This document shows positions 1 through 48,936 of a stretch of 48,936 nt of DNA, piece after piece. Under the pieces are notes generated by a model, which did no database searches, had not been told where the DNA came from, and saw only the letters and a list, made by a program, of their open reading frames with translations. Source of the DNA: a virus. The stretch's first letter is position 1. Each line of letters opens with the position of its first letter. Both the position numbers and the translations under genes were made by a program. Location: positions 1 to 48,936 of the IMG/VR virus record IMGVR_UViG_3300045009_001096. One strand, given 5' to 3'.

Positions 1-783
1 CTAAGCGGCGTCAGCCCGCGCCGAATCACCCTCTGCTCGCACCGCTTCGACCGCTTTCAGCAGTGCTCGGGCCTGATGCGCGAGCGTGTCGAGCGCGCCG
101 TAGGTGGCGGTCACCCCCGCCCTGTGGACCAATCCAATCGCTCGCCCAAAGCCTTCACCGTCGAAGTAGCGATCCGGTTCAATGCCGGCGGCTTGCCTGA
201 TGGCCTCAAGCTGGCGGATCGCTTCGTCTCTCACGCTCGACCGGATCGACAGTTCGCGCTCGACTCGCTTGGATATCTGAGCTTCGATTGCAGCCCTCTC
301 GTCCGCCATAGCCTTGTCGATCCCCTCGCGGATCGCTCGATCGCGAGCTTCGTGAGCGCGCCGCAAGAGCGCGGCGAGAAACTCCGGCTGCCATGGTTCA
401 CGATCCAACGCCGGCGCCTTCGCCGAACAATGAAAGCCGCTGCCTTTCAACACAAGGTGACCCCAGGTTGGGGGAAGCTCGCCCTCCCGCACAATGTCGG
501 GCGGGGTGACAATCCACCAGTGATCGCAATACCGCTGGAGCGGCACGGACTTATCCGGTTGCTTGAGCTCGTGAAGCCAGTCCGACCGGCTGACCTTGAT
601 CTCGAACCCATGCAGGCGCAGTCCGCGGGACGGATAGAGGCTCATCGCGATCGCATCTGCCGAGCGCGTGGCTCGCGCGCCCGTGCTATCAGCGACTTCG
701 AAGAAACACGCCCACTCCGGTGCGCGATAGCGATTGAGAAGCGCCGCGCGCACGTCGGCGGCGGTAAGTCGCGTCGCGGTCAT
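1..783 (-). CDS. Phage nuclease-fold protein (MmcB-like, PD-(D/E)XK type)
   Basis: 260 aa, complete, with its TAG at the very first base of the window. The N-terminal half has the layout of a PD-(D/E)XK restriction-like fold: FFEV near residue 29, ADAIAM with Asp43, then FEIKVSRSDW with Glu61 and Lys63 as the probable D...ExK metal site. This stretch resembles a phage protein family related to MmcB-type DNA repair proteins of alphaproteobacteria. Residues about 140-195 are charged and helical, probably a coiled coil. It overlaps the integrase stop by 4 nt (ATGA), so it is the last gene of the leftward operon in the window. A role in DNA processing is inferred; catalysis is not shown. Confidence 0.6.
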   Translation of the reverse strand: MTATRLTAADVRAALLNRYRAPEWACFFEVADSTGARATRSADAIAMSLYPSRGLRLHGFEIKVSRSDWLHELKQPDKSVPLQRYCDHWWIVTPPDIVREGELPPTWGHLVLKGSGFHCSAKAPALDREPWQPEFLAALLRRAHEARDRAIREGIDKAMADERAAIEAQISKRVERELSIRSSVRDEAIRQLEAIRQAAGIEPDRYFDGEGFGRAIGLVHRAGVTATYGALDTLAHQARALLKAVEAVRAEGDSARADAA

Positions 784-2012
784 GCAGCCTCCTGCTCTTC
801 ATCCTGCTCAGCCGAGCCCGCTGCAATGACGGCGATATGCTCCCGGCGGCGGGCAGCGATCCGCCGGGCCTTCTCCTGGTTCGCCTTGTTGTAGATCCGG
901 GTGACCTCGAGCGTGCTGTGGCCGCTGACGGCGCGAACGTCGTCAGTGCCGCTGTCGCCGATTTCGGTGATCCCGCCATGCCGGAAGCTGGTGAACTTGA
1001 GGTCCGCGGGCAGCTTGGCCTTCTCGCGGATCCGGCGGTGCAGCTTCGTCATGTAGTCCTTGGTGTAGCCGGCGCCGGTGCGCTCATCGCGGACGATCAG
1101 CGCGTCGTCGGCGCCGCGGGTGGCGCGGCCGAGTTCCTCCTCCAGCTCGGGGTAGAGCTCGACTCGGTCCTCGCCGTCGCCGTCGACCAGCGGGATCGAG
1201 ACGACGTTGCCGGTCTTCGACTGGATCAGCCCGATCGTCTCGCCCGGCCGATAGCCGCCCCAGCGCACCCCGCGGCTGATGCGGCCGTCGGGATCCTCGA
1301 AGCCGAACGCGTCATAGACCCGCTGACACGCCTCGAAGCAGATGGCGGCCGCGGCGGCCATGGACTGCTTGCCCATCGCCCGCGCGGTGTCGCGGTAGAG
1401 GTCGTATTCAGCGCGCGTCGCGGCGCGGTTGCCCTTCCCTGCCCCGCTGCTGGACTTGATCCCCATCCCGGCGAAGGGGTTCTCCTTCAGCCCGGTGGTC
1501 TTCGTGTGCCTGACGGCCTGATTCCAGACGAGCCGGCAGACCTGCATCATGTAGGAGCTCTGGCGGACGCCGTGCTTGGCCCGCGCCTTCTTGTAGAGCG
1601 CGTCCGCGGCGGTGGCGTCGAGCCCGGCGGCGCGGCGCTGGCCGACCGTCCCGGCCCGCAGGTCGATCGCGGCGACCTGATCCATCGCCAGCTTGTAGCC
1701 GGTGCGAGTGTTGTGCCGAAGGTCGGTGAACTTCTCGAGCCGACGATACCAGTCGAACAGCCAGGCAACCGTCCCCGGCGCCAGCTGCGCCGTCTCGCCC
1801 TCGCGCCACTGCCGAAACGCCTCGTTCAGCGCCTTCGCGCGCGCGATTGCGTCTCCGACGTCGGTGCCGAGCGGCGAGGAGACGACGGGGCAGCTTCGGC
1901 CGTGTCGCAACGCCGGCGGCGACGCCCACTTCGGTCGCACCCAATAGTAGGCACGCTGCCCGCCAGCGCGCTTATGGACCTGGACGTAGGCAGGGAGGCG
2001 CTCAGTCGCCAA
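780..2012 (-). CDS. int: Tyrosine recombinase (phage integrase)
   Basis: 410 aa site-specific recombinase that would integrate and excise the phage genome. Catalytic pattern: Arg231 in EACQRVYDAF, Lys266 in QSKTGN, Arg344 in TSFRHGGIT, His365 in SGHS and the nucleophile Tyr374 in RIYNKAN. The first His of the usual HxxR box is Thr341 here (TSFRHG), a variant I recall from other alphaproteobacterial phage integrases. The N-terminal part (about 60-200) is the helical core-binding domain. I chose the TTG start at 2012 because it overlaps the stop of the xis-like gene and has GGAGG nine bases upstream; the frame stays open further upstream, but that stretch lies inside the xis-like gene and reads as Arg/Pro-rich antisense-like sequence. 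Confidence 0.9.
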   Translation of the reverse strand: MATERLPAYVQVHKRAGGQRAYYWVRPKWASPPALRHGRSCPVVSSPLGTDVGDAIARAKALNEAFRQWREGETAQLAPGTVAWLFDWYRRLEKFTDLRHNTRTGYKLAMDQVAAIDLRAGTVGQRRAAGLDATAADALYKKARAKHGVRQSSYMMQVCRLVWNQAVRHTKTTGLKENPFAGMGIKSSSGAGKGNRAATRAEYDLYRDTARAMGKQSMAAAAAICFEACQRVYDAFGFEDPDGRISRGVRWGGYRPGETIGLIQSKTGNVVSIPLVDGDGEDRVELYPELEEELGRATRGADDALIVRDERTGAGYTKDYMTKLHRRIREKAKLPADLKFTSFRHGGITEIGDSGTDDVRAVSGHSTLEVTRIYNKANQEKARRIAARRREHIAVIAAGSAEQDEEQEAA

Positions 2013-2241
2013 AGTCCCAGTCCTCCGCGACCGAGGTGGCGAATAGATCGGCGACGGCGGCATCCAGATCGGACCGGAGCGCCAGCAGCGCGCCGTTCGG
2101 CCCGCGGGCGCAGAAGCGCACCTTGCCGCGGCGCTGCCACTCACGCATCTGCGTCTCGGCAACGCCGGTATAGGCCAGCGCCGTCTCGCGATTCATGCAG
2201 GCGGGCCAATCGGGCAGCTGAGCCAGCGCGAGTCCCATCAC
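2002..2241 (-). CDS. Excisionase-like MerR/AlpA-type DNA-binding protein
   Basis: 79 aa. The stretch from NRETALAYTG to MREWQRRGKVRF is a winged helix-turn-helix of the AlpA/excisionase (HTH_17) kind, which in alphaproteobacterial phages often begins MNRETA. It sits directly upstream of the integrase in the same operon with an 11-nt overlap, the standard position for a recombination directionality factor. Start choice is open between the ATGs at 2241 and 2238 and an internal ATG at about 2196; upstream GGGGAAG favours the first pair. Function is inferred from fold and location. Confidence 0.7.
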   Translation of the reverse strand: MMGLALAQLPDWPACMNRETALAYTGVAETQMREWQRRGKVRFCARGPNGALLALRSDLDAAVADLFATSVAEDWDFGD

Positions 2242-2272
2242 CGCTTCCCCTGGATCACGAGAGGGTTAGAGA

Positions 2273-2791
2273 TCATGTGGGGCTCCCCGATGGCGTTCGG
2301 GCGATCCCTTCGGGCCGGGCTGCCACCCCTTCGGGGCTCAGCCGCTTCGCGTCTTCGGCCAAGCTGGCATCCCTATCGCGGTGCAGCACTTCCGGGGCCA
2401 GCCGCCGCCCAAGGTTGTCGCGGCTGTCAGGGCTGAACAGCTTGGCCAGTTTGCGTGACCGCTGACCGTCGACCGCGCTAAAGCGGATCAGTCCGGCATA
2501 GGTGGCCCACTCAATGGCCGCGAGCATGTCGCCGCACTCGGTTTCCAGCATCTGTCTGGCGGTCGCGCTGAAATACGGCGCCCGCTCAGGACTAGGCGCA
2601 TCAATGCCGAACCGAGCCGCCTTCCCGAGAGCTTGGAGGATTTCGCCCGCCTCCTCAGTCAGGAGCCCTTGCGCGTAGGTTTGAGGGTCAACGCGCGACG
2701 GATCGAAACCCGAAGGGCCATGACCCGAAGGGGCATGGTGCGAAGCATGAGAGCCGGGTGCCGGAGGCACGCGCCCGAGATCGTCCGTCAC
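2273..2791 (-). CDS. MazG-like nucleotide pyrophosphohydrolase
   Basis: 172 aa. The centre carries the two metal-binding motifs of all-alpha NTP pyrophosphatases: EEAGEI (EExxE) and, about 40 residues later, ECGDML (ExxD), in the helical setting TEEAGEILQALGK and LETECGDMLAAIEW. Such enzymes hydrolyse NTPs or alarmone-like nucleotides to monophosphates, and phages carry them to adjust nucleotide pools or stress signals. N- and C-terminal tails are rich in Pro, Ser and Gly and look disordered. The GTG start overlaps the stop of the upstream gene (GTGA). The substrate cannot be told from sequence. Confidence 0.65.
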   Translation of the reverse strand: MTDDLGRVPPAPGSHASHHAPSGHGPSGFDPSRVDPQTYAQGLLTEEAGEILQALGKAARFGIDAPSPERAPYFSATARQMLETECGDMLAAIEWATYAGLIRFSAVDGQRSRKLAKLFSPDSRDNLGRRLAPEVLHRDRDASLAEDAKRLSPEGVAARPEGIARTPSGSPT

Positions 2792-3078
2792 GACCGTTCC
2801 TCCTCAATAAGGGAGGCGTGTTCAGCATGCGCCGCGATGACTGCTTCAATCATCGCTTCCTGCGTAAAGCAGCGGTACAGTGTGGTGTAGGCGTACCACT
2901 GACCGCAACTGCAATACCCCTCGTATAAATCGAGAAATGGCAGGGCAGCACGATGAAGCTCGTGTCCATTGCCGGTACTATACTTCGTGACGTATTGGGC
3001 AAAGCCGTTAGGCCCGTTCGTCGCAAATTCTGCGATGGCGTCAGCGCCCTTGATAACGATGACTTTCTCTTCAGTCAT
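2788..3078 (-). CDS. Small phage protein with Cys/His cluster, unknown function
   Basis: 96 aa from the ATG at 3078, which overlaps the previous stop (ATGACTGA). Not recognised. It has a compact YCSCGQWYAYTTLYRC segment followed by a helix ending AAHAEHA, so a small zinc-binding fold is possible. The ends overlap both neighbours, showing translational coupling within the leftward operon. Confidence 0.6.
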   Translation of the reverse strand: MTEEKVIVIKGADAIAEFATNGPNGFAQYVTKYSTGNGHELHRAALPFLDLYEGYCSCGQWYAYTTLYRCFTQEAMIEAVIAAHAEHASLIEEERS

Positions 3079-3370
3079 GGTTCGCCCCCTCAATAAGGGA
3101 GGACCTTGCGCGAAGGGCGGCTGCGACAGCGAGGCCGTCCTCGTTTAGGAAGTACCAAGCGATGCGACGGCCGTGGTCGTGGCGCATATGTCGATCGACC
3201 AATGCTGGGCGCCTCTTGGCGGGCAAGCGCAGCCGAGCGGCCACATCGCCGCTGAAGTCGATCGCGCGGCGCGGTGTGCTGGTCAGCTTCAAGATGACCT
3301 TCCGCTGCTGAGAGCCGAGGCTGTCCGCCAGTTCCATCAGGTCGATACCCGCCACTACCTTGGAGGTCAT
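3071..3370 (-). CDS. Hypothetical phage protein, possible winged helix
   Basis: 99 aa. Not recognised. A helix-rich N-terminus (IDLMELADSLGSQQRKVILKL) is followed by basic segments and a short strand pair RRIAWYFLNEDGLAVAAAL, the outline of a small winged-helix protein that senses or binds DNA. ATGA-type overlaps at both ends place it firmly in the leftward early operon. Confidence 0.55.
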   Translation of the reverse strand: MTSKVVAGIDLMELADSLGSQQRKVILKLTSTPRRAIDFSGDVAARLRLPAKRRPALVDRHMRHDHGRRIAWYFLNEDGLAVAAALRARSSLIEGANHD

Positions 3371-3609
3371 GGGCGGACACTCGCAGCGGCGCGGGGAATG
3401 TTGCGCTCCTCCATGATGACGGTCGGTTGATACATCTGGAGGCCGGTTTCGCTGTCGCCTTCGCCGCCATTCAGCAGCATCTGGAACGCCTGCGGATCAG
3501 CATGGCTGACCGGCACGCCGATCGCGCGCAGGGCGGCGACGATTTCCATGTAGATCGCGGACTTGCCGCTTCCGGTCAGGCCGGAGATCGTGACGCGCAC
3601 TTCAGCCAT
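3367..3609 (-). CDS. Small P-loop nucleotide-binding protein
   Basis: 80 aa. The N-terminus VTISGLTGSGKSAIYMEI is a clean Walker A motif (GxxGxGKS) after a hydrophobic strand, followed by a helix and the strand GVPVSHAD. The protein stops soon after, with no Walker B aspartate cluster or lid domain, so it is a minimal P-loop domain of the kind phages often carry in early operons. It may bind ATP or GTP; kinase activity is doubtful at this size. It overlaps the next gene by 4 nt. Confidence 0.65.
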   Translation of the reverse strand: MAEVRVTISGLTGSGKSAIYMEIVAALRAIGVPVSHADPQAFQMLLNGGEGDSETGLQMYQPTVIMEERNIPRAAASVRP

Positions 3610-3645
3610 TGCCGTTGTTCCTCATCGAGAGAAGGGTGGAGCGGG

Positions 3646-3852
3646 TCATGGGCGGTTCCTTGGGCAGTCCCAGTCGCAAAATTCGGTGCCGGCGAGCGTG
3701 CAGAAGCCGCCCGGCATCATCCCGCACTCGTCGAGGAGGTCGTCCTCTTCAGTGCGATCGTCGTCATCGAAGCAGATGCACGAATACAGGCCGCACTCGG
3801 GGCACCCCCAAGGCTCATCCGCCTGGATCACCTCAACGGGCTCTTCCGTCAT
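3646..3852 (-). CDS. Cysteine-rich acidic small protein, probable zinc binder
   Basis: 68 aa. CPECGLYSCIC near the start, then a run of acidic residues, then CGMMPGGFCTLAGTEFCDWDC: eight cysteines in pairs, which suggests one or two structural zinc sites. Proteins of this look occur in phage early operons without known function. Start ATG at 3852 overlaps the upstream stop by 4 nt. Confidence 0.6.
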   Translation of the reverse strand: MTEEPVEVIQADEPWGCPECGLYSCICFDDDDRTEEDDLLDECGMMPGGFCTLAGTEFCDWDCPRNRP

Positions 3853-4202
3853 TTGTGTGCTCCCGATGGTTGTGGGGCGTCCTCATCGCGGTGGCTAAAC
3901 CACACGGTGCGATCGGGAGCCTGGATGGTGTAGGATTGCTGCTTCAGCCCGGCGCAGAGCAGCGCGCCCAGCGCCTCGGCGCGCTGCCAGATGGCCTCGG
4001 GCGTGCTGGGGAAGCGCGGGTAGTTGATGAGGCCGACGATGACGCCAGCCTCCTCCCCGCCCGTGTAGCAGAAGGTCGTCTCCGTGACGGTGACGCAGAA
4101 ACCGACCTCGTCGCAATAGTCGCGACAGATCGTCTCCGCTTCCCAGACGCTCCCGGCGATGAAGATGCTCACCGGGTAGCTCGCGACCTCGACACGCTTC
4201 AT
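3849..4202 (-). CDS. Hypothetical phage protein
   Basis: 117 aa from the ATG at 4202, chosen because it overlaps the stop of the upstream PAPS-reductase-like gene (ATGA). Not recognised. Alternating strands (SYPVSIFIAGSVWEAE, DEVGFCVTVTETTFCYTG, EEAGVIVGLINYPRFP) suggest a small alpha/beta fold with a Cys-containing core. It may be co-used with the upstream enzyme, but only the coupling supports that. Confidence 0.6.
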   Translation of the reverse strand: MKRVEVASYPVSIFIAGSVWEAETICRDYCDEVGFCVTVTETTFCYTGGEEAGVIVGLINYPRFPSTPEAIWQRAEALGALLCAGLKQQSYTIQAPDRTVWFSHRDEDAPQPSGAHK

Positions 4203-5431
4203 TCGCAAAGCCCGTACGCGCTTTCGCACATCGGCCCCTCCGTCTGGAACTCGTCATCAGCGATCGCCGACAGCAGGCTGTAGTTGTGCCCTCCGCGCCC
4301 GGTCCGCGCCCAGGCCACGACCGCGTCGATGTGGGCGCGATCGTCCGGCGCTCCAGCTGCGCTGGGGATGGTGCCCGCGTGGAAGAAGGTGGTCGCTCGC
4401 CCATTGCCCTCGACCCAGCGCCGGCTGACCATCGTCACTCGTCGCTCCCAGTCGCGAATCAAGTCGATCCGCTCGGGGGTGTGGCGGGCGATCAGCGCGA
4501 TCTCTTCCTTGCTTGCGTTGATGCAAGGCCAGCAGCCGACACGCTTAGCGCCGATAAGGTAGAGCGGGTTGGGCTTGATCCCGTGCCGCTTCGCGATGGC
4601 GAAAACCTCTTGATGGGTCCAGCCATGGATCGGGCGATAGATCACGCGGTGCCCGCCCTCGCGCGTCGTGGTGCGCTCCAAGATCGGCTTCTTGGCCCGG
4701 CCGGGGCTTTCCTGGGCTCGCTCACCCACCCAATCGATGCCGATCTGCCCTTCTCCGAGCATCGCGTCCCGCGCGGCGAAGAGGGGCAAAAGCTTCGCCT
4801 CTTCCGTGCAGAACTTCGCCATCTTCGAAGGGAAGCGACCGTGGATCAGGCAAATGTCTAGAAAGGCGTTGCCGCTTGAGTGCATGGCCGCAACCGCCTG
4901 CTCGATCCGCTCCGCGGACACCGGCGGGCTGATGATGATAGGGCAGCCGTCTTCGCATAGCCGGGAATGCTCGCGCAGGGCGGCCACCCTCTCGGGCGAG
5001 GGCCGGCACCGCGCAACCGCAGGGGGCAGCGCAGCCCGTCGTGCCTTGCACTCGGTCGTGTGACGCTTTCGGCGCAACTCGTGCGGCCATTCGTCACGGA
5101 TCGACTGGCGCCGGCGAGCGAACGCGGCGTCATCGATCAGGCCGGGCACGTCATATGCCGACACTCGCTGAATTGGCGCCCCAAGCTCGCTCTCAAGGTA
5201 GGTGAGATATTCGCCCCAGACCTCGTGCTCGTTCATGGTGTCGGCGGCTTGATAGACGACCTCGAAGTCTCGGCGCTGCGCGCGCTCCTTGGCCACCAGC
5301 GCGGTCGCAAGGCTGTCCTTGCCCCCGCTGATCGAGACAAAGTGCTGCGCTCGACCTCGGACAAGCCCGCTGACCCCGGCGGTCTTCCCGCCCCGGCTGG
5401 GCGCGGCGATGATCGGCATCATCTCCATCAT
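4199..5431 (-). CDS. PAPS-reductase / DndC-like PP-loop ATP pyrophosphatase
   Basis: 410 aa. SISGGKDS at residues 33-40 is the PP-loop of N-type ATP pyrophosphatases, the group with PAPS reductases, DndC and related sulfur-handling or adenylating enzymes. Cysteines cluster at TTECKARR (about 126), LCEDGCPI (about 158-163) and VGCWPCINAS (about 293-297), so an Fe-S cluster or zinc site is plausible, as in DndC. The C-terminal helical part (EEIALIARHTPERIDLIRDWE) resembles phage PAPS-reductase-like proteins. No dndB, D or E homologue lies in the window, so DNA phosphorothioation by this phage alone is not supported. The MMEMM start overlaps the upstream stop, with GGGGAGGGG as ribosome site. 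Confidence 0.8.
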   Translation of the reverse strand: MMEMMPIIAAPSRGGKTAGVSGLVRGRAQHFVSISGGKDSLATALVAKERAQRRDFEVVYQAADTMNEHEVWGEYLTYLESELGAPIQRVSAYDVPGLIDDAAFARRRQSIRDEWPHELRRKRHTTECKARRAALPPAVARCRPSPERVAALREHSRLCEDGCPIIISPPVSAERIEQAVAAMHSSGNAFLDICLIHGRFPSKMAKFCTEEAKLLPLFAARDAMLGEGQIGIDWVGERAQESPGRAKKPILERTTTREGGHRVIYRPIHGWTHQEVFAIAKRHGIKPNPLYLIGAKRVGCWPCINASKEEIALIARHTPERIDLIRDWERRVTMVSRRWVEGNGRATTFFHAGTIPSAAGAPDDRAHIDAVVAWARTGRGGHNYSLLSAIADDEFQTEGPMCESAYGLCE

Positions 5432-6168
5432 CCCCTCCCCTGTTCAGATGAAGGAGAAGATGCGGAGAGGACTTCACGGGCAACGTTGCGGCACCAAACG
5501 AACGCCACGGCGTCATTTGGGATCGCCTCGGCTTCAGCGATGTCCTGAAGCGCATTCCGATAGCGCCGCTCCACCATCCCCGATGCTTCTACGATAGTAG
5601 GCTTGGGGGAAGCGGCGAGGGCTGCGCGGGCATCCTCCTCGAACAGTCTCCAGCTTTCCGGTTGCCGATATCGCTGCCACGTCTCGTCAGTGCGAGCGAC
5701 CCTCAACGCCAGCATCGCACGCGCCGCCCGCTCCACCCCGTCATCCGGGACCGTCCCCTCCGTAACTGTGGAGGGGGTGAGAGCGGCTTCGATGACGGCG
5801 CAAGCAGCGTCGAACGCCTCATCATCCCAGCTATTCCGGAAATTGATCTCGCCGACCGCGATCACGATGTCGTCGCCGAAGCGATAGTACCGGTGCTGGG
5901 TCAGCGCGCGGCCATCGTCCAGATCGTCAGCGTAGAAGGAGAATGGGTCACTCTCGTCACCGCTCAGCCGGCGCAAGTCCAGCCCCTCTCCCTCCGGATG
6001 TAACGAGGGGGAGGCTTCAAGGGCGGCGAGAGCTTGATCCAGCATCGCGTTCCAGCCAGCGATGTAGGCGGGCACGTAGCCATCCTTCAGTCGCCACGCT
6101 TCTAGCCGCGCCCGCAGCCGCTCTACCGCCTGTAAGGACATATCTGGGGTGTTGGGGGACGCGGTCAC
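5428..6168 (-). CDS. Hypothetical phage protein
   Basis: 246 aa, GTG start overlapping the upstream stop (GTGA). Not recognised as a whole. It contains two short modules found in many phage filler proteins: a helical segment AARAMLALRVARTDETWQRY and, before it, an FGDDIVIAVGEINFRNSWDD stretch. The N-terminus (AVERLRARLEAWRLKDGYV) is helical. No catalytic motif is evident. Confidence 0.55.
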   Translation of the reverse strand: MTASPNTPDMSLQAVERLRARLEAWRLKDGYVPAYIAGWNAMLDQALAALEASPSLHPEGEGLDLRRLSGDESDPFSFYADDLDDGRALTQHRYYRFGDDIVIAVGEINFRNSWDDEAFDAACAVIEAALTPSTVTEGTVPDDGVERAARAMLALRVARTDETWQRYRQPESWRLFEEDARAALAASPKPTIVEASGMVERRYRNALQDIAEAEAIPNDAVAFVWCRNVAREVLSASSPSSEQGRG

Positions 6169-6368
6169 TGCGCGAGTTCCTTCTCGCGAGCATCGGCTTC
6201 CATGTGGACGCGGCGCCAGCGAGCCTGGACGGGCGTCTCACTGAACCGAGTGCGACCGTAGAGTGCGTCCGTGATCTGGCCGATCTTCGGCTTGATCGTG
6301 AGCCACAGCGCCCCGAGGGACACGAGAAGTGCGCCGACGAAGACGCCGGCTGGAATGAAGGAGCTCAA
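6165..6368 (-). CDS. Small membrane protein
   Basis: 67 aa. One transmembrane segment (IPAGVFVGALLVSLGALWLTI) close to the N-terminus, followed by a basic cytoplasmic tail. The open frame extends further upstream, but only the TTG at 6368 gives overlap with the previous stop (TTGA) and avoids an arginine-rich antisense-looking extension. Function unknown; an early-operon inner-membrane peptide could be a superinfection or host-takeover factor, which is inference. Confidence 0.5.
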   Translation of the reverse strand: MSSFIPAGVFVGALLVSLGALWLTIKPKIGQITDALYGRTRFSETPVQARWRRVHMEADAREKELAQ

Positions 6369-6781
6369 TTCCAAATCCTCCGGGGCTTGGTTTTCGGCCA
6401 CGTCGTCCAGCCGTCCTCGCGGATCAGCTTCTCGGTGCCGCTGGGGGAGATGACGCGCAGGCGTCCGTCGTGATGACGGCCGACCACGGGGCAATCGAAA
6501 GCAAAGACCGGGGGAAGCTGCCCCGCGGGCCACCACATTTCGCGATCAGTGGCTTGGCGCTTCGCGGTGATCGTCTCGACCGAGTCGGCGACCAGCCCGC
6601 GGCACGCGAGCCCGTGCTGCTGCTCGAGCGTGAACCTCGCGCCGCCCACCTGGGCGAACTCGCTCTCTGCATAGCCGTCAATCGTGCCGTACCAGGGGTT
6701 CGGCTTCGACGGCGTGATGTATCGGACCTTGGGCTGCCGGCCGATCGGTGGCAGGTTCGGATCCTCGTGTCCGTACCTCAT
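6365..6781 (-). CDS. Hypothetical phage protein
   Basis: 138 aa. Not recognised. It is rich in Trp, Pro and Gly (KPNPWYGTIDGYAE, MWWPAGQLPPVFAFD, RHHDGRLRVISPSG), with mainly beta-type segments. ATG at 6781 overlaps the upstream stop by 4 nt; the stop overlaps the membrane-protein start. It belongs to the leftward operon. Confidence 0.55.
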   Translation of the reverse strand: MRYGHEDPNLPPIGRQPKVRYITPSKPNPWYGTIDGYAESEFAQVGGARFTLEQQHGLACRGLVADSVETITAKRQATDREMWWPAGQLPPVFAFDCPVVGRHHDGRLRVISPSGTEKLIREDGWTTWPKTKPRRIWN

Positions 6782-7203
6782 GCCGCCCTCACGTATTTCA
6801 GGGCCTCGGCAGCTGCGGTCCAGCGGCTCGCCGCGCGCAGGCTGGTCATCCGGGCGAACTCGGCTTCGGCGATCGCCTCAGCCTCAGCGACCTTCGCCTG
6901 CTTGAGCACAGCGTCGAGCGCGACCTCGATCGCTCCCGTGGTCGGCTTGCGCTTCCCCGGCCCCTTCAGGCGCCAGTATTCCTCGACGATCAGCATCAGT
7001 GCGCGCGGGTGCAGGTTCAGTCGCTCGGCGCGCGCGCGAACTAGATCGAGCTGGTCGGCCCGGTCCTGCTGCGCCGCTGACAGGCGGCTGTACTTCAGCG
7101 GATCGTTGATCGCGTCAGCAACCTGCGATTCCAGCTGCCGGATGCGGGCAACGACATGGTGCAGGTCCTCGATCGCCTGCATGAGGTCGGGATCGTGGGT
7201 CAC
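6778..7203 (-). CDS. Hypothetical helical phage protein
   Basis: 141 aa from the GTG at 7203, which overlaps the stop of the HNH gene (GTGA); the longer frame would add an unlikely Arg-rich leader. The N-terminal third (AIEDLHHVVARIRQLESQVA) is a coiled coil, and the rest is Ala/Glu/Arg-rich helix. No catalytic motif. It could be a DNA-metabolism accessory or structural protein. Confidence 0.55.
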   Translation of the reverse strand: MTHDPDLMQAIEDLHHVVARIRQLESQVADAINDPLKYSRLSAAQQDRADQLDLVRARAERLNLHPRALMLIVEEYWRLKGPGKRKPTTGAIEVALDAVLKQAKVAEAEAIAEAEFARMTSLRAASRWTAAAEALKYVRAA

Positions 7204-7589
7204 CGCTCTTGCCCCGCGAACTCGCGTTCCCACGCGACGCGGCCAGGCCACTCCATCCAGAACACCCCGGCAAGCGCGGGCGCGTCGGCCATGGGCAGCA
7301 ACTTCTCGAAGGTCAGCCAGCCCAGGCGATGCTGCTCAGCGTGGCAGTCGTTGCACAGCGGGATGCAGTGCCGGTCGGCGACCTTGGTCGACGTCCCCTT
7401 TCCGCCCGCGTGGTCAACGTGAGCGGCCATGATCGGGTTCGTCTCGGTACCATGCTGGCCGCAGCGGGCGCACTGAAGCTTCCGCAGCCAGCGCCTATAT
7501 TCCTCGGCGCACTTCCACGCCGGGCGCCCTGCCCGCGGAGGCTTCCGCGTCTGGAACATCGAGCGCGAGAGTGCCGCCGAGCGCATCAC
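7200..7589 (-). CDS. HNH nuclease-like protein (Ref/DUF968-like)
   Basis: 129 aa. CARCG in the N-terminal half pairs with CNDCH near residue 90 to form the zinc knuckles, and AAHVDHAGGKGTSTK plus CNDCHAEQHRLG supplies the His-rich beta-beta-alpha-metal site. The layout resembles the Ref/DUF968 group of RecA-linked HNH proteins used in phage recombination; the assignment to that group is inference. The start is GTG at 7589 or ATG at 7586; both overlap the stop of the small gene upstream. Confidence 0.7.
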   Translation of the reverse strand: MMRSAALSRSMFQTRKPPRAGRPAWKCAEEYRRWLRKLQCARCGQHGTETNPIMAAHVDHAGGKGTSTKVADRHCIPLCNDCHAEQHRLGWLTFEKLLPMADAPALAGVFWMEWPGRVAWEREFAGQER

Positions 7590-7762
7590 GCGACGGTCCC
7601 GATCGTGACCTGGGCGGTCGGATGGCCTACCGCATCAGCGGCGCGCTCGAAGCCGATGCAGCTGCCGTCCGGCAACTTTCGCACGATCGAGCATTTGGCG
7701 GCCTTGGCACTGACCCGCCCCGTCTCATCCACCGGCGGCGTGAGGAAATGACGAACTGCCAC
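7586..7762 (-). CDS. First gene of leftward operon, 58-aa protein
   Basis: 58 aa with GTG start. It reads AVRHFLTPPVDETGRV, then a Lys-rich helix, CSIVRKLPDGSCIGFE and AADAVGHPTAQVTIG. Support: GGGAG six bases before the GTG, stop overlapping the HNH start, and position 40-45 nt after the predicted leftward promoter. Not recognised; the two cysteines flank a short DGS turn. In the lambda layout this is where N would sit, but there is no arginine-rich RNA-binding motif. Confidence 0.6.
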   Translation of the reverse strand: MAVRHFLTPPVDETGRVSAKAAKCSIVRKLPDGSCIGFERAADAVGHPTAQVTIGTVA

Positions 7763-7812
7763 GACGATCTCCCACCACCCGGCGGCGGGATGCCGCGATC
7801 AGGTGGTGAGCA

Positions 7813-7842
7813 GATATAGGCAGACGTGCCTACATGATGCAA
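7813..7842 (-). promoter_or_regulatory. Candidate leftward early promoter PL
   Basis: On the minus strand TTGCAT (7842-7837), an 18-nt spacer, then TATATC (7818-7813). The spacer and -10 contain the operator at 7817-7832, so repressor binding would block it. Predicted start is near 7806, about 44 nt before the first leftward gene. Prediction by eye from sigma70-like boxes. Confidence 0.55.
7817..7832. promoter_or_regulatory. Repressor operator OL1
   Basis: TAGGCAGACGTGCCTA, an almost perfect 16-bp palindrome sharing TAGGCAGAC-N-TGC with the sites at 7851-7866 and 9439-9454. It lies over the -10 and spacer of the leftward promoter. Confidence 0.7.
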
Positions 7843-7850
7843 GCATAAAA

Positions 7851-7866
7851 TAGGCAGACTTGCTTA
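7851..7866. promoter_or_regulatory. Repressor operator OL2
   Basis: TAGGCAGACTTGCTTA, same orientation as OL1 and 34 bp from it (about three helical turns), which would suit cooperative binding. It lies just after a possible rightward -10 (TAAAAT, 7846-7851) and upstream of the WYL-TerB gene. Confidence 0.6.
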
Positions 7867-7917
7867 TCGCCGATCGTGCGGCTGAGGCATATCCTCGTCG
7901 GCACGGGGGGAATGGTC

Positions 7918-8679
7918 ATGTCTGTTGAAGCAACCTGGCGCACTATCGAAGCCGACATAGCCGGTATACCGCTCACCTTGCGGGTCACGCCGATCTACCC
8001 TGAGGGCCGCAAGGCGCGAGTGCCGCACGAACCCCGACAGGCGGTCAAGGCGGGCCGCGACCAAACCTCGGCATGGTCGGTCTTCATCAGCTACGAGGAT
8101 GTGAACGGCGCGTTGTCTGATCGCCGCATCACGTGCCGCCAAATTGAGCGGGCCATCGGCGGCACGGAGACGATTGGAGCATATTGCCACGAGCGTAACG
8201 CGCCCCGGGCGTTTAGGATTGATCGGATCAGGGAAGTGGTTGATCTGTCCACTGGAGAGATCCACGAGGGCGTTCCCTACTTCGACGCGCTGCGCGCCAA
8301 CGGCTTTCCGGTGTTGGACCGCGGCCTCGCGACCTTCGCCAAGCTGCTTGTCTTCGTCTCGCGCTGCGACGGACACGCGCATGAGACCGAAGTCGCTGAA
8401 ATTGAAGACGCACTGGCCAGGTATGCCATGCGGTTCGACTGCTCCGATACCTGCTTTGAGCGAGCCGTGAGCGACTGCAAGGCCCTGGCTCCGGACGCCG
8501 AGGATTTCCGTAGCTGCCTGGGCGCGCTACTTCGCACTCCAGAGGAGCCCCGGCGGAAGGCGGCGCGGTTGCTGATCGATGCTTGCAGTCGGGTGATTGA
8601 TGCGGATGGACATCACGCACCGGAAGAGGTCGAGTGGGGTATCGCAATCGGCGCCGCTCTCAAGCGGCTGGCGGTCTAA
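7918..8679 (+). CDS. WYL and TerB domain protein beside the lysogeny switch
   Basis: 253 aa. Residues about 53-115 (WSVFISYEDVNGALSDRR, then AYCHERNAPRAFRIDRI and STGE) match a WYL-type ligand-sensing domain. Residues about 138-253 match a TerB-like helical domain with its two acidic-DG repeats, SRCDGHAHETE and DADGHHAPEE, which in TerB bind metal. WYL domains often sense nucleotides or nucleic acid ends in phage-defence regulators; TerB links to tellurite and membrane stress complexes. No HTH is seen. I chose the ATG at 7918 after GGGGGGAA over the GTG at 7876. Its last 4 nt overlap the repressor stop tail to tail, so its transcript is antisense to the repressor gene. Confidence 0.75.
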   Translation: MSVEATWRTIEADIAGIPLTLRVTPIYPEGRKARVPHEPRQAVKAGRDQTSAWSVFISYEDVNGALSDRRITCRQIERAIGGTETIGAYCHERNAPRAFRIDRIREVVDLSTGEIHEGVPYFDALRANGFPVLDRGLATFAKLLVFVSRCDGHAHETEVAEIEDALARYAMRFDCSDTCFERAVSDCKALAPDAEDFRSCLGALLRTPEEPRRKAARLLIDACSRVIDADGHHAPEEVEWGIAIGAALKRLAV

Positions 8680-9380
8680 CCCAGAAGCTCGCCCCAGGGG
8701 ATCACGCGATCCACGCGAACGACGTCAGCCATGTCGACGCGAAAGATCAGTGCCGGCGTAAACTGCTCCAGCTCCATGTATGTCGAGGTACGCCGAACAA
8801 GCCTTTTCACAAGCACCGCGCGCGCCGATTCTCCGTCGTCTTCGAACTCGGTTTCTGGGCGAAGGTAGACGACCACGTCTTCGCCGTTGCGCACCCTGCC
8901 TTTTGGATCGACAAGGATCGTCTCACCATCCAAGTGGCGCGGCTCCATGGAACTGCCGGACACATATAGCCCGTAGGCGTCGGCACGACCGTTCAGAATC
9001 GTCGGTCGCTTTGCATAGGCGATCACTTCGGCCTTGTTGAGCGTCGTTTGCTCGATCGCCTCTCCGTCGACCCGTCGCGCTGCACCAAGGGCGGTGCCGT
9101 AGATCGGAAGATCTTCGTATAGGCGGTCCGCTGACGCTCCCTCCATCTTGAACGGCATGGCATTGGGGGCTGGTCTCTTGGCGAAGCCGGGAAACGCCGG
9201 GTAGTGTACCCGAAGACGCTCAAGCGTCTCTCGGCCAAGCCGCCCCTTGGCGCTGCCGTTGGCGAACCGATTGATCGTGGTGTTGGACATCCCGATCGTC
9301 TTGGCAACCTGAGCGGCATTGCTGCCCGACCACTCAATCAGGTCGCGTACCAGCTGAATGTCTTCGTCGATCGTCGCCAT
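8676..9380 (-). CDS. Lysogeny repressor, HTH plus S24/LexA-like domain
   Basis: 234 aa from MATIDED. The N-terminal HTH spans about residues 20-55 (AAQVAKTIGMSNTTINRF). The C-terminal S24 fold shows Ser144 in SGSSMEP and Lys192 in LVKRLV, the LexA-type catalytic dyad. The expected Ala-Gly or Cys-Gly cleavage pair is not obvious; the linker has TALGAAR near 97-101, so RecA-stimulated self-cleavage is possible but not assured. Gene order (repressor minus, Cro-like plus, operators between) is that of a lambdoid immunity region. No Shine-Dalgarno precedes the ATG and the predicted transcript start is only about 8 nt upstream. Confidence 0.9.
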   Translation of the reverse strand: MATIDEDIQLVRDLIEWSGSNAAQVAKTIGMSNTTINRFANGSAKGRLGRETLERLRVHYPAFPGFAKRPAPNAMPFKMEGASADRLYEDLPIYGTALGAARRVDGEAIEQTTLNKAEVIAYAKRPTILNGRADAYGLYVSGSSMEPRHLDGETILVDPKGRVRNGEDVVVYLRPETEFEDDGESARAVLVKRLVRRTSTYMELEQFTPALIFRVDMADVVRVDRVIPWGELLG

Positions 9381-9390
9381 AGCATCAGCA

Positions 9391-9406
9391 TTGGCATAAA
9401 TGCCTA
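9391..9406. promoter_or_regulatory. Repressor operator near repressor start
   Basis: On the minus strand TAGGCATTTATGCCAA: both half-sites are close to TAGGCA/TGCCTA but the centre differs, so it may be a weaker site. It overlaps the predicted -10 of the repressor promoter and would give autoregulation. Confidence 0.5.
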
Positions 9407-9423
9407 TGCATCGCTCTAAGCAA
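9395..9423 (-). promoter_or_regulatory. Candidate repressor promoter PRM
   Basis: Minus strand TTGCTT (9423-9418), 17-nt spacer, TTTATG (9400-9395). Start would be near 9388, about 8 nt before the repressor ATG. The -10 is weak, as expected for a promoter that may need activation. Confidence 0.35.
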
Positions 9424-9431
9424 GATTGCAC

Positions 9432-9460
9432 TTGCATCTAGGCAGGTCTGCCTACATAAT
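9432..9460 (+). promoter_or_regulatory. Candidate rightward early promoter PR
   Basis: TTGCAT (9432-9437), a 17-nt spacer, CATAAT (9455-9460). The operator at 9439-9454 fills the spacer. The predicted start near 9467 is 2 nt before the ATG of the Cro-like gene. The -35 is identical to that of the leftward promoter. Confidence 0.65.
9439..9454. promoter_or_regulatory. Repressor operator OR in PR spacer
   Basis: TAGGCAGGTCTGCCTA, a near-perfect 16-bp palindrome; on the other strand it is TAGGCAGACCTGCCTA, matching the OL sites. A further TGCCTA half-site follows at 9460-9465. Confidence 0.7.
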
Positions 9461-9468
9461 GCCTACTC

Positions 9469-9672
9469 ATGGAGCAGGCCGACCCCCTCGACACCCTCTT
9501 CGCGCGAGCGAAGCAGCATCGCATTTCGATGGCGACGATATGTCGGCGCGCCGATGTCGATCCGACCACCCCTTCCCGGTGGAGGCGCAAGAAGAACGGC
9601 GCAACGCTTGAAAAGGTCACCGCGCTGAACACAGCGCTCTCCGAGATCATCGACCAGGAGGCCGCCGCATGA
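9469..9672 (+). CDS. Cro-like HTH regulator
   Basis: 67 aa small helix-turn-helix protein: ISMATICRRADVDPTTPSRW forms the HTH at about residues 19-38, followed by a dimer-type helix. It is the first gene from the rightward promoter, divergent from the repressor, the position of Cro. There is no ribosome binding site in the 20 nt before the ATG, and the predicted transcript begins 2 nt upstream, so translation would be leaderless. Its stop overlaps the next start (ATGA). Confidence 0.75.
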   Translation: MEQADPLDTLFARAKQHRISMATICRRADVDPTTPSRWRRKKNGATLEKVTALNTALSEIIDQEAAA

Positions 9673-9920
9673 ACATCGGCTGCGCGTCCTGCGGTCAGAT
9701 CGACTGCACCCATTCCGATCCCGTTTATCTCGGGATTGTCCCTATCCGTTCGGCCGTCGACGCATCGTTCCTCCCTGTTGCGGCCGCAACCTCGACCGGC
9801 GGGGCGGCCCCCTGCCCTGCCGGTCACTTCGTCGAGCAGCGCCCGCGCGATCGCAATGCGAACCGCCTTGTCGGCTTGGTGAAGCGTTTCCCTGTTCATG
9901 GAGCCCGGTATGCGGCCTGA
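9669..9920 (+). CDS. Hypothetical Cys-containing early protein
   Basis: 83 aa. ATGA overlap with the Cro-like gene supports it. N-terminus CASCGQIDCTHSD could bind zinc. The rest is low in recognisable structure and the C-terminus overlaps the next gene by 23 nt. Not recognised; coding is likely but not certain, as an antisense frame is also open here. Confidence 0.4.
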   Translation: MNIGCASCGQIDCTHSDPVYLGIVPIRSAVDASFLPVAAATSTGGAAPCPAGHFVEQRPRDRNANRLVGLVKRFPVHGARYAA

Positions 9921-10374
9921 GCGCAACACGGTCGTTCGCAAAGCGGAACGGCTGACGAAAGATCGGGCGAAGTCGCTGCTGGCCTCCGGGCTCCAGCGGG
10001 CCGTCTCGAAGCATGGCGCCGACGAGGTCGCCCTGGCGGCTGGCTGCACGAAGCGCTGCATCGAGAAGGCCCTCGCGCACGACACCATGCCGAGCATGGA
10101 GACTGCGCTGAACGCGCTGACGATCGAGGCGACCGTGCTGGACGAGCTGCTGGCCGCTTACGGGCTGCGCCTCTGCCCGCTTCGCTCGGAAGCGGCCAAC
10201 GACCTTCTGGTCGCTGGGGGCGTGATCGACGCGATGGGCAAGCTGGTGAGCGCCCATGCCGACGGCGTCCGCGATCACAACGAGACACTAAGCATCGCCG
10301 CGCTGCTGCGCCCTCACCTCCCCGCGATCCAGGCGATCGTGCGGGAGGCTGACGAACTGCGCGGCGCGGCCTGA
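9898..10374 (+). CDS. CII-like HTH early regulator
   Basis: 158 aa (or 154 from the ATG at 9910). Residues about 40-75 (ADEVALAAGCTKRCIEKALA) form a helix-turn-helix after a basic N-terminus, and the long helical C-terminal half could oligomerise. Third gene after the rightward promoter, where lambda has cII. The role as an activator of lysogeny genes is inferred from position and fold only. Confidence 0.55.
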   Translation: MEPGMRPERNTVVRKAERLTKDRAKSLLASGLQRAVSKHGADEVALAAGCTKRCIEKALAHDTMPSMETALNALTIEATVLDELLAAYGLRLCPLRSEAANDLLVAGGVIDAMGKLVSAHADGVRDHNETLSIAALLRPHLPAIQAIVREADELRGAA

Positions 10375-10414
10375 CGAGGATCTGAGCGCCGGAACGACCC
10401 GGCTGGAGGCTGAA

Positions 10415-10558
10415 ATGAAGACCGCCGAGATGGCGCGGAGGCAGCCCGCTTCCGCGGACGAGAAACTGCGCTTGGAGCCGACCGCGTTGCCGACGCGGCT
10501 GTGCCGCACGCGCGCGGGGCTGCTGGGCTTTCACCCGCTGGCGCTGGTGGCGGCATGA
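10415..10558 (+). CDS. Small hypothetical protein
   Basis: 47 aa. Clear GGAGG six bases before the ATG and an ATGA overlap with the next gene support translation. Basic, Pro/Arg/Leu-rich (ARRQPASADEKLRLEP, then LGFHPLALVAA). No family recognised. Confidence 0.5.
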   Translation: MKTAEMARRQPASADEKLRLEPTALPTRLCRTRAGLLGFHPLALVAA

Positions 10559-11016
10559 CCGCTCACTCGCAGGGAGCCGCCCACTACAGCACCAAGCTGA
10601 CCGCCACGCAGGTTCGCCAGATCCGGGCGCTGTACGATCGGGGTGTCCAGCCGACCGTGATCGCGTCGCGCTTTGGCGCCAGCCGCTCTCAGGTCTCCAA
10701 GATCGGCCGGCGTCAGACTTGGCTGGGCATCGAGCCCGCCCCGCAGTGGGTCGCGCCCAAGCTCAGTCGAGACGAGATCGCCGCCTTTGACGGCATGAGG
10801 ATCGGCGACGCTGCCGATAAGCTTGGCGCGGACGTCCCGACGGCCCGTAAGTGGGTCAACGCTCAGGGGCTTCGCTGCAAGGACAACGTGATCCGCCGGG
10901 TCAAGGACCCGCGCGAAGTCGACGACGAGATCCGAGCGCGCCTCGCCGCTGCTCCGCCGTCCGCACCCTGCTTCCGCTGCGGCGCCCGTGGCGCCTGCGA
11001 ACACCGCTCACACTGA
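10555..11016 (+). CDS. HTH DNA-binding protein with C-terminal zinc knuckle
   Basis: 153 aa from the ATG at 10555, which overlaps the previous stop; a GTG 54 nt upstream would add an unlikely leader. The N-terminus (KLTATQVRQIRALYDRG to ASRFGASRSQVSKIGRR) is a resolvase-type HTH like those in phage HNH or regulatory proteins. A second HTH-like unit (IGDAADKLGADVPTARKW) follows. The end, CFRCGARGACEHRSH, has CxxC...CxH and may bind zinc. Function unknown. Confidence 0.6.
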   Translation: MTAHSQGAAHYSTKLTATQVRQIRALYDRGVQPTVIASRFGASRSQVSKIGRRQTWLGIEPAPQWVAPKLSRDEIAAFDGMRIGDAADKLGADVPTARKWVNAQGLRCKDNVIRRVKDPREVDDEIRARLAAAPPSAPCFRCGARGACEHRSH

Positions 11017-11032
11017 AAAGAGGGAGACGACC

Positions 11033-12208
11033 ATGAACATGCAGACCTCGTCCGCCGACTTCCGACGCGCGATCACTATCGCTTCCAAGGTGATGGAGCG
11101 GCGCAACGCGATCCCTATCCTAGACACGGTCCGATGCCGCGCAAACGGGTCGTTTGAAGCTGTCGCGACCGACTTGGACATCGAACTGTCGGCGAAGGTG
11201 GCACGCGATCCCGGCGCCGAGTTCGACTTCGCAATGAAGGCGCCGCGCGCGGTGGTTGCAGCCATTGGCGCGGCCGGCGGCAAGACCGTCTCGGTGGCGT
11301 TTGCGGAGGGCAAGGCGTCGATCGCCTCCGACGCTCTGACAATGTCGGTGGGATCGATGCCGAGCGACGATTTCCCGTCGGACTTGGCCCGCCCTCTGGC
11401 GGAAGACTTCGCCGCGACGCTGTCCAAGGAAGCGCTCGCCGCAATCGCGCGCGTCGCGGGGGCAATGTCGAGCGAAGAGACGCGCTACTATCTGAACGGC
11501 GTTCACCTCACGCTTCCCGAGCCGAACCTGCTTCGTGTCGACGCGACGGATGGTCACCGCCTCTATCGCTGCGACGTGCCGTTGCCCGACGCCGCGGGTG
11601 GCTCTGGCCTGAATGCCATCGTCCCCCGCAAGGCGGTTCACCTGCTGCTGGACCTGGCCAAGTCCGCAACGGAGGGCGTCCGCTTGGTGATCGGTCCCGC
11701 GGCAGCCGCCAACCGCGAGGAAGACACGGCGCCGCAGAAGGCGGGAATGCCGCGCCTATCTGTCTCAACGGCAGAGCGGGCTGCCAAGGTCGAGATGAAG
11801 GCGAAGTTGATCGACGGCAACTTTCCCGACGTCGGCCGGGTGATCCCGGCCAGCGGCAACAAGCAGGCTCTCTTTCAGACGCCGGACATGCGCCGCGCCC
11901 TAGCCGCGGTGTCGGGCCACTCAAAGTCAATCCGAGCAGTATCGCTGCGATTGAACGACGGCGGCACCGCGACGATCAAGGCCGCATACGTGGAGATGGA
12001 TCTTGCCGCGGCGGTGACCATCCCCTGCGAGCACCGCTCGCCAGGCTTCGAGATCGGCTTCAACGGCGGCTACCTTCAGTCCGTGCTCGATGCCTCCGGC
12101 GGCGATGAGGTGCTCTTCGATGTTGCGGACGAGTCATCGCCCGCGCTGATCCGCAACCCCTCGGACACGTCGTTCACGGCGGTGCTCATGCCGATGCGGG
12201 TGCGGTGA
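11033..12208 (+). CDS. dnaN: DNA polymerase III beta sliding clamp, phage-encoded
   Basis: 391 aa, full length for the three-domain beta clamp. Recognisable positions: the N-terminal region with RRNAIPILDTV, the middle signature ETRYYLNGVHL and DATDGHRLYRCDVP, LIDGNFPDVGRVIP in domain III, and the C-terminus TAVLMPMRVR, which matches the peptide-binding pocket end MPMRL of bacterial clamps. The ring would encircle DNA and tether polymerases. No phage DNA polymerase is in the window, so it probably serves host Pol III or other clamp users on phage DNA. RBS AGGGAG lies before the ATG at 11033; the frame upstream of that is not used. Confidence 0.93.
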   Translation: MNMQTSSADFRRAITIASKVMERRNAIPILDTVRCRANGSFEAVATDLDIELSAKVARDPGAEFDFAMKAPRAVVAAIGAAGGKTVSVAFAEGKASIASDALTMSVGSMPSDDFPSDLARPLAEDFAATLSKEALAAIARVAGAMSSEETRYYLNGVHLTLPEPNLLRVDATDGHRLYRCDVPLPDAAGGSGLNAIVPRKAVHLLLDLAKSATEGVRLVIGPAAAANREEDTAPQKAGMPRLSVSTAERAAKVEMKAKLIDGNFPDVGRVIPASGNKQALFQTPDMRRALAAVSGHSKSIRAVSLRLNDGGTATIKAAYVEMDLAAAVTIPCEHRSPGFEIGFNGGYLQSVLDASGGDEVLFDVADESSPALIRNPSDTSFTAVLMPMRVR

Positions 12209-12510
12209 TGGTGGAAGCCACAACGTGTTCCGCAAAAGCGGAACAGAAGGGTCACCCCGTCTCAGTCGCTCGCATGATGGGGATGGAGACGGCCGCTGCG
12301 ATCCTCGGCGGGGTCGACGTGCTGGCCCAGGCTCTCAAGATAACGCCGCGCGGCGTCCGCCACAAGTTGACCGGCGACCGCGGCGTGTCGGACGACGACC
12401 TGATCGCAGCCGCTGGCGCACTTGATGCGCGTGCCGAGCGGATTGCTGCGCACGCCGCGAAGCTGCGCGCCGAAGCCGCGCCCGCGAACGCGGAGACGCT
12501 CAATGCGTGA
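12208..12510 (+). CDS. Small HTH protein
   Basis: 100 aa (ATG at 12208, one base of overlap with the clamp stop; GTG at 12205 is also possible). Residues 27-63 (AAILGGVDVLAQALKITPRGVRHKLTGDRG) are a helix-turn-helix resembling phage regulators that have lost their dimer domain. The tail is a helix of Ala/Arg/Glu. Target unknown. Confidence 0.55.
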   Translation: MVEATTCSAKAEQKGHPVSVARMMGMETAAAILGGVDVLAQALKITPRGVRHKLTGDRGVSDDDLIAAAGALDARAERIAAHAAKLRAEAAPANAETLNA

Positions 12511-12688
12511 AGCAATCGCCATTGGCCTCATGACTGTCGCGGTCACGCTGGTGGTTGCCGCCTCCGTCGACACGCTGCCCGCGAACCCGCTGGTCAGCCA
12601 ACGGCAGGCGCAGTCGCATCGCCGCGCTGAGGGCTGGCTCTGCACCCTCGCGATCATCCTCGCCTTCTTCGCTGGGAAGATGCTGTGA
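12503..12688 (+). CDS. Small membrane protein with two TM segments
   Basis: 61 aa from the ATG at 12503, which overlaps the previous stop by 8 nt. Two hydrophobic helices (AIGLMTVAVTLVVAASV and LCTLAIILAFFAGKML) separated by a basic loop. Function unknown; early expression suggests a host-directed role rather than lysis. Confidence 0.55.
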   Translation: MREAIAIGLMTVAVTLVVAASVDTLPANPLVSQRQAQSHRRAEGWLCTLAIILAFFAGKML

Positions 12689-13011
12689 CCGACCTATTCC
12701 GATATCCGAACGCGCCCGGCGCGCAGAACCGCGACACCTCGCGCGCCGCGGCGGCCAGCATTGCTCCCTCGGCTGCGACGCTGCGCGATCGTGTGCTCGA
12801 CCTCTACCAGCGCTCGCGCGGCCTCACGGCCGATGAGGCGGCTGGCAAGCTCGGTCTGAGCATCTTGTCCATCCGGCCGCGGGTCACCGAGCTGGCACGA
12901 CTCGGCAAACTCCGCGACAGCGGCGAGCGTCGGAAGAATGGCTCCGGCCGCTCGGCGGTCGTGTGGGTGCCGATCTACCCGGCCGCGCTGGCGGGGCAGC
13001 GGGTAGCCTGA
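12685..13011 (+). CDS. Winged-helix DNA-binding protein
   Basis: 108 aa. LTADEAAGKLGLSILSIRPRVTELARLGKLRDSG is a MarR-like winged helix with the strand pair SAVVWVPIY after it. The family occurs beside replication genes in many phages. GTG start overlaps the previous stop (GTGA); the stop overlaps the methyltransferase start by one base. Confidence 0.65.
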   Translation: MTDLFRYPNAPGAQNRDTSRAAAASIAPSAATLRDRVLDLYQRSRGLTADEAAGKLGLSILSIRPRVTELARLGKLRDSGERRKNGSGRSAVVWVPIYPAALAGQRVA

Positions 13012-14399
13012 TGCGCTATCTCGACGTCTGCGCCGGCATCAGCGCCAGCACGGTGGCATGGAAGCCGCTGGGCTGGGAGGCTGCGGCGTACAGCGAAATT
13101 GAGGCCGCTCCGCGCGCCGTCCTCTCGCACCACTATCCCGACACGCCGCTGCACGGCGACTTCACCACCATCAAGGGCGATGAGTATGGGCCAATTGACC
13201 TTCTTGTCGGAGGAACCCCCTGTCAGGACTTCTCCGTCGCCGGCCTCCGAGCGGGACTGGGCGGCGACCGTGGCAACCTTTCGCTCCAGTTTCTCCTGCT
13301 TGCTGCTCGAACACGCGCCCGCTGGGTCGTTTGGGAGAACGTCCCCGGCGTTTTTTCCAGCCTATCCCACGACGCTCCCGATCCATGTCCGCCGCAAATC
13401 GACTTGGACGGCAGTAACGGACCCGAAGACGGGGAAGAGATCGTGGTTGAGGACGAATACGACGCTGACGAAAGCCATGCGCTCGGATGTTTCTTGGCCG
13501 GACTTCAAGAACTCGGGTACGGTGTCGCCTACCGAGTGCTCGACGCTCAATTTGCCGGAGTACCACAGCGCCGCCGTCGCATCTTCGCTGTCGGATATCT
13601 TGGAGACTGGCGCCGTGCCGCTGCGGTACTTCTTGAGCGCCACAGCCTGTCGGGGCATCCTGCGCCGCGCCGAGAAGCGCGGGAAGCAGTTGCCGGGTGC
13701 CTTAGCCCAGGCGCTCACCCTGGCGGCTTCAACGGCCAAGACGCCTACACCCATCAGCTGATCGCTCACGCGCTGCGGGGCGAAGGTTTCGACGCCAGCG
13801 AGGATGGAACGGGGCGCGGCACACCACTCGTGCCGGTGCCTTTCGACACCACACAGATCACGAGCCCGGCGAACCGTAGCAACCCGCGCGCTGGCGACCC
13901 CTGCCATCCGCTGGTTCGCGGTATGCACCCGCCAGCGATCTGCTTCTCGGCTAAAGACCACGGTGCCGACGCTGGTGACATAGCCCCTACGCTTCGGGCA
14001 GGCGGGCACAGCGGCAGTCATGCGAACGCGGGCGTGATGCCGGCGATCGCCTACGGCATAAGTTCCGACGCTGTAGATCGCTCTGGCGAAGGTGATGGCA
14101 GCGCGGCGCAGCGGGCGGGACTTGGCATCGCGGTCGACGTGCAGCCCACCTTGCGCTGTCGTGGCGCCGACAGCGTCGGCACGGCTTCAGCGGTCCGCCG
14201 CCTGACCCCGCGCGAGTGCGAACGCCTCCAGGGCTTCCCTGACGACTACACCCTCGTCCCCCATCGCGGAAAGCCGATGGCCGATGGCCCCCGCTACAAA
14301 GCGCTGGGGAACTCGATGGCGGTTCCCGTCATGGCCTGGATTGGTCAGCGGATCGCGGCGGTGGAGGCTCTAACGAGCGCGGAGGCGCGCGCAGCGTGA
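13011..14399 (+). CDS. C5 cytosine DNA methyltransferase
   Basis: 462 aa. Motif I DVCAGISAS, motif IV GGTPCQDFSVAG with catalytic Cys71, motif VI WENVPG, motif VIII QRRRRIFAVG, motif IX region RRLTPRECERLQGFPDD and motif X KALGNSMAVPVM are all present, so the enzyme looks active. The long section between VIII and IX (about 200-380), including GFDASEDGTGRGTPLV, is the target recognition region typical of phage Dcm-type enzymes. It would transfer methyl from S-adenosylmethionine to C5 of cytosine. No cognate restriction gene is adjacent, so it is probably an orphan protecting phage DNA or influencing lysogen gene expression. Confidence 0.93.
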   Translation: MRYLDVCAGISASTVAWKPLGWEAAAYSEIEAAPRAVLSHHYPDTPLHGDFTTIKGDEYGPIDLLVGGTPCQDFSVAGLRAGLGGDRGNLSLQFLLLAARTRARWVVWENVPGVFSSLSHDAPDPCPPQIDLDGSNGPEDGEEIVVEDEYDADESHALGCFLAGLQELGYGVAYRVLDAQFAGVPQRRRRIFAVGYLGDWRRAAAVLLERHSLSGHPAPRREAREAVAGCLSPGAHPGGFNGQDAYTHQLIAHALRGEGFDASEDGTGRGTPLVPVPFDTTQITSPANRSNPRAGDPCHPLVRGMHPPAICFSAKDHGADAGDIAPTLRAGGHSGSHANAGVMPAIAYGISSDAVDRSGEGDGSAAQRAGLGIAVDVQPTLRCRGADSVGTASAVRRLTPRECERLQGFPDDYTLVPHRGKPMADGPRYKALGNSMAVPVMAWIGQRIAAVEALTSAEARAA

Positions 14400-14728
14400 G
14401 CCGGTCCGAACCTCAGCCCGTGAAACGTCCAACTGGCGTCGCTTGGCGCCGCAAGATGCGTGCGGCCCTTATTGATCGTGATGGACCGCGGTGCCGCTCT
14501 TGCGGACGGGAGGAGCGGCTTGTCTGGTGTAATCGAGGCTACGGCGGCGACGTCTACTCCGGCCTGTACACGAAGGTTGATCGCGCGCCGGATCTGGCGG
14601 TCGATCATCGCACCGCCCTTGCGGATGGCGGGGGGAACGATCTCTCCAACCTCCAGCTGCTTTGTCCTGTCTGCCATCTCGCAAAGACAGTCGCGGAGAA
14701 GCGTGCGCGTCGGGCGGCCAAGGCATGA
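14396..14728 (+). CDS. HNH endonuclease
   Basis: 110 aa with GTG start (GTGA overlap). CRSCG and CPVCH make the zinc pair; VDHRTALADGG, the Asn of GNDLSNLQ and CPVCHLAK complete the HNH catalytic fold. It lies between the methyltransferase and the initiator gene. A nicking role in replication or restriction is inferred. Confidence 0.8.
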   Translation: MSRSEPQPVKRPTGVAWRRKMRAALIDRDGPRCRSCGREERLVWCNRGYGGDVYSGLYTKVDRAPDLAVDHRTALADGGGNDLSNLQLLCPVCHLAKTVAEKRARRAAKA

Positions 14729-15477
14729 GCTTCGCCGCCCTCGCCATCATATCAAAGATGAAACTCGGCTCGGCTGCCGAGAAGCTGATCGCGCTCGCAT
14801 ATGCTGACCGGCACAACGAGGAAACGGGTTGCGCCTATCCCTCGATCGCCGCGCTGTGCGAGTTCAGCTCGCTGAACCGCAAGACGGTGGTCGCCGCGGT
14901 AGGCCGGCTTGAGGCCGCGGGGCTCTTGAGCGACACCGGCGATCGCCGCGGCGAGACGAAGCAGATCAAGGTCTACCGCCTCAACATAGACAGTGCCGAA
15001 AACGGAACCGTTCCGAAATCGGAACCATCCCAAATTCGGAACAGTACCGGAAAGCGCCCGAAACAGTCCCAAAAACGGGACACGGAACCAGTTAGAACCA
15101 ATCCTTCTCCGGATGCTTCGCATCCTCCGAAGGGCGCGCGCAGCGGTGCGTCGCAGATCAAGCCTCATCGAATGCCAGCGGACTGGAAGCACGAGCGCTT
15201 CGCAGACGGGACCGTTGCTCGCGAGATCGCCGACCGCCGCGGCAAGGAGTGGTCGCGCGCAGCACTGGAGAGCTTCCGGAATTGGGCTGCCAATGCCGAT
15301 GACCGGGTCGGCCGAAAGCGCGACTGGCAGCGAGCATGGGCAAACTGGGTGATCGAGCAGGACAATCGAGATGGACGACGACCGGGAAATCAGCGTGTGG
15401 GAGGAAACGACGGGCAGCCGCGCTCTGGCCACGGCCGCACCGTCGACGCCGCCCTCGCTTTCGTCGCGGATGGCTGA
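14725..15477 (+). CDS. Lambda O-like replication initiator
   Basis: 250 aa from the ATG at 14725 (ATGA overlap). The N-terminus (KLGSAAEKLIALAYAD, GCAYPSIAALCEF, NRKTVVAAVGRLEAAGLL) is the winged-helix (HTH_36) of phage replisome organisers. The C-terminal part has the tryptophan pattern PADWKHERFADG, EWSRAALESFRNW and DWQRAWANWV common to O-type proteins, where it contacts helicase or loader. The middle (about 88-130) is a charged, disordered linker whose DNA carries tandem 17-bp repeats, the in-gene origin arrangement of lambda ori. Confidence 0.75.
   Translation: MSFAALAIISKMKLGSAAEKLIALAYADRHNEETGCAYPSIAALCEFSSLNRKTVVAAVGRLEAAGLLSDTGDRRGETKQIKVYRLNIDSAENGTVPKSEPSQIRNSTGKRPKQSQKRDTEPVRTNPSPDASHPPKGARSGASQIKPHRMPADWKHERFADGTVAREIADRRGKEWSRAALESFRNWAANADDRVGRKRDWQRAWANWVIEQDNRDGRRPGNQRVGGNDGQPRSGHGRTVDAALAFVADG
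15003..15099. other. Candidate replication origin: tandem 17-bp iterons in initiator gene
   Basis: CGGAAC boxes start at 15003, 15020 and 15037, exactly 17 bp apart: units 15003-15019 CGGAACCGTTCCGAAAT, 15020-15036 CGGAACCATCCCAAATT, 15037-15053 CGGAACAGTACCGGAAA. A fourth unit CGAAACAGTCCCAAAAA is at 15059-15075 and partial copies follow at 15076 and 15083. A degenerate unit precedes at 14986-15002. The inverted repeat GTCCC-AAAAAC-GGGAC lies at 15066-15081. Composition is more A-rich than the surroundings, which suits an unwinding element. Confidence 0.65.
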
Positions 15478-16000
15478 CATCGGCGACCTAGTGCCGGTGA
15501 GCCGGGCCGAGTTCGCGGCCGAGCTGACCCCCTGCCTCGCGCTGACCAGCGGTGTCGGCATGGGCGGCGAGGAGCAGACGACCTGGCTCCGCGCGGCGTA
15601 CAAGGCGCTGGACGGCATCCCAATCGGCCTGCTGAAGCGCGGCGCGGCCGCGGCGATGAAGAAGGCCGACCACCCGTCGAAGATCGTGCCCGCGATCATG
15701 GCCGAGGTGGAGCAAGCGTGGGACTGGCGCCGGCGCCATCGTGCCGCGAAGGCCGAGGCTGCTGCTGCGCTGCCTGCGCCTGCCCCGGCCTCTGCGCCCG
15801 TCCCACACGAAGAGACACAGGCCATCCTCAACCGCGTGTGGAAGACGATGGCCGAACATGACAGTGGGCGCGACCCTGCGCGCCCGACGCGAATCGAGGG
15901 TGGAAGCGACCGCCCTGCCCGCGTGCCGACCCGCGAGGACTATATCGCGATGGGCGTTGATCCTGCGGTGCTGGACGCTCAAGCGTCGGAGGCCGCGTGA
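15371..16000 (+). CDS. Hypothetical replication-region protein
   Basis: 209 aa with ATG at 15371, which overlaps the initiator gene by 107 nt in another frame; an ATG at 15470 with only 8 nt of overlap would give 176 aa. The core (LVPVSRAEFAAELTPCLAL, LKRGAAAAMKKADHPSKIVPA) is helical and occurs next to O-like genes in related phages as I remember them. By position it could be the helicase-loader equivalent (lambda P), but no AAA+ or loader motif is visible. The Ala/Pro linker near residue 130-145 looks flexible. Confidence 0.55.
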   Translation: MDDDREISVWEETTGSRALATAAPSTPPSLSSRMADIGDLVPVSRAEFAAELTPCLALTSGVGMGGEEQTTWLRAAYKALDGIPIGLLKRGAAAAMKKADHPSKIVPAIMAEVEQAWDWRRRHRAAKAEAAAALPAPAPASAPVPHEETQAILNRVWKTMAEHDSGRDPARPTRIEGGSDRPARVPTREDYIAMGVDPAVLDAQASEAA

Positions 16001-16368
16001 GCCGCGACACGCCTTGGTCGCCGCTTGTCACGCAGGCGGACGTGGACCTGTTCTTCAATGAGAACCCCGGCGGCTGCCCTCATTGCGCGGCGCCGCTCGG
16101 TGACGAGCACAGGTCCGCGGCCGGGGTGGAATGCTGGATCCTACGCAATCGCCGCAACAGGCGGCACGGCTGGATCGCATACATCCACGTGCGGGCCAAG
16201 GCGCCGGATACGCCGGCTGAGATCGCCACGCGGATGCTCGCCTTGCGCGACGAGCTCATCCGACAGCTTCAAGACCACCTCGATTATGATCGTGCTGGGC
16301 TGATCGAGTGGATCCGACATCAAGAAGCTGAGCGTGCTGCGATCGACGCGCACCGGCGCGCGGCGTGA
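15997..16368 (+). CDS. Small protein with N-terminal zinc-ribbon half
   Basis: 123 aa, GTG start overlapping the previous stop. CPHCAAPLGDEH plus a later ECWILRNRRNRRHGW give a possible zinc site (C-x2-C, H, C). The C-terminal half is a long charged helix (LALRDELIRQLQDHL to EAERAAIDAHRRAA). Not recognised; it couples to the NusG-like gene through GTGA. Confidence 0.55.
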   Translation: MSRDTPWSPLVTQADVDLFFNENPGGCPHCAAPLGDEHRSAAGVECWILRNRRNRRHGWIAYIHVRAKAPDTPAEIATRMLALRDELIRQLQDHLDYDRAGLIEWIRHQEAERAAIDAHRRAA

Positions 16369-16991
16369 CGATGTTCCACGATTGTTCTAAAGGGTTCTGG
16401 GCTGGAGTGACGAGAATGGGGCGGGTGAGCGAGACGGACGGCTGGGTGATCCTGACCACAGCGGGGATGCGAACGCTCCCGCTGATGCGCGCGTTGCGCG
16501 CGGCCGGCATGGAGGCGTGGACGCCCATGCGCACCGAGCGCCGTGCGGGCCGCGGGAAGAAGCGTCGTGAGACGGTGACCTTTGATGTGGCCGTGCTGCC
16601 CTCAATCGTGTTTACGCGCGCCATCCACGAGGCCGAGTTGCGCGCCGCACTGCGCCAGCCCGCCTCGCCCTATCCCGCCTTCCAGTTCTTTCGCGACCAT
16701 GACCGCCGCGTGCCGGTGATCGCCGATGCCAGCCTTGCCGCCTTGCGCGCGGTCGAGGAGCGCTTCCGTCGATCGGCGATCAAGAGCACACGCCAGCGGG
16801 TCGAACCCGGCACTCGCATCAGCATCCAGAAGGGGGCGTTCGCAGGGATGACAGGAATTGTCACCCACGGCTCAGGCAAGGAAGCATTCGTGGACCTCGG
16901 CTTCGGCAAGCCCGTGTCGATTGCCTCTTACCTAATTGGAACGGACGTGGTACAGACTGGTGAACAGCCCGTCATGGGCATCGCCGCATGA
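16365..16991 (+). CDS. NusG/RfaH-type transcription elongation factor
   Basis: 208 aa from the GTG at 16365 (190 aa if the ATG at 16416 is used). An N-terminal NGN-like domain (GWVILTTAGMRTLPLMRALRAAGMEAWTP to VAVLPSIVFT) is followed after a linker by a KOW motif at about 146-172 (VEPGTRISIQKGAFAGMTGI). Members bind RNA polymerase and modify pausing or termination; specialised paralogues such as RfaH act on selected operons. It is the last early gene before the packaging cluster, where a late-gene antiterminator (lambda Q equivalent) would be expected. Sequence identity with host NusG looks low by eye: the basic loop RAGRGKKRRE is unusual. Confidence 0.75.
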   Translation: MTMFHDCSKGFWAGVTRMGRVSETDGWVILTTAGMRTLPLMRALRAAGMEAWTPMRTERRAGRGKKRRETVTFDVAVLPSIVFTRAIHEAELRAALRQPASPYPAFQFFRDHDRRVPVIADASLAALRAVEERFRRSAIKSTRQRVEPGTRISIQKGAFAGMTGIVTHGSGKEAFVDLGFGKPVSIASYLIGTDVVQTGEQPVMGIAA

Positions 16992-17084
16992 GCGGCTGCG
17001 TTGTGGCACGAGCAGGTTGGCATTGACCGTACCGCCTCACTTCGCCCCTGGGCCGGAACAGCATTCCGCCGGGATGGCAGCGCA

Positions 17085-17900
17085 ATGGGGAAGCTAAGCG
17101 ATCGCCTAAAGCGATGCGAGGGGTGCGCTGCCGATCGGCCGCTTGCGATGTTTCCGATCGTGGCAAATCGGCGCTACCGCCGGTGCAGCGACTGCCACAA
17201 GCCACGCAGCGCAAGGCGGTCGGCAAGCTACTACAGGTCTCCGGAGTACAAGAGGGCGTGCCGAGCGCGTAAAGCTGCGGCAGAAGGGCGAATATTCCGA
17301 CCAAGCGGACCGGGTGGCAAGGGGCAAGCGGCTGGTTATGCCGCACCCGTGACCTTTTCTTCTGCTCAACTAGCGCGGGCGGCATGGGCTGAGTGGGTTG
17401 CCAAGGCGCCGGCCGAATGGCTGGCAGCTTACTCTGCCGCGCAGGTGGAGGCGAAACGTCGCAGGGCGTGTCAGAAGGCAGCTGACTACCGGCGACGTTT
17501 TCCTGAGCGCGAGAGGGAGCGCATCAGGAAGTACAAGCACTCCAACCCAGAACGCGCAGCCGCTTGGGGTGAGCGAAGGTGGCAACGGATTGCCCAACAG
17601 GCCGATGGCACGGTGTCCGCCGGTGCCGTTAGTGCTCTTCTGCGATCCCGACGAACTTGCCCGTACTGTCGTGCGCCGATCACGCCCGAGACGGCGATCA
17701 TCGATCACATCATTCCAGTCGCTCTCGGCGGCCTGCATGGCATGGTGAACCTCGTCGCCTGCTGCGCCACATGCAACGCGGCGAAGGGAGCGCGGGACTT
17801 CGAAGCGTGGCTCGCAATGCTGAAGCCTCGCGATCGCCAACGCGCCGAGCGCCTATACACCTCTCGCTTCGGCCCGGTCGGCCAAGGGGTTTTGGTCTAG
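17085..17900 (+). CDS. HNH endonuclease next to terminase
   Basis: 271 aa from the ATG at 17085; the open frame extends further but lacks a good start. CEGCAADRP and RRCSDCHKPRS form an N-terminal zinc ribbon; the middle is a long Arg/Ala-rich helix; the C-terminus CPYCRAPITPETAIIDHIIP, NLVACCATCNAAKGAR is an HNN/HNH catalytic core. Phages with HK97- or lambda-like packaging often place an HNH nuclease directly before the terminase, where it works with TerL in genome cleavage at cos or pac. That role is likely here but inferred from position. Confidence 0.75.
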   Translation: MGKLSDRLKRCEGCAADRPLAMFPIVANRRYRRCSDCHKPRSARRSASYYRSPEYKRACRARKAAAEGRIFRPSGPGGKGQAAGYAAPVTFSSAQLARAAWAEWVAKAPAEWLAAYSAAQVEAKRRRACQKAADYRRRFPERERERIRKYKHSNPERAAAWGERRWQRIAQQADGTVSAGAVSALLRSRRTCPYCRAPITPETAIIDHIIPVALGGLHGMVNLVACCATCNAAKGARDFEAWLAMLKPRDRQRAERLYTSRFGPVGQGVLV

Positions 17901-18050
17901 CCCCCCCACCTTCGGGGCCCTCTGGCGCCACTGGATAGTACGGGGGGCAAAGGCGCAACTCGTCTCTAGGCACGAAATCGCCCATGCTTCTTCCTCCCTG
18001 AGGCGGAAAGTGGCCGATTTCTCCGGGTTTCCGCCACGGAGGACAGGGAA
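17901..18050. other. Non-coding spacer before terminase, possible cos/terminase site
   Basis: 150 bp without a credible gene. It begins with a C-run and a small hairpin (CCCC...CTTCGGGG, 17905-17918), then near the TerS start holds a perfect inverted repeat GGCGGAAA (18002-18009) and TTTCCGCC (18028-18035) with an 18-nt loop. No T-run follows, so a simple terminator is unlikely. In lambda-type phages the cohesive end site and its R sites lie just here. Confidence 0.4.
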
Positions 18051-18560
18051 GTGGCGCAAATCGACCTTGAAGAGCCCACCCGGCCGCAACTTGCCGCGCT
18101 GTTCGGCTACTCGAGCCGCTGGATCGGCGAGCTAAGATCGAAGGGCGACCTGCCCGCGGACGGCGCCTCGCTGCTCGAAAACGTCGAGGCATGGGCGCAG
18201 ATGAAGTACGGCTTCGATCCCGACGCTGATCCGGACGCCCTCGACAAGGAACAGCAGCAGGCACGGCTTGCAAAGGAGCAGGCGGACTCGAAGGCGATGG
18301 ACAATGCCGAGCGCCGCAAGGAGCTCGCGTCCCTGCCCGACATGACCGCCGTCGTCGTGGGCATCATCACGCTCGCCGTGTCCCGCCTGCAGCAGGTTCC
18401 AGCGCTTGTCGCCAAGGGCGACCACCGTCTCCGCCAGCGCATTGAGCGCGCCATCAACGACGCGCTGGACGAGTTGAGCATGGCGCGCGTCGAGAAGGCC
18501 ATGGGCGGGGGCATGGATGAGGAGGACGAAGCCGCCCCAGCCGCCTCCGCCGACGATTAG
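18051..18560 (+). CDS. terS: Terminase small subunit (Nu1-like)
   Basis: 169 aa, GTG start after GGAGGACAGGG. The N-terminus (RPQLAALFGYSSRWIGELRSKGDLP) is the winged HTH of Nu1-type small terminases, which binds the cos-type packaging site. The middle is a charged coiled coil (KEQQQARLAKEQADSKAM), and the C-terminus (ARVEKAMGGGMDEEDEA) would contact the large subunit. The large-subunit gene starts 44 nt before its end. Confidence 0.85.
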   Translation: MAQIDLEEPTRPQLAALFGYSSRWIGELRSKGDLPADGASLLENVEAWAQMKYGFDPDADPDALDKEQQQARLAKEQADSKAMDNAERRKELASLPDMTAVVVGIITLAVSRLQQVPALVAKGDHRLRQRIERAINDALDELSMARVEKAMGGGMDEEDEAAPAASADD

Positions 18561-20508
18561 GGCGCGGGGGAAGCAGATCGCCGCGGCGGCCCGTGAATGG
18601 CTCGCCGCCTTCAAGCCGAAGGAGCGCATCCCGCTTTCGGAGTGGATGGCTGATCACGCCCGCCTGGATGATGGTGGGCGTTTCTACGCCTTCCCCTTCC
18701 AGAACGCGATCGCCGACGCCTTCACCGATCCCGAAGTCGGGCAGGTCTCGGTCCGGAAAAGCAGCCGCATCGGCTACTCGACGATCGTACAAGGGTTCAT
18801 CGGGTACAGCATCGCGTGCGATCCGCGCCGGCTGCTGATCTACCAGCCCACGATCGACGACGCCGAGAAGTATAGCCGCGACGATCTCGACCCAGTGCTG
18901 CAGTGGGACGCCGTCCGGGCCGTAGCGACCTTCAAGCCGCGGCACGCCGACAACCAGATCCGGGCGAAGCGCTTCAAAGGCGGCTGGATCCAGATCAAGG
19001 GCGCGAACAGCCCCAAGGAGTTCCGCCGCGTCACCGCCGACAGCGTCCTCTTGGAGGAGCCGGACGGCTACCCGTGGTCAGCGAAGGAAGAGGGCGACCC
19101 CGCCCGCCTTGCCTTCAAACGCAACCTGACGTCGCCGCGCCGCTTCAGTGCGGCGGGCTCGACGCCGAAGGTGAAGGGCTTCAGCCGGATCGACGCCCTG
19201 TTCGATCAGGGCAGCCAGGAATATCGGTACGTCCCCTGCCCGACCTGCGGACACCTCCAGCCGCTGATCTTCGGCGATGGGTCGGGCACCGGCATACGAT
19301 GGGAGCCCAAGGAGAACCCCACTCGCGCATGGTATCAGTGCGAGAACGGTTGCGAGATCGACGAGGCCGAAAAGGCCTGGATGGACGAGAACGGCGAGTG
19401 GCGCGCGCACAATCCCGCCGCTTTCCCGCGACATCGGTCGTTCCACATCTGGGCAGCCTACAGCCAGCACGCTGGCGCCGCGTGGATCGAGATCGCCCGC
19501 GAGTTCATGGAGGTCCGCAAGGATCCCAACCTGCTCCGCACTTTCGTGAACCAGGTGCTGGGCGAAGCATGGCAGGAGAAGGGCGAGGCGCCGGAGTGGC
19601 AGCGCCTCTACGAGCGGCGGGAGAAGGCCATGTTGCTCGGCACACCGCCAGCATGGGCCGGCGTCTTGGTCGCCTCAGTCGACGTGCAGCGCGGCGGAGG
19701 TGCCCGCCTTGAAATGGACGTTTGGGCGTTCGGTCCGAACCGCTTCCGAGCGCTGGTCGAGCACATCGAGATCGACGGCGCTGCGTCCGATCAGGAAACC
19801 TGGAAGAAGCTCGACAAGGAGGTTGGGCGCTACTGGCGCACTGAGGACGGCCGGCTCCTGCGCCTCGCGCGCGTAGCGATCGACTCCGGCGACGGCGCGA
19901 ACACGATGAATGTCTACGCCTGGGCGCGCCGCAATCCCGGCTTCGTCATGGCAGTGAAGGGGCGGCACGCGGTCGGAATCGGGCAGGCGATCGCGGGGCC
20001 GACTTGGCAGGACATGACCGTCGCCGGCCGCAAGGTGAAGAAGGGCGTCCGCCTCTGGACGGTCGGCACGTCCATGCTGAAGCTCGAACTCTACGGGCAG
20101 CTGCAGCTGGAAAAGCCGGTCGACGGCGAGCGCTACCCCGAAGGCTATATCTTCCTGCCCGACGGCACGACCGACGAATGGATCAAGCAGCTGGTCGCCG
20201 AGCAGCTGGTGCAGAAGAACCTCAGGAACGGCCGCGTTCGAAGCGAGTGGGAGCAGACCCGCGCGCGCAACGAGGCCCTCGACAATGCCATCTACGCCCG
20301 CGCGGTTGCGGTCGGCCTCGGCGTTGATCGCTGGACTGGGCCGCAGTGGGCGAAGCTGCTGGGCACAATCAAGCCGCGCCGGCGCGCTCCGCCCCCGGCG
20401 CAAGCCGCCGAGCAGAAGCCCGACACTCCTCCCGCTGTGCAGGCGCAAGCCGGCAAGCGGGCAGCCGCTCCGAAGCGGTCGAACCCGTTCACGAGCAGAG
20501 GGAGGTAG
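18517..20508 (+). CDS. terL: Terminase large subunit (GpA family)
   Basis: 663 aa packaging motor and nuclease. An ATPase domain with the GpA-type Walker A VRKSSRIGYST (about 79-89) and Walker B VLLEEPDGYP (about 177-186) is followed by a zinc finger (CPTCGHLQPL, YQCENGCEI) and a C-terminal nuclease with VASVDVQRGG and RVAIDSGDG supplying acidic metal ligands. This family cuts at cohesive ends, so the phage probably packages by a cos mechanism. The extreme C-terminus is Pro/Lys/Ala-rich and probably binds the portal. Confidence 0.95.
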   Translation: MRRTKPPQPPPPTIRARGKQIAAAAREWLAAFKPKERIPLSEWMADHARLDDGGRFYAFPFQNAIADAFTDPEVGQVSVRKSSRIGYSTIVQGFIGYSIACDPRRLLIYQPTIDDAEKYSRDDLDPVLQWDAVRAVATFKPRHADNQIRAKRFKGGWIQIKGANSPKEFRRVTADSVLLEEPDGYPWSAKEEGDPARLAFKRNLTSPRRFSAAGSTPKVKGFSRIDALFDQGSQEYRYVPCPTCGHLQPLIFGDGSGTGIRWEPKENPTRAWYQCENGCEIDEAEKAWMDENGEWRAHNPAAFPRHRSFHIWAAYSQHAGAAWIEIAREFMEVRKDPNLLRTFVNQVLGEAWQEKGEAPEWQRLYERREKAMLLGTPPAWAGVLVASVDVQRGGGARLEMDVWAFGPNRFRALVEHIEIDGAASDQETWKKLDKEVGRYWRTEDGRLLRLARVAIDSGDGANTMNVYAWARRNPGFVMAVKGRHAVGIGQAIAGPTWQDMTVAGRKVKKGVRLWTVGTSMLKLELYGQLQLEKPVDGERYPEGYIFLPDGTTDEWIKQLVAEQLVQKNLRNGRVRSEWEQTRARNEALDNAIYARAVAVGLGVDRWTGPQWAKLLGTIKPRRRAPPPAQAAEQKPDTPPAVQAQAGKRAAAPKRSNPFTSRGR

Positions 20509-20509
20509 G

Positions 20510-20725
20510 ATGGCCTACCAGCAGTCCGACCTCGACCGGCTCGACGCCGCGATCGCCAGCGGCGTGCGCGCGGTGACGTTCGCCGACGGCCGGAAGACCG
20601 AGTATCAGAGCCTCGATCAGCTCCTCGCGGCGCGCAAGGTGATCGCCGGGCAGATCGAGATGGCAGCAACGACGAAGTCCGCCCTCGTGCGCCGTCGCGT
20701 GCCTGTTTTCCGGTCAGGTCTCTGA
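20510..20725 (+). CDS. gpW-like head-tail joining protein
   Basis: 71 aa, preceded by GGAGG and starting 2 nt after the terminase stop. SDLDRLDAAIASGVRAVTF, GRKTEYQSLDQLLAARKVI is the compact two-helix gpW pattern. gpW plugs the portal after packaging and prepares tail attachment. Position between terminase and portal matches lambda. Confidence 0.85.
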   Translation: MAYQQSDLDRLDAAIASGVRAVTFADGRKTEYQSLDQLLAARKVIAGQIEMAATTKSALVRRRVPVFRSGL

Positions 20726-20729
20726 CGCG

Positions 20730-22295
20730 GTGTCGCCCGACGACTATATTCGCGCCAGTCAGGCGCGCCGGGAAGAGCGTGCGCGCACAGCGTCGGCGAG
20801 GCCCAGCCGCCCCGCGCGGAGCAAGTTCGGCGCTCGCGCTGCCTACGACGGTGCGACCCAGGGTCGCCGTGCCGCCAATTGGCGCCGCACGCGCTTGGAC
20901 GCGAACGCCGAGCTCAACCCGGCGGTGCAGGCGCTACTGCGCGGGATCGCGGCTGACCTGGTGCGGAACAATCCCTTCGCCGCTCGCGGCGCGGCGAAAG
21001 TCGCCGAGGCGATTGTCGGGACCGGCATCACGTTTCAGGTCTATCGCGACGGGAAGGTCGACGACAATCTGAACGCGATCGCGCGGCGCCACCTCGACCG
21101 GCCGACCTGCGACGCGTCTGGGCGCAGCGATCTTTACGGAATGCAGCTTCAAGCGGCTCGCACCATCGTCGAGCGCGGCGGCGCGGTAGTGCGGCGGCGG
21201 TGGCGGCGGAAGTCGGACGGGCTCCCCCTGCCCTTCCAGATGCAGGTTCTCGAGCCGGACTATATCGACCCGTCGCATAACGGGCCGCTGTCCAGCCAGC
21301 CTGGCGTGAACGGCGGCTTCTGCATCAACGGCGTACAGTTCAGCCCGATCGGCCAGCGCGAGGGCTACTGGCTCTACAATGGGCATCCTGGCGGCAATCG
21401 TGTGGACCGGCTCGGCTCGACCTACGTCAAGGCCGAGGACATCGCGCACGTCTTCCGCGCCGATCGGCCGGAGCAGGAGCACGGCGCCACCTGGTTCGCG
21501 CCGGTCATCCTGCGAATGCGCGACTTCGCCGACTATGAGGACGGCCAGCTCACCCGCCAGAAGATCGCGTCGGCCTTCGTGGGCGTCGTCAAGGGCGAGG
21601 ACGCCGGCGGGCGCATTCCCGGCATCGTAACCGAGGGGGAAGAGGGCGAAGAAGGCGCGGGAGAGGGCCTCTATGACGAGCGCGAGCCGCTCGATTACGT
21701 CGAGCCCGGCACGTTCCAGTATCTGCGCGATGGCGAGGAGGTCACCTTCTCCAACCCGCCCGGTGTCGAGGGCTACGCCGACTATTCGAAGGTCTCGCTC
21801 CGCGCGGTCGCGGTCGGTCTGGGCGTCCCTTACGAGGTTCTGACCGGCGATCTGTCCGGGGTCAGCTTCATCTCCGGCCGCCTCGGCCGCCTCGAATACC
21901 GCGACACGGTTCTCGCCTGGCAGTGGCTCATGTTCATCCCGCAATTCTGCGGTTCCGTGGAGCGCTGGCTCCTGGATGCCTTCGAGTTCGTCGGCGAGGA
22001 CATCAGGGGAGTGGAGGTCCGCTGGACCCCGCCGCCCACCAAGATGCTGGATCCGGCGACGGAGATCGCGGCCAACCGGGACGCTGTCCGCTCTGGTCAA
22101 GCGACCATCTCATCGCTGGCGCGCGAGCGCGGCGAGGACCCCGACAAGTTCCTGGCTGAGTGGGCGGAAGATGCCCGCCGCCTCGATGCCCTTGGGCTCA
22201 TCTTCGACAGCGACCCGCGGAAAGTCACCGCGGTCGGCAACCCGACCAACCTCACCGACGCCGTGAAAGCGCGCGCGCAGCGGGAGCAGCCGTAG
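20730..22295 (+). CDS. Portal protein, lambda gpB family
   Basis: 521 aa, GTG start. The ring at one capsid vertex through which DNA enters. Lambda-portal landmarks: an Arg-rich N-terminus, ELNPAVQALLRGIAADLVRNNPFAARG, IVGTGITFQVY, LEPDYIDP and the C-terminal wing with GVPYEVLTGDLSGVSFISGRLGRLEY. An acidic low-complexity loop (GEEGEEGAGEG) near residue 305 looks like an insertion. It ends one base before the protease-capsid gene. Confidence 0.93.
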   Translation: MSPDDYIRASQARREERARTASARPSRPARSKFGARAAYDGATQGRRAANWRRTRLDANAELNPAVQALLRGIAADLVRNNPFAARGAAKVAEAIVGTGITFQVYRDGKVDDNLNAIARRHLDRPTCDASGRSDLYGMQLQAARTIVERGGAVVRRRWRRKSDGLPLPFQMQVLEPDYIDPSHNGPLSSQPGVNGGFCINGVQFSPIGQREGYWLYNGHPGGNRVDRLGSTYVKAEDIAHVFRADRPEQEHGATWFAPVILRMRDFADYEDGQLTRQKIASAFVGVVKGEDAGGRIPGIVTEGEEGEEGAGEGLYDEREPLDYVEPGTFQYLRDGEEVTFSNPPGVEGYADYSKVSLRAVAVGLGVPYEVLTGDLSGVSFISGRLGRLEYRDTVLAWQWLMFIPQFCGSVERWLLDAFEFVGEDIRGVEVRWTPPPTKMLDPATEIAANRDAVRSGQATISSLARERGEDPDKFLAEWAEDARRLDALGLIFDSDPRKVTAVGNPTNLTDAVKARAQREQP

Positions 22296-22296
22296 C

Positions 22297-24465
22297 ATGG
22301 ATATCCTGATCTACGGAATCGTAGGCGACGAGTGGGACGGCCTCGACGCCAAGACACTCTTCGGCCTCATAAACGGTTCCGACGAGGACATCGTCGTCCG
22401 CATCAATTCGCCGGGCGGCTACGTCATGGAGGGGCTGGCGATCTTCAACGCGCTGGCCGCCGCCAAGGCCGCTGGCCGCAAGGTGACCGTCCACATCGAC
22501 GGCCTCGCTGCCTCGATGGCGTCCGTGATCGCGATGGTCGGCGACGAAATCACCATGGCGGACAACGCCTTGATGATGATCCACAACCCGTGGGACGTTG
22601 CGATCGGCGACGCGCGCGAACTCCGGGCCGCGGCCGACAAGCTCGACGTCATCCGCGATCAGCTGGTTCGCATCTATTCCGGGAAGACCGGCCTCGCTGC
22701 CGACGATCTCATCCCGATGCTCGACGCCGAGACCTGGCTCGCCTCCGAGCAGGCGCTCGAGCAAAACTTCATCACGTCCATCACCGAGGCGTCCAGCGCC
22801 GCGGCCTGCGACGTCACCGCATTCGGGTTCCGCAAGGCCCCGGAAACCCCGCGCATCTCCGCGATGGCGATGATCGGGAAGCCCAAGGCAGCCGCCGGGC
22901 GCCCTACCCAGGAGAACCCCATGAACCTCTATGAGACCCGCGCGGCGCTCGTGGCCGCGATCGATGCCTTCCAAAAGGGAGGCGGCACCCAGGCCGAGAT
23001 CGACAAGATCCGGAAGTCTGCCGTCGCGCTGAGCGCGGAAGACGCCCTGCCCAAGACCGGAGCGCTCGCGCTCACCCCCGCCGAGAACCCCGCCCCGGGC
23101 GGCACCATCTCGGCCGCCGATGCGCAGGCGCGCGCGGACGCCGCGGTCGCGACCGAGCGCACCCGCGTCTCGACGATCCGCTCCCTGTGCGCGAAGCACG
23201 GCCTCGCCAACGACTTCACCGACAAGCTCGTGAACGACGGCACCGCGCTCGCCGCGGCGCGCGAGCAGATCCTCGACAAGCTCGCTGAGCAGGGGGATGC
23301 GGCCAACATTGGGCATAACAGCCCGGCGCGCGTGACCCAGGACCAGCGCGACAAATTTCGCGAGGGCGCGACCAACTGGATCCTCGTCAAGGCGGGCGTC
23401 GCCCATCTTGTCGAGAAGGCGGCGGCGATGCGCGGCGAGACCGTGAAGCTCGATCCGGGCGAGTTCCGCGGCGTCAGCAACGTCGATCTCGCTCGCGAGG
23501 CGCTGGGCAACGCGAACATCGCGCTGCCCAGTCGCAGCCCCGACGCGATCGTGCGTGAGGCGATGACCGCGCGCTCGGCGATCACCCAGACGACCAGCGA
23601 CTTCCCGGTCCTGTTCGAGACGGCCGTGCATCGCACGCTGCAGGCGGCCTATGCCACCACGCCGGACACCTGGTCGCGTTTCTGCGGCACGGGCACGGTC
23701 ACCGACTTCCGCCCGCACAGCCGCTACCTGCGCGGCTCGTTCGGCGCCCTCGATCAGGTGAACGAGGCCGGCGAGTTCAAGAACAAGCCGATCCCCGACC
23801 TGGCGAAGGAGCTGATCCGCGCGAAGACGGTCGGCAACATGATCAACCTGTCGCGACAGGCGATCATCAACGACGACATGGAGGTCTTCTCCGGCCTCGC
23901 CGTCGACCTCGGCCGCGCGGCGAAGCTGACGATCGAGATCGACGTCTACGCGCTGCTCAACAGCAACCCGACCATGAACGACGGCCTGCCGCTGTTCCAC
24001 GCCAACCACGGCAACCTCGCCGCGTCTGGCGCCGCCATGTCGGTCGCCGCCTGGGACGCGATCGGCGTCGCGATGTCCTCGCAGAAGGACATCTCGGGCA
24101 ACGAGTTCCTCGAGATCGAGCCGTCGGTGCTGCTGGTGCCGCGCGCGCTGCGCGGCCTCGCCGTCACGATCAACGGGAGCGAGTACGATCCCGACGCCGT
24201 GAACAAGCTGCAGAAGCCCAACATCGTGAAGGGCATGTTCGGCGACATCGTCGCCACCCCGCGCCTGACCGGCACCGCCTATTACGCCTTCGCCGACCCC
24301 ACGGTCGCGCCGGCGTTCGAGGTCGTGTTCCTCAACGGCGTCACCGAGCCCTTCACCGACAGCCAGGATGGCTGGCGCGTGGATGGCGTCGAGTGGAAGG
24401 TTCGTCACGACTATGGCGTCGGCGGCGTGAACTTCCGGTCGGCCTACAAGCAGCCGGGCGCGTAA
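22297..24465 (+). CDS. Prohead protease fused to major capsid protein
   Basis: 722 aa. Residues 1-165 are a ClpP-type serine protease: INSPGGYVMEG, nucleophile Ser73 in GLAASMASV and His96 in MMIHNPWD. Residues about 210-330 look like a scaffold or delta domain. Residues about 400-722 resemble Mu gpT-type major capsid protein (TTSDFPVLFETAVHRTLQ, DGLPLFHANHGNLA, VNKLQKPNIVKGMFGD, PFTDSQDGWRVDG). The protease would have to cut itself away during maturation. An internal ATG at 22921 (Met209) with AGGAGA seven bases upstream could start a 514-aa scaffold-capsid form. This fusion is known in some alphaproteobacterial phages. Confidence 0.92.
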   Translation: MDILIYGIVGDEWDGLDAKTLFGLINGSDEDIVVRINSPGGYVMEGLAIFNALAAAKAAGRKVTVHIDGLAASMASVIAMVGDEITMADNALMMIHNPWDVAIGDARELRAAADKLDVIRDQLVRIYSGKTGLAADDLIPMLDAETWLASEQALEQNFITSITEASSAAACDVTAFGFRKAPETPRISAMAMIGKPKAAAGRPTQENPMNLYETRAALVAAIDAFQKGGGTQAEIDKIRKSAVALSAEDALPKTGALALTPAENPAPGGTISAADAQARADAAVATERTRVSTIRSLCAKHGLANDFTDKLVNDGTALAAAREQILDKLAEQGDAANIGHNSPARVTQDQRDKFREGATNWILVKAGVAHLVEKAAAMRGETVKLDPGEFRGVSNVDLAREALGNANIALPSRSPDAIVREAMTARSAITQTTSDFPVLFETAVHRTLQAAYATTPDTWSRFCGTGTVTDFRPHSRYLRGSFGALDQVNEAGEFKNKPIPDLAKELIRAKTVGNMINLSRQAIINDDMEVFSGLAVDLGRAAKLTIEIDVYALLNSNPTMNDGLPLFHANHGNLAASGAAMSVAAWDAIGVAMSSQKDISGNEFLEIEPSVLLVPRALRGLAVTINGSEYDPDAVNKLQKPNIVKGMFGDIVATPRLTGTAYYAFADPTVAPAFEVVFLNGVTEPFTDSQDGWRVDGVEWKVRHDYGVGGVNFRSAYKQPGA
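22910..22923 (+). promoter_or_regulatory. Internal ribosome binding site and in-frame ATG
   Basis: AGGAGA at 22910-22915 lies five bases before the ATG at 22921 inside the fusion gene, after a Pro/Ala linker. It would give the capsid part without the protease, comparable to lambda C/Nu3. Confidence 0.45.
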
Positions 24466-24482
24466 CCGCTCACCTGTCCAGC

Positions 24483-24509
24483 GCGGGAGGGTGAGCATCG
24501 CCCTCCCGC
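24483..24509 (+). terminator. Hairpin after capsid gene
   Basis: GCGGGAGGG, nine-base loop, CCCTCCCGC: a perfect 9-bp stem in the 59-nt gap after the capsid gene. No T-tract follows, so it may protect the upstream mRNA or tune downstream expression instead of ending transcription. Confidence 0.5.
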
Positions 24510-24524
24510 ATCGGGAGACACCCC

Positions 24525-24824
24525 ATGAAGTTCATCAAGCTCCTGACGTCGGCGTACGTGGGCGGCGCGCTGCGGCACCCGCACGAAGGCGTCCTCCACG
24601 TCGAGGATGGCGAAGCCGATCGCCTGTTCGGCGAAAACGCCGCCGAAGACGTCACCTCCGACTTCTCCACCAAGGAGAACAAGGAAACGCCGGTCGAGCA
24701 CATCGCGGCCGACGGCGGCGATGCCGACGAGATCGCCGGCGAACCCCACCAATCCGAGGTCGCCCCCCAGGCGTCCGACGGCGACAAGCCGCAGCGCCGC
24801 AAGGCCGCGGGCAGCAAGGAGTAA
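24525..24824 (+). CDS. Head-region protein with conserved N-terminal module
   Basis: 99 aa. The N-terminus (KFIKLLTSAYVGGALRHPHEG, then VLHVEDGEADRLFGENAAE) is a short beta module that recurs in the gene at 25263 (KKIILIGAAPVHGVIRYPSEG). The rest is acidic and disordered. Ribosome site GGGAG. Such modules lie after capsid genes in many phages; role unknown, possibly a minor head protein. Confidence 0.6.
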   Translation: MKFIKLLTSAYVGGALRHPHEGVLHVEDGEADRLFGENAAEDVTSDFSTKENKETPVEHIAADGGDADEIAGEPHQSEVAPQASDGDKPQRRKAAGSKE

Positions 24825-24830
24825 GCCGAC

Positions 24831-25169
24831 ATGGCGCGCAACTTCGTTCAGACCGGCGAGGCGTTCACCGTCACCGCCCCCGCCGCCGTCGCCTCGGGCG
24901 CTGGCATGCTCGTCGGCGTCGCCTTCTTCGTCGCCCTTTTCGACGCCGCGCAGGGCGCCCCGGTGGAGGCCAAGCGCACCGGCGTTTGGGATCTCGCCAA
25001 AGCGACCGGCGAAGCCTGGGTGGCGTTCACCACCAAGCTCTACTGGGACGCGACCAACAAGCGCGTCACGTCCACCTCGACCAGCAACACCTTCATCGGC
25101 GTACCGACGCAGGCGCAGGCGAGCGGTGACACGGTCGGCCGCGTGCTGCTGACCGGGCAGATCACCTAA
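24831..25169 (+). CDS. Capsid decoration protein (DUF2190-like)
   Basis: 112 aa. The pattern ARNFVQTGEAFTVTAP, AVASGAGMLVGVAFFVAL, EAWVAFTTKLYWD, NTFIGVPTQAQASGD and RVLLTGQ matches the DUF2190 family of capsid-stabilising proteins, a small beta barrel found after major capsid genes. AAGGAG precedes the ATG. It would sit on capsomer junctions and is expected in high copy. Confidence 0.8.
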   Translation: MARNFVQTGEAFTVTAPAAVASGAGMLVGVAFFVALFDAAQGAPVEAKRTGVWDLAKATGEAWVAFTTKLYWDATNKRVTSTSTSNTFIGVPTQAQASGDTVGRVLLTGQIT

Positions 25170-25176
25170 TCCAGAT

Positions 25177-25239
25177 CGCGCGCGTCCCTCCCTGTTCGCG
25201 CGCGGGCGGGGTCGGCTGGCCCCCTTCGGCCGGCCCCGC
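25177..25239 (+). terminator. Two consecutive GC-rich hairpins
   Basis: First CGCGCGCG (25177-25184), 12-nt loop, CGCGCGCG (25197-25204). Then a larger one from GCGGGG (25206-25211) to CCCCGC (25234-25239), followed by a pyrimidine stretch TTCCTCCTTCC. It fills the 93-nt gap after the decoration gene and is the best candidate for partial termination within the head operon. Confidence 0.5.
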
Positions 25240-25262
25240 TTCCTCCTTCCCCGGAGCGTCGC

Positions 25263-25559
25263 ATGAAGAAGATCATCTTGATCGGCGCTGCGCCGGTCCA
25301 TGGCGTGATCCGCTACCCCTCGGAGGGGGCGTTCACCGTCTCTGCCTCGGCGCCAAAGGACGCGGACGATCGCGTCGTCACCGCCGATGAGGCGAACGCG
25401 CTGGTCGACGTTGGCCTCGCGGTCGAGGACGATGTCGATGCGCTGAAGGTCGCAGAACTGCGCGATCTCGCCGCCAAGGAAGGTGCCGACGTCGGCCCGG
25501 CCGCCAAGAAGGCCGAGCTCGTCGAGGCCATTCGCGACAACCGCAGCAACGAGGCCTGA
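25263..25559 (+). CDS. Head-region protein, module plus HeH/SAP-like C-terminus
   Basis: 98 aa. N-terminus is a paralogue of the module in the gene at 24525. The C-terminus (VAELRDLAAKEGADVGPAAKKAELVEAI) is a helix-extended-loop-helix domain, as in Rho N-terminus or HeH/LEM-like phage proteins that touch nucleic acid. CGGAG before the ATG. Role unknown, possibly capsid-inside DNA contact. Confidence 0.6.
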   Translation: MKKIILIGAAPVHGVIRYPSEGAFTVSASAPKDADDRVVTADEANALVDVGLAVEDDVDALKVAELRDLAAKEGADVGPAAKKAELVEAIRDNRSNEA

Positions 25560-25561
25560 CC

Positions 25562-26047
25562 ATGACGGCTACTCCATTCCCCGCCGGCACGAAGATTTCC
25601 CGCACTGTTGGCACGGAGGAACTTGGCCTTGCGCTGATCCTCGATTCCGTCGGCGCAGACGTGCTTGGCCTTGTGACGGCCAACCCGGCCGCCTTCTCCG
25701 CGCTCGGGCGTCTGAAGACGATCGCCGACCTGCTCACCGCCATCGGCACCAACACGGATCAGCTTGAGGGCTACCTCGACACCGTCGAGGCGCTGCTCGG
25801 CACCAACAACACCGCCACGGCCTCCACGGCGCCGGCGGACGACATCTTTTCGATCACGCCGAGCGATTCGGTCGCGCTTGCGACGGTGCCGAAGGCGCTT
25901 CTCGTGCTGACCGCCGGCAATGTCGCGGTGCGCGGTACGGGCAATAACCCCGTGACGATTCCGGTCGTCGCCGGCCAGATCCTCCCCATCCGGGCGCGGT
26001 ACGTCTACGCGACGAACACGACGGCCACGGTTGTCGGGCTGGTCTGA
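25562..26047 (+). CDS. Head-spike-base-like protein (Rcc01079-like C-terminus)
   Basis: 161 aa. The last 70 residues (FSITPSDSVALATVPKALLVL, AGNVAVRGTGNNPVTIPV, AGQILPIRARYVYATNTTAT) resemble the spike base protein family named for Rhodobacter GTA rcc01079, which forms head spikes at capsid vertices. The N-terminal half has short helices (LGRLKTIADLLTAIGTNTDQLEGYLDTVEALLG) likely to trimerise. Position among head genes agrees with a capsid appendage. The match is from memory of the family pattern, not a search. Confidence 0.55.
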   Translation: MTATPFPAGTKISRTVGTEELGLALILDSVGADVLGLVTANPAAFSALGRLKTIADLLTAIGTNTDQLEGYLDTVEALLGTNNTATASTAPADDIFSITPSDSVALATVPKALLVLTAGNVAVRGTGNNPVTIPVVAGQILPIRARYVYATNTTATVVGLV

Positions 26048-26050
26048 GCC

Positions 26051-26545
26051 ATGATCCTCCCGCTCCTCATCGAAGCGGGCGCGATCCCGCTCCAGTCGAG
26101 CGGCGGCTTTGGCGCGTTCGACGTCGCCCCGGAGCGGATCGCGATCGCGGCCAAGGTGCAGACGCTCCAGGTGATCGGCGCCAGCCTCCCGCTGGGCGCC
26201 GCAGTCTGGACGCAGCCCTTTGACCCCGCCGACAATCGCCCCTTCGGCTTCTCTTTCGTCGACCAGCTGGACGCGGACGACACAATCGCGTCGATCGAGC
26301 GCATCTCGCTCTCTTCCACGGCTGCGGCGCTGGGGCTCGTCATCGACGAGAGCGCAGGTCATAGCCCGGTGATCGACCAGGATGAGCCCGTCCGCCTCCA
26401 GCTGTGGTTCGCCGTCACGGAGGGCTTCCAGTCGGCCTCGTCATTCGATCTCGCCGGAACGCAGATGCGCGTCGCGTTCAAGATCAAGTCGACGAAGGGC
26501 CACACGATCGAACGCTCCGGCGTCCTGACGGTGCGCCAGCAATGA
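26051..26545 (+). CDS. Hypothetical beta-sandwich accessory protein
   Basis: 164 aa. The C-terminal part (DADDTIASIERISLSSTAAAL, VRLQLWFAVTEG, MRVAFKIKSTKGHTIERSGVLTV) has the look of the immunoglobulin-like fold used in phage fibre-adaptor proteins. It directly follows the spike-base-like gene, so the pair may form one capsid or fibre appendage. No catalytic motif. Confidence 0.5.
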   Translation: MILPLLIEAGAIPLQSSGGFGAFDVAPERIAIAAKVQTLQVIGASLPLGAAVWTQPFDPADNRPFGFSFVDQLDADDTIASIERISLSSTAAALGLVIDESAGHSPVIDQDEPVRLQLWFAVTEGFQSASSFDLAGTQMRVAFKIKSTKGHTIERSGVLTVRQQ

Positions 26546-26763
26546 TCGTCGACAACGGCGAGCGGAAGCGGCTGGAAATCCCCGGCGTCTTCTCCGGCAT
26601 GGCCGGCGTGGCCGGGCCGTTCGTGTCGTTCATTCCGAACCGGCGCGGCAAGGAGCCGGAGGATGCCCGCGGCGCCACCTTGGAGGGCGTGCCGGTTGTC
26701 CTCAAGCCGGTGAAGGAGGCCAGCGGTCCTTTCTGGACCTCGCGCTACGAGGTGGTCGAGTGA
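26542..26763 (+). CDS. Small hypothetical head protein
   Basis: 73 aa, ATGA overlap with the previous gene and GTGA overlap with the next. Mostly beta segments (RKRLEIPGVFSGMAGVAGPFVSFIP). Not recognised; probably a connector accessory. Confidence 0.5.
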   Translation: MIVDNGERKRLEIPGVFSGMAGVAGPFVSFIPNRRGKEPEDARGATLEGVPVVLKPVKEASGPFWTSRYEVVE

Positions 26764-27203
26764 CCATCGCCGAAATGCGCGCGATCCTCGGTCTAGGCCC
26801 GGACGTGCCCGACGCGGAGGTCGTGGCTGCCTACGTCGAGTGGGCCGGGCTCGGCGCTGCGCTGTCCACCGGCGACGTCGTCGTCCCCTATGACCCGATC
26901 GGCTCCGCTCTCGACGCCCACTTCGACTCCATGTGGTCGCTTGAGGCGGTCTTCACTCCGCCGAACGAGCCGCCTCTGCCCGACCCGATCCGGGTCATCC
27001 GCAGCCAGCCCGACGAGGTCGTCAGCATGGGTCAGAGCGCGGTGATCCAGGGCACGAACATCTTCGAGATGCGGCTTCGCGAAGTCCTGGCGCCGAAGAA
27101 GGGCGCGACCCTCACGATCGCTGGCCGCGTCTTCCAGTTGAAGGGCGAGGCCATGTTGGACGTCGAGGGGCTCACCTGGCGCATGGGCGCGGTAGCCGCC
27201 TGA
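26760..27203 (+). CDS. Head-tail connector, gpFII-like C-terminus
   Basis: 147 aa, GTG start. The N-terminal 35 residues (IAEMRAILGLGPDVPDAEVVAAYVEW) resemble the start of gp6-type connectors. The C-terminus (IFEMRLREVLAPKKGATLTIAGRVFQLKGEAMLDVEGLTW) has the small beta fold of lambda gpFII-type head-tail joining proteins. It would bridge portal complex and tail. Confidence 0.65.
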   Translation: MTIAEMRAILGLGPDVPDAEVVAAYVEWAGLGAALSTGDVVVPYDPIGSALDAHFDSMWSLEAVFTPPNEPPLPDPIRVIRSQPDEVVSMGQSAVIQGTNIFEMRLREVLAPKKGATLTIAGRVFQLKGEAMLDVEGLTWRMGAVAA

Positions 27204-27892
27204 TGCTGTCGGCCAAGTCGCTGGGCTTCTCCGGCATAGCGGACGATATCGAAGGCGAGATCGCGAGCATCGCGACCGGAGCGATGCGCGAGACGGCCGA
27301 GGCCACCCGCGACGAGTTGCGGGCGCAGACGGTCTCGGTCGGCCTCGGTGGCCGACTCCCGAACACCTGGACCGCGCGCGCCTATCCGGGCGGCACGAAG
27401 AACAGCATCAACCCCGCGGGCATCGTCTATTCGCGCGCGCCCGACATCATGGACGCCTTCACGCGCGGCGCGACGATCAGGCCGGTGGCCGGCGCGAAGT
27501 ACCTCTGGATCCCGACCGAAAACGTCCCCCGGGCGCGCAGCCGCACCTCCGGCTATCGCCGGGTCCAGACCGGGAGCGGCTCCCGCCCCCTTCGCATCAA
27601 GGCCGGCGCCCTGACCCCGGAAGAGTGCGAGAACCGCTTCAACACGGATTTCGTCATCAAGAAGGGCAAGGCCGGCAGGCTGCTCGCCTTCATGGATCTG
27701 GTGAAGGGCCGCGGCGGCGGGGTGCGGATGCCGACCAAGGGCCGCCTGCGACAAGGCCGCGCCCCCTCACTCGTCCTCATGTTCACCCTCACCCGGAGCG
27801 TGAAGATGCCAAAGTATTTCGACCTCGACGCGAGCGCAGAGCGGTGGGTGACCCGCTACGACCAGGCGCTGACCACGCGGCTGGGTCGATGA
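27203..27892 (+). CDS. Minor tail/neck protein (DUF6441-like)
   Basis: 229 aa; its ATG shares one base with the previous stop. A helical N-terminus (ATGAMRETAEATRDELRAQT) is followed by basic segments (RARSRTSGYRRVQTG, VKGRGGGVRMPTKGRLRQGR). The location between connector and tail terminator genes is that of gpZ-type proteins. The family match is tentative. Confidence 0.55.
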   Translation: MLSAKSLGFSGIADDIEGEIASIATGAMRETAEATRDELRAQTVSVGLGGRLPNTWTARAYPGGTKNSINPAGIVYSRAPDIMDAFTRGATIRPVAGAKYLWIPTENVPRARSRTSGYRRVQTGSGSRPLRIKAGALTPEECENRFNTDFVIKKGKAGRLLAFMDLVKGRGGGVRMPTKGRLRQGRAPSLVLMFTLTRSVKMPKYFDLDASAERWVTRYDQALTTRLGR

Positions 27893-28311
27893 GCAAGCGG
27901 AACGACGTACTGATGGCCGTGATCGCCATGATCGCGGGCGCCTTGCCCGCGGCGGAGGTGATCGGCCTGACTGACGACGACGCGCGCGCGGCGCGGGTCG
28001 GTAGCGGCGGCCGAGTCGTGGTCTACTCCGGCGACCCCGGTGAGCCCGAGATCGACCTGAGCCCCCTCACCTACAACTGGCAGCATCAGATTCCGGTCGA
28101 GATCATCTTCGACGACGAGCTCGCGCTGGACGCCGCGCTGATGGCGATCGGCGCCGCCATCGTCGCGGACCGCCAACTGGGCGGCCTGTGCGAGTGGCTC
28201 GACGCTGACGCGCCCACGACCGAGACGATCCTTGCCGAAGGTGGCGACGGCCAGCGCGGCGCGCCGCTCAACATCGTCGCCTCCTACTCCACCACCTCCC
28301 CCCTGACCTGA
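27889..28311 (+). CDS. Tail terminator-like protein (gpU position)
   Basis: 140 aa; ATG overlaps the previous stop by 4 nt. DVLMAVIAMIAGALPAAEV, VVVYSGDPGEPEIDLSPLTYNWQHQIPVEIIF, LDAALMAIGAAIVADRQLGG is the alpha/beta pattern of tail completion proteins that cap the tail tube and join it to the head. It lies immediately before the major tail gene, as expected. Confidence 0.65.
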   Translation: MSKRNDVLMAVIAMIAGALPAAEVIGLTDDDARAARVGSGGRVVVYSGDPGEPEIDLSPLTYNWQHQIPVEIIFDDELALDAALMAIGAAIVADRQLGGLCEWLDADAPTTETILAEGGDGQRGAPLNIVASYSTTSPLT

Positions 28312-28326
28312 GCGAAGGACCGCACC

Positions 28327-29292
28327 ATGGCACTTCCCACCCGCGCCCGCGGTTCGAATGCGCGCGCCGTCGGCGCGTTCGAAACGACCCCCGGCACCGT
28401 GCCGGCGAGCAGCGCCAGCTGGTTCCAGATCCCCTTCGTCAGCCACGGGCTCGGCGAAGAGCGCGGACTGATCGAAAGCGACCTGCTCGGCCAGGGGCGC
28501 GAGATGCAGGACCCGACGCCCGACGTCGCGAACAACGACGGCGACATGGTCGTGCCGGTCGACGCGCGGAACTTCGGTCGCTGGCTGCGTCTGTTCTTCG
28601 GCGACCCGACGGTCACCGGCTCCGGTCCGTTCACTCACGTCTTCAAGTCGGGTGCGCTGGGGCTGCCCTCCATGTCCGTCGAGATCGGCGCGCCGGAGGT
28701 GCCGGCCTTCTCCGTCCACCGCGGCCTCCGCGGCAATCAGCTGCGGATCCAGCTTCAGCGCAGCGGCCTGCTCAACGCGACGTGCAGCCTGATCGGAATC
28801 GGCGAGACCGATTCCACGAACGCCACGGTCGGCGCAGGCAGCCCCTCCGCGCTCGCCACCGTCCGCTTCCCGCAGGCGACCGGCTTTATCCGCAAGGACG
28901 GGCAGCTGCTCGGCAGCATTGTCGGCGCCGACTTCACCTATTCGAACAACCTCGAGAAGATCGAGACCATCCAGCCCGACGGGCGTATCGAGGACAGCGA
29001 CCCCGGCATGTCGGGGATCACCGGCTCAATCACGGGCCTCTTCAAGGACACGGCGCTGCTCGCCGCGGCATCCAGCAATCCGCCCACGCCGATGGAGATC
29101 GGCGTCGGCTGGACCGTCGGCGCCCATTCGCTGACCTTCCTGCTTGGCCGGATCTTCCTGCCCCGCGTGAAGCGGCCAATCTCGGGGCCGAACGGCATCC
29201 AGCAGCAGTTCAACCTGATGGGTGCCAAGGCGGCCAGCGGCTTCTCGGTCGTCACCACGCTGGTGAACGACGTGCCGAGCTACACCGCCTGA
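28327..29292 (+). CDS. Major tail tube protein
   Basis: 321 aa with AAGGA before the ATG. Beta-rich throughout, with FVSHGLGEERGLIESDLLGQGR, DMVVPVDARNFGRWLRLFFGD and VHRGLRGNQLRIQLQRSGL, the layout of siphovirus tail tube proteins of the TTP group. Length is at the upper end, so the C-terminal part (about 230-321) may be a surface-exposed addition. It precedes the G/GT chaperone genes as in lambda V-G-T order. Confidence 0.8.
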   Translation: MALPTRARGSNARAVGAFETTPGTVPASSASWFQIPFVSHGLGEERGLIESDLLGQGREMQDPTPDVANNDGDMVVPVDARNFGRWLRLFFGDPTVTGSGPFTHVFKSGALGLPSMSVEIGAPEVPAFSVHRGLRGNQLRIQLQRSGLLNATCSLIGIGETDSTNATVGAGSPSALATVRFPQATGFIRKDGQLLGSIVGADFTYSNNLEKIETIQPDGRIEDSDPGMSGITGSITGLFKDTALLAAASSNPPTPMEIGVGWTVGAHSLTFLLGRIFLPRVKRPISGPNGIQQQFNLMGAKAASGFSVVTTLVNDVPSYTA

Positions 29293-29849
29293 TGCTGATC
29301 GTCCGGAAGCCGCAGGAGCCCGCCTGGACGCCGGTGCTCGGCGCTCAGGTGCTGTTCGCCCCGATCGACCGAGCGATGATGATGCGCGCCCGCCGCGCGG
29401 CGCGCGAGGCGTCGCAGGACCTCGCGGAAGGGGTCGACCCGGCCGACCTGATCGACGACCTCAGCACCACGGTCAGCCGCGTCCTCATCCTGGAAGGCGC
29501 GCTGAACTGGCAGGGCGTTCGGGTGCTCAGCGATGCGGAGGACGAAGGCCCCGGTGAGGAGCTCCCATTCTCGCGCGAGAACCTCGAGATGGCGCTCGCC
29601 GACCCGGTCACCTTCGACGCGTTCGAAGACGCCTACGTCACGCCCTTCGCGCTCCGCGAGCGACAGCAGGCCGAGCCGGGAAACGCCTCGTCCGCCTCGC
29701 CGGCTGGCACTGGGGCGAAGGCGGAGATGCAGCCCAGCGATACTGCCACCTCTCCTGCGTCGCCGAAAGCGGCCGGCGATGCGGCTCCTGTCCGTACGTT
29801 GTCGAAGAGCCCCGAACCCCGGAAGAAGAAGACGTCTGGCAAGTCCTGA
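29292..29849 (+). CDS. Tail assembly chaperone G
   Basis: 185 aa product made without frameshift. The globular N-terminal part (PAWTPVLGAQVLFAPIDRAMMMRARRAAREA to FEDAYVTPFALRERQQ) would coat the tape measure during tail assembly. After residue 131 the frame turns into low-complexity Ala/Pro/Ser/Lys, typical of the dispensable out-of-frame tail of a G protein. A GGGAAAC slippery heptamer in the correct register lies at 29678-29684. Confidence 0.75.
   Translation: MLIVRKPQEPAWTPVLGAQVLFAPIDRAMMMRARRAAREASQDLAEGVDPADLIDDLSTTVSRVLILEGALNWQGVRVLSDAEDEGPGEELPFSRENLEMALADPVTFDAFEDAYVTPFALRERQQAEPGNASSASPAGTGAKAEMQPSDTATSPASPKAAGDAAPVRTLSKSPEPRKKKTSGKS
29678..29684 (+). promoter_or_regulatory. -1 ribosomal frameshift slippery site GGGAAAC
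   Basis: In the G frame the codons read CCG GGA AAC, i.e. G_GGA_AAC, the X_XXY_YYZ form, and close to lambda's GGGAAAG. Slipping back one base leads into the long T frame that stays open to 30061. Confidence 0.8.
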
Positions 29850-30061
29850 CGTCCTGTGACCGCCAGCTTCGGACTGGCGGGATGGGGATGCCGATCGGGC
29901 TGGACTTCGGCGCGATCATGACCATGGGCGCCCACCTCGGCGCCGACATGGAACTGCTCGCGGGTGTCCTGCCCCGGATCGAACCCATCATCATCAGCAA
30001 CCTGTCCGGCGATGAGTCGGAGGCTGGCGACGAGCCGGTCGATAGCGGAACGGAGGACTGA
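29684..30061 (+). CDS. T extension of tail chaperone GT (after -1 frameshift)
   Basis: 125 residues added to the first 131 of G, giving a 256-aa GT protein. Reads RLVRLAGWHWGEGGDAAQRY, a Cys pair RRCGSCPYVV, TPEEEDVWQVLTSCDRQLRT, GGMGMPIGLDFGAIM and LLAGVLPRIEPIIIS. The region has no start codon of its own before the ATG at 29882 yet is clearly protein-like from the slip site on, which is why it is easily missed. It ends with TGA sharing one base with the tape-measure ATG. T binds the tail tube protein in lambda. Confidence 0.75.
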   Translation, partial: RLVRLAGWHWGEGGDAAQRYCHLSCVAESGRRCGSCPYVVEEPRTPEEEDVWQVLTSCDRQLRTGGMGMPIGLDFGAIMTMGAHLGADMELLAGVLPRIEPIIISNLSGDESEAGDEPVDSGTED

Positions 30062-32463
30062 TGGCACGTCAGATCGCGATCCGCCTCGGCACCGAGGGCA
30101 AGGCGCAGGTCGTTGCCGACCTCGATAGCATCGGGAAGACCGGCGACGCCGCCTTCAACCGCGTCGCGCGCGCCGCGGAGCGCGCCGGCCGCGATGCCGA
30201 CGCCGCGATCGCGCGGGCCAACCAGCAGGCGAGCAAGCTGGCCGCCCTCATGCCGGGGCTCAACCCGGCCAAGCTCGACATGGCGGCGGGCATCCAGGAA
30301 GGGACGCGCAAGTCGGCGGAATCGTCGGCCGCGGTCTTCTCCGCTGCCTACGCGCAGATGGAGCGACGCGCGGAAGCGCTGCGCCAGGCGCTAGACCCGG
30401 TCTACGCCGCGCAGCAGCGGTTCAACAAGGAGGTTGGCGACGCCCGCACACTGATCGCCGCGGGCGCGATCTCGCTGGACGAGTATGTCGCCGTCCTTCG
30501 CCGCGAGCAGGCCGCACTGGATGCGGTCGGCGCGCAGAATGGGCAGGTGGTGCGGTCGAGCGGCGCGCTCGGTCAGGCAATGGCGGGCGCCTCTTACCAG
30601 GTGCAGGATCTGGTGACCCAGATCAGCATGGGCGCCAATCCGATACAGGCGTTTGTGGTGCAGGGCGGCCAGCTCGCCGGCCAGTTCATGAACGTTGGGG
30701 GCAAGGCCGAGGCGGTCGCGCGCTTCATCATGGGGCCGTGGGGGCTGGCGATGCAGATCGGCCTGATGGCGCTCACCCCGCTGGTCAATATGCTGTTCAA
30801 GAGCAGCGAGGCTTCGGACGCGGCGAAGAAGTCGGCGGAGGAGCAGCGCCGCGCGCTCATCGCCCTCCAAGATGCTCAAGAGAAGGCCATCCTAACCGCG
30901 GAGCGGAAGCAGGCGATCGACGTCGCCGCGCTGAAGACCGCGTTCGATACCGCCATGGCGACCCGCCAGCAGACGCAGGCCCTGTTGCAGCAGGCGCTCC
31001 AGGAAGAGCGGGTCGCCAACCAGCGGGCGCAGGGGCCGGGGCAGCGCGGCGAGATTGCGGCGCTCGGCGCACCCATCGCGAGCGGCCGCGCCGCGGCGCT
31101 GGAGAAGCAGCTGGCGGACAACACCCGCGAGATGGCGGAGGCGCGCAAGGCATTCGATCTCGGCTTCGGTCGCCTCGTCGGCATGAAGGTCGACGCTCGG
31201 TCGAACCCAACCGGGCTCGTGAACGCGCAGTATGAGGCCGCGAGGTCCGAGGCCATGCGCAGCCTGGCGGGCGACCCGGAGCGCCTTGCGGCGCGTCTGC
31301 GCAGCCTCAACACCACCCGAGACGCCGAGCTTGAGCGGATCAAGAAGCTGGAGGAGGCCGAGCGCAAGCTGGGCGAGGTCCGGCGCGACGGCGAGACGCT
31401 GACCGCGAATGCTGTGTCCAAGATGCTGCGCGGCGCCCTGCCCGGTGTCCAGATCACCAGCACCACGGGCGGCAAGCACGTCGCGAACAGCTACCACTAC
31501 CGTCCCGGCGGTCAGGCTGTCGACTTCGTCCCGGCCGGCGGCATGTCGTCGATGACGAAGGCCGACGTCCGACGCATCTTCGAGAGCCGCGGAATCCAGA
31601 TCGTCGAATTGCTCGGCCCTGGCGACAAGGGGCACAGCGATCACTTCCACGTCGCGTGGACCAAGGGGAAACTGGCGCTCGACGACTTCACCGATGCCGC
31701 CAAGCGCGCGCGCGACGAGGCGGAGATGCTGAACGGCATCCTCTCCGACGCGCGCGGCGTCGATGTGGGGCAGATCCTGGCGGCGCAGGCGGCGCAGCGC
31801 GCGGAGGCAGTGCGCAACCTCGTGGGCAACGACGATCCGCTAAAGGTAGCTTCGGGTCAGGAGATTCAGGCGGTGGACGCGGCCGAGCGGGAGGTGGAGC
31901 AGAACCGCATTCAGGCCGGCAAGGAGCGCGTCCAGCAGCTGGCGAACTTCTATCAGACGGTCTTCAACAACGGCACGGGATCGATCTGGGACATGTTCAA
32001 GCAGCGGGGAATGGCCGTGCTGGCCGACCTGTTGGCGAAGTGGACACTTGGCAGCGGCGGGGACAGCGGAATCGCCGGAGCGATCGCGGGGCTTCTGCGC
32101 GGCGGCAAATCTGACGCCCAGCTCGGCGCCGATATCGCTTCGTCCGCAAATGCCGCTCTTGCGACGATACCCAAACTTGCCGGGGGAACGGAATACTGGG
32201 CGGGCGGCACCGCCTTGCTCGGTGAGCATGGGCCGGAGCGCGCATGGCTACCGCGGGGCACGCGCGTGTCCCCCGCCGGGCTGACGCGTCGAGGCATGGC
32301 TGGAAACGACAACCCCGCGCCGTCGACGATCACCGCGACTTTCCACAACACCTACCGGTTCGAAGGCGTGGCGATCACCCAAGAGCAGTTTGTGGCCGGC
32401 CTCCAGGCGACGCAGCAGGCGACGATGCAGCGCATCAGCGACCTCAATCGTCGGAGGGCCTGA
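30061..32463 (+). CDS. Tape measure protein with M15 peptidase domain
   Basis: 800 aa; sets tail length. Long helical and coiled-coil stretches, with a hydrophobic segment at about 225-245 (PWGLAMQIGLMALTPLVNMLF) that may insert in the host membrane. Residues about 447-538 are an embedded M15/DD-carboxypeptidase-like domain with an intact zinc triad: His479 and Asp488 in SYHYRPGGQAVD and His530 in DHFHVAW (His528 alongside). It could cleave peptidoglycan crosslinks on DNA entry. At the usual 1.5 Angstrom per helical residue the tail would be somewhat over 100 nm. Confidence 0.9.
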   Translation: MARQIAIRLGTEGKAQVVADLDSIGKTGDAAFNRVARAAERAGRDADAAIARANQQASKLAALMPGLNPAKLDMAAGIQEGTRKSAESSAAVFSAAYAQMERRAEALRQALDPVYAAQQRFNKEVGDARTLIAAGAISLDEYVAVLRREQAALDAVGAQNGQVVRSSGALGQAMAGASYQVQDLVTQISMGANPIQAFVVQGGQLAGQFMNVGGKAEAVARFIMGPWGLAMQIGLMALTPLVNMLFKSSEASDAAKKSAEEQRRALIALQDAQEKAILTAERKQAIDVAALKTAFDTAMATRQQTQALLQQALQEERVANQRAQGPGQRGEIAALGAPIASGRAAALEKQLADNTREMAEARKAFDLGFGRLVGMKVDARSNPTGLVNAQYEAARSEAMRSLAGDPERLAARLRSLNTTRDAELERIKKLEEAERKLGEVRRDGETLTANAVSKMLRGALPGVQITSTTGGKHVANSYHYRPGGQAVDFVPAGGMSSMTKADVRRIFESRGIQIVELLGPGDKGHSDHFHVAWTKGKLALDDFTDAAKRARDEAEMLNGILSDARGVDVGQILAAQAAQRAEAVRNLVGNDDPLKVASGQEIQAVDAAEREVEQNRIQAGKERVQQLANFYQTVFNNGTGSIWDMFKQRGMAVLADLLAKWTLGSGGDSGIAGAIAGLLRGGKSDAQLGADIASSANAALATIPKLAGGTEYWAGGTALLGEHGPERAWLPRGTRVSPAGLTRRGMAGNDNPAPSTITATFHNTYRFEGVAITQEQFVAGLQATQQATMQRISDLNRRRA

Positions 32464-33086
32464 TGCCGGACATCTTGTGGCCTGAGGATCTGCGACCGTC
32501 AGCACAGACCTTCTATCTGCAACCGCATGTCGGAGGCCAGGAGAGCCCCCTCACCCGCACGCGAAAGGTCTATGGCCTGTCGGCGCCGCGGTGGATTGCC
32601 CGCGTGACCCTGACCGCGCGCGCATGGGGAGGCGGCGCTCAGGCGATCCGAGCGGGCAGGATCGAAGGGCTGATCGCCGATCTTGAGGGTGGACTGAATC
32701 GCCTCTCCCTGTGGGACTTCCGGCGCGAGACGACGATCCGGCCTCAGTCGATCACTGCCACCCTCACCACGGTCGCGGCGTCCCGCGGATCAACGACCAT
32801 GTCGATCGCCGGCTTCTCGCCGTACTCAACGGCATTCAGCGTTGGAGACTACGTGGGCGGCGATGGTCGGCCGCACCTGGTGACCGCGGTCTCGATCGCT
32901 GGGCCTGATGGGGTGGCGCAGGTCACGTTCAAGCCGCCGCTTTCCGCAGATGTGCCGTCCGGCCCCGCCGTCGTCAGCCGCGTGCCGGGCTGGTTCCGCC
33001 TGATGTCGGAGGATGCGGGCAACAACGACACCGCAGCGCGCCAGCGCACGAGCTACACGCTCGAGTTCGTCGAGGCACTGCCATGA
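32463..33086 (+). CDS. Minor/distal tail protein
   Basis: 207 aa; its ATG shares a base with the tape measure stop. LRPSAQTFYLQPHVGGQESPLTRTRKVYG and PRWIARVTLTARAWGGG are beta-rich and followed by LWDFRRET. Position just after the tape measure corresponds to the distal tail protein. No closer family recognised. Confidence 0.6.
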   Translation: MPDILWPEDLRPSAQTFYLQPHVGGQESPLTRTRKVYGLSAPRWIARVTLTARAWGGGAQAIRAGRIEGLIADLEGGLNRLSLWDFRRETTIRPQSITATLTTVAASRGSTTMSIAGFSPYSTAFSVGDYVGGDGRPHLVTAVSIAGPDGVAQVTFKPPLSADVPSGPAVVSRVPGWFRLMSEDAGNNDTAARQRTSYTLEFVEALP

Positions 33087-33664
33087 GCGGCCTCCGCAAC
33101 CTTCCCCCGCCGCTGGCCGAGGAGATCGAGCAGCCAGCACTTCGCCCTTTCCTCGGCGTGCACATCGACCTTCCGGACCCGGTATTCGCGGTGACCGGCA
33201 ATGCAACGATCAGCTTCGGCGGACAGGAGTGGTCAGCGATCGGCGGCCTCGGCCAGATCGATGTGATCGGCGAGGGCTCCGACGGTTCCTCTACCGGCGT
33301 TCGCGCGACGATCTACCAAGTGCCCAGCGAGTTCCGCGACGATGTTGCCGATCAAGCATTGCGCGGCTGCCTCTACGAGCTTTGCGTCGGCGCGCTGGAT
33401 GCCAGCTATCAGGACGTGATCGGCTTCAAGACAATCTGGAAAGGGCGCCTGGACACGTACGAGATCGTCGATGCGGGCGAGACGATCACCGTCACCGCTG
33501 GCGGCGAGAGCCGAATGCGAGATCAGCGCCGGCCGGCAATCAAGCGCTTCACCGATTGGTGGCAGCAGCGTCGCCACCCAGGCGACCGGTTCTTCGAATA
33601 CGTCAGCCGAATGACCGAAGTGCCGGTGCTTTGGGCTAAGGCCAAGCAGGAGTCCGTGCTGTGA
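33083..33664 (+). CDS. Tail-tip assembly protein (gpL/DUF2163-like)
   Basis: 193 aa, ATGA overlap. Beta-type segments: PFLGVHIDLPDPVFAVTGNA, GVRATIYQVPSEFRDDVAD, GFKTIWKGRLDTYEIVDAGE and ITVTAGGESRM. The combination of a modified base-like surface layer and the order tape measure, distal, this, then hub suggests a DUF2163 or gpL equivalent. The exact family is uncertain. Confidence 0.55.
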   Translation: MSGLRNLPPPLAEEIEQPALRPFLGVHIDLPDPVFAVTGNATISFGGQEWSAIGGLGQIDVIGEGSDGSSTGVRATIYQVPSEFRDDVADQALRGCLYELCVGALDASYQDVIGFKTIWKGRLDTYEIVDAGETITVTAGGESRMRDQRRPAIKRFTDWWQQRRHPGDRFFEYVSRMTEVPVLWAKAKQESVL

Positions 33665-34101
33665 CCGCGGCCTGGGAAGCTCACTGCGGCGACCTGTGGC
33701 GCGCTCATGTGCTGGCCGCTACCGGGCGCGACATCTGCGATGTTGTGGGTCCGTCCCCCCGGCGTCCCGCCGACTGGACGGCAATGATGCGTCGGCTCGG
33801 CGTGCGGTCGATGGATGGCGTGCTCTCGGCGTTTCACGGTGACCCGATCACGTCGCGACGCGCCATGCGTGGGGATATCGTGCGGCGTGGCTGGGCCATA
33901 GGCGTCTGCCGTGGGGACAGGGCCGAGTTCATTGGCGGCGAAATGGTCTCAATGAGCGAGGTTGATGTGGCTTGGCGACTACAGGCAGCGCCGCACCTCG
34001 CGCACGACACGACCTCCCGAAACGCCTCGAAGCAGCACATGCCGGCGCTCCCCAGCGACGATGCCGATGCGCGTCACCGTTCGACCGAAATTGGTGAATA
34101 G
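33661..34101 (+). CDS. Tail protein of the NlpC-position type (DUF6950-like)
   Basis: 146 aa, GTG start (GTGA overlap). N-terminus WEAHCGDLWRAHVLAATGRDICD resembles the start of DUF6950/NlpC-K-type tail assembly proteins, and the centre has GDIVRRGWAIGVCRGDRAEF. The last 40 residues look atypical and overlap an opposite-strand gene by 123 nt, so this end may have been replaced by insertion of that gene. Confidence 0.5.
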   Translation: MTAAWEAHCGDLWRAHVLAATGRDICDVVGPSPRRPADWTAMMRRLGVRSMDGVLSAFHGDPITSRRAMRGDIVRRGWAIGVCRGDRAEFIGGEMVSMSEVDVAWRLQAAPHLAHDTTSRNASKQHMPALPSDDADARHRSTEIGE

Positions 34102-34293
34102 CACGCGCGTGACCCCGCCCACTTCAGGCAGCACGCTGGGGTTCGCAAGGTAGCCTAGCCTCTCAGCGAAGCATGAGGCGAGCTCGCCCGCAGGGCGCAC
34201 GCTCTCAAAGCTCTTCTTCACCTTCGGCTCCGCAGTCGCGGCTGAAATTGCCGCCAGAGCCGCCGCAGCGGCGAGAATCGTCAACCGGATCAT
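33979..34293 (-). CDS. Secreted small protein encoded against the tail operon (moron)
   Basis: 104 aa. A clear signal peptide (MIRLTILAAAAALAAISAATA, cleavage after ATA) is followed by a mature part of about 83 residues with two cysteines (LASCFAERLGYLA near the start, REVRRCL at the end) that could form a disulfide, and a beta-rich middle (GGVTRVLFTNFGRTVTRIGIV). The strand opposite to all tail genes and the periplasmic signal suggest a lysogenic-conversion gene, possibly superinfection exclusion. No Shine-Dalgarno or promoter stands out upstream. Confidence 0.6.
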   Translation of the reverse strand: MIRLTILAAAAALAAISAATAEPKVKKSFESVRPAGELASCFAERLGYLANPSVLPEVGGVTRVLFTNFGRTVTRIGIVAGERRHVLLRGVSGGRVVREVRRCL

Positions 34294-34318
34294 GCCGGTA
34301 GCATAGCGAGGGGTCAGG

Positions 34319-36154
34319 ATGGGGAAAGTGGTCAAGGCGGTGGCCGTAATCGCTGTTGCTGCCGCGATCGCCTACTTCGCCCCTCAACTCGCGCCAGCGT
34401 TTCTGACCGCAGCCATAGGAAGCACCGCTGCAACCGCCGCTGTGGCGGCCGCTCTGACCTTGGCCGTCGGCGCAGTTACGTCCGCACTGACACCTCGCCC
34501 CTCGACAAATGCTGCCCCTTCCGTCTTTCGACAATCCGTCGCAAACAGCTTCATCGTCTACGGCAAGCGACGTGTCGGCGGCCTGCTGGTGTTCTTCCAT
34601 CCGGCCAAGATCAACGGCAACAATTACCGCTACTTCGTGATCGCGGTGGCCGGACACCGCTGCAAGGGCGTGCTGCGCTGGTTCCTGAACGACGAGGTCG
34701 TGACAGTGAACGCGCAGGGGCTGGTCACCAGCGGCGCCTACAAGAATCGGGCGTGGCTGTGGTTCGGGCGCGGCACTGACGGGAACGAGGCACCCAACGT
34801 CTTCCTGACCGAGACGAGCGGCAAATGGACGACCGCTCACGCTGGCAAGGGCGTCGCCAAGATATACGCTCAGTTTCAGATGACGGACGAGGTTGTGCAG
34901 GCAGGGATGCCGAACATCACGGCCGAGATCGAGGGCAAGGACGACATCTACGACCCCCGGACCGACGCCCGCGGCTACACGCGCAACGCGATCCTGATAT
35001 TTTACGACTGGTTGGCGATGGCTCGCGAAGTCGGCGGCTTCGGTGCCTACGAGGATGAGATCGACTGGGACTGGGTGTCGGCCCAAGCAAACGTCTGCGA
35101 CGAGCTCGTGCCTATCCCCGGCGGCCAAGAGCTCCGATATGAGTTCGACAGCTACATCACGGCCGGGGCCGCGCCGAGCGAGGTCCGCGACACCTTCGTC
35201 ACCTGCTGCGCGGGCACCTTCACCTACTCCAATGGCAAGATGCTGCTGCGACCGGGCTACTACGTGCCGCCCTCAGCGACATTGTCCGAAGCCGATCTGG
35301 CAGGGCCGATTACGGTTCCTGCGCTGCGGGCTGGAGACGAAATCGCGACTGAGGTTGCCGGCACCTATGTGGAGCCAGAACGCTATCAGGCAGCAGACGT
35401 GCCCACACGATCGGTGCCGTCCGACGATGTCCGCCAACAGGCGTTCGACCTCCCGCACATCACGTCACCATACCGGGGGCAGCGGATCCTTGAGGCGTAC
35501 CTCCGCAAGTCCCAGGCTGAGCGCCGTGTTTCCTGGCCAATGAACATCATGGGCATCGGCATTTCAGCGCTCGACACGGTGCAGCTGGGGACTCCTCGAT
35601 ATGGCCTCTCCAACTACGCCTTTCAGGTCACCGGCTGGGGGCTGGCTCCGGACTTCTCCGTCTCGCTGCAACTCGAGGAGCACAACCCCGAGATGTTCGA
35701 CTTCACCGCCGACATGTACCGCCAGCCGGGCGAGACCCCCGACCTCGTGCGCGCCGAGCCGATCGGCGACGCGCGCGCCGCGCACCAGATCATCAGTGGC
35801 ACGCAATCGGTCACCTACCCGATCACCAGCGACGACGATTCGGTCACCATCGCGGCATTCGACGCAACGATCGACACGGGCGCCCGCATCTCGTTCCCGG
35901 CCCATGTCCGGAGCGGCTTGGTGGCGTCCTCTACCTACGTTGTGCTGTGGAGCCTCACGGCCAACGCGTACGTCGTCGAGGTCTCAGGATCGAGCGCCGC
36001 GAACGATGCGCTCGCCGATGGTTCGAACGTCATCGTTCAGTACGTCAGCACGGCCGCGGCGGATGGGACTTATCCGAGCAGCCCGACGCCGCCTGGAGGC
36101 TGGGGCGGTGGTGGCTATGGGGGCGGCGGTCCCGGTCAGCAGCAACAGCAATGA
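34319..36154 (+). CDS. Tail tip / central hub protein (gpJ-like)
   Basis: 611 aa. Starts with about 55 hydrophobic Ala-rich residues (VVKAVAVIAVAAAIAYFAPQ) as in hub proteins that carry a membrane-like N-terminus, then FRQSVANSFIVYGKRRVGG and HRCKGVLRWFLNDE, typical of gpJ N-terminal hub domains. The C-terminus is Gly-rich and ends GGGGPGQQQQQ, a flexible anchor for fibres. It would form the host-contact tip of the tail. Confidence 0.8.
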   Translation: MGKVVKAVAVIAVAAAIAYFAPQLAPAFLTAAIGSTAATAAVAAALTLAVGAVTSALTPRPSTNAAPSVFRQSVANSFIVYGKRRVGGLLVFFHPAKINGNNYRYFVIAVAGHRCKGVLRWFLNDEVVTVNAQGLVTSGAYKNRAWLWFGRGTDGNEAPNVFLTETSGKWTTAHAGKGVAKIYAQFQMTDEVVQAGMPNITAEIEGKDDIYDPRTDARGYTRNAILIFYDWLAMAREVGGFGAYEDEIDWDWVSAQANVCDELVPIPGGQELRYEFDSYITAGAAPSEVRDTFVTCCAGTFTYSNGKMLLRPGYYVPPSATLSEADLAGPITVPALRAGDEIATEVAGTYVEPERYQAADVPTRSVPSDDVRQQAFDLPHITSPYRGQRILEAYLRKSQAERRVSWPMNIMGIGISALDTVQLGTPRYGLSNYAFQVTGWGLAPDFSVSLQLEEHNPEMFDFTADMYRQPGETPDLVRAEPIGDARAAHQIISGTQSVTYPITSDDDSVTIAAFDATIDTGARISFPAHVRSGLVASSTYVVLWSLTANAYVVEVSGSSAANDALADGSNVIVQYVSTAAADGTYPSSPTPPGGWGGGGYGGGGPGQQQQQ

Positions 36155-36609
36155 CCGCGGCTCTCCCTCAGAACCGGCGCCTTTACGCCATTATCCGCAA
36201 GCGGGCGGGTGGCGGGCGCGTCCTGCGGCTGACCACGTCCGAACATCCGGACATGACGGACGCGCACGGCGCCCTGATCTGGCGTGGTGAGCTCATGGCC
36301 GGCGCAGAGTTGGATATCGACCTGCTCGCTGAAACGTCAGCGGTAACTCTAGGCGCCGTGTCACTGACGCAGAAGGCGACCGTCGCGTTGGTCCCAGGCG
36401 TCCGTCGCCTCACGATCGCTACGCCAACCGCATGGGGCGTCAAAGCGGGACAGGTACTGACGATCGCACCTACGTCCGTCGTCGCCGGCTATGCCGTCCA
36501 TGACGTCGTCGCGACCGCGGAAAACGAGATCTCGGTCGGACTCACCTGCCCGGCGCTCGCGATCGGGGCGAGCTTCACCATCCCGGCGAAGCTGATCCGC
36601 TTCACCTGA
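36151..36609 (+). CDS. Hypothetical tail accessory protein
   Basis: 152 aa, ATGA overlap with the hub gene. Beta-rich (KATVALVPGVRRLTIATPTAWG, GQVLTIAPTSVVAGYAVHD), no motif. By position it links hub and tailspike. Confidence 0.5.
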   Translation: MTAALPQNRRLYAIIRKRAGGGRVLRLTTSEHPDMTDAHGALIWRGELMAGAELDIDLLAETSAVTLGAVSLTQKATVALVPGVRRLTIATPTAWGVKAGQVLTIAPTSVVAGYAVHDVVATAENEISVGLTCPALAIGASFTIPAKLIRFT

Positions 36610-36624
36610 CCTTCGGAGACATCG

Positions 36625-39012
36625 ATGGCAACGACTGCGCGGCTGGACCTGTCGGTCTGGCGGAATGACGACGTGTACGAGTTGCCGCTCCGGGTGCGTG
36701 GGCTCGACTTGTCGTCGATGGCGCTGCGGATGCAGGTTCGGCTGCTTCCCGACTCACCGGGCGCGCCGCTGATCGACCTCGTCAAGGTCACGAACGGCAA
36801 CGCGGAAGGGCTGCGAGTAGCGGGCGTGTCGGTCGTTGACGGGGTGACGACCTCTGATCTGCGCATCCGGATCAACAAGAGCACACTCGCTGGGCTGCCC
36901 TACGCCGGCGAGATCGGGGACGCGAGCCCGCTCAGCTACGCGCTGCTGATCGGCGGGCGCACCCGCCTTGTCGGCGATTTCGTCGTGCTGGCGCACACCT
37001 ATGGGTCGGATGCCGCGCCGGCATCCCGGCCCGCCTCGTCGGGCACCCGCAGCGCCTCAAGCCCCACCACGGGAGCTACCCTGACGATCTCGGCCGATCA
37101 GACGGTCGAGCTGACGATCGACGGGGCGGACATGGCGATCGCCGCGGCCGAGCGGGCGGAGGTCGCGCAGGCCGGCGCCGAGATGGCGGCCGCTTCGGCC
37201 TCCGCGGCCAGCCGCTATTTCGCCACGCGGGCCGCTGGAGAAGCGGGTTCTACCGTCAACCAACTCTTTTCGACCGACGACGGCGCGGGGGTCCTGATCT
37301 ATTACCGGCGCACGTCGGGAGGTTCGATCGAGATCGGACGGGCGCTGACACCCGCCGCCTTGTCGTCGCCTACCGGCCCGGCGCTAGTCGGGCGCTTCGT
37401 CTCCGTCACAGCCCTGCTCGCCTCGACCGATGCGGCGCGGGGGCAAGGCCGCGCCTGGCAGGCTGGCGCGGTTCAATACCTCGAGGCCGCGCCTGACGCA
37501 GCCGACCAGCACGTCACCACAGCAGGAAGCGTGAAGCTTTACGCGGTGCCGATCGCCGAAACGCTGACGACGCAGTCTTTCGGCATCGATCCCGGCAACA
37601 CGTCGGCCGTCAATTCGGATCGCCTGCTGAAGCTGCTTAATGCCGCCAATGGGCGCGTCATCGTGGCACCTCCGGGGCGGCTCAAGGCGGCCGTTACCTT
37701 CGGCGGCCCTGTCAATATCCGGGGTGCGGGCGCGCCTGCGATCAACGCCAGCCGCACCGCTCTGGAGGGCGGCACCATCATCGAGGGCGCGCTGACCTTC
37801 ACGCACCCGGTGGTCGACCTCTCCGACTTCGGTGTTGATCATGGCTCCGCGGTGTTCACGAGCGGGTCGGATGCGCTAAAGATCAGCGCGGCGACCTACA
37901 ATAGCGGTCAGCGTGCGACCCTTCGCAACATCGTCGCGCTGGGCCGGAGCGATACCGACACGTTCCACGCCATCCTCTTGGAGGGCTACGCCCAGGCTTT
38001 CCTCGAGAATGTCGTCGGGTCGACCAATCAGTATTGCTTCGCGATCAAGTCGCGGAACGTGCAGTTCAAGGGGCTGCACGCGATCGGCGGCCAGAACGGC
38101 GTCATCTTCAAGTCAGACGGTACGAGCGCCGGCTCGGGCTCCCTTTCGAACGTCACCGGCACCGGCCTCATCATCGCCGGCAACGCGAACACGGTGTATG
38201 GCGTCCGCGTCCTTGCGGACAATCAGTCCATCTCCAACATTGCGGTCGACAATCTCAATATTGGCGACGTCGATTATGGCCTCGTCATCGAGGCGGCGGC
38301 CGGAGTTGCGATCTCCGAGATACAGTTCCGCGGCGGCAACGGCCGCAACATCCGCAAGTTCGGCATTCAAACCGGGGGCGCCGGCGCGCTCTACGAAGCG
38401 CTATTCGACGGATTCAACCTGGTAGAGCTCGGCGACTATGCCGCGCAGTTCCAGACGGGCTCGATCAAGCTCCGCAACTTCTACGGGTCGATGAAGGCAG
38501 GCGCCACGGCGCACGCGGCGAGCTTCATGCGGGCCGAGGCTTCACTGACCGACTTCTCTGTCGACAACATGACGCTCGTGGAGAACTATGGCGCGGGCGC
38601 CTCCAAGCCCGCGCTGCTGCTGAACCTCAACCCGCTGCTGACCGAACTCGCCGGAGAACGGCGCTATCTCGTCGAGGGCAACGTCCCGGAGCCGGGTTTC
38701 AATTCGCAGTCCCCGACCGGCACCAACGCAGCCCTGGTGCTGCGCCCCGACCTCAACGGCAAGCGCTCGACCTGCGTCGTCACGTTGGCCGGCGCCACGA
38801 CGGTCACATCGATCAGCCAGGTCATGCCTGGCACCACGACTAACTACCCGCGCGGGTATCGGGTCACGATCATGAATGCCTCGGGCTCAACGCTGACGCT
38901 TCAGAGCAACAGCAACATCCGCAATCGCTCCGGCGCTGATCTGCTGCTCACGATCAACCAGACTGCGGAGTACGAATGGCTCGGATCCTCCTGGCATCAG
39001 GTGGGCGCGTGA
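36625..39012 (+). CDS. Tailspike/fibre with N-terminal BppU-like domain and beta-helix
   Basis: 795 aa, GGAG before the ATG. N-terminus (LDLSVWRNDDVYELPLRVRG) resembles BppU-type attachment domains; then an Ala-rich coiled coil (AAERAEVAQAGAEMAAASASA). Residues about 330-680 have the repeated short strands and Asn ladders of a right-handed beta-helix (NIRGAGAPAINAS, NTVYGVRVLADNQSISNIAVDN). The last 45 residues (GYRVTIMNASGSTLTLQSN) form a small C-terminal knob. It probably binds or degrades surface polysaccharide. Confidence 0.75.
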   Translation: MATTARLDLSVWRNDDVYELPLRVRGLDLSSMALRMQVRLLPDSPGAPLIDLVKVTNGNAEGLRVAGVSVVDGVTTSDLRIRINKSTLAGLPYAGEIGDASPLSYALLIGGRTRLVGDFVVLAHTYGSDAAPASRPASSGTRSASSPTTGATLTISADQTVELTIDGADMAIAAAERAEVAQAGAEMAAASASAASRYFATRAAGEAGSTVNQLFSTDDGAGVLIYYRRTSGGSIEIGRALTPAALSSPTGPALVGRFVSVTALLASTDAARGQGRAWQAGAVQYLEAAPDAADQHVTTAGSVKLYAVPIAETLTTQSFGIDPGNTSAVNSDRLLKLLNAANGRVIVAPPGRLKAAVTFGGPVNIRGAGAPAINASRTALEGGTIIEGALTFTHPVVDLSDFGVDHGSAVFTSGSDALKISAATYNSGQRATLRNIVALGRSDTDTFHAILLEGYAQAFLENVVGSTNQYCFAIKSRNVQFKGLHAIGGQNGVIFKSDGTSAGSGSLSNVTGTGLIIAGNANTVYGVRVLADNQSISNIAVDNLNIGDVDYGLVIEAAAGVAISEIQFRGGNGRNIRKFGIQTGGAGALYEALFDGFNLVELGDYAAQFQTGSIKLRNFYGSMKAGATAHAASFMRAEASLTDFSVDNMTLVENYGAGASKPALLLNLNPLLTELAGERRYLVEGNVPEPGFNSQSPTGTNAALVLRPDLNGKRSTCVVTLAGATTVTSISQVMPGTTTNYPRGYRVTIMNASGSTLTLQSNSNIRNRSGADLLLTINQTAEYEWLGSSWHQVGA

Positions 39013-39084
39013 CGGCGCTGCGCATCCTCAACCCCGTGCGGAGAGCGTGATGGACAATGCGTCACTCGCGGTGCGGGGTGTCCC

Positions 39085-39516
39085 GTGCTGATCGTCCGAA
39101 TGCGCCAGCATTTCCGCGAGCGGCAGATGGAGTGGGCGCTCGCCTCCATGTCGACCGGTTGGGGCGCCATTCTGATGAGCAGCCCTCAGACCTTGAACCG
39201 GCCCTTCTATGCGCCCCTGCGGCGCATGTTCGATGCGGAGGCCTGGGGGTGGGGCATGTTCCTCCTGGGGCTTCTGGGGCTCGCCGTCCTCTTCATCAAC
39301 GGCGCGTGGCGACGAACGCCGCTCTTTCGTCAGATCAGTAGCTCCGGCCGGGTCCTCACCTGGGCGGCGCTCTTCTTCGGCACCCTTTCCGTCGAGTGGC
39401 AGACGCCCGCGGCGATGATCTACGCGGGGATATTGGCGATGGAGATCATGGCGCTGAGCAACGCAACCGCGGACGCGGTGCGCGTGAAGGCCGGAGCGTC
39501 CGGCTATGGCGGATAG
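39085..39516 (+). CDS. Membrane protein of lysis region
   Basis: 143 aa, GTG start (ATG at 39100 possible). Three hydrophobic stretches: GWGMFLLGLLGLAVLFING, VLTWAALFFGTLSV and AAMIYAGILAMEIMAL. First of a set of small membrane genes before the endolysin, so a holin or antiholin role is possible. Not recognised. Confidence 0.5.
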   Translation: MLIVRMRQHFRERQMEWALASMSTGWGAILMSSPQTLNRPFYAPLRRMFDAEAWGWGMFLLGLLGLAVLFINGAWRRTPLFRQISSSGRVLTWAALFFGTLSVEWQTPAAMIYAGILAMEIMALSNATADAVRVKAGASGYGG

Positions 39517-39805
39517 TCCCGACTGGATTTCCACCGCCTACATCGTCGGGGGTGCGCTGAGCGCGATGTTCGCTGGGCTCGTCTCGGGCCGGAAGGTCGG
39601 GAAGCGGGAGCCCGAAGCCGACGCGAAGGTGCTGGCCGCCAGCATCGTGCCGCAGACCGAGATGCGCGACCTCACCACAACGATCGCGAACCTGCACGGC
39701 ACCTTGAAGGAGGTCGCCAGCAGTCTCGAACACATCAACAACCACCTCCTTCAGGAGGAACTGGTCCGAGCCGCTGCGGCGCGCATAAGGGAGGGCAAGG
39801 CATGA
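39506..39805 (+). CDS. Small membrane protein of lysis region
   Basis: 99 aa. One N-terminal TM (WISTAYIVGGALSAMFAGLVSG) followed by a coiled coil (LTTTIANLHGTLKEVASSLEHI). Overlaps the previous gene by 11 nt and the next by 4. Could be a holin regulator; unproven. Confidence 0.5.
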   Translation: MADSPDWISTAYIVGGALSAMFAGLVSGRKVGKREPEADAKVLAASIVPQTEMRDLTTTIANLHGTLKEVASSLEHINNHLLQEELVRAAAARIREGKA

Positions 39806-40092
39806 CTCGGTTCGTTCAGATCGCCGGGATCGTCGCCATGACGCTGCTCGCCGCGGCCATCCTCTTTCTGATCGGCGACACCTTTCACGCGGCGATCGAC
39901 AAGATGACCCCTGACGGAAAGGTGCCCCTCGCCGACGCCGGCCTCTTCACGGCGCTGCTCCTCTCGTTCCGGGAAGTGCTCGCAGTCGTGAAGTCGATCT
40001 GGGAGAGCGCGGATCGGAGCGACCTCACCACGGCGCTGTCGAACTCGACGCCAACCGCCATTCCGAACCCGCCGGCCGACGAGCAGCGCTGA
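39802..40092 (+). CDS. Holin-like protein
   Basis: 96 aa. A strong N-terminal TM (IAGIVAMTLLAAAILFLIG), a second moderately hydrophobic helix (LADAGLFTALLLSFREVLAVV) and a polar tail. It precedes the endolysin, which lacks a signal peptide and so needs a holin to leave the cytoplasm. Best holin candidate of the three membrane genes. Confidence 0.6.
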   Translation: MTRFVQIAGIVAMTLLAAAILFLIGDTFHAAIDKMTPDGKVPLADAGLFTALLLSFREVLAVVKSIWESADRSDLTTALSNSTPTAIPNPPADEQR

Positions 40093-40113
40093 CCTTCACT
40101 GAAAGGACCGCCG

Positions 40114-40671
40114 ATGACCGCAACCCTGAAAGTGGGGCCGAAGGCGCTCGCCCTCATGCACCACTTCGAAAGCTGCCGACTGAACGCCTATCGGGATTCG
40201 GTCGGGATCCCCACGATCGGGTGGGGCATGACCTACTATCCCGACGGACGGCGCGTGAAGATCGGCGACCGCATCACCCAGATCCAGGCGGATGCCATGT
40301 TCGCCGAACTGCTTGAACGCGACTTCGCGGCGCCCGTGCGCGCGGCGCTTGGCGCGGCGGGCACCTCGCCGGCGCAGTTCGGCGCCATGGTGGCGCTCGC
40401 CTACAATATCGGCGTCGGCCCCAAGGTCTGGATCCCCGGCCTGAAGAAGGGCTTTCGTCAGTCCGAGGTGCTGAAGCGCCATAAGGCGGGCGACTTCCTC
40501 GGCGCGGGCGGCTTGGGCGGTGACGATCCGACCTCGGGGGCGTTTGGCGGCTGGGTCCGCGCCGGCGGCAAGGTGCTGGCAGGCCTCGTGCGGCGACGCT
40601 CGGCGGAGGCGGCGCTCTACCGCAGCGACTTCGCCAACCTCGCCCGCTTCACCAACGGCGAGGTCGCCTGA
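40114..40671 (+). CDS. Endolysin, GH24 lysozyme
   Basis: 185 aa, AAGGA before the ATG. T4-lysozyme-type catalytic set in the first 40 residues: Glu19 in HHFESCR, Asp28 in AYRDSVG and Thr34 in PTIGWGMT, then GAMVALAYNIGVG. Cleaves the beta-1,4 glycan bond of peptidoglycan. No signal peptide or SAR helix. It overlaps the inner spanin start by one base. Confidence 0.92.
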   Translation: MTATLKVGPKALALMHHFESCRLNAYRDSVGIPTIGWGMTYYPDGRRVKIGDRITQIQADAMFAELLERDFAAPVRAALGAAGTSPAQFGAMVALAYNIGVGPKVWIPGLKKGFRQSEVLKRHKAGDFLGAGGLGGDDPTSGAFGGWVRAGGKVLAGLVRRRSAEAALYRSDFANLARFTNGEVA

Positions 40672-41054
40672 TGCCGCTCCTAATCGGCCTCGCGGCCCGG
40701 CTTGGCATCTCCGCGCGCTTCCAGCGTCTCGCCGCCTGGGCCTTCCTCATTCTCGCCGCGCTCGCGCTTCTGTTCGCCGCGCGCGCCGCGGTGCGCGCGT
40801 GGTTCGCCGACCGCGACGCCGAGGTGATCGAGAACCACGACAAGGATCTGACGATCGAGGCGGCAGCCCGCGTCACCGCGGCGGATCGCGCGGCCGACGC
40901 CGCCCAGCGCAGCCGCGACGACACCTTCGCCAACAGCCAAGCCGATCTGAAGGACAAAGCCGATGAAGCTGCTCGCACTCGCCGCTCCCCTCTTGATGCT
41001 GTGTTCGACGGGATGCGGGAAGACGGCGGCTCGCGCAATCGTCCTCACCCCTGA
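40671..41054 (+). CDS. Inner-membrane spanin (Rz-like)
   Basis: 127 aa. N-terminal TM (LAAWAFLILAALALLFAARAAV) and a periplasmic helical part with charged heptads (AEVIENHDKDLTIEAAARV to RSRDDTFANSQADLKDKADEA). The outer-membrane partner gene starts inside its 3' end in another frame, the classic Rz/Rz1 arrangement. Confidence 0.75.
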   Translation: MPLLIGLAARLGISARFQRLAAWAFLILAALALLFAARAAVRAWFADRDAEVIENHDKDLTIEAAARVTAADRAADAAQRSRDDTFANSQADLKDKADEAARTRRSPLDAVFDGMREDGGSRNRPHP

Positions 41055-41292
41055 CCCCGCCAAGCTGGCGACCTGCCCGCGAACGTACCCCGCCCCGCCT
41101 CAGTTGCCGCCCCTGAAGCAGTTCACCCTGCCAGACGGGCGGGAGGTCGTGCTGCTCGACGTCGTGCTCGAGCGGGACCGGCTGGTGGCCGGATACGTCA
41201 TCGCCGGCCGCGGCGCCTGGCAGGCCTGCAAGAGCCCCGTGCAATACGTCGAGGACTGGACCGCCATCGTCCAGCGCCCCGCCACCCGCTGA
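40963..41292 (+). CDS. Outer-membrane lipoprotein spanin (Rz1-like)
   Basis: 109 aa. Lipoprotein signal MKLLALAAPLLMLCSTGC with probable lipidated Cys18 after Gly; the mature part is proline-rich (YPAPPQLPPL). Overlaps the Rz-like gene by 92 nt. Longer than many Rz1 proteins, with a C-terminal beta part (REVVLLDVVLERDRLVAGYV). With the inner spanin it would fuse the membranes at lysis. Confidence 0.75.
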   Translation: MKLLALAAPLLMLCSTGCGKTAARAIVLTPDPAKLATCPRTYPAPPQLPPLKQFTLPDGREVVLLDVVLERDRLVAGYVIAGRGAWQACKSPVQYVEDWTAIVQRPATR

Positions 41293-41328
41293 GCCCCTCC
41301 TTCCTCCCTCTCGATCCAAGGACCGAGC

Positions 41329-43449
41329 ATGAAGACCATTATCCTCTGGGACCCCCGCTTCCCGGATCGCGCGGGTGTGAACGTGACCGTCGACGATGCG
41401 CTCGCCTCGGCTGCGGTGCGCGCAGGCGTGGCCGCGGCTGCGAATCCGTCAGAGCATGCGGCTCTCGCCGCAGGTGGGACGCTCGACGCCGGATCGCTCC
41501 AGGAGGTCTTGGTGCAGGTCGGCTTGCGCGGCGCCGACCGGCGCCTCGTTCTACCTCTCGCCGTTGCACAGGTCGGCGTCACCGCCGGCGTTGCCGCAAT
41601 CGCGCGCGCGATCGTAGGCGGCACCCCCACGCCTACGCCTGGACCGACGCCTACCCCGAGCCCGTCAGCCCGGATGCTGATCGTGGCAGGCCAGTCGAAC
41701 GCCCTGCTCCTCGGCGCGACCCAGGCAAATGCCGTTTCCAACGGTGTTGCGAACGACGATGCGTACACCTTCATCATCAATCCCGACAATTCGTGGAGCC
41801 CATACAAGGCGGGCACGAAAGCGGGCGGCTTCAAGGAAGACAACAGCACCAACGACCCGCAGTGGGGGCCCGAGGCGCAGTTCATCAAGCAATGGCGCGC
41901 GGCGAATCCCACGACGCCACTCTACGTCGTGAAGGTCGCGAGGGGCGGTACTCCGCTCGCCCAAAGCGGAAGCGCCGTGGACTGGTCGCCCTCATCAAGC
42001 GGCGAGCTTTACTCGCGCCTCGTCAGTGCGCTTACAGCAGCGAACAGCTACTTCGCCGCCAACAGCATCACCTGCACCCCGCTGGCCATGCTTTGGACGC
42101 AGTGGGAGGCGGACGCCATCGCTTCGGCGGATGCGAACGCCTACGGGACGAACCTCGCCAATTTTATCGCGGCGATGCGCGCGAACGGCCTCGGCTCGAC
42201 CGCCCCCTTCATCTTCGCGCGCGGGCATCCGATCTCGGACGATGCGGCTTTCGCCTATGTACCCGAGGTGCAGGCCGGTCAGCAGACCGTCGCGATGAAT
42301 GATACGAAGGCGCTTCAGGTCTATCAGAACGACATCGACAACGGCACGCTCACCCATCCGGGACCGCTCGGCGCGGGCATCCAGGTCGGCGACCGCTATT
42401 ACAAGGCGCTGGTTGGCACCCTTGCGCCGACCATCTTCCTCCCATCCACCGCGAGTGTTCAGGAGGGGCAGGCATTCAGCACCCCGCTCAGCGCAACCGT
42501 CCCGAACCCGACCTATGCCCTGAGCGGGGCCGACGCGAGCAAGTTTGCCATCAGTGTCGGAAATCTCACGATGGCGGCGAAGTCCTACGCCAGCCCCTCG
42601 GACGCGAACGGCAACGGGGTTTACGACGTGGTCGTCAGCGCGACCAACCCGCTGACCGGCGCGGTCGGCACCGCCTCACTCTCGGTCACGGTCACCGCAG
42701 CATCGGCTGGGGACGCGTTCGTATCGCGCCTGACCGGCTCCTACACGACGGCGCAGACGAACGCGATCAAGGCGCTGATCGCTCGAATGCAGACGCCCGT
42801 GAATGGCGCGCCGAGCTACTGGGATAGCCGCGATAGCGTGGTGATCCCTTACGGCCTGAAGGGTTCCGACCGGCTGCTCGACTGGAAGCAGATCGCCTCC
42901 GCAACGCTCAACGGAACGGCCACGACGGACGCGAACGGCTTCGTCGGGCCCGGCGGCGTGGCCAATTACGTCAGCCTGCCCTTCGATTTGTCGACTTCCG
43001 CGAACCTGACCCTGGCGAACGGCGCTTGGTCCGCTTCGATGATGATCGAGCTGACGTCGGAGGATCGATCGGCCACCTTCTATGTCGTCGGGAATAGCAA
43101 CAGCTCAACGATGCTGCGGCTGGTGACCACGACGACCAACGTGCTGATCGCCTTTATTTCCGGCTCCGCCGTCGAACTGACCACTGGCACGTCGATCGGG
43201 CGCTGGGTCTTCACTCGTGTGAGCAACACGGTCACGGCGGCGCTCAATGGCGGCGCCCGTGCCAGCATTCCGCATAACCAGCTTGCCTCCAAGCCCGGCT
43301 CGGCTGCTGTCGCGCAGCTATTCCGGGAGCGCACGACCCTCGCTGGCAAGGGCAACGTCGGTTACGCGGTGCTGGGTTCTGCGCTGACCGCGGATCAGGA
43401 AGCCGACTGGGACACCGCAATCCAGGCGTACAAGGCGGCGATGGCATGA
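41329..43449 (+). CDS. SGNH acetylesterase-like virion protein with Ig- and LamG-like domains
   Basis: 706 aa, AAGGA before the ATG. An N-terminal part (1-95), a Pro/Thr linker (PTPTPGPTPTPSPS) and an SGNH/sialate-O-acetylesterase domain: Ser123 in VAGQSNALLLG, ARGGTPLA, WTQWEADA and His343 in THPGPLGAG. The usual Asp three residues before the His is not there; the nearest is six before. Then a cadherin/Ig-like domain (about 365-460) and a C-terminal concanavalin/LamG-like domain. It would deacetylate surface polysaccharide, possibly at the tail. Confidence 0.75.
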   Translation: MKTIILWDPRFPDRAGVNVTVDDALASAAVRAGVAAAANPSEHAALAAGGTLDAGSLQEVLVQVGLRGADRRLVLPLAVAQVGVTAGVAAIARAIVGGTPTPTPGPTPTPSPSARMLIVAGQSNALLLGATQANAVSNGVANDDAYTFIINPDNSWSPYKAGTKAGGFKEDNSTNDPQWGPEAQFIKQWRAANPTTPLYVVKVARGGTPLAQSGSAVDWSPSSSGELYSRLVSALTAANSYFAANSITCTPLAMLWTQWEADAIASADANAYGTNLANFIAAMRANGLGSTAPFIFARGHPISDDAAFAYVPEVQAGQQTVAMNDTKALQVYQNDIDNGTLTHPGPLGAGIQVGDRYYKALVGTLAPTIFLPSTASVQEGQAFSTPLSATVPNPTYALSGADASKFAISVGNLTMAAKSYASPSDANGNGVYDVVVSATNPLTGAVGTASLSVTVTAASAGDAFVSRLTGSYTTAQTNAIKALIARMQTPVNGAPSYWDSRDSVVIPYGLKGSDRLLDWKQIASATLNGTATTDANGFVGPGGVANYVSLPFDLSTSANLTLANGAWSASMMIELTSEDRSATFYVVGNSNSSTMLRLVTTTTNVLIAFISGSAVELTTGTSIGRWVFTRVSNTVTAALNGGARASIPHNQLASKPGSAAVAQLFRERTTLAGKGNVGYAVLGSALTADQEADWDTAIQAYKAAMA

Positions 43450-43772
43450 TCCCGCCTCATCTGTCCCTTGAGGACAAGGCCGTCCTCGCGATGGGTGCGA
43501 TCCTCGGCTGGGTTATTGGCCGGGTGCTAGACGTGGTCAGCCCTTTGTGGCGCGCGCAACTGGCTTGGAGCGCCCGCCGTACTTCGCGCAGGTGTGGTCC
43601 GCCTCTTCCGATGTCACAACCTGACGGTCAAGGAAGCAGCCGTAGCAGTCCATCTGATCGTCTGGCGTTCGGACCGCGTCCCACAGCCGCTTCAACAAGC
43701 CCATCGATTCGACCCCACCAAACTCCTCGGTTTCTTACAACGAAACCGCGGCAAGGACGGTCGAAAATTTAG
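43446..43772 (+). CDS. Doubtful small membrane protein, possibly decayed
   Basis: 108 aa, ATGA overlap with the esterase. The first 45 residues (SLEDKAVLAMGAILGWVIGRVLDVV) look like a genuine TM protein; the rest is Arg/Ser/Pro-rich and lies antisense to the better-supported gene at 43537-43704. Probably the original C-terminus is lost or the frame is broken. Confidence 0.3.
   Translation: MIPPHLSLEDKAVLAMGAILGWVIGRVLDVVSPLWRAQLAWSARRTSRRCGPPLPMSQPDGQGSSRSSPSDRLAFGPRPTAASTSPSIRPHQTPRFLTTKPRQGRSKI
43537..43704 (-). CDS. 55-aa zinc-knuckle protein encoded against the tail operon
   Basis: 55 aa: MGLLKRLWDAVRTPDDQMDC, then YGCFLDRQVVTSEEADHTCAKYGG and a basic tail. Cys20, Cys23, His37 and Cys39 form a CxxC-x13-HxC site. 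Coding quality is good while the plus strand here is poor. A GGGG run 10-13 bases upstream of the ATG may serve as ribosome site. Function unknown; minus strand placement marks it as a moron. Confidence 0.6.
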   Translation of the reverse strand: MGLLKRLWDAVRTPDDQMDCYGCFLDRQVVTSEEADHTCAKYGGRSKPVARATKG

Positions 43773-43896
43773 ACCAAGCAATTGATTGGGGAGAGTAATC
43801 GATGACCATCACCGCAACCTGCGCCACCATCGCCGCGTGACCGTCCGCCGGCGCTGATCCGCCGAACCCCCGCCCCTCACATCATCGGAGAACCCT
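43773..43896. other. Gap with mini-ORF before second tailspike
   Basis: About 120 bp. It holds a 12-codon ORF (MTITATCATIAA, 43802-43840) with a strong GGGGAG ribosome site, then a C-rich stretch and the CGGAGA ribosome site of the next gene. The mini-ORF may be a remnant of a fibre gene start or a leader peptide. Confidence 0.35.
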
Positions 43897-46764
43897 ATGC
43901 GACTTGGCCTCGGGCTGGGCGTGACGGCGCTCGTCTATGCAACCCTTCCTGTCCCGCCGGTGGTGCTGCCTGGGAACGTGCGCGCCGTGTCGAGCGACAG
44001 TCAGTATGCGCAGGCGATGGCGATGTCGTCCGCTGGCGACATTATCCAGCTCCAGGACGGCGGCACCTTCTCGACGATTGAGGTCAAGAAGAGCGGCATT
44101 ACGGTTCGAGCCCAAACCCCGCCCAACGTCGATGCGAACGGCCGCCGGTCGCGCAATCCAGCGTCAGCTACGGTCGCGGCCGTTGTGATCTCCAACGCCC
44201 AGAACGTCACCGTTCGAGATCTCACTATCCAGGCGACGTTCGATTTCATGGCTGCGCGAGCGTCGGGTCCGGATCTCATAGCGATCAGCGGCAATCTCGA
44301 CGGTCTGCAGCTCCTCAACAACTATGCGCATGGCGGCGATCCAAGTCGCGGGTTCGTCGACTACGTGGTCACCGCGCAGGCCACGACGCTCTATCCGTCG
44401 ATTCGCCAAACGCCGAACGCCACTTTCACCGCCAGCATCACAAACGGCGTGATGACGGTGTCGTCCATGACGTCGGGCGCCATTCTGCCAAATGACGCTA
44501 TCTACTTCACCGGATCGGGAGCCTCGGGGAGCGGCTCCGTTCGCTTTGCGGGCGGCACCGGCGGCATTGGCAACTACGAAATCCTCAACGGTCGTGGCGA
44601 AGTAAACACGCAGATAAATCAGGCTGCGCAGGTCATGAAGACGGCGCGGAATCTGATCGGATCGTATGCGCCGACCGGCATTGCCGCCGGGGCGGCCGGC
44701 CCAGTCAAGGGTAGCGTGCGCATCAATGGCAACACCGTTTCCGACGTCGGCGAGGGCATCAAGTTTTCCTACAACGGTCTCGGTGGGATCGAGGTAATCG
44801 GCAATCAAGTCGTGCGCCCCTATCAGGACGGCATTGCCTTCGGCCCGTCAAACAATGGTTCGCCGATCTCTTATGTCCGCGTCTTCGGAAACGAGGTGCA
44901 GGATGAATGGGCACAGCCGCAGGATGCTGGAAACCCCCACGGCGACGCCTGCCTTCAATGGTTTACCGCCGATTTTCCAGGGGCGAGCTATAACTACGCC
45001 GTGCCGGTATTCGAAGTGTGCGGCAACATCGTGTGGCAGCAGCCCGGATGCCGGGGCCAGGTGCAGCGCTTCTTCGTCTCGGACTTCATGGACGGGTACC
45101 CGATCATCGCGCCGATCGTTGCCGACAACCTGTTTTTCTCGCGGATCACCTCGAAGGGTATCTCGCTTTCGGCGACTGACAATGTCGGCTCAAGGGACGC
45201 AGAGGGCAACCTCATCAACGATCCGAATACAGGTCTCCCGTACGCAGGCACCGGCGCGGTGTGGGGGCTCGTGGCACGCAACGCCGCGTTGTCGAACCCG
45301 AAATACAATCAGCCCTTCGACAACGAACTCACCGACAACCCCGTGAGCAAGACGCCGGCCGCCGCCAATTCCTCGGCAGCTACAATCAACATCGGCACCG
45401 ATCCGTCGTGGGGAAGTCCGCCCAGCTTGCTTTGGGGTAACATTGCCGAGGATATCTCTCTCCTCCCGACGCAGGTTCTTTCGGGAAACCTCGTCGTGGG
45501 GCGCGGGAGCACGGCCACCAGCTACGACTCGTTTCTTACGCCGCTCGGCGGCGGCACATGGGATCAGGCGTGGGACGCGATCGACAGCGCCGACAAGGTC
45601 GTGCAGCAGATGGCACTGACCAAGTCGGGCGTACCGAAAGTCGTGCCGACCGGGATCACGACGTCGGCCGCCTTCCGCGCGCGCTGGATTGATCCTTCCT
45701 CGCGGCCCTACGCACAATTGCCGGCTTGGGTCGGTTTCAAAAACCAGAACGGCGTCGCGATCAATGCGATGATTACGTCGGAATGGAGCATGGTGCAGGC
45801 GGGCACCGGCACGCGTAGCTTTTATGGCTCGGGCGGCGAGTACCGGCTGGCCGATGATCGCTTTGGCGCGAATGCGACGGCGTGGGGCGCCCTGCCGTCA
45901 TCGGGAGCCCCCGGCACAATTGGGCACGGCAAGTTCATGCAGGTGCGGCGCCAGTCGTCGAGCAGCGGCTCAACCCCCGTCTCGCTGACCATCACCATCG
46001 GCGGAGACACCTATTCGTGGGTCGTGCAGACCGTGAGCGCCAAGGCTTTCCCGAAGGTAAGCTTCGGCAATCCCGACACATCGCCAACTGTGTTTGAGCA
46101 GTCCACCGCGGGCCTTGGCTCAGATGGCTACCTGGGCACGATCGCGCTCAAGGGCTTCCGCATGTCCGGAAAGCCAGCCGTGGTAACTCAAATCGCCAGC
46201 GCGAACGCATCTACAGCGATCGTCAACATTCAGGTGCTGACCACCGGACTTATTCGCCTCAGCGTGTCGAGCAGCGATGCATCCTCGACGCGCATGGAGA
46301 CGAACGTCAACGTGTGCGACGGCAAATCGTATGACATTCTGTTTGCGTTCGACCTTTCGAAGGCGACGCTTGCGGAAGCGATCGAGGTCTATGTCGACGG
46401 CCAACCCGCGCGCAATACGACGTCCTACGGCTCGCGCCTGATCTTCTGGAGCCGGGGCGGATCATCTCGCCAGCGCTTCGGAACCTCGACCACAGGCGGC
46501 AGCGCCTTCGATATCGACGCGCTCCTCATTCACTCGGCCGAACGTGCCGATATCACGCAGGCGGCGGTGCGCACAAAGTTTTCGGCCGATTTGATCGGCG
46601 TCAACGGCTCGGGCCCATTCAGCAGTCCGCCGGCAGTCTTTCTCGTCGGCAATGCGGCGCAATGGAACGGCGGGCAAGCTCAGAGAGGGACGGCCGGCGC
46701 CTGGGCGCCAATCAACGCCAACCAGGTCGCCGACTCGGTAAATGGTCAAGCAGGCTGGAGTTGA
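43897..46764 (+). CDS. Large tailspike with pectate-lyase-like beta-helix
   Basis: 955 aa. After a short hydrophobic N-terminus, residues about 30-480 contain beta-helix repeats (GITVRAQTPPNVDANG, NAQNVTVRDLTIQATFDFM, GSVRINGNTVSDVGEGIKF, GIEVIGNQVVRPYQDGIAFG) of the pectate-lyase/parallel-helix kind, often a capsular depolymerase. Residues about 620-950 are beta-sandwich (AFKVSFG-like strands, VEVYVDGQPAR) suggesting a lectin-like C-terminus. Base composition is less GC-rich than neighbours, consistent with exchange of receptor-binding genes. It overlaps the minus-strand PEP-CTERM gene tail to tail by 19 nt. Confidence 0.75.
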   Translation: MRLGLGLGVTALVYATLPVPPVVLPGNVRAVSSDSQYAQAMAMSSAGDIIQLQDGGTFSTIEVKKSGITVRAQTPPNVDANGRRSRNPASATVAAVVISNAQNVTVRDLTIQATFDFMAARASGPDLIAISGNLDGLQLLNNYAHGGDPSRGFVDYVVTAQATTLYPSIRQTPNATFTASITNGVMTVSSMTSGAILPNDAIYFTGSGASGSGSVRFAGGTGGIGNYEILNGRGEVNTQINQAAQVMKTARNLIGSYAPTGIAAGAAGPVKGSVRINGNTVSDVGEGIKFSYNGLGGIEVIGNQVVRPYQDGIAFGPSNNGSPISYVRVFGNEVQDEWAQPQDAGNPHGDACLQWFTADFPGASYNYAVPVFEVCGNIVWQQPGCRGQVQRFFVSDFMDGYPIIAPIVADNLFFSRITSKGISLSATDNVGSRDAEGNLINDPNTGLPYAGTGAVWGLVARNAALSNPKYNQPFDNELTDNPVSKTPAAANSSAATINIGTDPSWGSPPSLLWGNIAEDISLLPTQVLSGNLVVGRGSTATSYDSFLTPLGGGTWDQAWDAIDSADKVVQQMALTKSGVPKVVPTGITTSAAFRARWIDPSSRPYAQLPAWVGFKNQNGVAINAMITSEWSMVQAGTGTRSFYGSGGEYRLADDRFGANATAWGALPSSGAPGTIGHGKFMQVRRQSSSSGSTPVSLTITIGGDTYSWVVQTVSAKAFPKVSFGNPDTSPTVFEQSTAGLGSDGYLGTIALKGFRMSGKPAVVTQIASANASTAIVNIQVLTTGLIRLSVSSSDASSTRMETNVNVCDGKSYDILFAFDLSKATLAEAIEVYVDGQPARNTTSYGSRLIFWSRGGSSRQRFGTSTTGGSAFDIDALLIHSAERADITQAAVRTKFSADLIGVNGSGPFSSPPAVFLVGNAAQWNGGQAQRGTAGAWAPINANQVADSVNGQAGWS

Positions 46765-47303
46765 CGCTTGCGGACCCGCATGGCGCCGCCAATGGCGCCG
46801 AAGCCGAGAATGAAGAGCGCCCAACTTGCCGGCTCAGGAACAGTACCCGTGGCACCGATCACGTTATCTATGGAATACGATCCTGATGCCTCACGGAATA
46901 CGGCAGCAGCAGAGTAACCACTCGGATACGTGAGCTTAATCCGTTGTGCAGATCCATCATTTCCCTTGACTGTAATTTCGTTGTTGCCGTTAATAAACTG
47001 CAAATCCACGGTGGTGTATACATCAAAAGAAAGTAGGAAGAACTTAGGGGTATCCAGCTTTACAAAGCCGAGTGAGCGCCCGCTCGGTTGTACAATCATA
47101 CCATTTACAATGTTCGGCGCCGTGGAGGGCTGGATGAAATCGGATGAAAGTACCGTTACGCCGTTCTCGACGTAGTAGCCGTATTGGTCGGTATTTCCGG
47201 CGCCCGGCTCAAACGTCAAGGTGGGCAGCACGGTGATCGTCGCACCCGCCGGCGCCGCCAAGGCACACGAAGCCGCTGCTGCGGCCAGCATCCCGAATCG
47301 CAT
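46746..47303 (-). CDS. Secreted PEP-CTERM protein
   Basis: 185 aa. Signal peptide 1-21 (MRFGMLAAAAASCALAAPAGA), a beta-rich central domain (VTVLSSDFIQPSTAPNIVNG, KFFLLSFDVYTTVDLQF) and the sorting tail VPEPASWALFILGFGAIGG followed by Arg/Lys, the PEP-CTERM signal recognised by host exosortase. AT-rich compared with the phage genes. RBS GGGAG. No exosortase in the window, so it depends on the host system. A lysogenic-conversion protein altering the cell surface is likely but inferred. Confidence 0.8.
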   Translation of the reverse strand: MRFGMLAAAAASCALAAPAGATITVLPTLTFEPGAGNTDQYGYYVENGVTVLSSDFIQPSTAPNIVNGMIVQPSGRSLGFVKLDTPKFFLLSFDVYTTVDLQFINGNNEITVKGNDGSAQRIKLTYPSGYSAAAVFREASGSYSIDNVIGATGTVPEPASWALFILGFGAIGGAMRVRKRQLQPA

Positions 47304-47384
47304 TGATTTTCTCCCTGTTATGCCAGGAAGCTGCGCGCGGTCGGGTTGGCTGTCTAGTAACGAAATGCGACCGATTGACCCGGT

Positions 47385-47741
47385 TCAGATGCCCCCGCGT
47401 GCGCGCCTGATGGCTTGAAGGACGAGGACGTCGACCTCCATCCCTGCCGCGCGGCCGATCCCGTTCAGATGGGCGGTCATCTGCGTGAGGCGCCCCGTGG
47501 CGTCGACGTTCGAGCCCGCGGAGAAGTTGGCATCCTGCTGCGTCGCCAGGCGCCAGAAGCCGTCATAGGGCTCACGGTCGAACCATTCCCGGCGCCGATC
47601 GCCGACTGCGTAGAGGTAGGCCAGTGCCAGCCGTAGGCCGGGAGATGGCCGCACGGCGCCTCTTCGCGACTCCTCAAGCGCCTCCTCCAGCACGCACAAC
47701 GCTCGAAAGACCAGCGCCTCCCGGCTCAACCGCCCCGGCAC
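47385..47741 (-). CDS. Hypothetical phage protein
   Basis: 118 aa from the GTG at 47741, chosen because it lies just beyond the stop of the next gene upstream; the longer frame overlaps that gene and is Arg-rich. SREALVFRALCVLEEALEES and GLRLALAYLYAVGDRRREWFD are helical and resemble small proteins of other sphingomonad prophages. Function unknown. Confidence 0.5.
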   Translation of the reverse strand: MPGRLSREALVFRALCVLEEALEESRRGAVRPSPGLRLALAYLYAVGDRRREWFDREPYDGFWRLATQQDANFSAGSNVDATGRLTQMTAHLNGIGRAAGMEVDVLVLQAIRRARGGI

Positions 47742-47746
47742 GAGTG

Positions 47747-47983
47747 TCAGCTTAGCCGATCGACGGCCGTCCGCGCGAAGCCGCGGAACGCGTGATGCCA
47801 ATATTCGCCCGCATCGGCCCAGGCGACCTCGAAGCCGTACTCCTGCCGGCTTGCCCACAGCTCGGCCGCCAGTTGCTCGATCAGCCCCTCCCGATCGATG
47901 CAGCCGCAAATGCGGCAGCCGCTCTGGTTATGGCCGATGCCGGCGAAGGCGGCATGATCGTGCTTCACAGCGCGGGTCGCCAC
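47747..47983 (-). CDS. Small Cys-containing hypothetical protein
   Basis: 78 aa, GTG start overlapping the upstream HTH gene by 19 nt. GIGHNQSGCRICGCID near residue 16 has a CxxCxC cluster, followed by a helix (LIEQLAAELWASRQEYGFE) and aromatic segment. Not recognised. Confidence 0.5.
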   Translation of the reverse strand: MATRAVKHDHAAFAGIGHNQSGCRICGCIDREGLIEQLAAELWASRQEYGFEVAWADAGEYWHHAFRGFARTAVDRLS

Positions 47984-48192
47984 GGGTCGCGCGCGCCCAG
48001 CTCGCGCTCGTCGATCTCCAACGCCATGGCGAGGTGAAGCCGCTCTTCCTCGGGAAGGCGCTTCGGCGTGCCGCGGCCGACGTACTGCTGGAGGTAGGCG
48101 GGGTTGCGGCCGATCTTGGCCGAGAGTGACGCCAAGCTGAGGCCTCTGGCTTGAGCATGCCGCACTAGGTTGGCGCGAATCGGGTCAGGCAT
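47965..48192 (-). CDS. Small XRE-type HTH regulator
   Basis: 75 aa. MPDPIRANLVRHAQARGLSL, then LSAKIGRNPAYLQQYVGRGTP is the helix-turn-helix seen in sphingomonad S24 repressors, but the peptidase half is missing. It may be a truncated repressor or a stand-alone regulator of the accessory genes downstream. Confidence 0.65.
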   Translation of the reverse strand: MPDPIRANLVRHAQARGLSLASLSAKIGRNPAYLQQYVGRGTPKRLPEEERLHLAMALEIDERELGARDPWRPAL

Positions 48193-48234
48193 TCCCTATC
48201 ATGCAGGCGCACATCTGTTCGCGCAATGTTCTCG

Positions 48235-48936
48235 TCAGCGGCGCAGCCTGAGGTTCGACTCGCGAGGCTTGGGTTTGTATGCCCGCACTATCGCGACAGC
48301 ATCCTCGAAGACCCCGCCGGAAACCTTCAGCGCGCTCCTCAGCCGCTTGTAGGACAGTCCCAGGTGCCTGGCTGCATCCATGAGGCACATGCCCTGCCCG
48401 TCCACGGTCACCCAGATCGTGCGGCGCGTATTTTTCGCTTGCTCCGCCAGCGGTATCCATCGGCAATTTGCGGGTGAGTAGTTTCCATTCACGTCCCGAC
48501 GATCGATGGTCAAACCGGGAGCGTAGCCGGTACGCATCGCCCAGCGATGGAAGCGCTCATAGCTGCGCCATGACGGGCAAACTGAAATGCCCCTGCCGCC
48601 GTAGTTCGGGTTCTTTATGTCAGAGCAGCGGTACATCATGCCGTTCCACACGCTGTATGTCGGCGATCGAGATAGCCCCTCTGGATGACGCTTTCGGATG
48701 CAGCCGCAGGACTGGCTGTTCCCGATACGCAGGGCAAAGCCCGGGACGATCGTCGCAGAGCCGCAATCGCAACGGCAGGCCCATTTTAACCTGCGGTCCT
48801 CCCCACGCACTGGGAAGAGCGCCACCAAACGGCCGAAGCGATGCCTTGAGAGGTCATCGACGTTGCCCGGCAGGCCAACCAGTTCGACATGGAACGAAGT
48901 CAGAACATCAGCTATGCTGAAGGCGTTAATTTCCAT
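48235..48936 (-). CDS. HNH/AP2-type homing endonuclease-like protein
   Basis: 233 aa starting at the last base of the window. A zinc ribbon (CRCDCGSATIVPGF and SQSCGC), then the nuclease-associated core GLTIDRRDVNGNYSPANCRW with EQAKNTRR and a C-terminal HTH-like segment (GQGMCLMDAARHLGLSYKRL) that recognises DNA. This architecture is common in phage-borne HNH endonucleases that move independently. It may run in the same leftward direction as the gene at position 1 if the genome is circular. Confidence 0.75.
   Translation of the reverse strand: MEINAFSIADVLTSFHVELVGLPGNVDDLSRHRFGRLVALFPVRGEDRRLKWACRCDCGSATIVPGFALRIGNSQSCGCIRKRHPEGLSRSPTYSVWNGMMYRCSDIKNPNYGGRGISVCPSWRSYERFHRWAMRTGYAPGLTIDRRDVNGNYSPANCRWIPLAEQAKNTRRTIWVTVDGQGMCLMDAARHLGLSYKRLRSALKVSGGVFEDAVAIVRAYKPKPRESNLRLRR

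Follow-up and report, generated by a model that had tools for sequence, protein, structure and literature searches.

Replication origins that lie inside the gene for their own initiator protein are of a known kind. In phage lambda, the O protein binds iterons located within gene O, each of them an inverted repeat flanking an A-tract (PMC7466680). The Rep protein of plasmid pSK41, of the RepA_N type, has a winged-helix N terminus and a separate C-terminal domain, and its origin repeats lie in the part of the gene that codes for a dispensable linker (PMC5703833). A chimeric Rep of plasmid pPR9, in which an HTH_36 domain and the origin region were exchanged together and the C terminus was kept, gave a working mini-replicon (PMC5703833). 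Among phages, HTH_36 genes are described in the replication region of Eru-type lambdoid phages, in a paper whose available portion contains no mention of iterons that we could find (PMC8951638), and the available portion of another notes repeats within the O-like gene of Pseudomonas phage MD8, without giving the repeat sequence (PMC8508860). In those portions neither account describes a conserved iteron, its co-variation with the initiator or a second element. Within the literature searched, which included few subscription papers, no description was found of the iteron class, the winged-helix co-variation or the adjacent phased repeats reported here, and neither the iteron core used as text nor a targeted search of that literature gave a match. 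Lambda aside, none of the annotated records that we examined carries an origin annotation.

The DNA analyzed here, called the window throughout, comprises the 48,936 bases of an IMG/VR virus record. An initial annotation had pointed to tandem repeats inside an initiator gene as a candidate origin resembling lambda ori. In our reading, to which we assign a probability of roughly 0.87, the winged-helix initiator would bind these repeats as an array of sites in its own gene; together with adjacent repeats of 11 to 12 bp, they form an intragenic replication origin that would work like lambda O/ori-lambda. The assignment of the gene to an O-like PHROG family, the disordered linker and the comparison of linkers among relatives all support this candidate. 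Coordinates of the features are given in Table 1.

Table 1. Features of the proposed origin and its surroundings (window positions).
Feature	Position	Strand	Remarks
DNA polymerase III beta clamp homologue	11036-12208		all three Pfam domains; PHROG 947; ~54% identity to the copy in L001
C5 cytosine DNA methyltransferase	12963-14399
Small HNH endonuclease	14396-14728		after the methyltransferase, directly before the initiator gene
Initiator gene, 250 aa	14725-15477	+	winged helix 1-90, disordered linker ~91-145, folded C-terminal domain
Low-stability stretch, candidate unwinding region	14986-15110	.	within the least stable ~0.5% of windows in the record (nearest-neighbour energies)
Iteron 1, GTGCCGAAAACGGAAC	14993-15008	+	matrix score 22.0, second highest on the + strand of the window
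Iteron 2, GTTCCGAAATCGGAAC	15010-15025	+	matrix score 21.4; 17 bp after iteron 1
Iteron 3, ATCCCAAATTCGGAAC	15027-15042	+	matrix score 16.6; 17 bp after iteron 2
Degenerate iteron slot, GTACCGGAAAGCGCCC	15044-15059	+	17 bp after iteron 3, 22 bp before iteron 4
Iteron 4, GTCCCAAAAACGGGAC	15066-15081	+	identical to the consensus and to the hairpin; matrix score 28.7, best in the window
Second element, two GGAACC-type copies (GGAACCAGTTAGAACC)	15084-15099	+	10-bp spacing; family enrichment, fixed offset
Initiator C-terminal domain, residues ~146-218	15160-15378	+	AlphaFold2 pLDDT mostly >90
Downstream gene, 209 aa	15371-16000	+	overlaps the initiator gene; conserved in place; candidate helicase loader by position only
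NusG-like protein	16365-16991		PHROG transcription antiterminator match; two genes past the initiator

The initiator matches HTH_36 (PF13730) with an E value of 1.2e-08 and 35 bits, against a curated cutoff of 25, and phrog_1032 (replication initiation protein) over residues 1 to 220 with an E value of 6.3e-23. Further PHROG matches are 6643 (replication initiation protein) and 391 (O-like), and some of its PHROG families are common to lambda O. Its Pfam matches at E 0.1 include neither RepA_N (PF06970) nor Phage_rep_O (PF04492), which lambda O itself matches at 5.7e-36. The initial description of the protein as O-like agrees with its PHROG assignment, but not with its N-terminal domain, which is HTH_36 and not the Phage_rep_O of lambda. 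Because direct profile comparison with a single lambda O sequence gave a weak match, homology of its N-terminal domain to that of lambda O rests on the shared PHROGs only. A sequence-profile search of the PDB found nothing convincing, and fold searches returned generic winged helices, including MarR-type transcription regulators; 4pt7_B (Z 7.7) and 4pql_B (Z 8.0) scored level with unrelated winged helices, and the initiator 4pt7 was not set apart. AlphaFold2 predicts the winged helix (residues 1 to 90) confidently and gives the linker, which is rich in P, K, Q, and T, a pLDDT of 54 to 60 over residues 91 to 140. Residues 90 to 119 are encoded by the iterons, and the array falls in a predicted disordered linker, as had been annotated.

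The tandem repeat in 14986-15099 is real. Lag 17 is the best self-match of this stretch and has the top score for lags of 10 to 40 in the whole window, and Tandem Repeats Finder reports a period of 17 at 14999-15042. None of 5,000 dinucleotide shuffles and none of 5,000 resamplings with the codon usage of the virus reached the lag-17 score; under a much stricter null, in which synonymous codons were permuted inside the linker, 115 of 5,000 did. The hexamer CGGAAC is exact at 15003, 15020, and 15037, with the 17-bp spacing first noted, and a further copy occurs at 15083. The copy annotated at 15059 after a 5-bp insertion does lie 22 bp (17 + 5) past 15037, but it reads CGAAAC, with one mismatch.

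What had to be revised is the repeat unit. Across relatives, the conserved unit is a 16-bp dyad, GTNCC-nAAAnC-GGnAC, spaced at 17, 18, 22, 24, or 25 bp, and CGGAAC, which is the 3' half of the dyad plus one spacer base, is ruled out as the unit. In the window the unit is better read as GTCCC-AAAAAC-GGGAC, present in four copies and one degenerate copy. It follows from the dyad being the unit across relatives that the GTCCC/GGGAC hairpin of the initial annotation, found again at 15066, is itself the most canonical copy; it also lies inside a 25-bp stretch that is invariant among eight relatives. The iterons are spaced at 17, 17, and 39 bp, where 39 is 17 + 22 around the degenerate copy, and a spacing of 17, 17, and 22 bp with the degenerate slot filled is seen in two relatives (L106 and L055).

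An iteron matrix was built from 200 sites in 53 non-redundant genes, with the consensus GTCCCAAAAACGGGAC. These sites came from loci fetched by the 16-mer, which makes the consensus circular in part; where the sites fall in the window is not affected by this. The top four plus-strand sites in the 48.9 kb all fall in the linker, and the best site outside it scores 5.4; the matrix scan found no further dyad copies near a promoter, before the initiator gene, or elsewhere in the window. This distribution bears on the possibility that the winged-helix protein binds its own gene as an operator and shuts off transcription of the early operon, with no replication firing there. Dyad sites suit a dimeric regulator, and the fold resembles that of MarR-type regulators. 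However, no copy precedes the initiator gene, the array is mid-gene in every relative examined, the PHROG families are named as initiation proteins, and the arrangement is that of lambda and of the pSK41-type origins inside rep genes. We consider an operator in place of an origin improbable, although autoregulation in addition to origin function may occur.

The iteron is conserved as DNA. IMG/VR was scanned with the 16-mer by DNA alone, and for 103 of the 120 matching loci listed (the total is at least 120), the match is on the coding strand of a homologous winged-helix gene and falls in its linker. The remaining 17 are in part cut-off contigs with similar linker frames and in part apparently chance matches, and none of the 42 loci matched by a scrambled 16-mer of the same composition lies in such a gene. 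At 75% winged-helix identity the collection, which is redundant, comes down from 110 genes to 53. These data also speak to whether the repeats could simply be a peptide repeat or low-complexity linker, selected for the protein or made by slippage. The linker is predicted to be disordered, with the composition noted above, and some relatives do have in-frame 18-bp units. Against this, the 17-bp period is not divisible by three, and the iterons use more than one reading frame in 47 of the 52 genes with two or more of them. Among the eight closest relatives, all 11 invariant linker residues tested have a single codon, as do only 3 of 48 invariant winged-helix residues, and genes that have diverged widely still share the DNA unit. 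On the reading frames and the codon fixation we reject a peptide repeat, and we give this explanation as a whole almost no credence.

Next to the iterons lies a second element. Of 54 genes, 37 have a GAAYC-type motif that begins exactly 3 bp past the last iteron, usually as part of 2 to 4 copies that are mostly 11 to 12 bp apart, with a consensus of about GGAACC(T/A)nnAAR. AACC pairs spaced at 11 or 12 bp are present in 23 genes out of 50, compared with a mean of 5.7 and a maximum of 12 in codon resampling, and the copies fall in more than one codon phase in 23 of the 35 genes having two or more. In the window, no lambda-like A-tract was found beside the iterons; the GGAACC repeat stands in that place. 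The G+C content of 14986-15099 is 51.8%, versus mostly 60 to 70% in the 1-kb windows of the record. The second element, or the low-stability stretch around it, may be the unwinding element.

Comparison of initiators from related loci, denoted here by L numbers, had been suggested as a check on the candidate origin and gave a positive result: the linker repeats co-vary with the winged helix. In L006, L008, L009, and L010, the winged helix and iteron are as in the window, and the C termini are unrelated. Conversely, L004, L005, L007, and L011 have C termini close to that of the window, together with different winged helices, and lack the GTCCC iteron. Their linkers carry other repeats: GACCGGTCAA in L011, with a best lag of 17, and CACCCCCGCAG in both L005 and L007, each beyond 1,000 codon resamplings, and in L004 a repeat whose score was reached in 4 of 1,000 resamplings. 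In these comparisons, the iteron type goes with the winged helix and not with the C terminus, and the winged helix and iterons move as a block, the C-terminal domain being exchanged separately. It could be argued that the repeats are merely sites of module exchange, short homologies for recombination between winged helix and C terminus with no role in replication, as modules do swap across the linker. But the iteron moves together with its winged helix, and, since the C termini of L004, L005, L007, and L011 match that of the window and the repeats differ, those swaps took place without iteron homology. Such an explanation seems to us very improbable.

Named phages picked by protein similarity alone mostly have lineage-specific repeats in the linker (Bcep176, EPP-1, EBPR podovirus 1, EC.W1-9, Ab105-2phi, Vibrio H20, Pam5, PMBT6, and others); the repeats are weaker in LZ35 and AP22, and the linker of BS46 has none. 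In Bifidobacterium phage PMBT6 (L188) and Pam5 (L187), they are long and near-palindromic (GGGGTGACACCCATGTCACCCC and GGGGTCAGAATGTGACCCCC), with best lags of 45 and 43/23 bp, respectively, and seem to represent additional iteron classes, carried by phages from other phyla. The initiator of L026, on the reverse strand, has a linker insert of ~80 residues between winged helix and iterons; by eye, this insert (YTYRLTDDVTGEFYIGVRS) resembles a GIY-YIG-type nuclease, and it is possibly a homing insertion at an origin.

The gene downstream of the initiator matches no Pfam family, that of lambda P included, and its predicted structure has no match in the PDB. Its homologues directly follow the initiator in L001, L004, L005, L007, L011, and others, among them the relatives whose winged helix has been swapped. 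The sign of the GC skew changes near 14 to 14.5 kb, which fits an origin but only weakly, because the record has its cumulative minimum in another place. Scanning the genome with the family alignment yielded a single match, short and weak.

Set beside lambda (NC_001416), the window has its proposed origin in the same part of the initiator gene, directly behind the winged-helix half. It also shares tandem inverted-repeat iterons with CCC and GGG arms around an A-tract (lambda ATCCCTCAAAACGAGGGA, window GTCCCAAAAACGGGAC), a replication gene (in the window, a candidate) directly downstream, and some PHROG families. The differences lie in the N-terminal domain, Phage_rep_O in lambda and HTH_36 here; in the iteron, whose 16-bp unit has a center three bases shorter than that of lambda and a spacing of 17 bp, compared with 20 to 24 bp; in the phased GGAACC repeat that follows the iterons where lambda has an A-rich tract; and in the downstream gene, which shows no match to the lambda P family. 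RepA_N initiators such as pSK41 Rep have the same layout of winged-helix N terminus, repeats in the linker-coding part of the gene, and separate C-terminal domain, but the N terminus of the window protein matches HTH_36, and its named relatives are mainly from Gram-negative hosts. The pPR9 initiator shares HTH_36 with the window and comes from a staphylococcal plasmid; the likeness lies in this domain and in its exchange together with the origin region.

A related initiator with iteron-like linker repeats is found on an 8,461-bp circular E. coli plasmid (NZ_CP148379.1; L204), where it and a lambda-P-family gene are the only recognizable replication genes. L204 (1-8461) and L203 (K. pneumoniae; NZ_CP130688.1) are small plasmids in which a prophage block for immunity and replication (repressor, Cro/YdaS, YdaT, HTH_36-DnaT initiator, and lambda P homologue) is joined by a few other genes, and are apparently natural counterparts of lambda-dv plasmids.

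Taken together, these observations suggest a three-step mechanism for the proposed origin. The winged helix would bind the GTCCC-AAAAAC-GGGAC dyads at 14993-15081; the loaded array would then strain and open neighboring DNA, most likely at ~15084-15110; and the C-terminal domain and the downstream gene product would bring the host helicase. The locus is very probably a new member of the HTH_36-class, lambda-like intragenic origins. Within this known kind of origin, we conclude that the GTCCC iterons would form a separate, widespread variant, whose two-part arrangement appears in dozens of distantly related phage genes. A broader proposal, which we offer tentatively and with less than even confidence, is that HTH_36 phage initiators make up a large class of intragenic origins of their own, always laid out in two parts. 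The winged helix would set the iteron type, and the phased array of GGAACC 11- to 12-mers would signal unwinding or strand-specific loading and be read in single-stranded form, whether by the initiator, by its C-terminal domain, or by the loader.

HTH_36 winged-helix replication genes are widespread among phages, and the dyad with its adjoining array provides a sequence rule for locating their origins, which may also define replication compatibility groups. As the winged helix and iterons move as a block and the C terminus separately, the family lends itself naturally to working out how residues read bases. The second element, for its part, provides a testable idea of where origins of the HTH_36 class may open.
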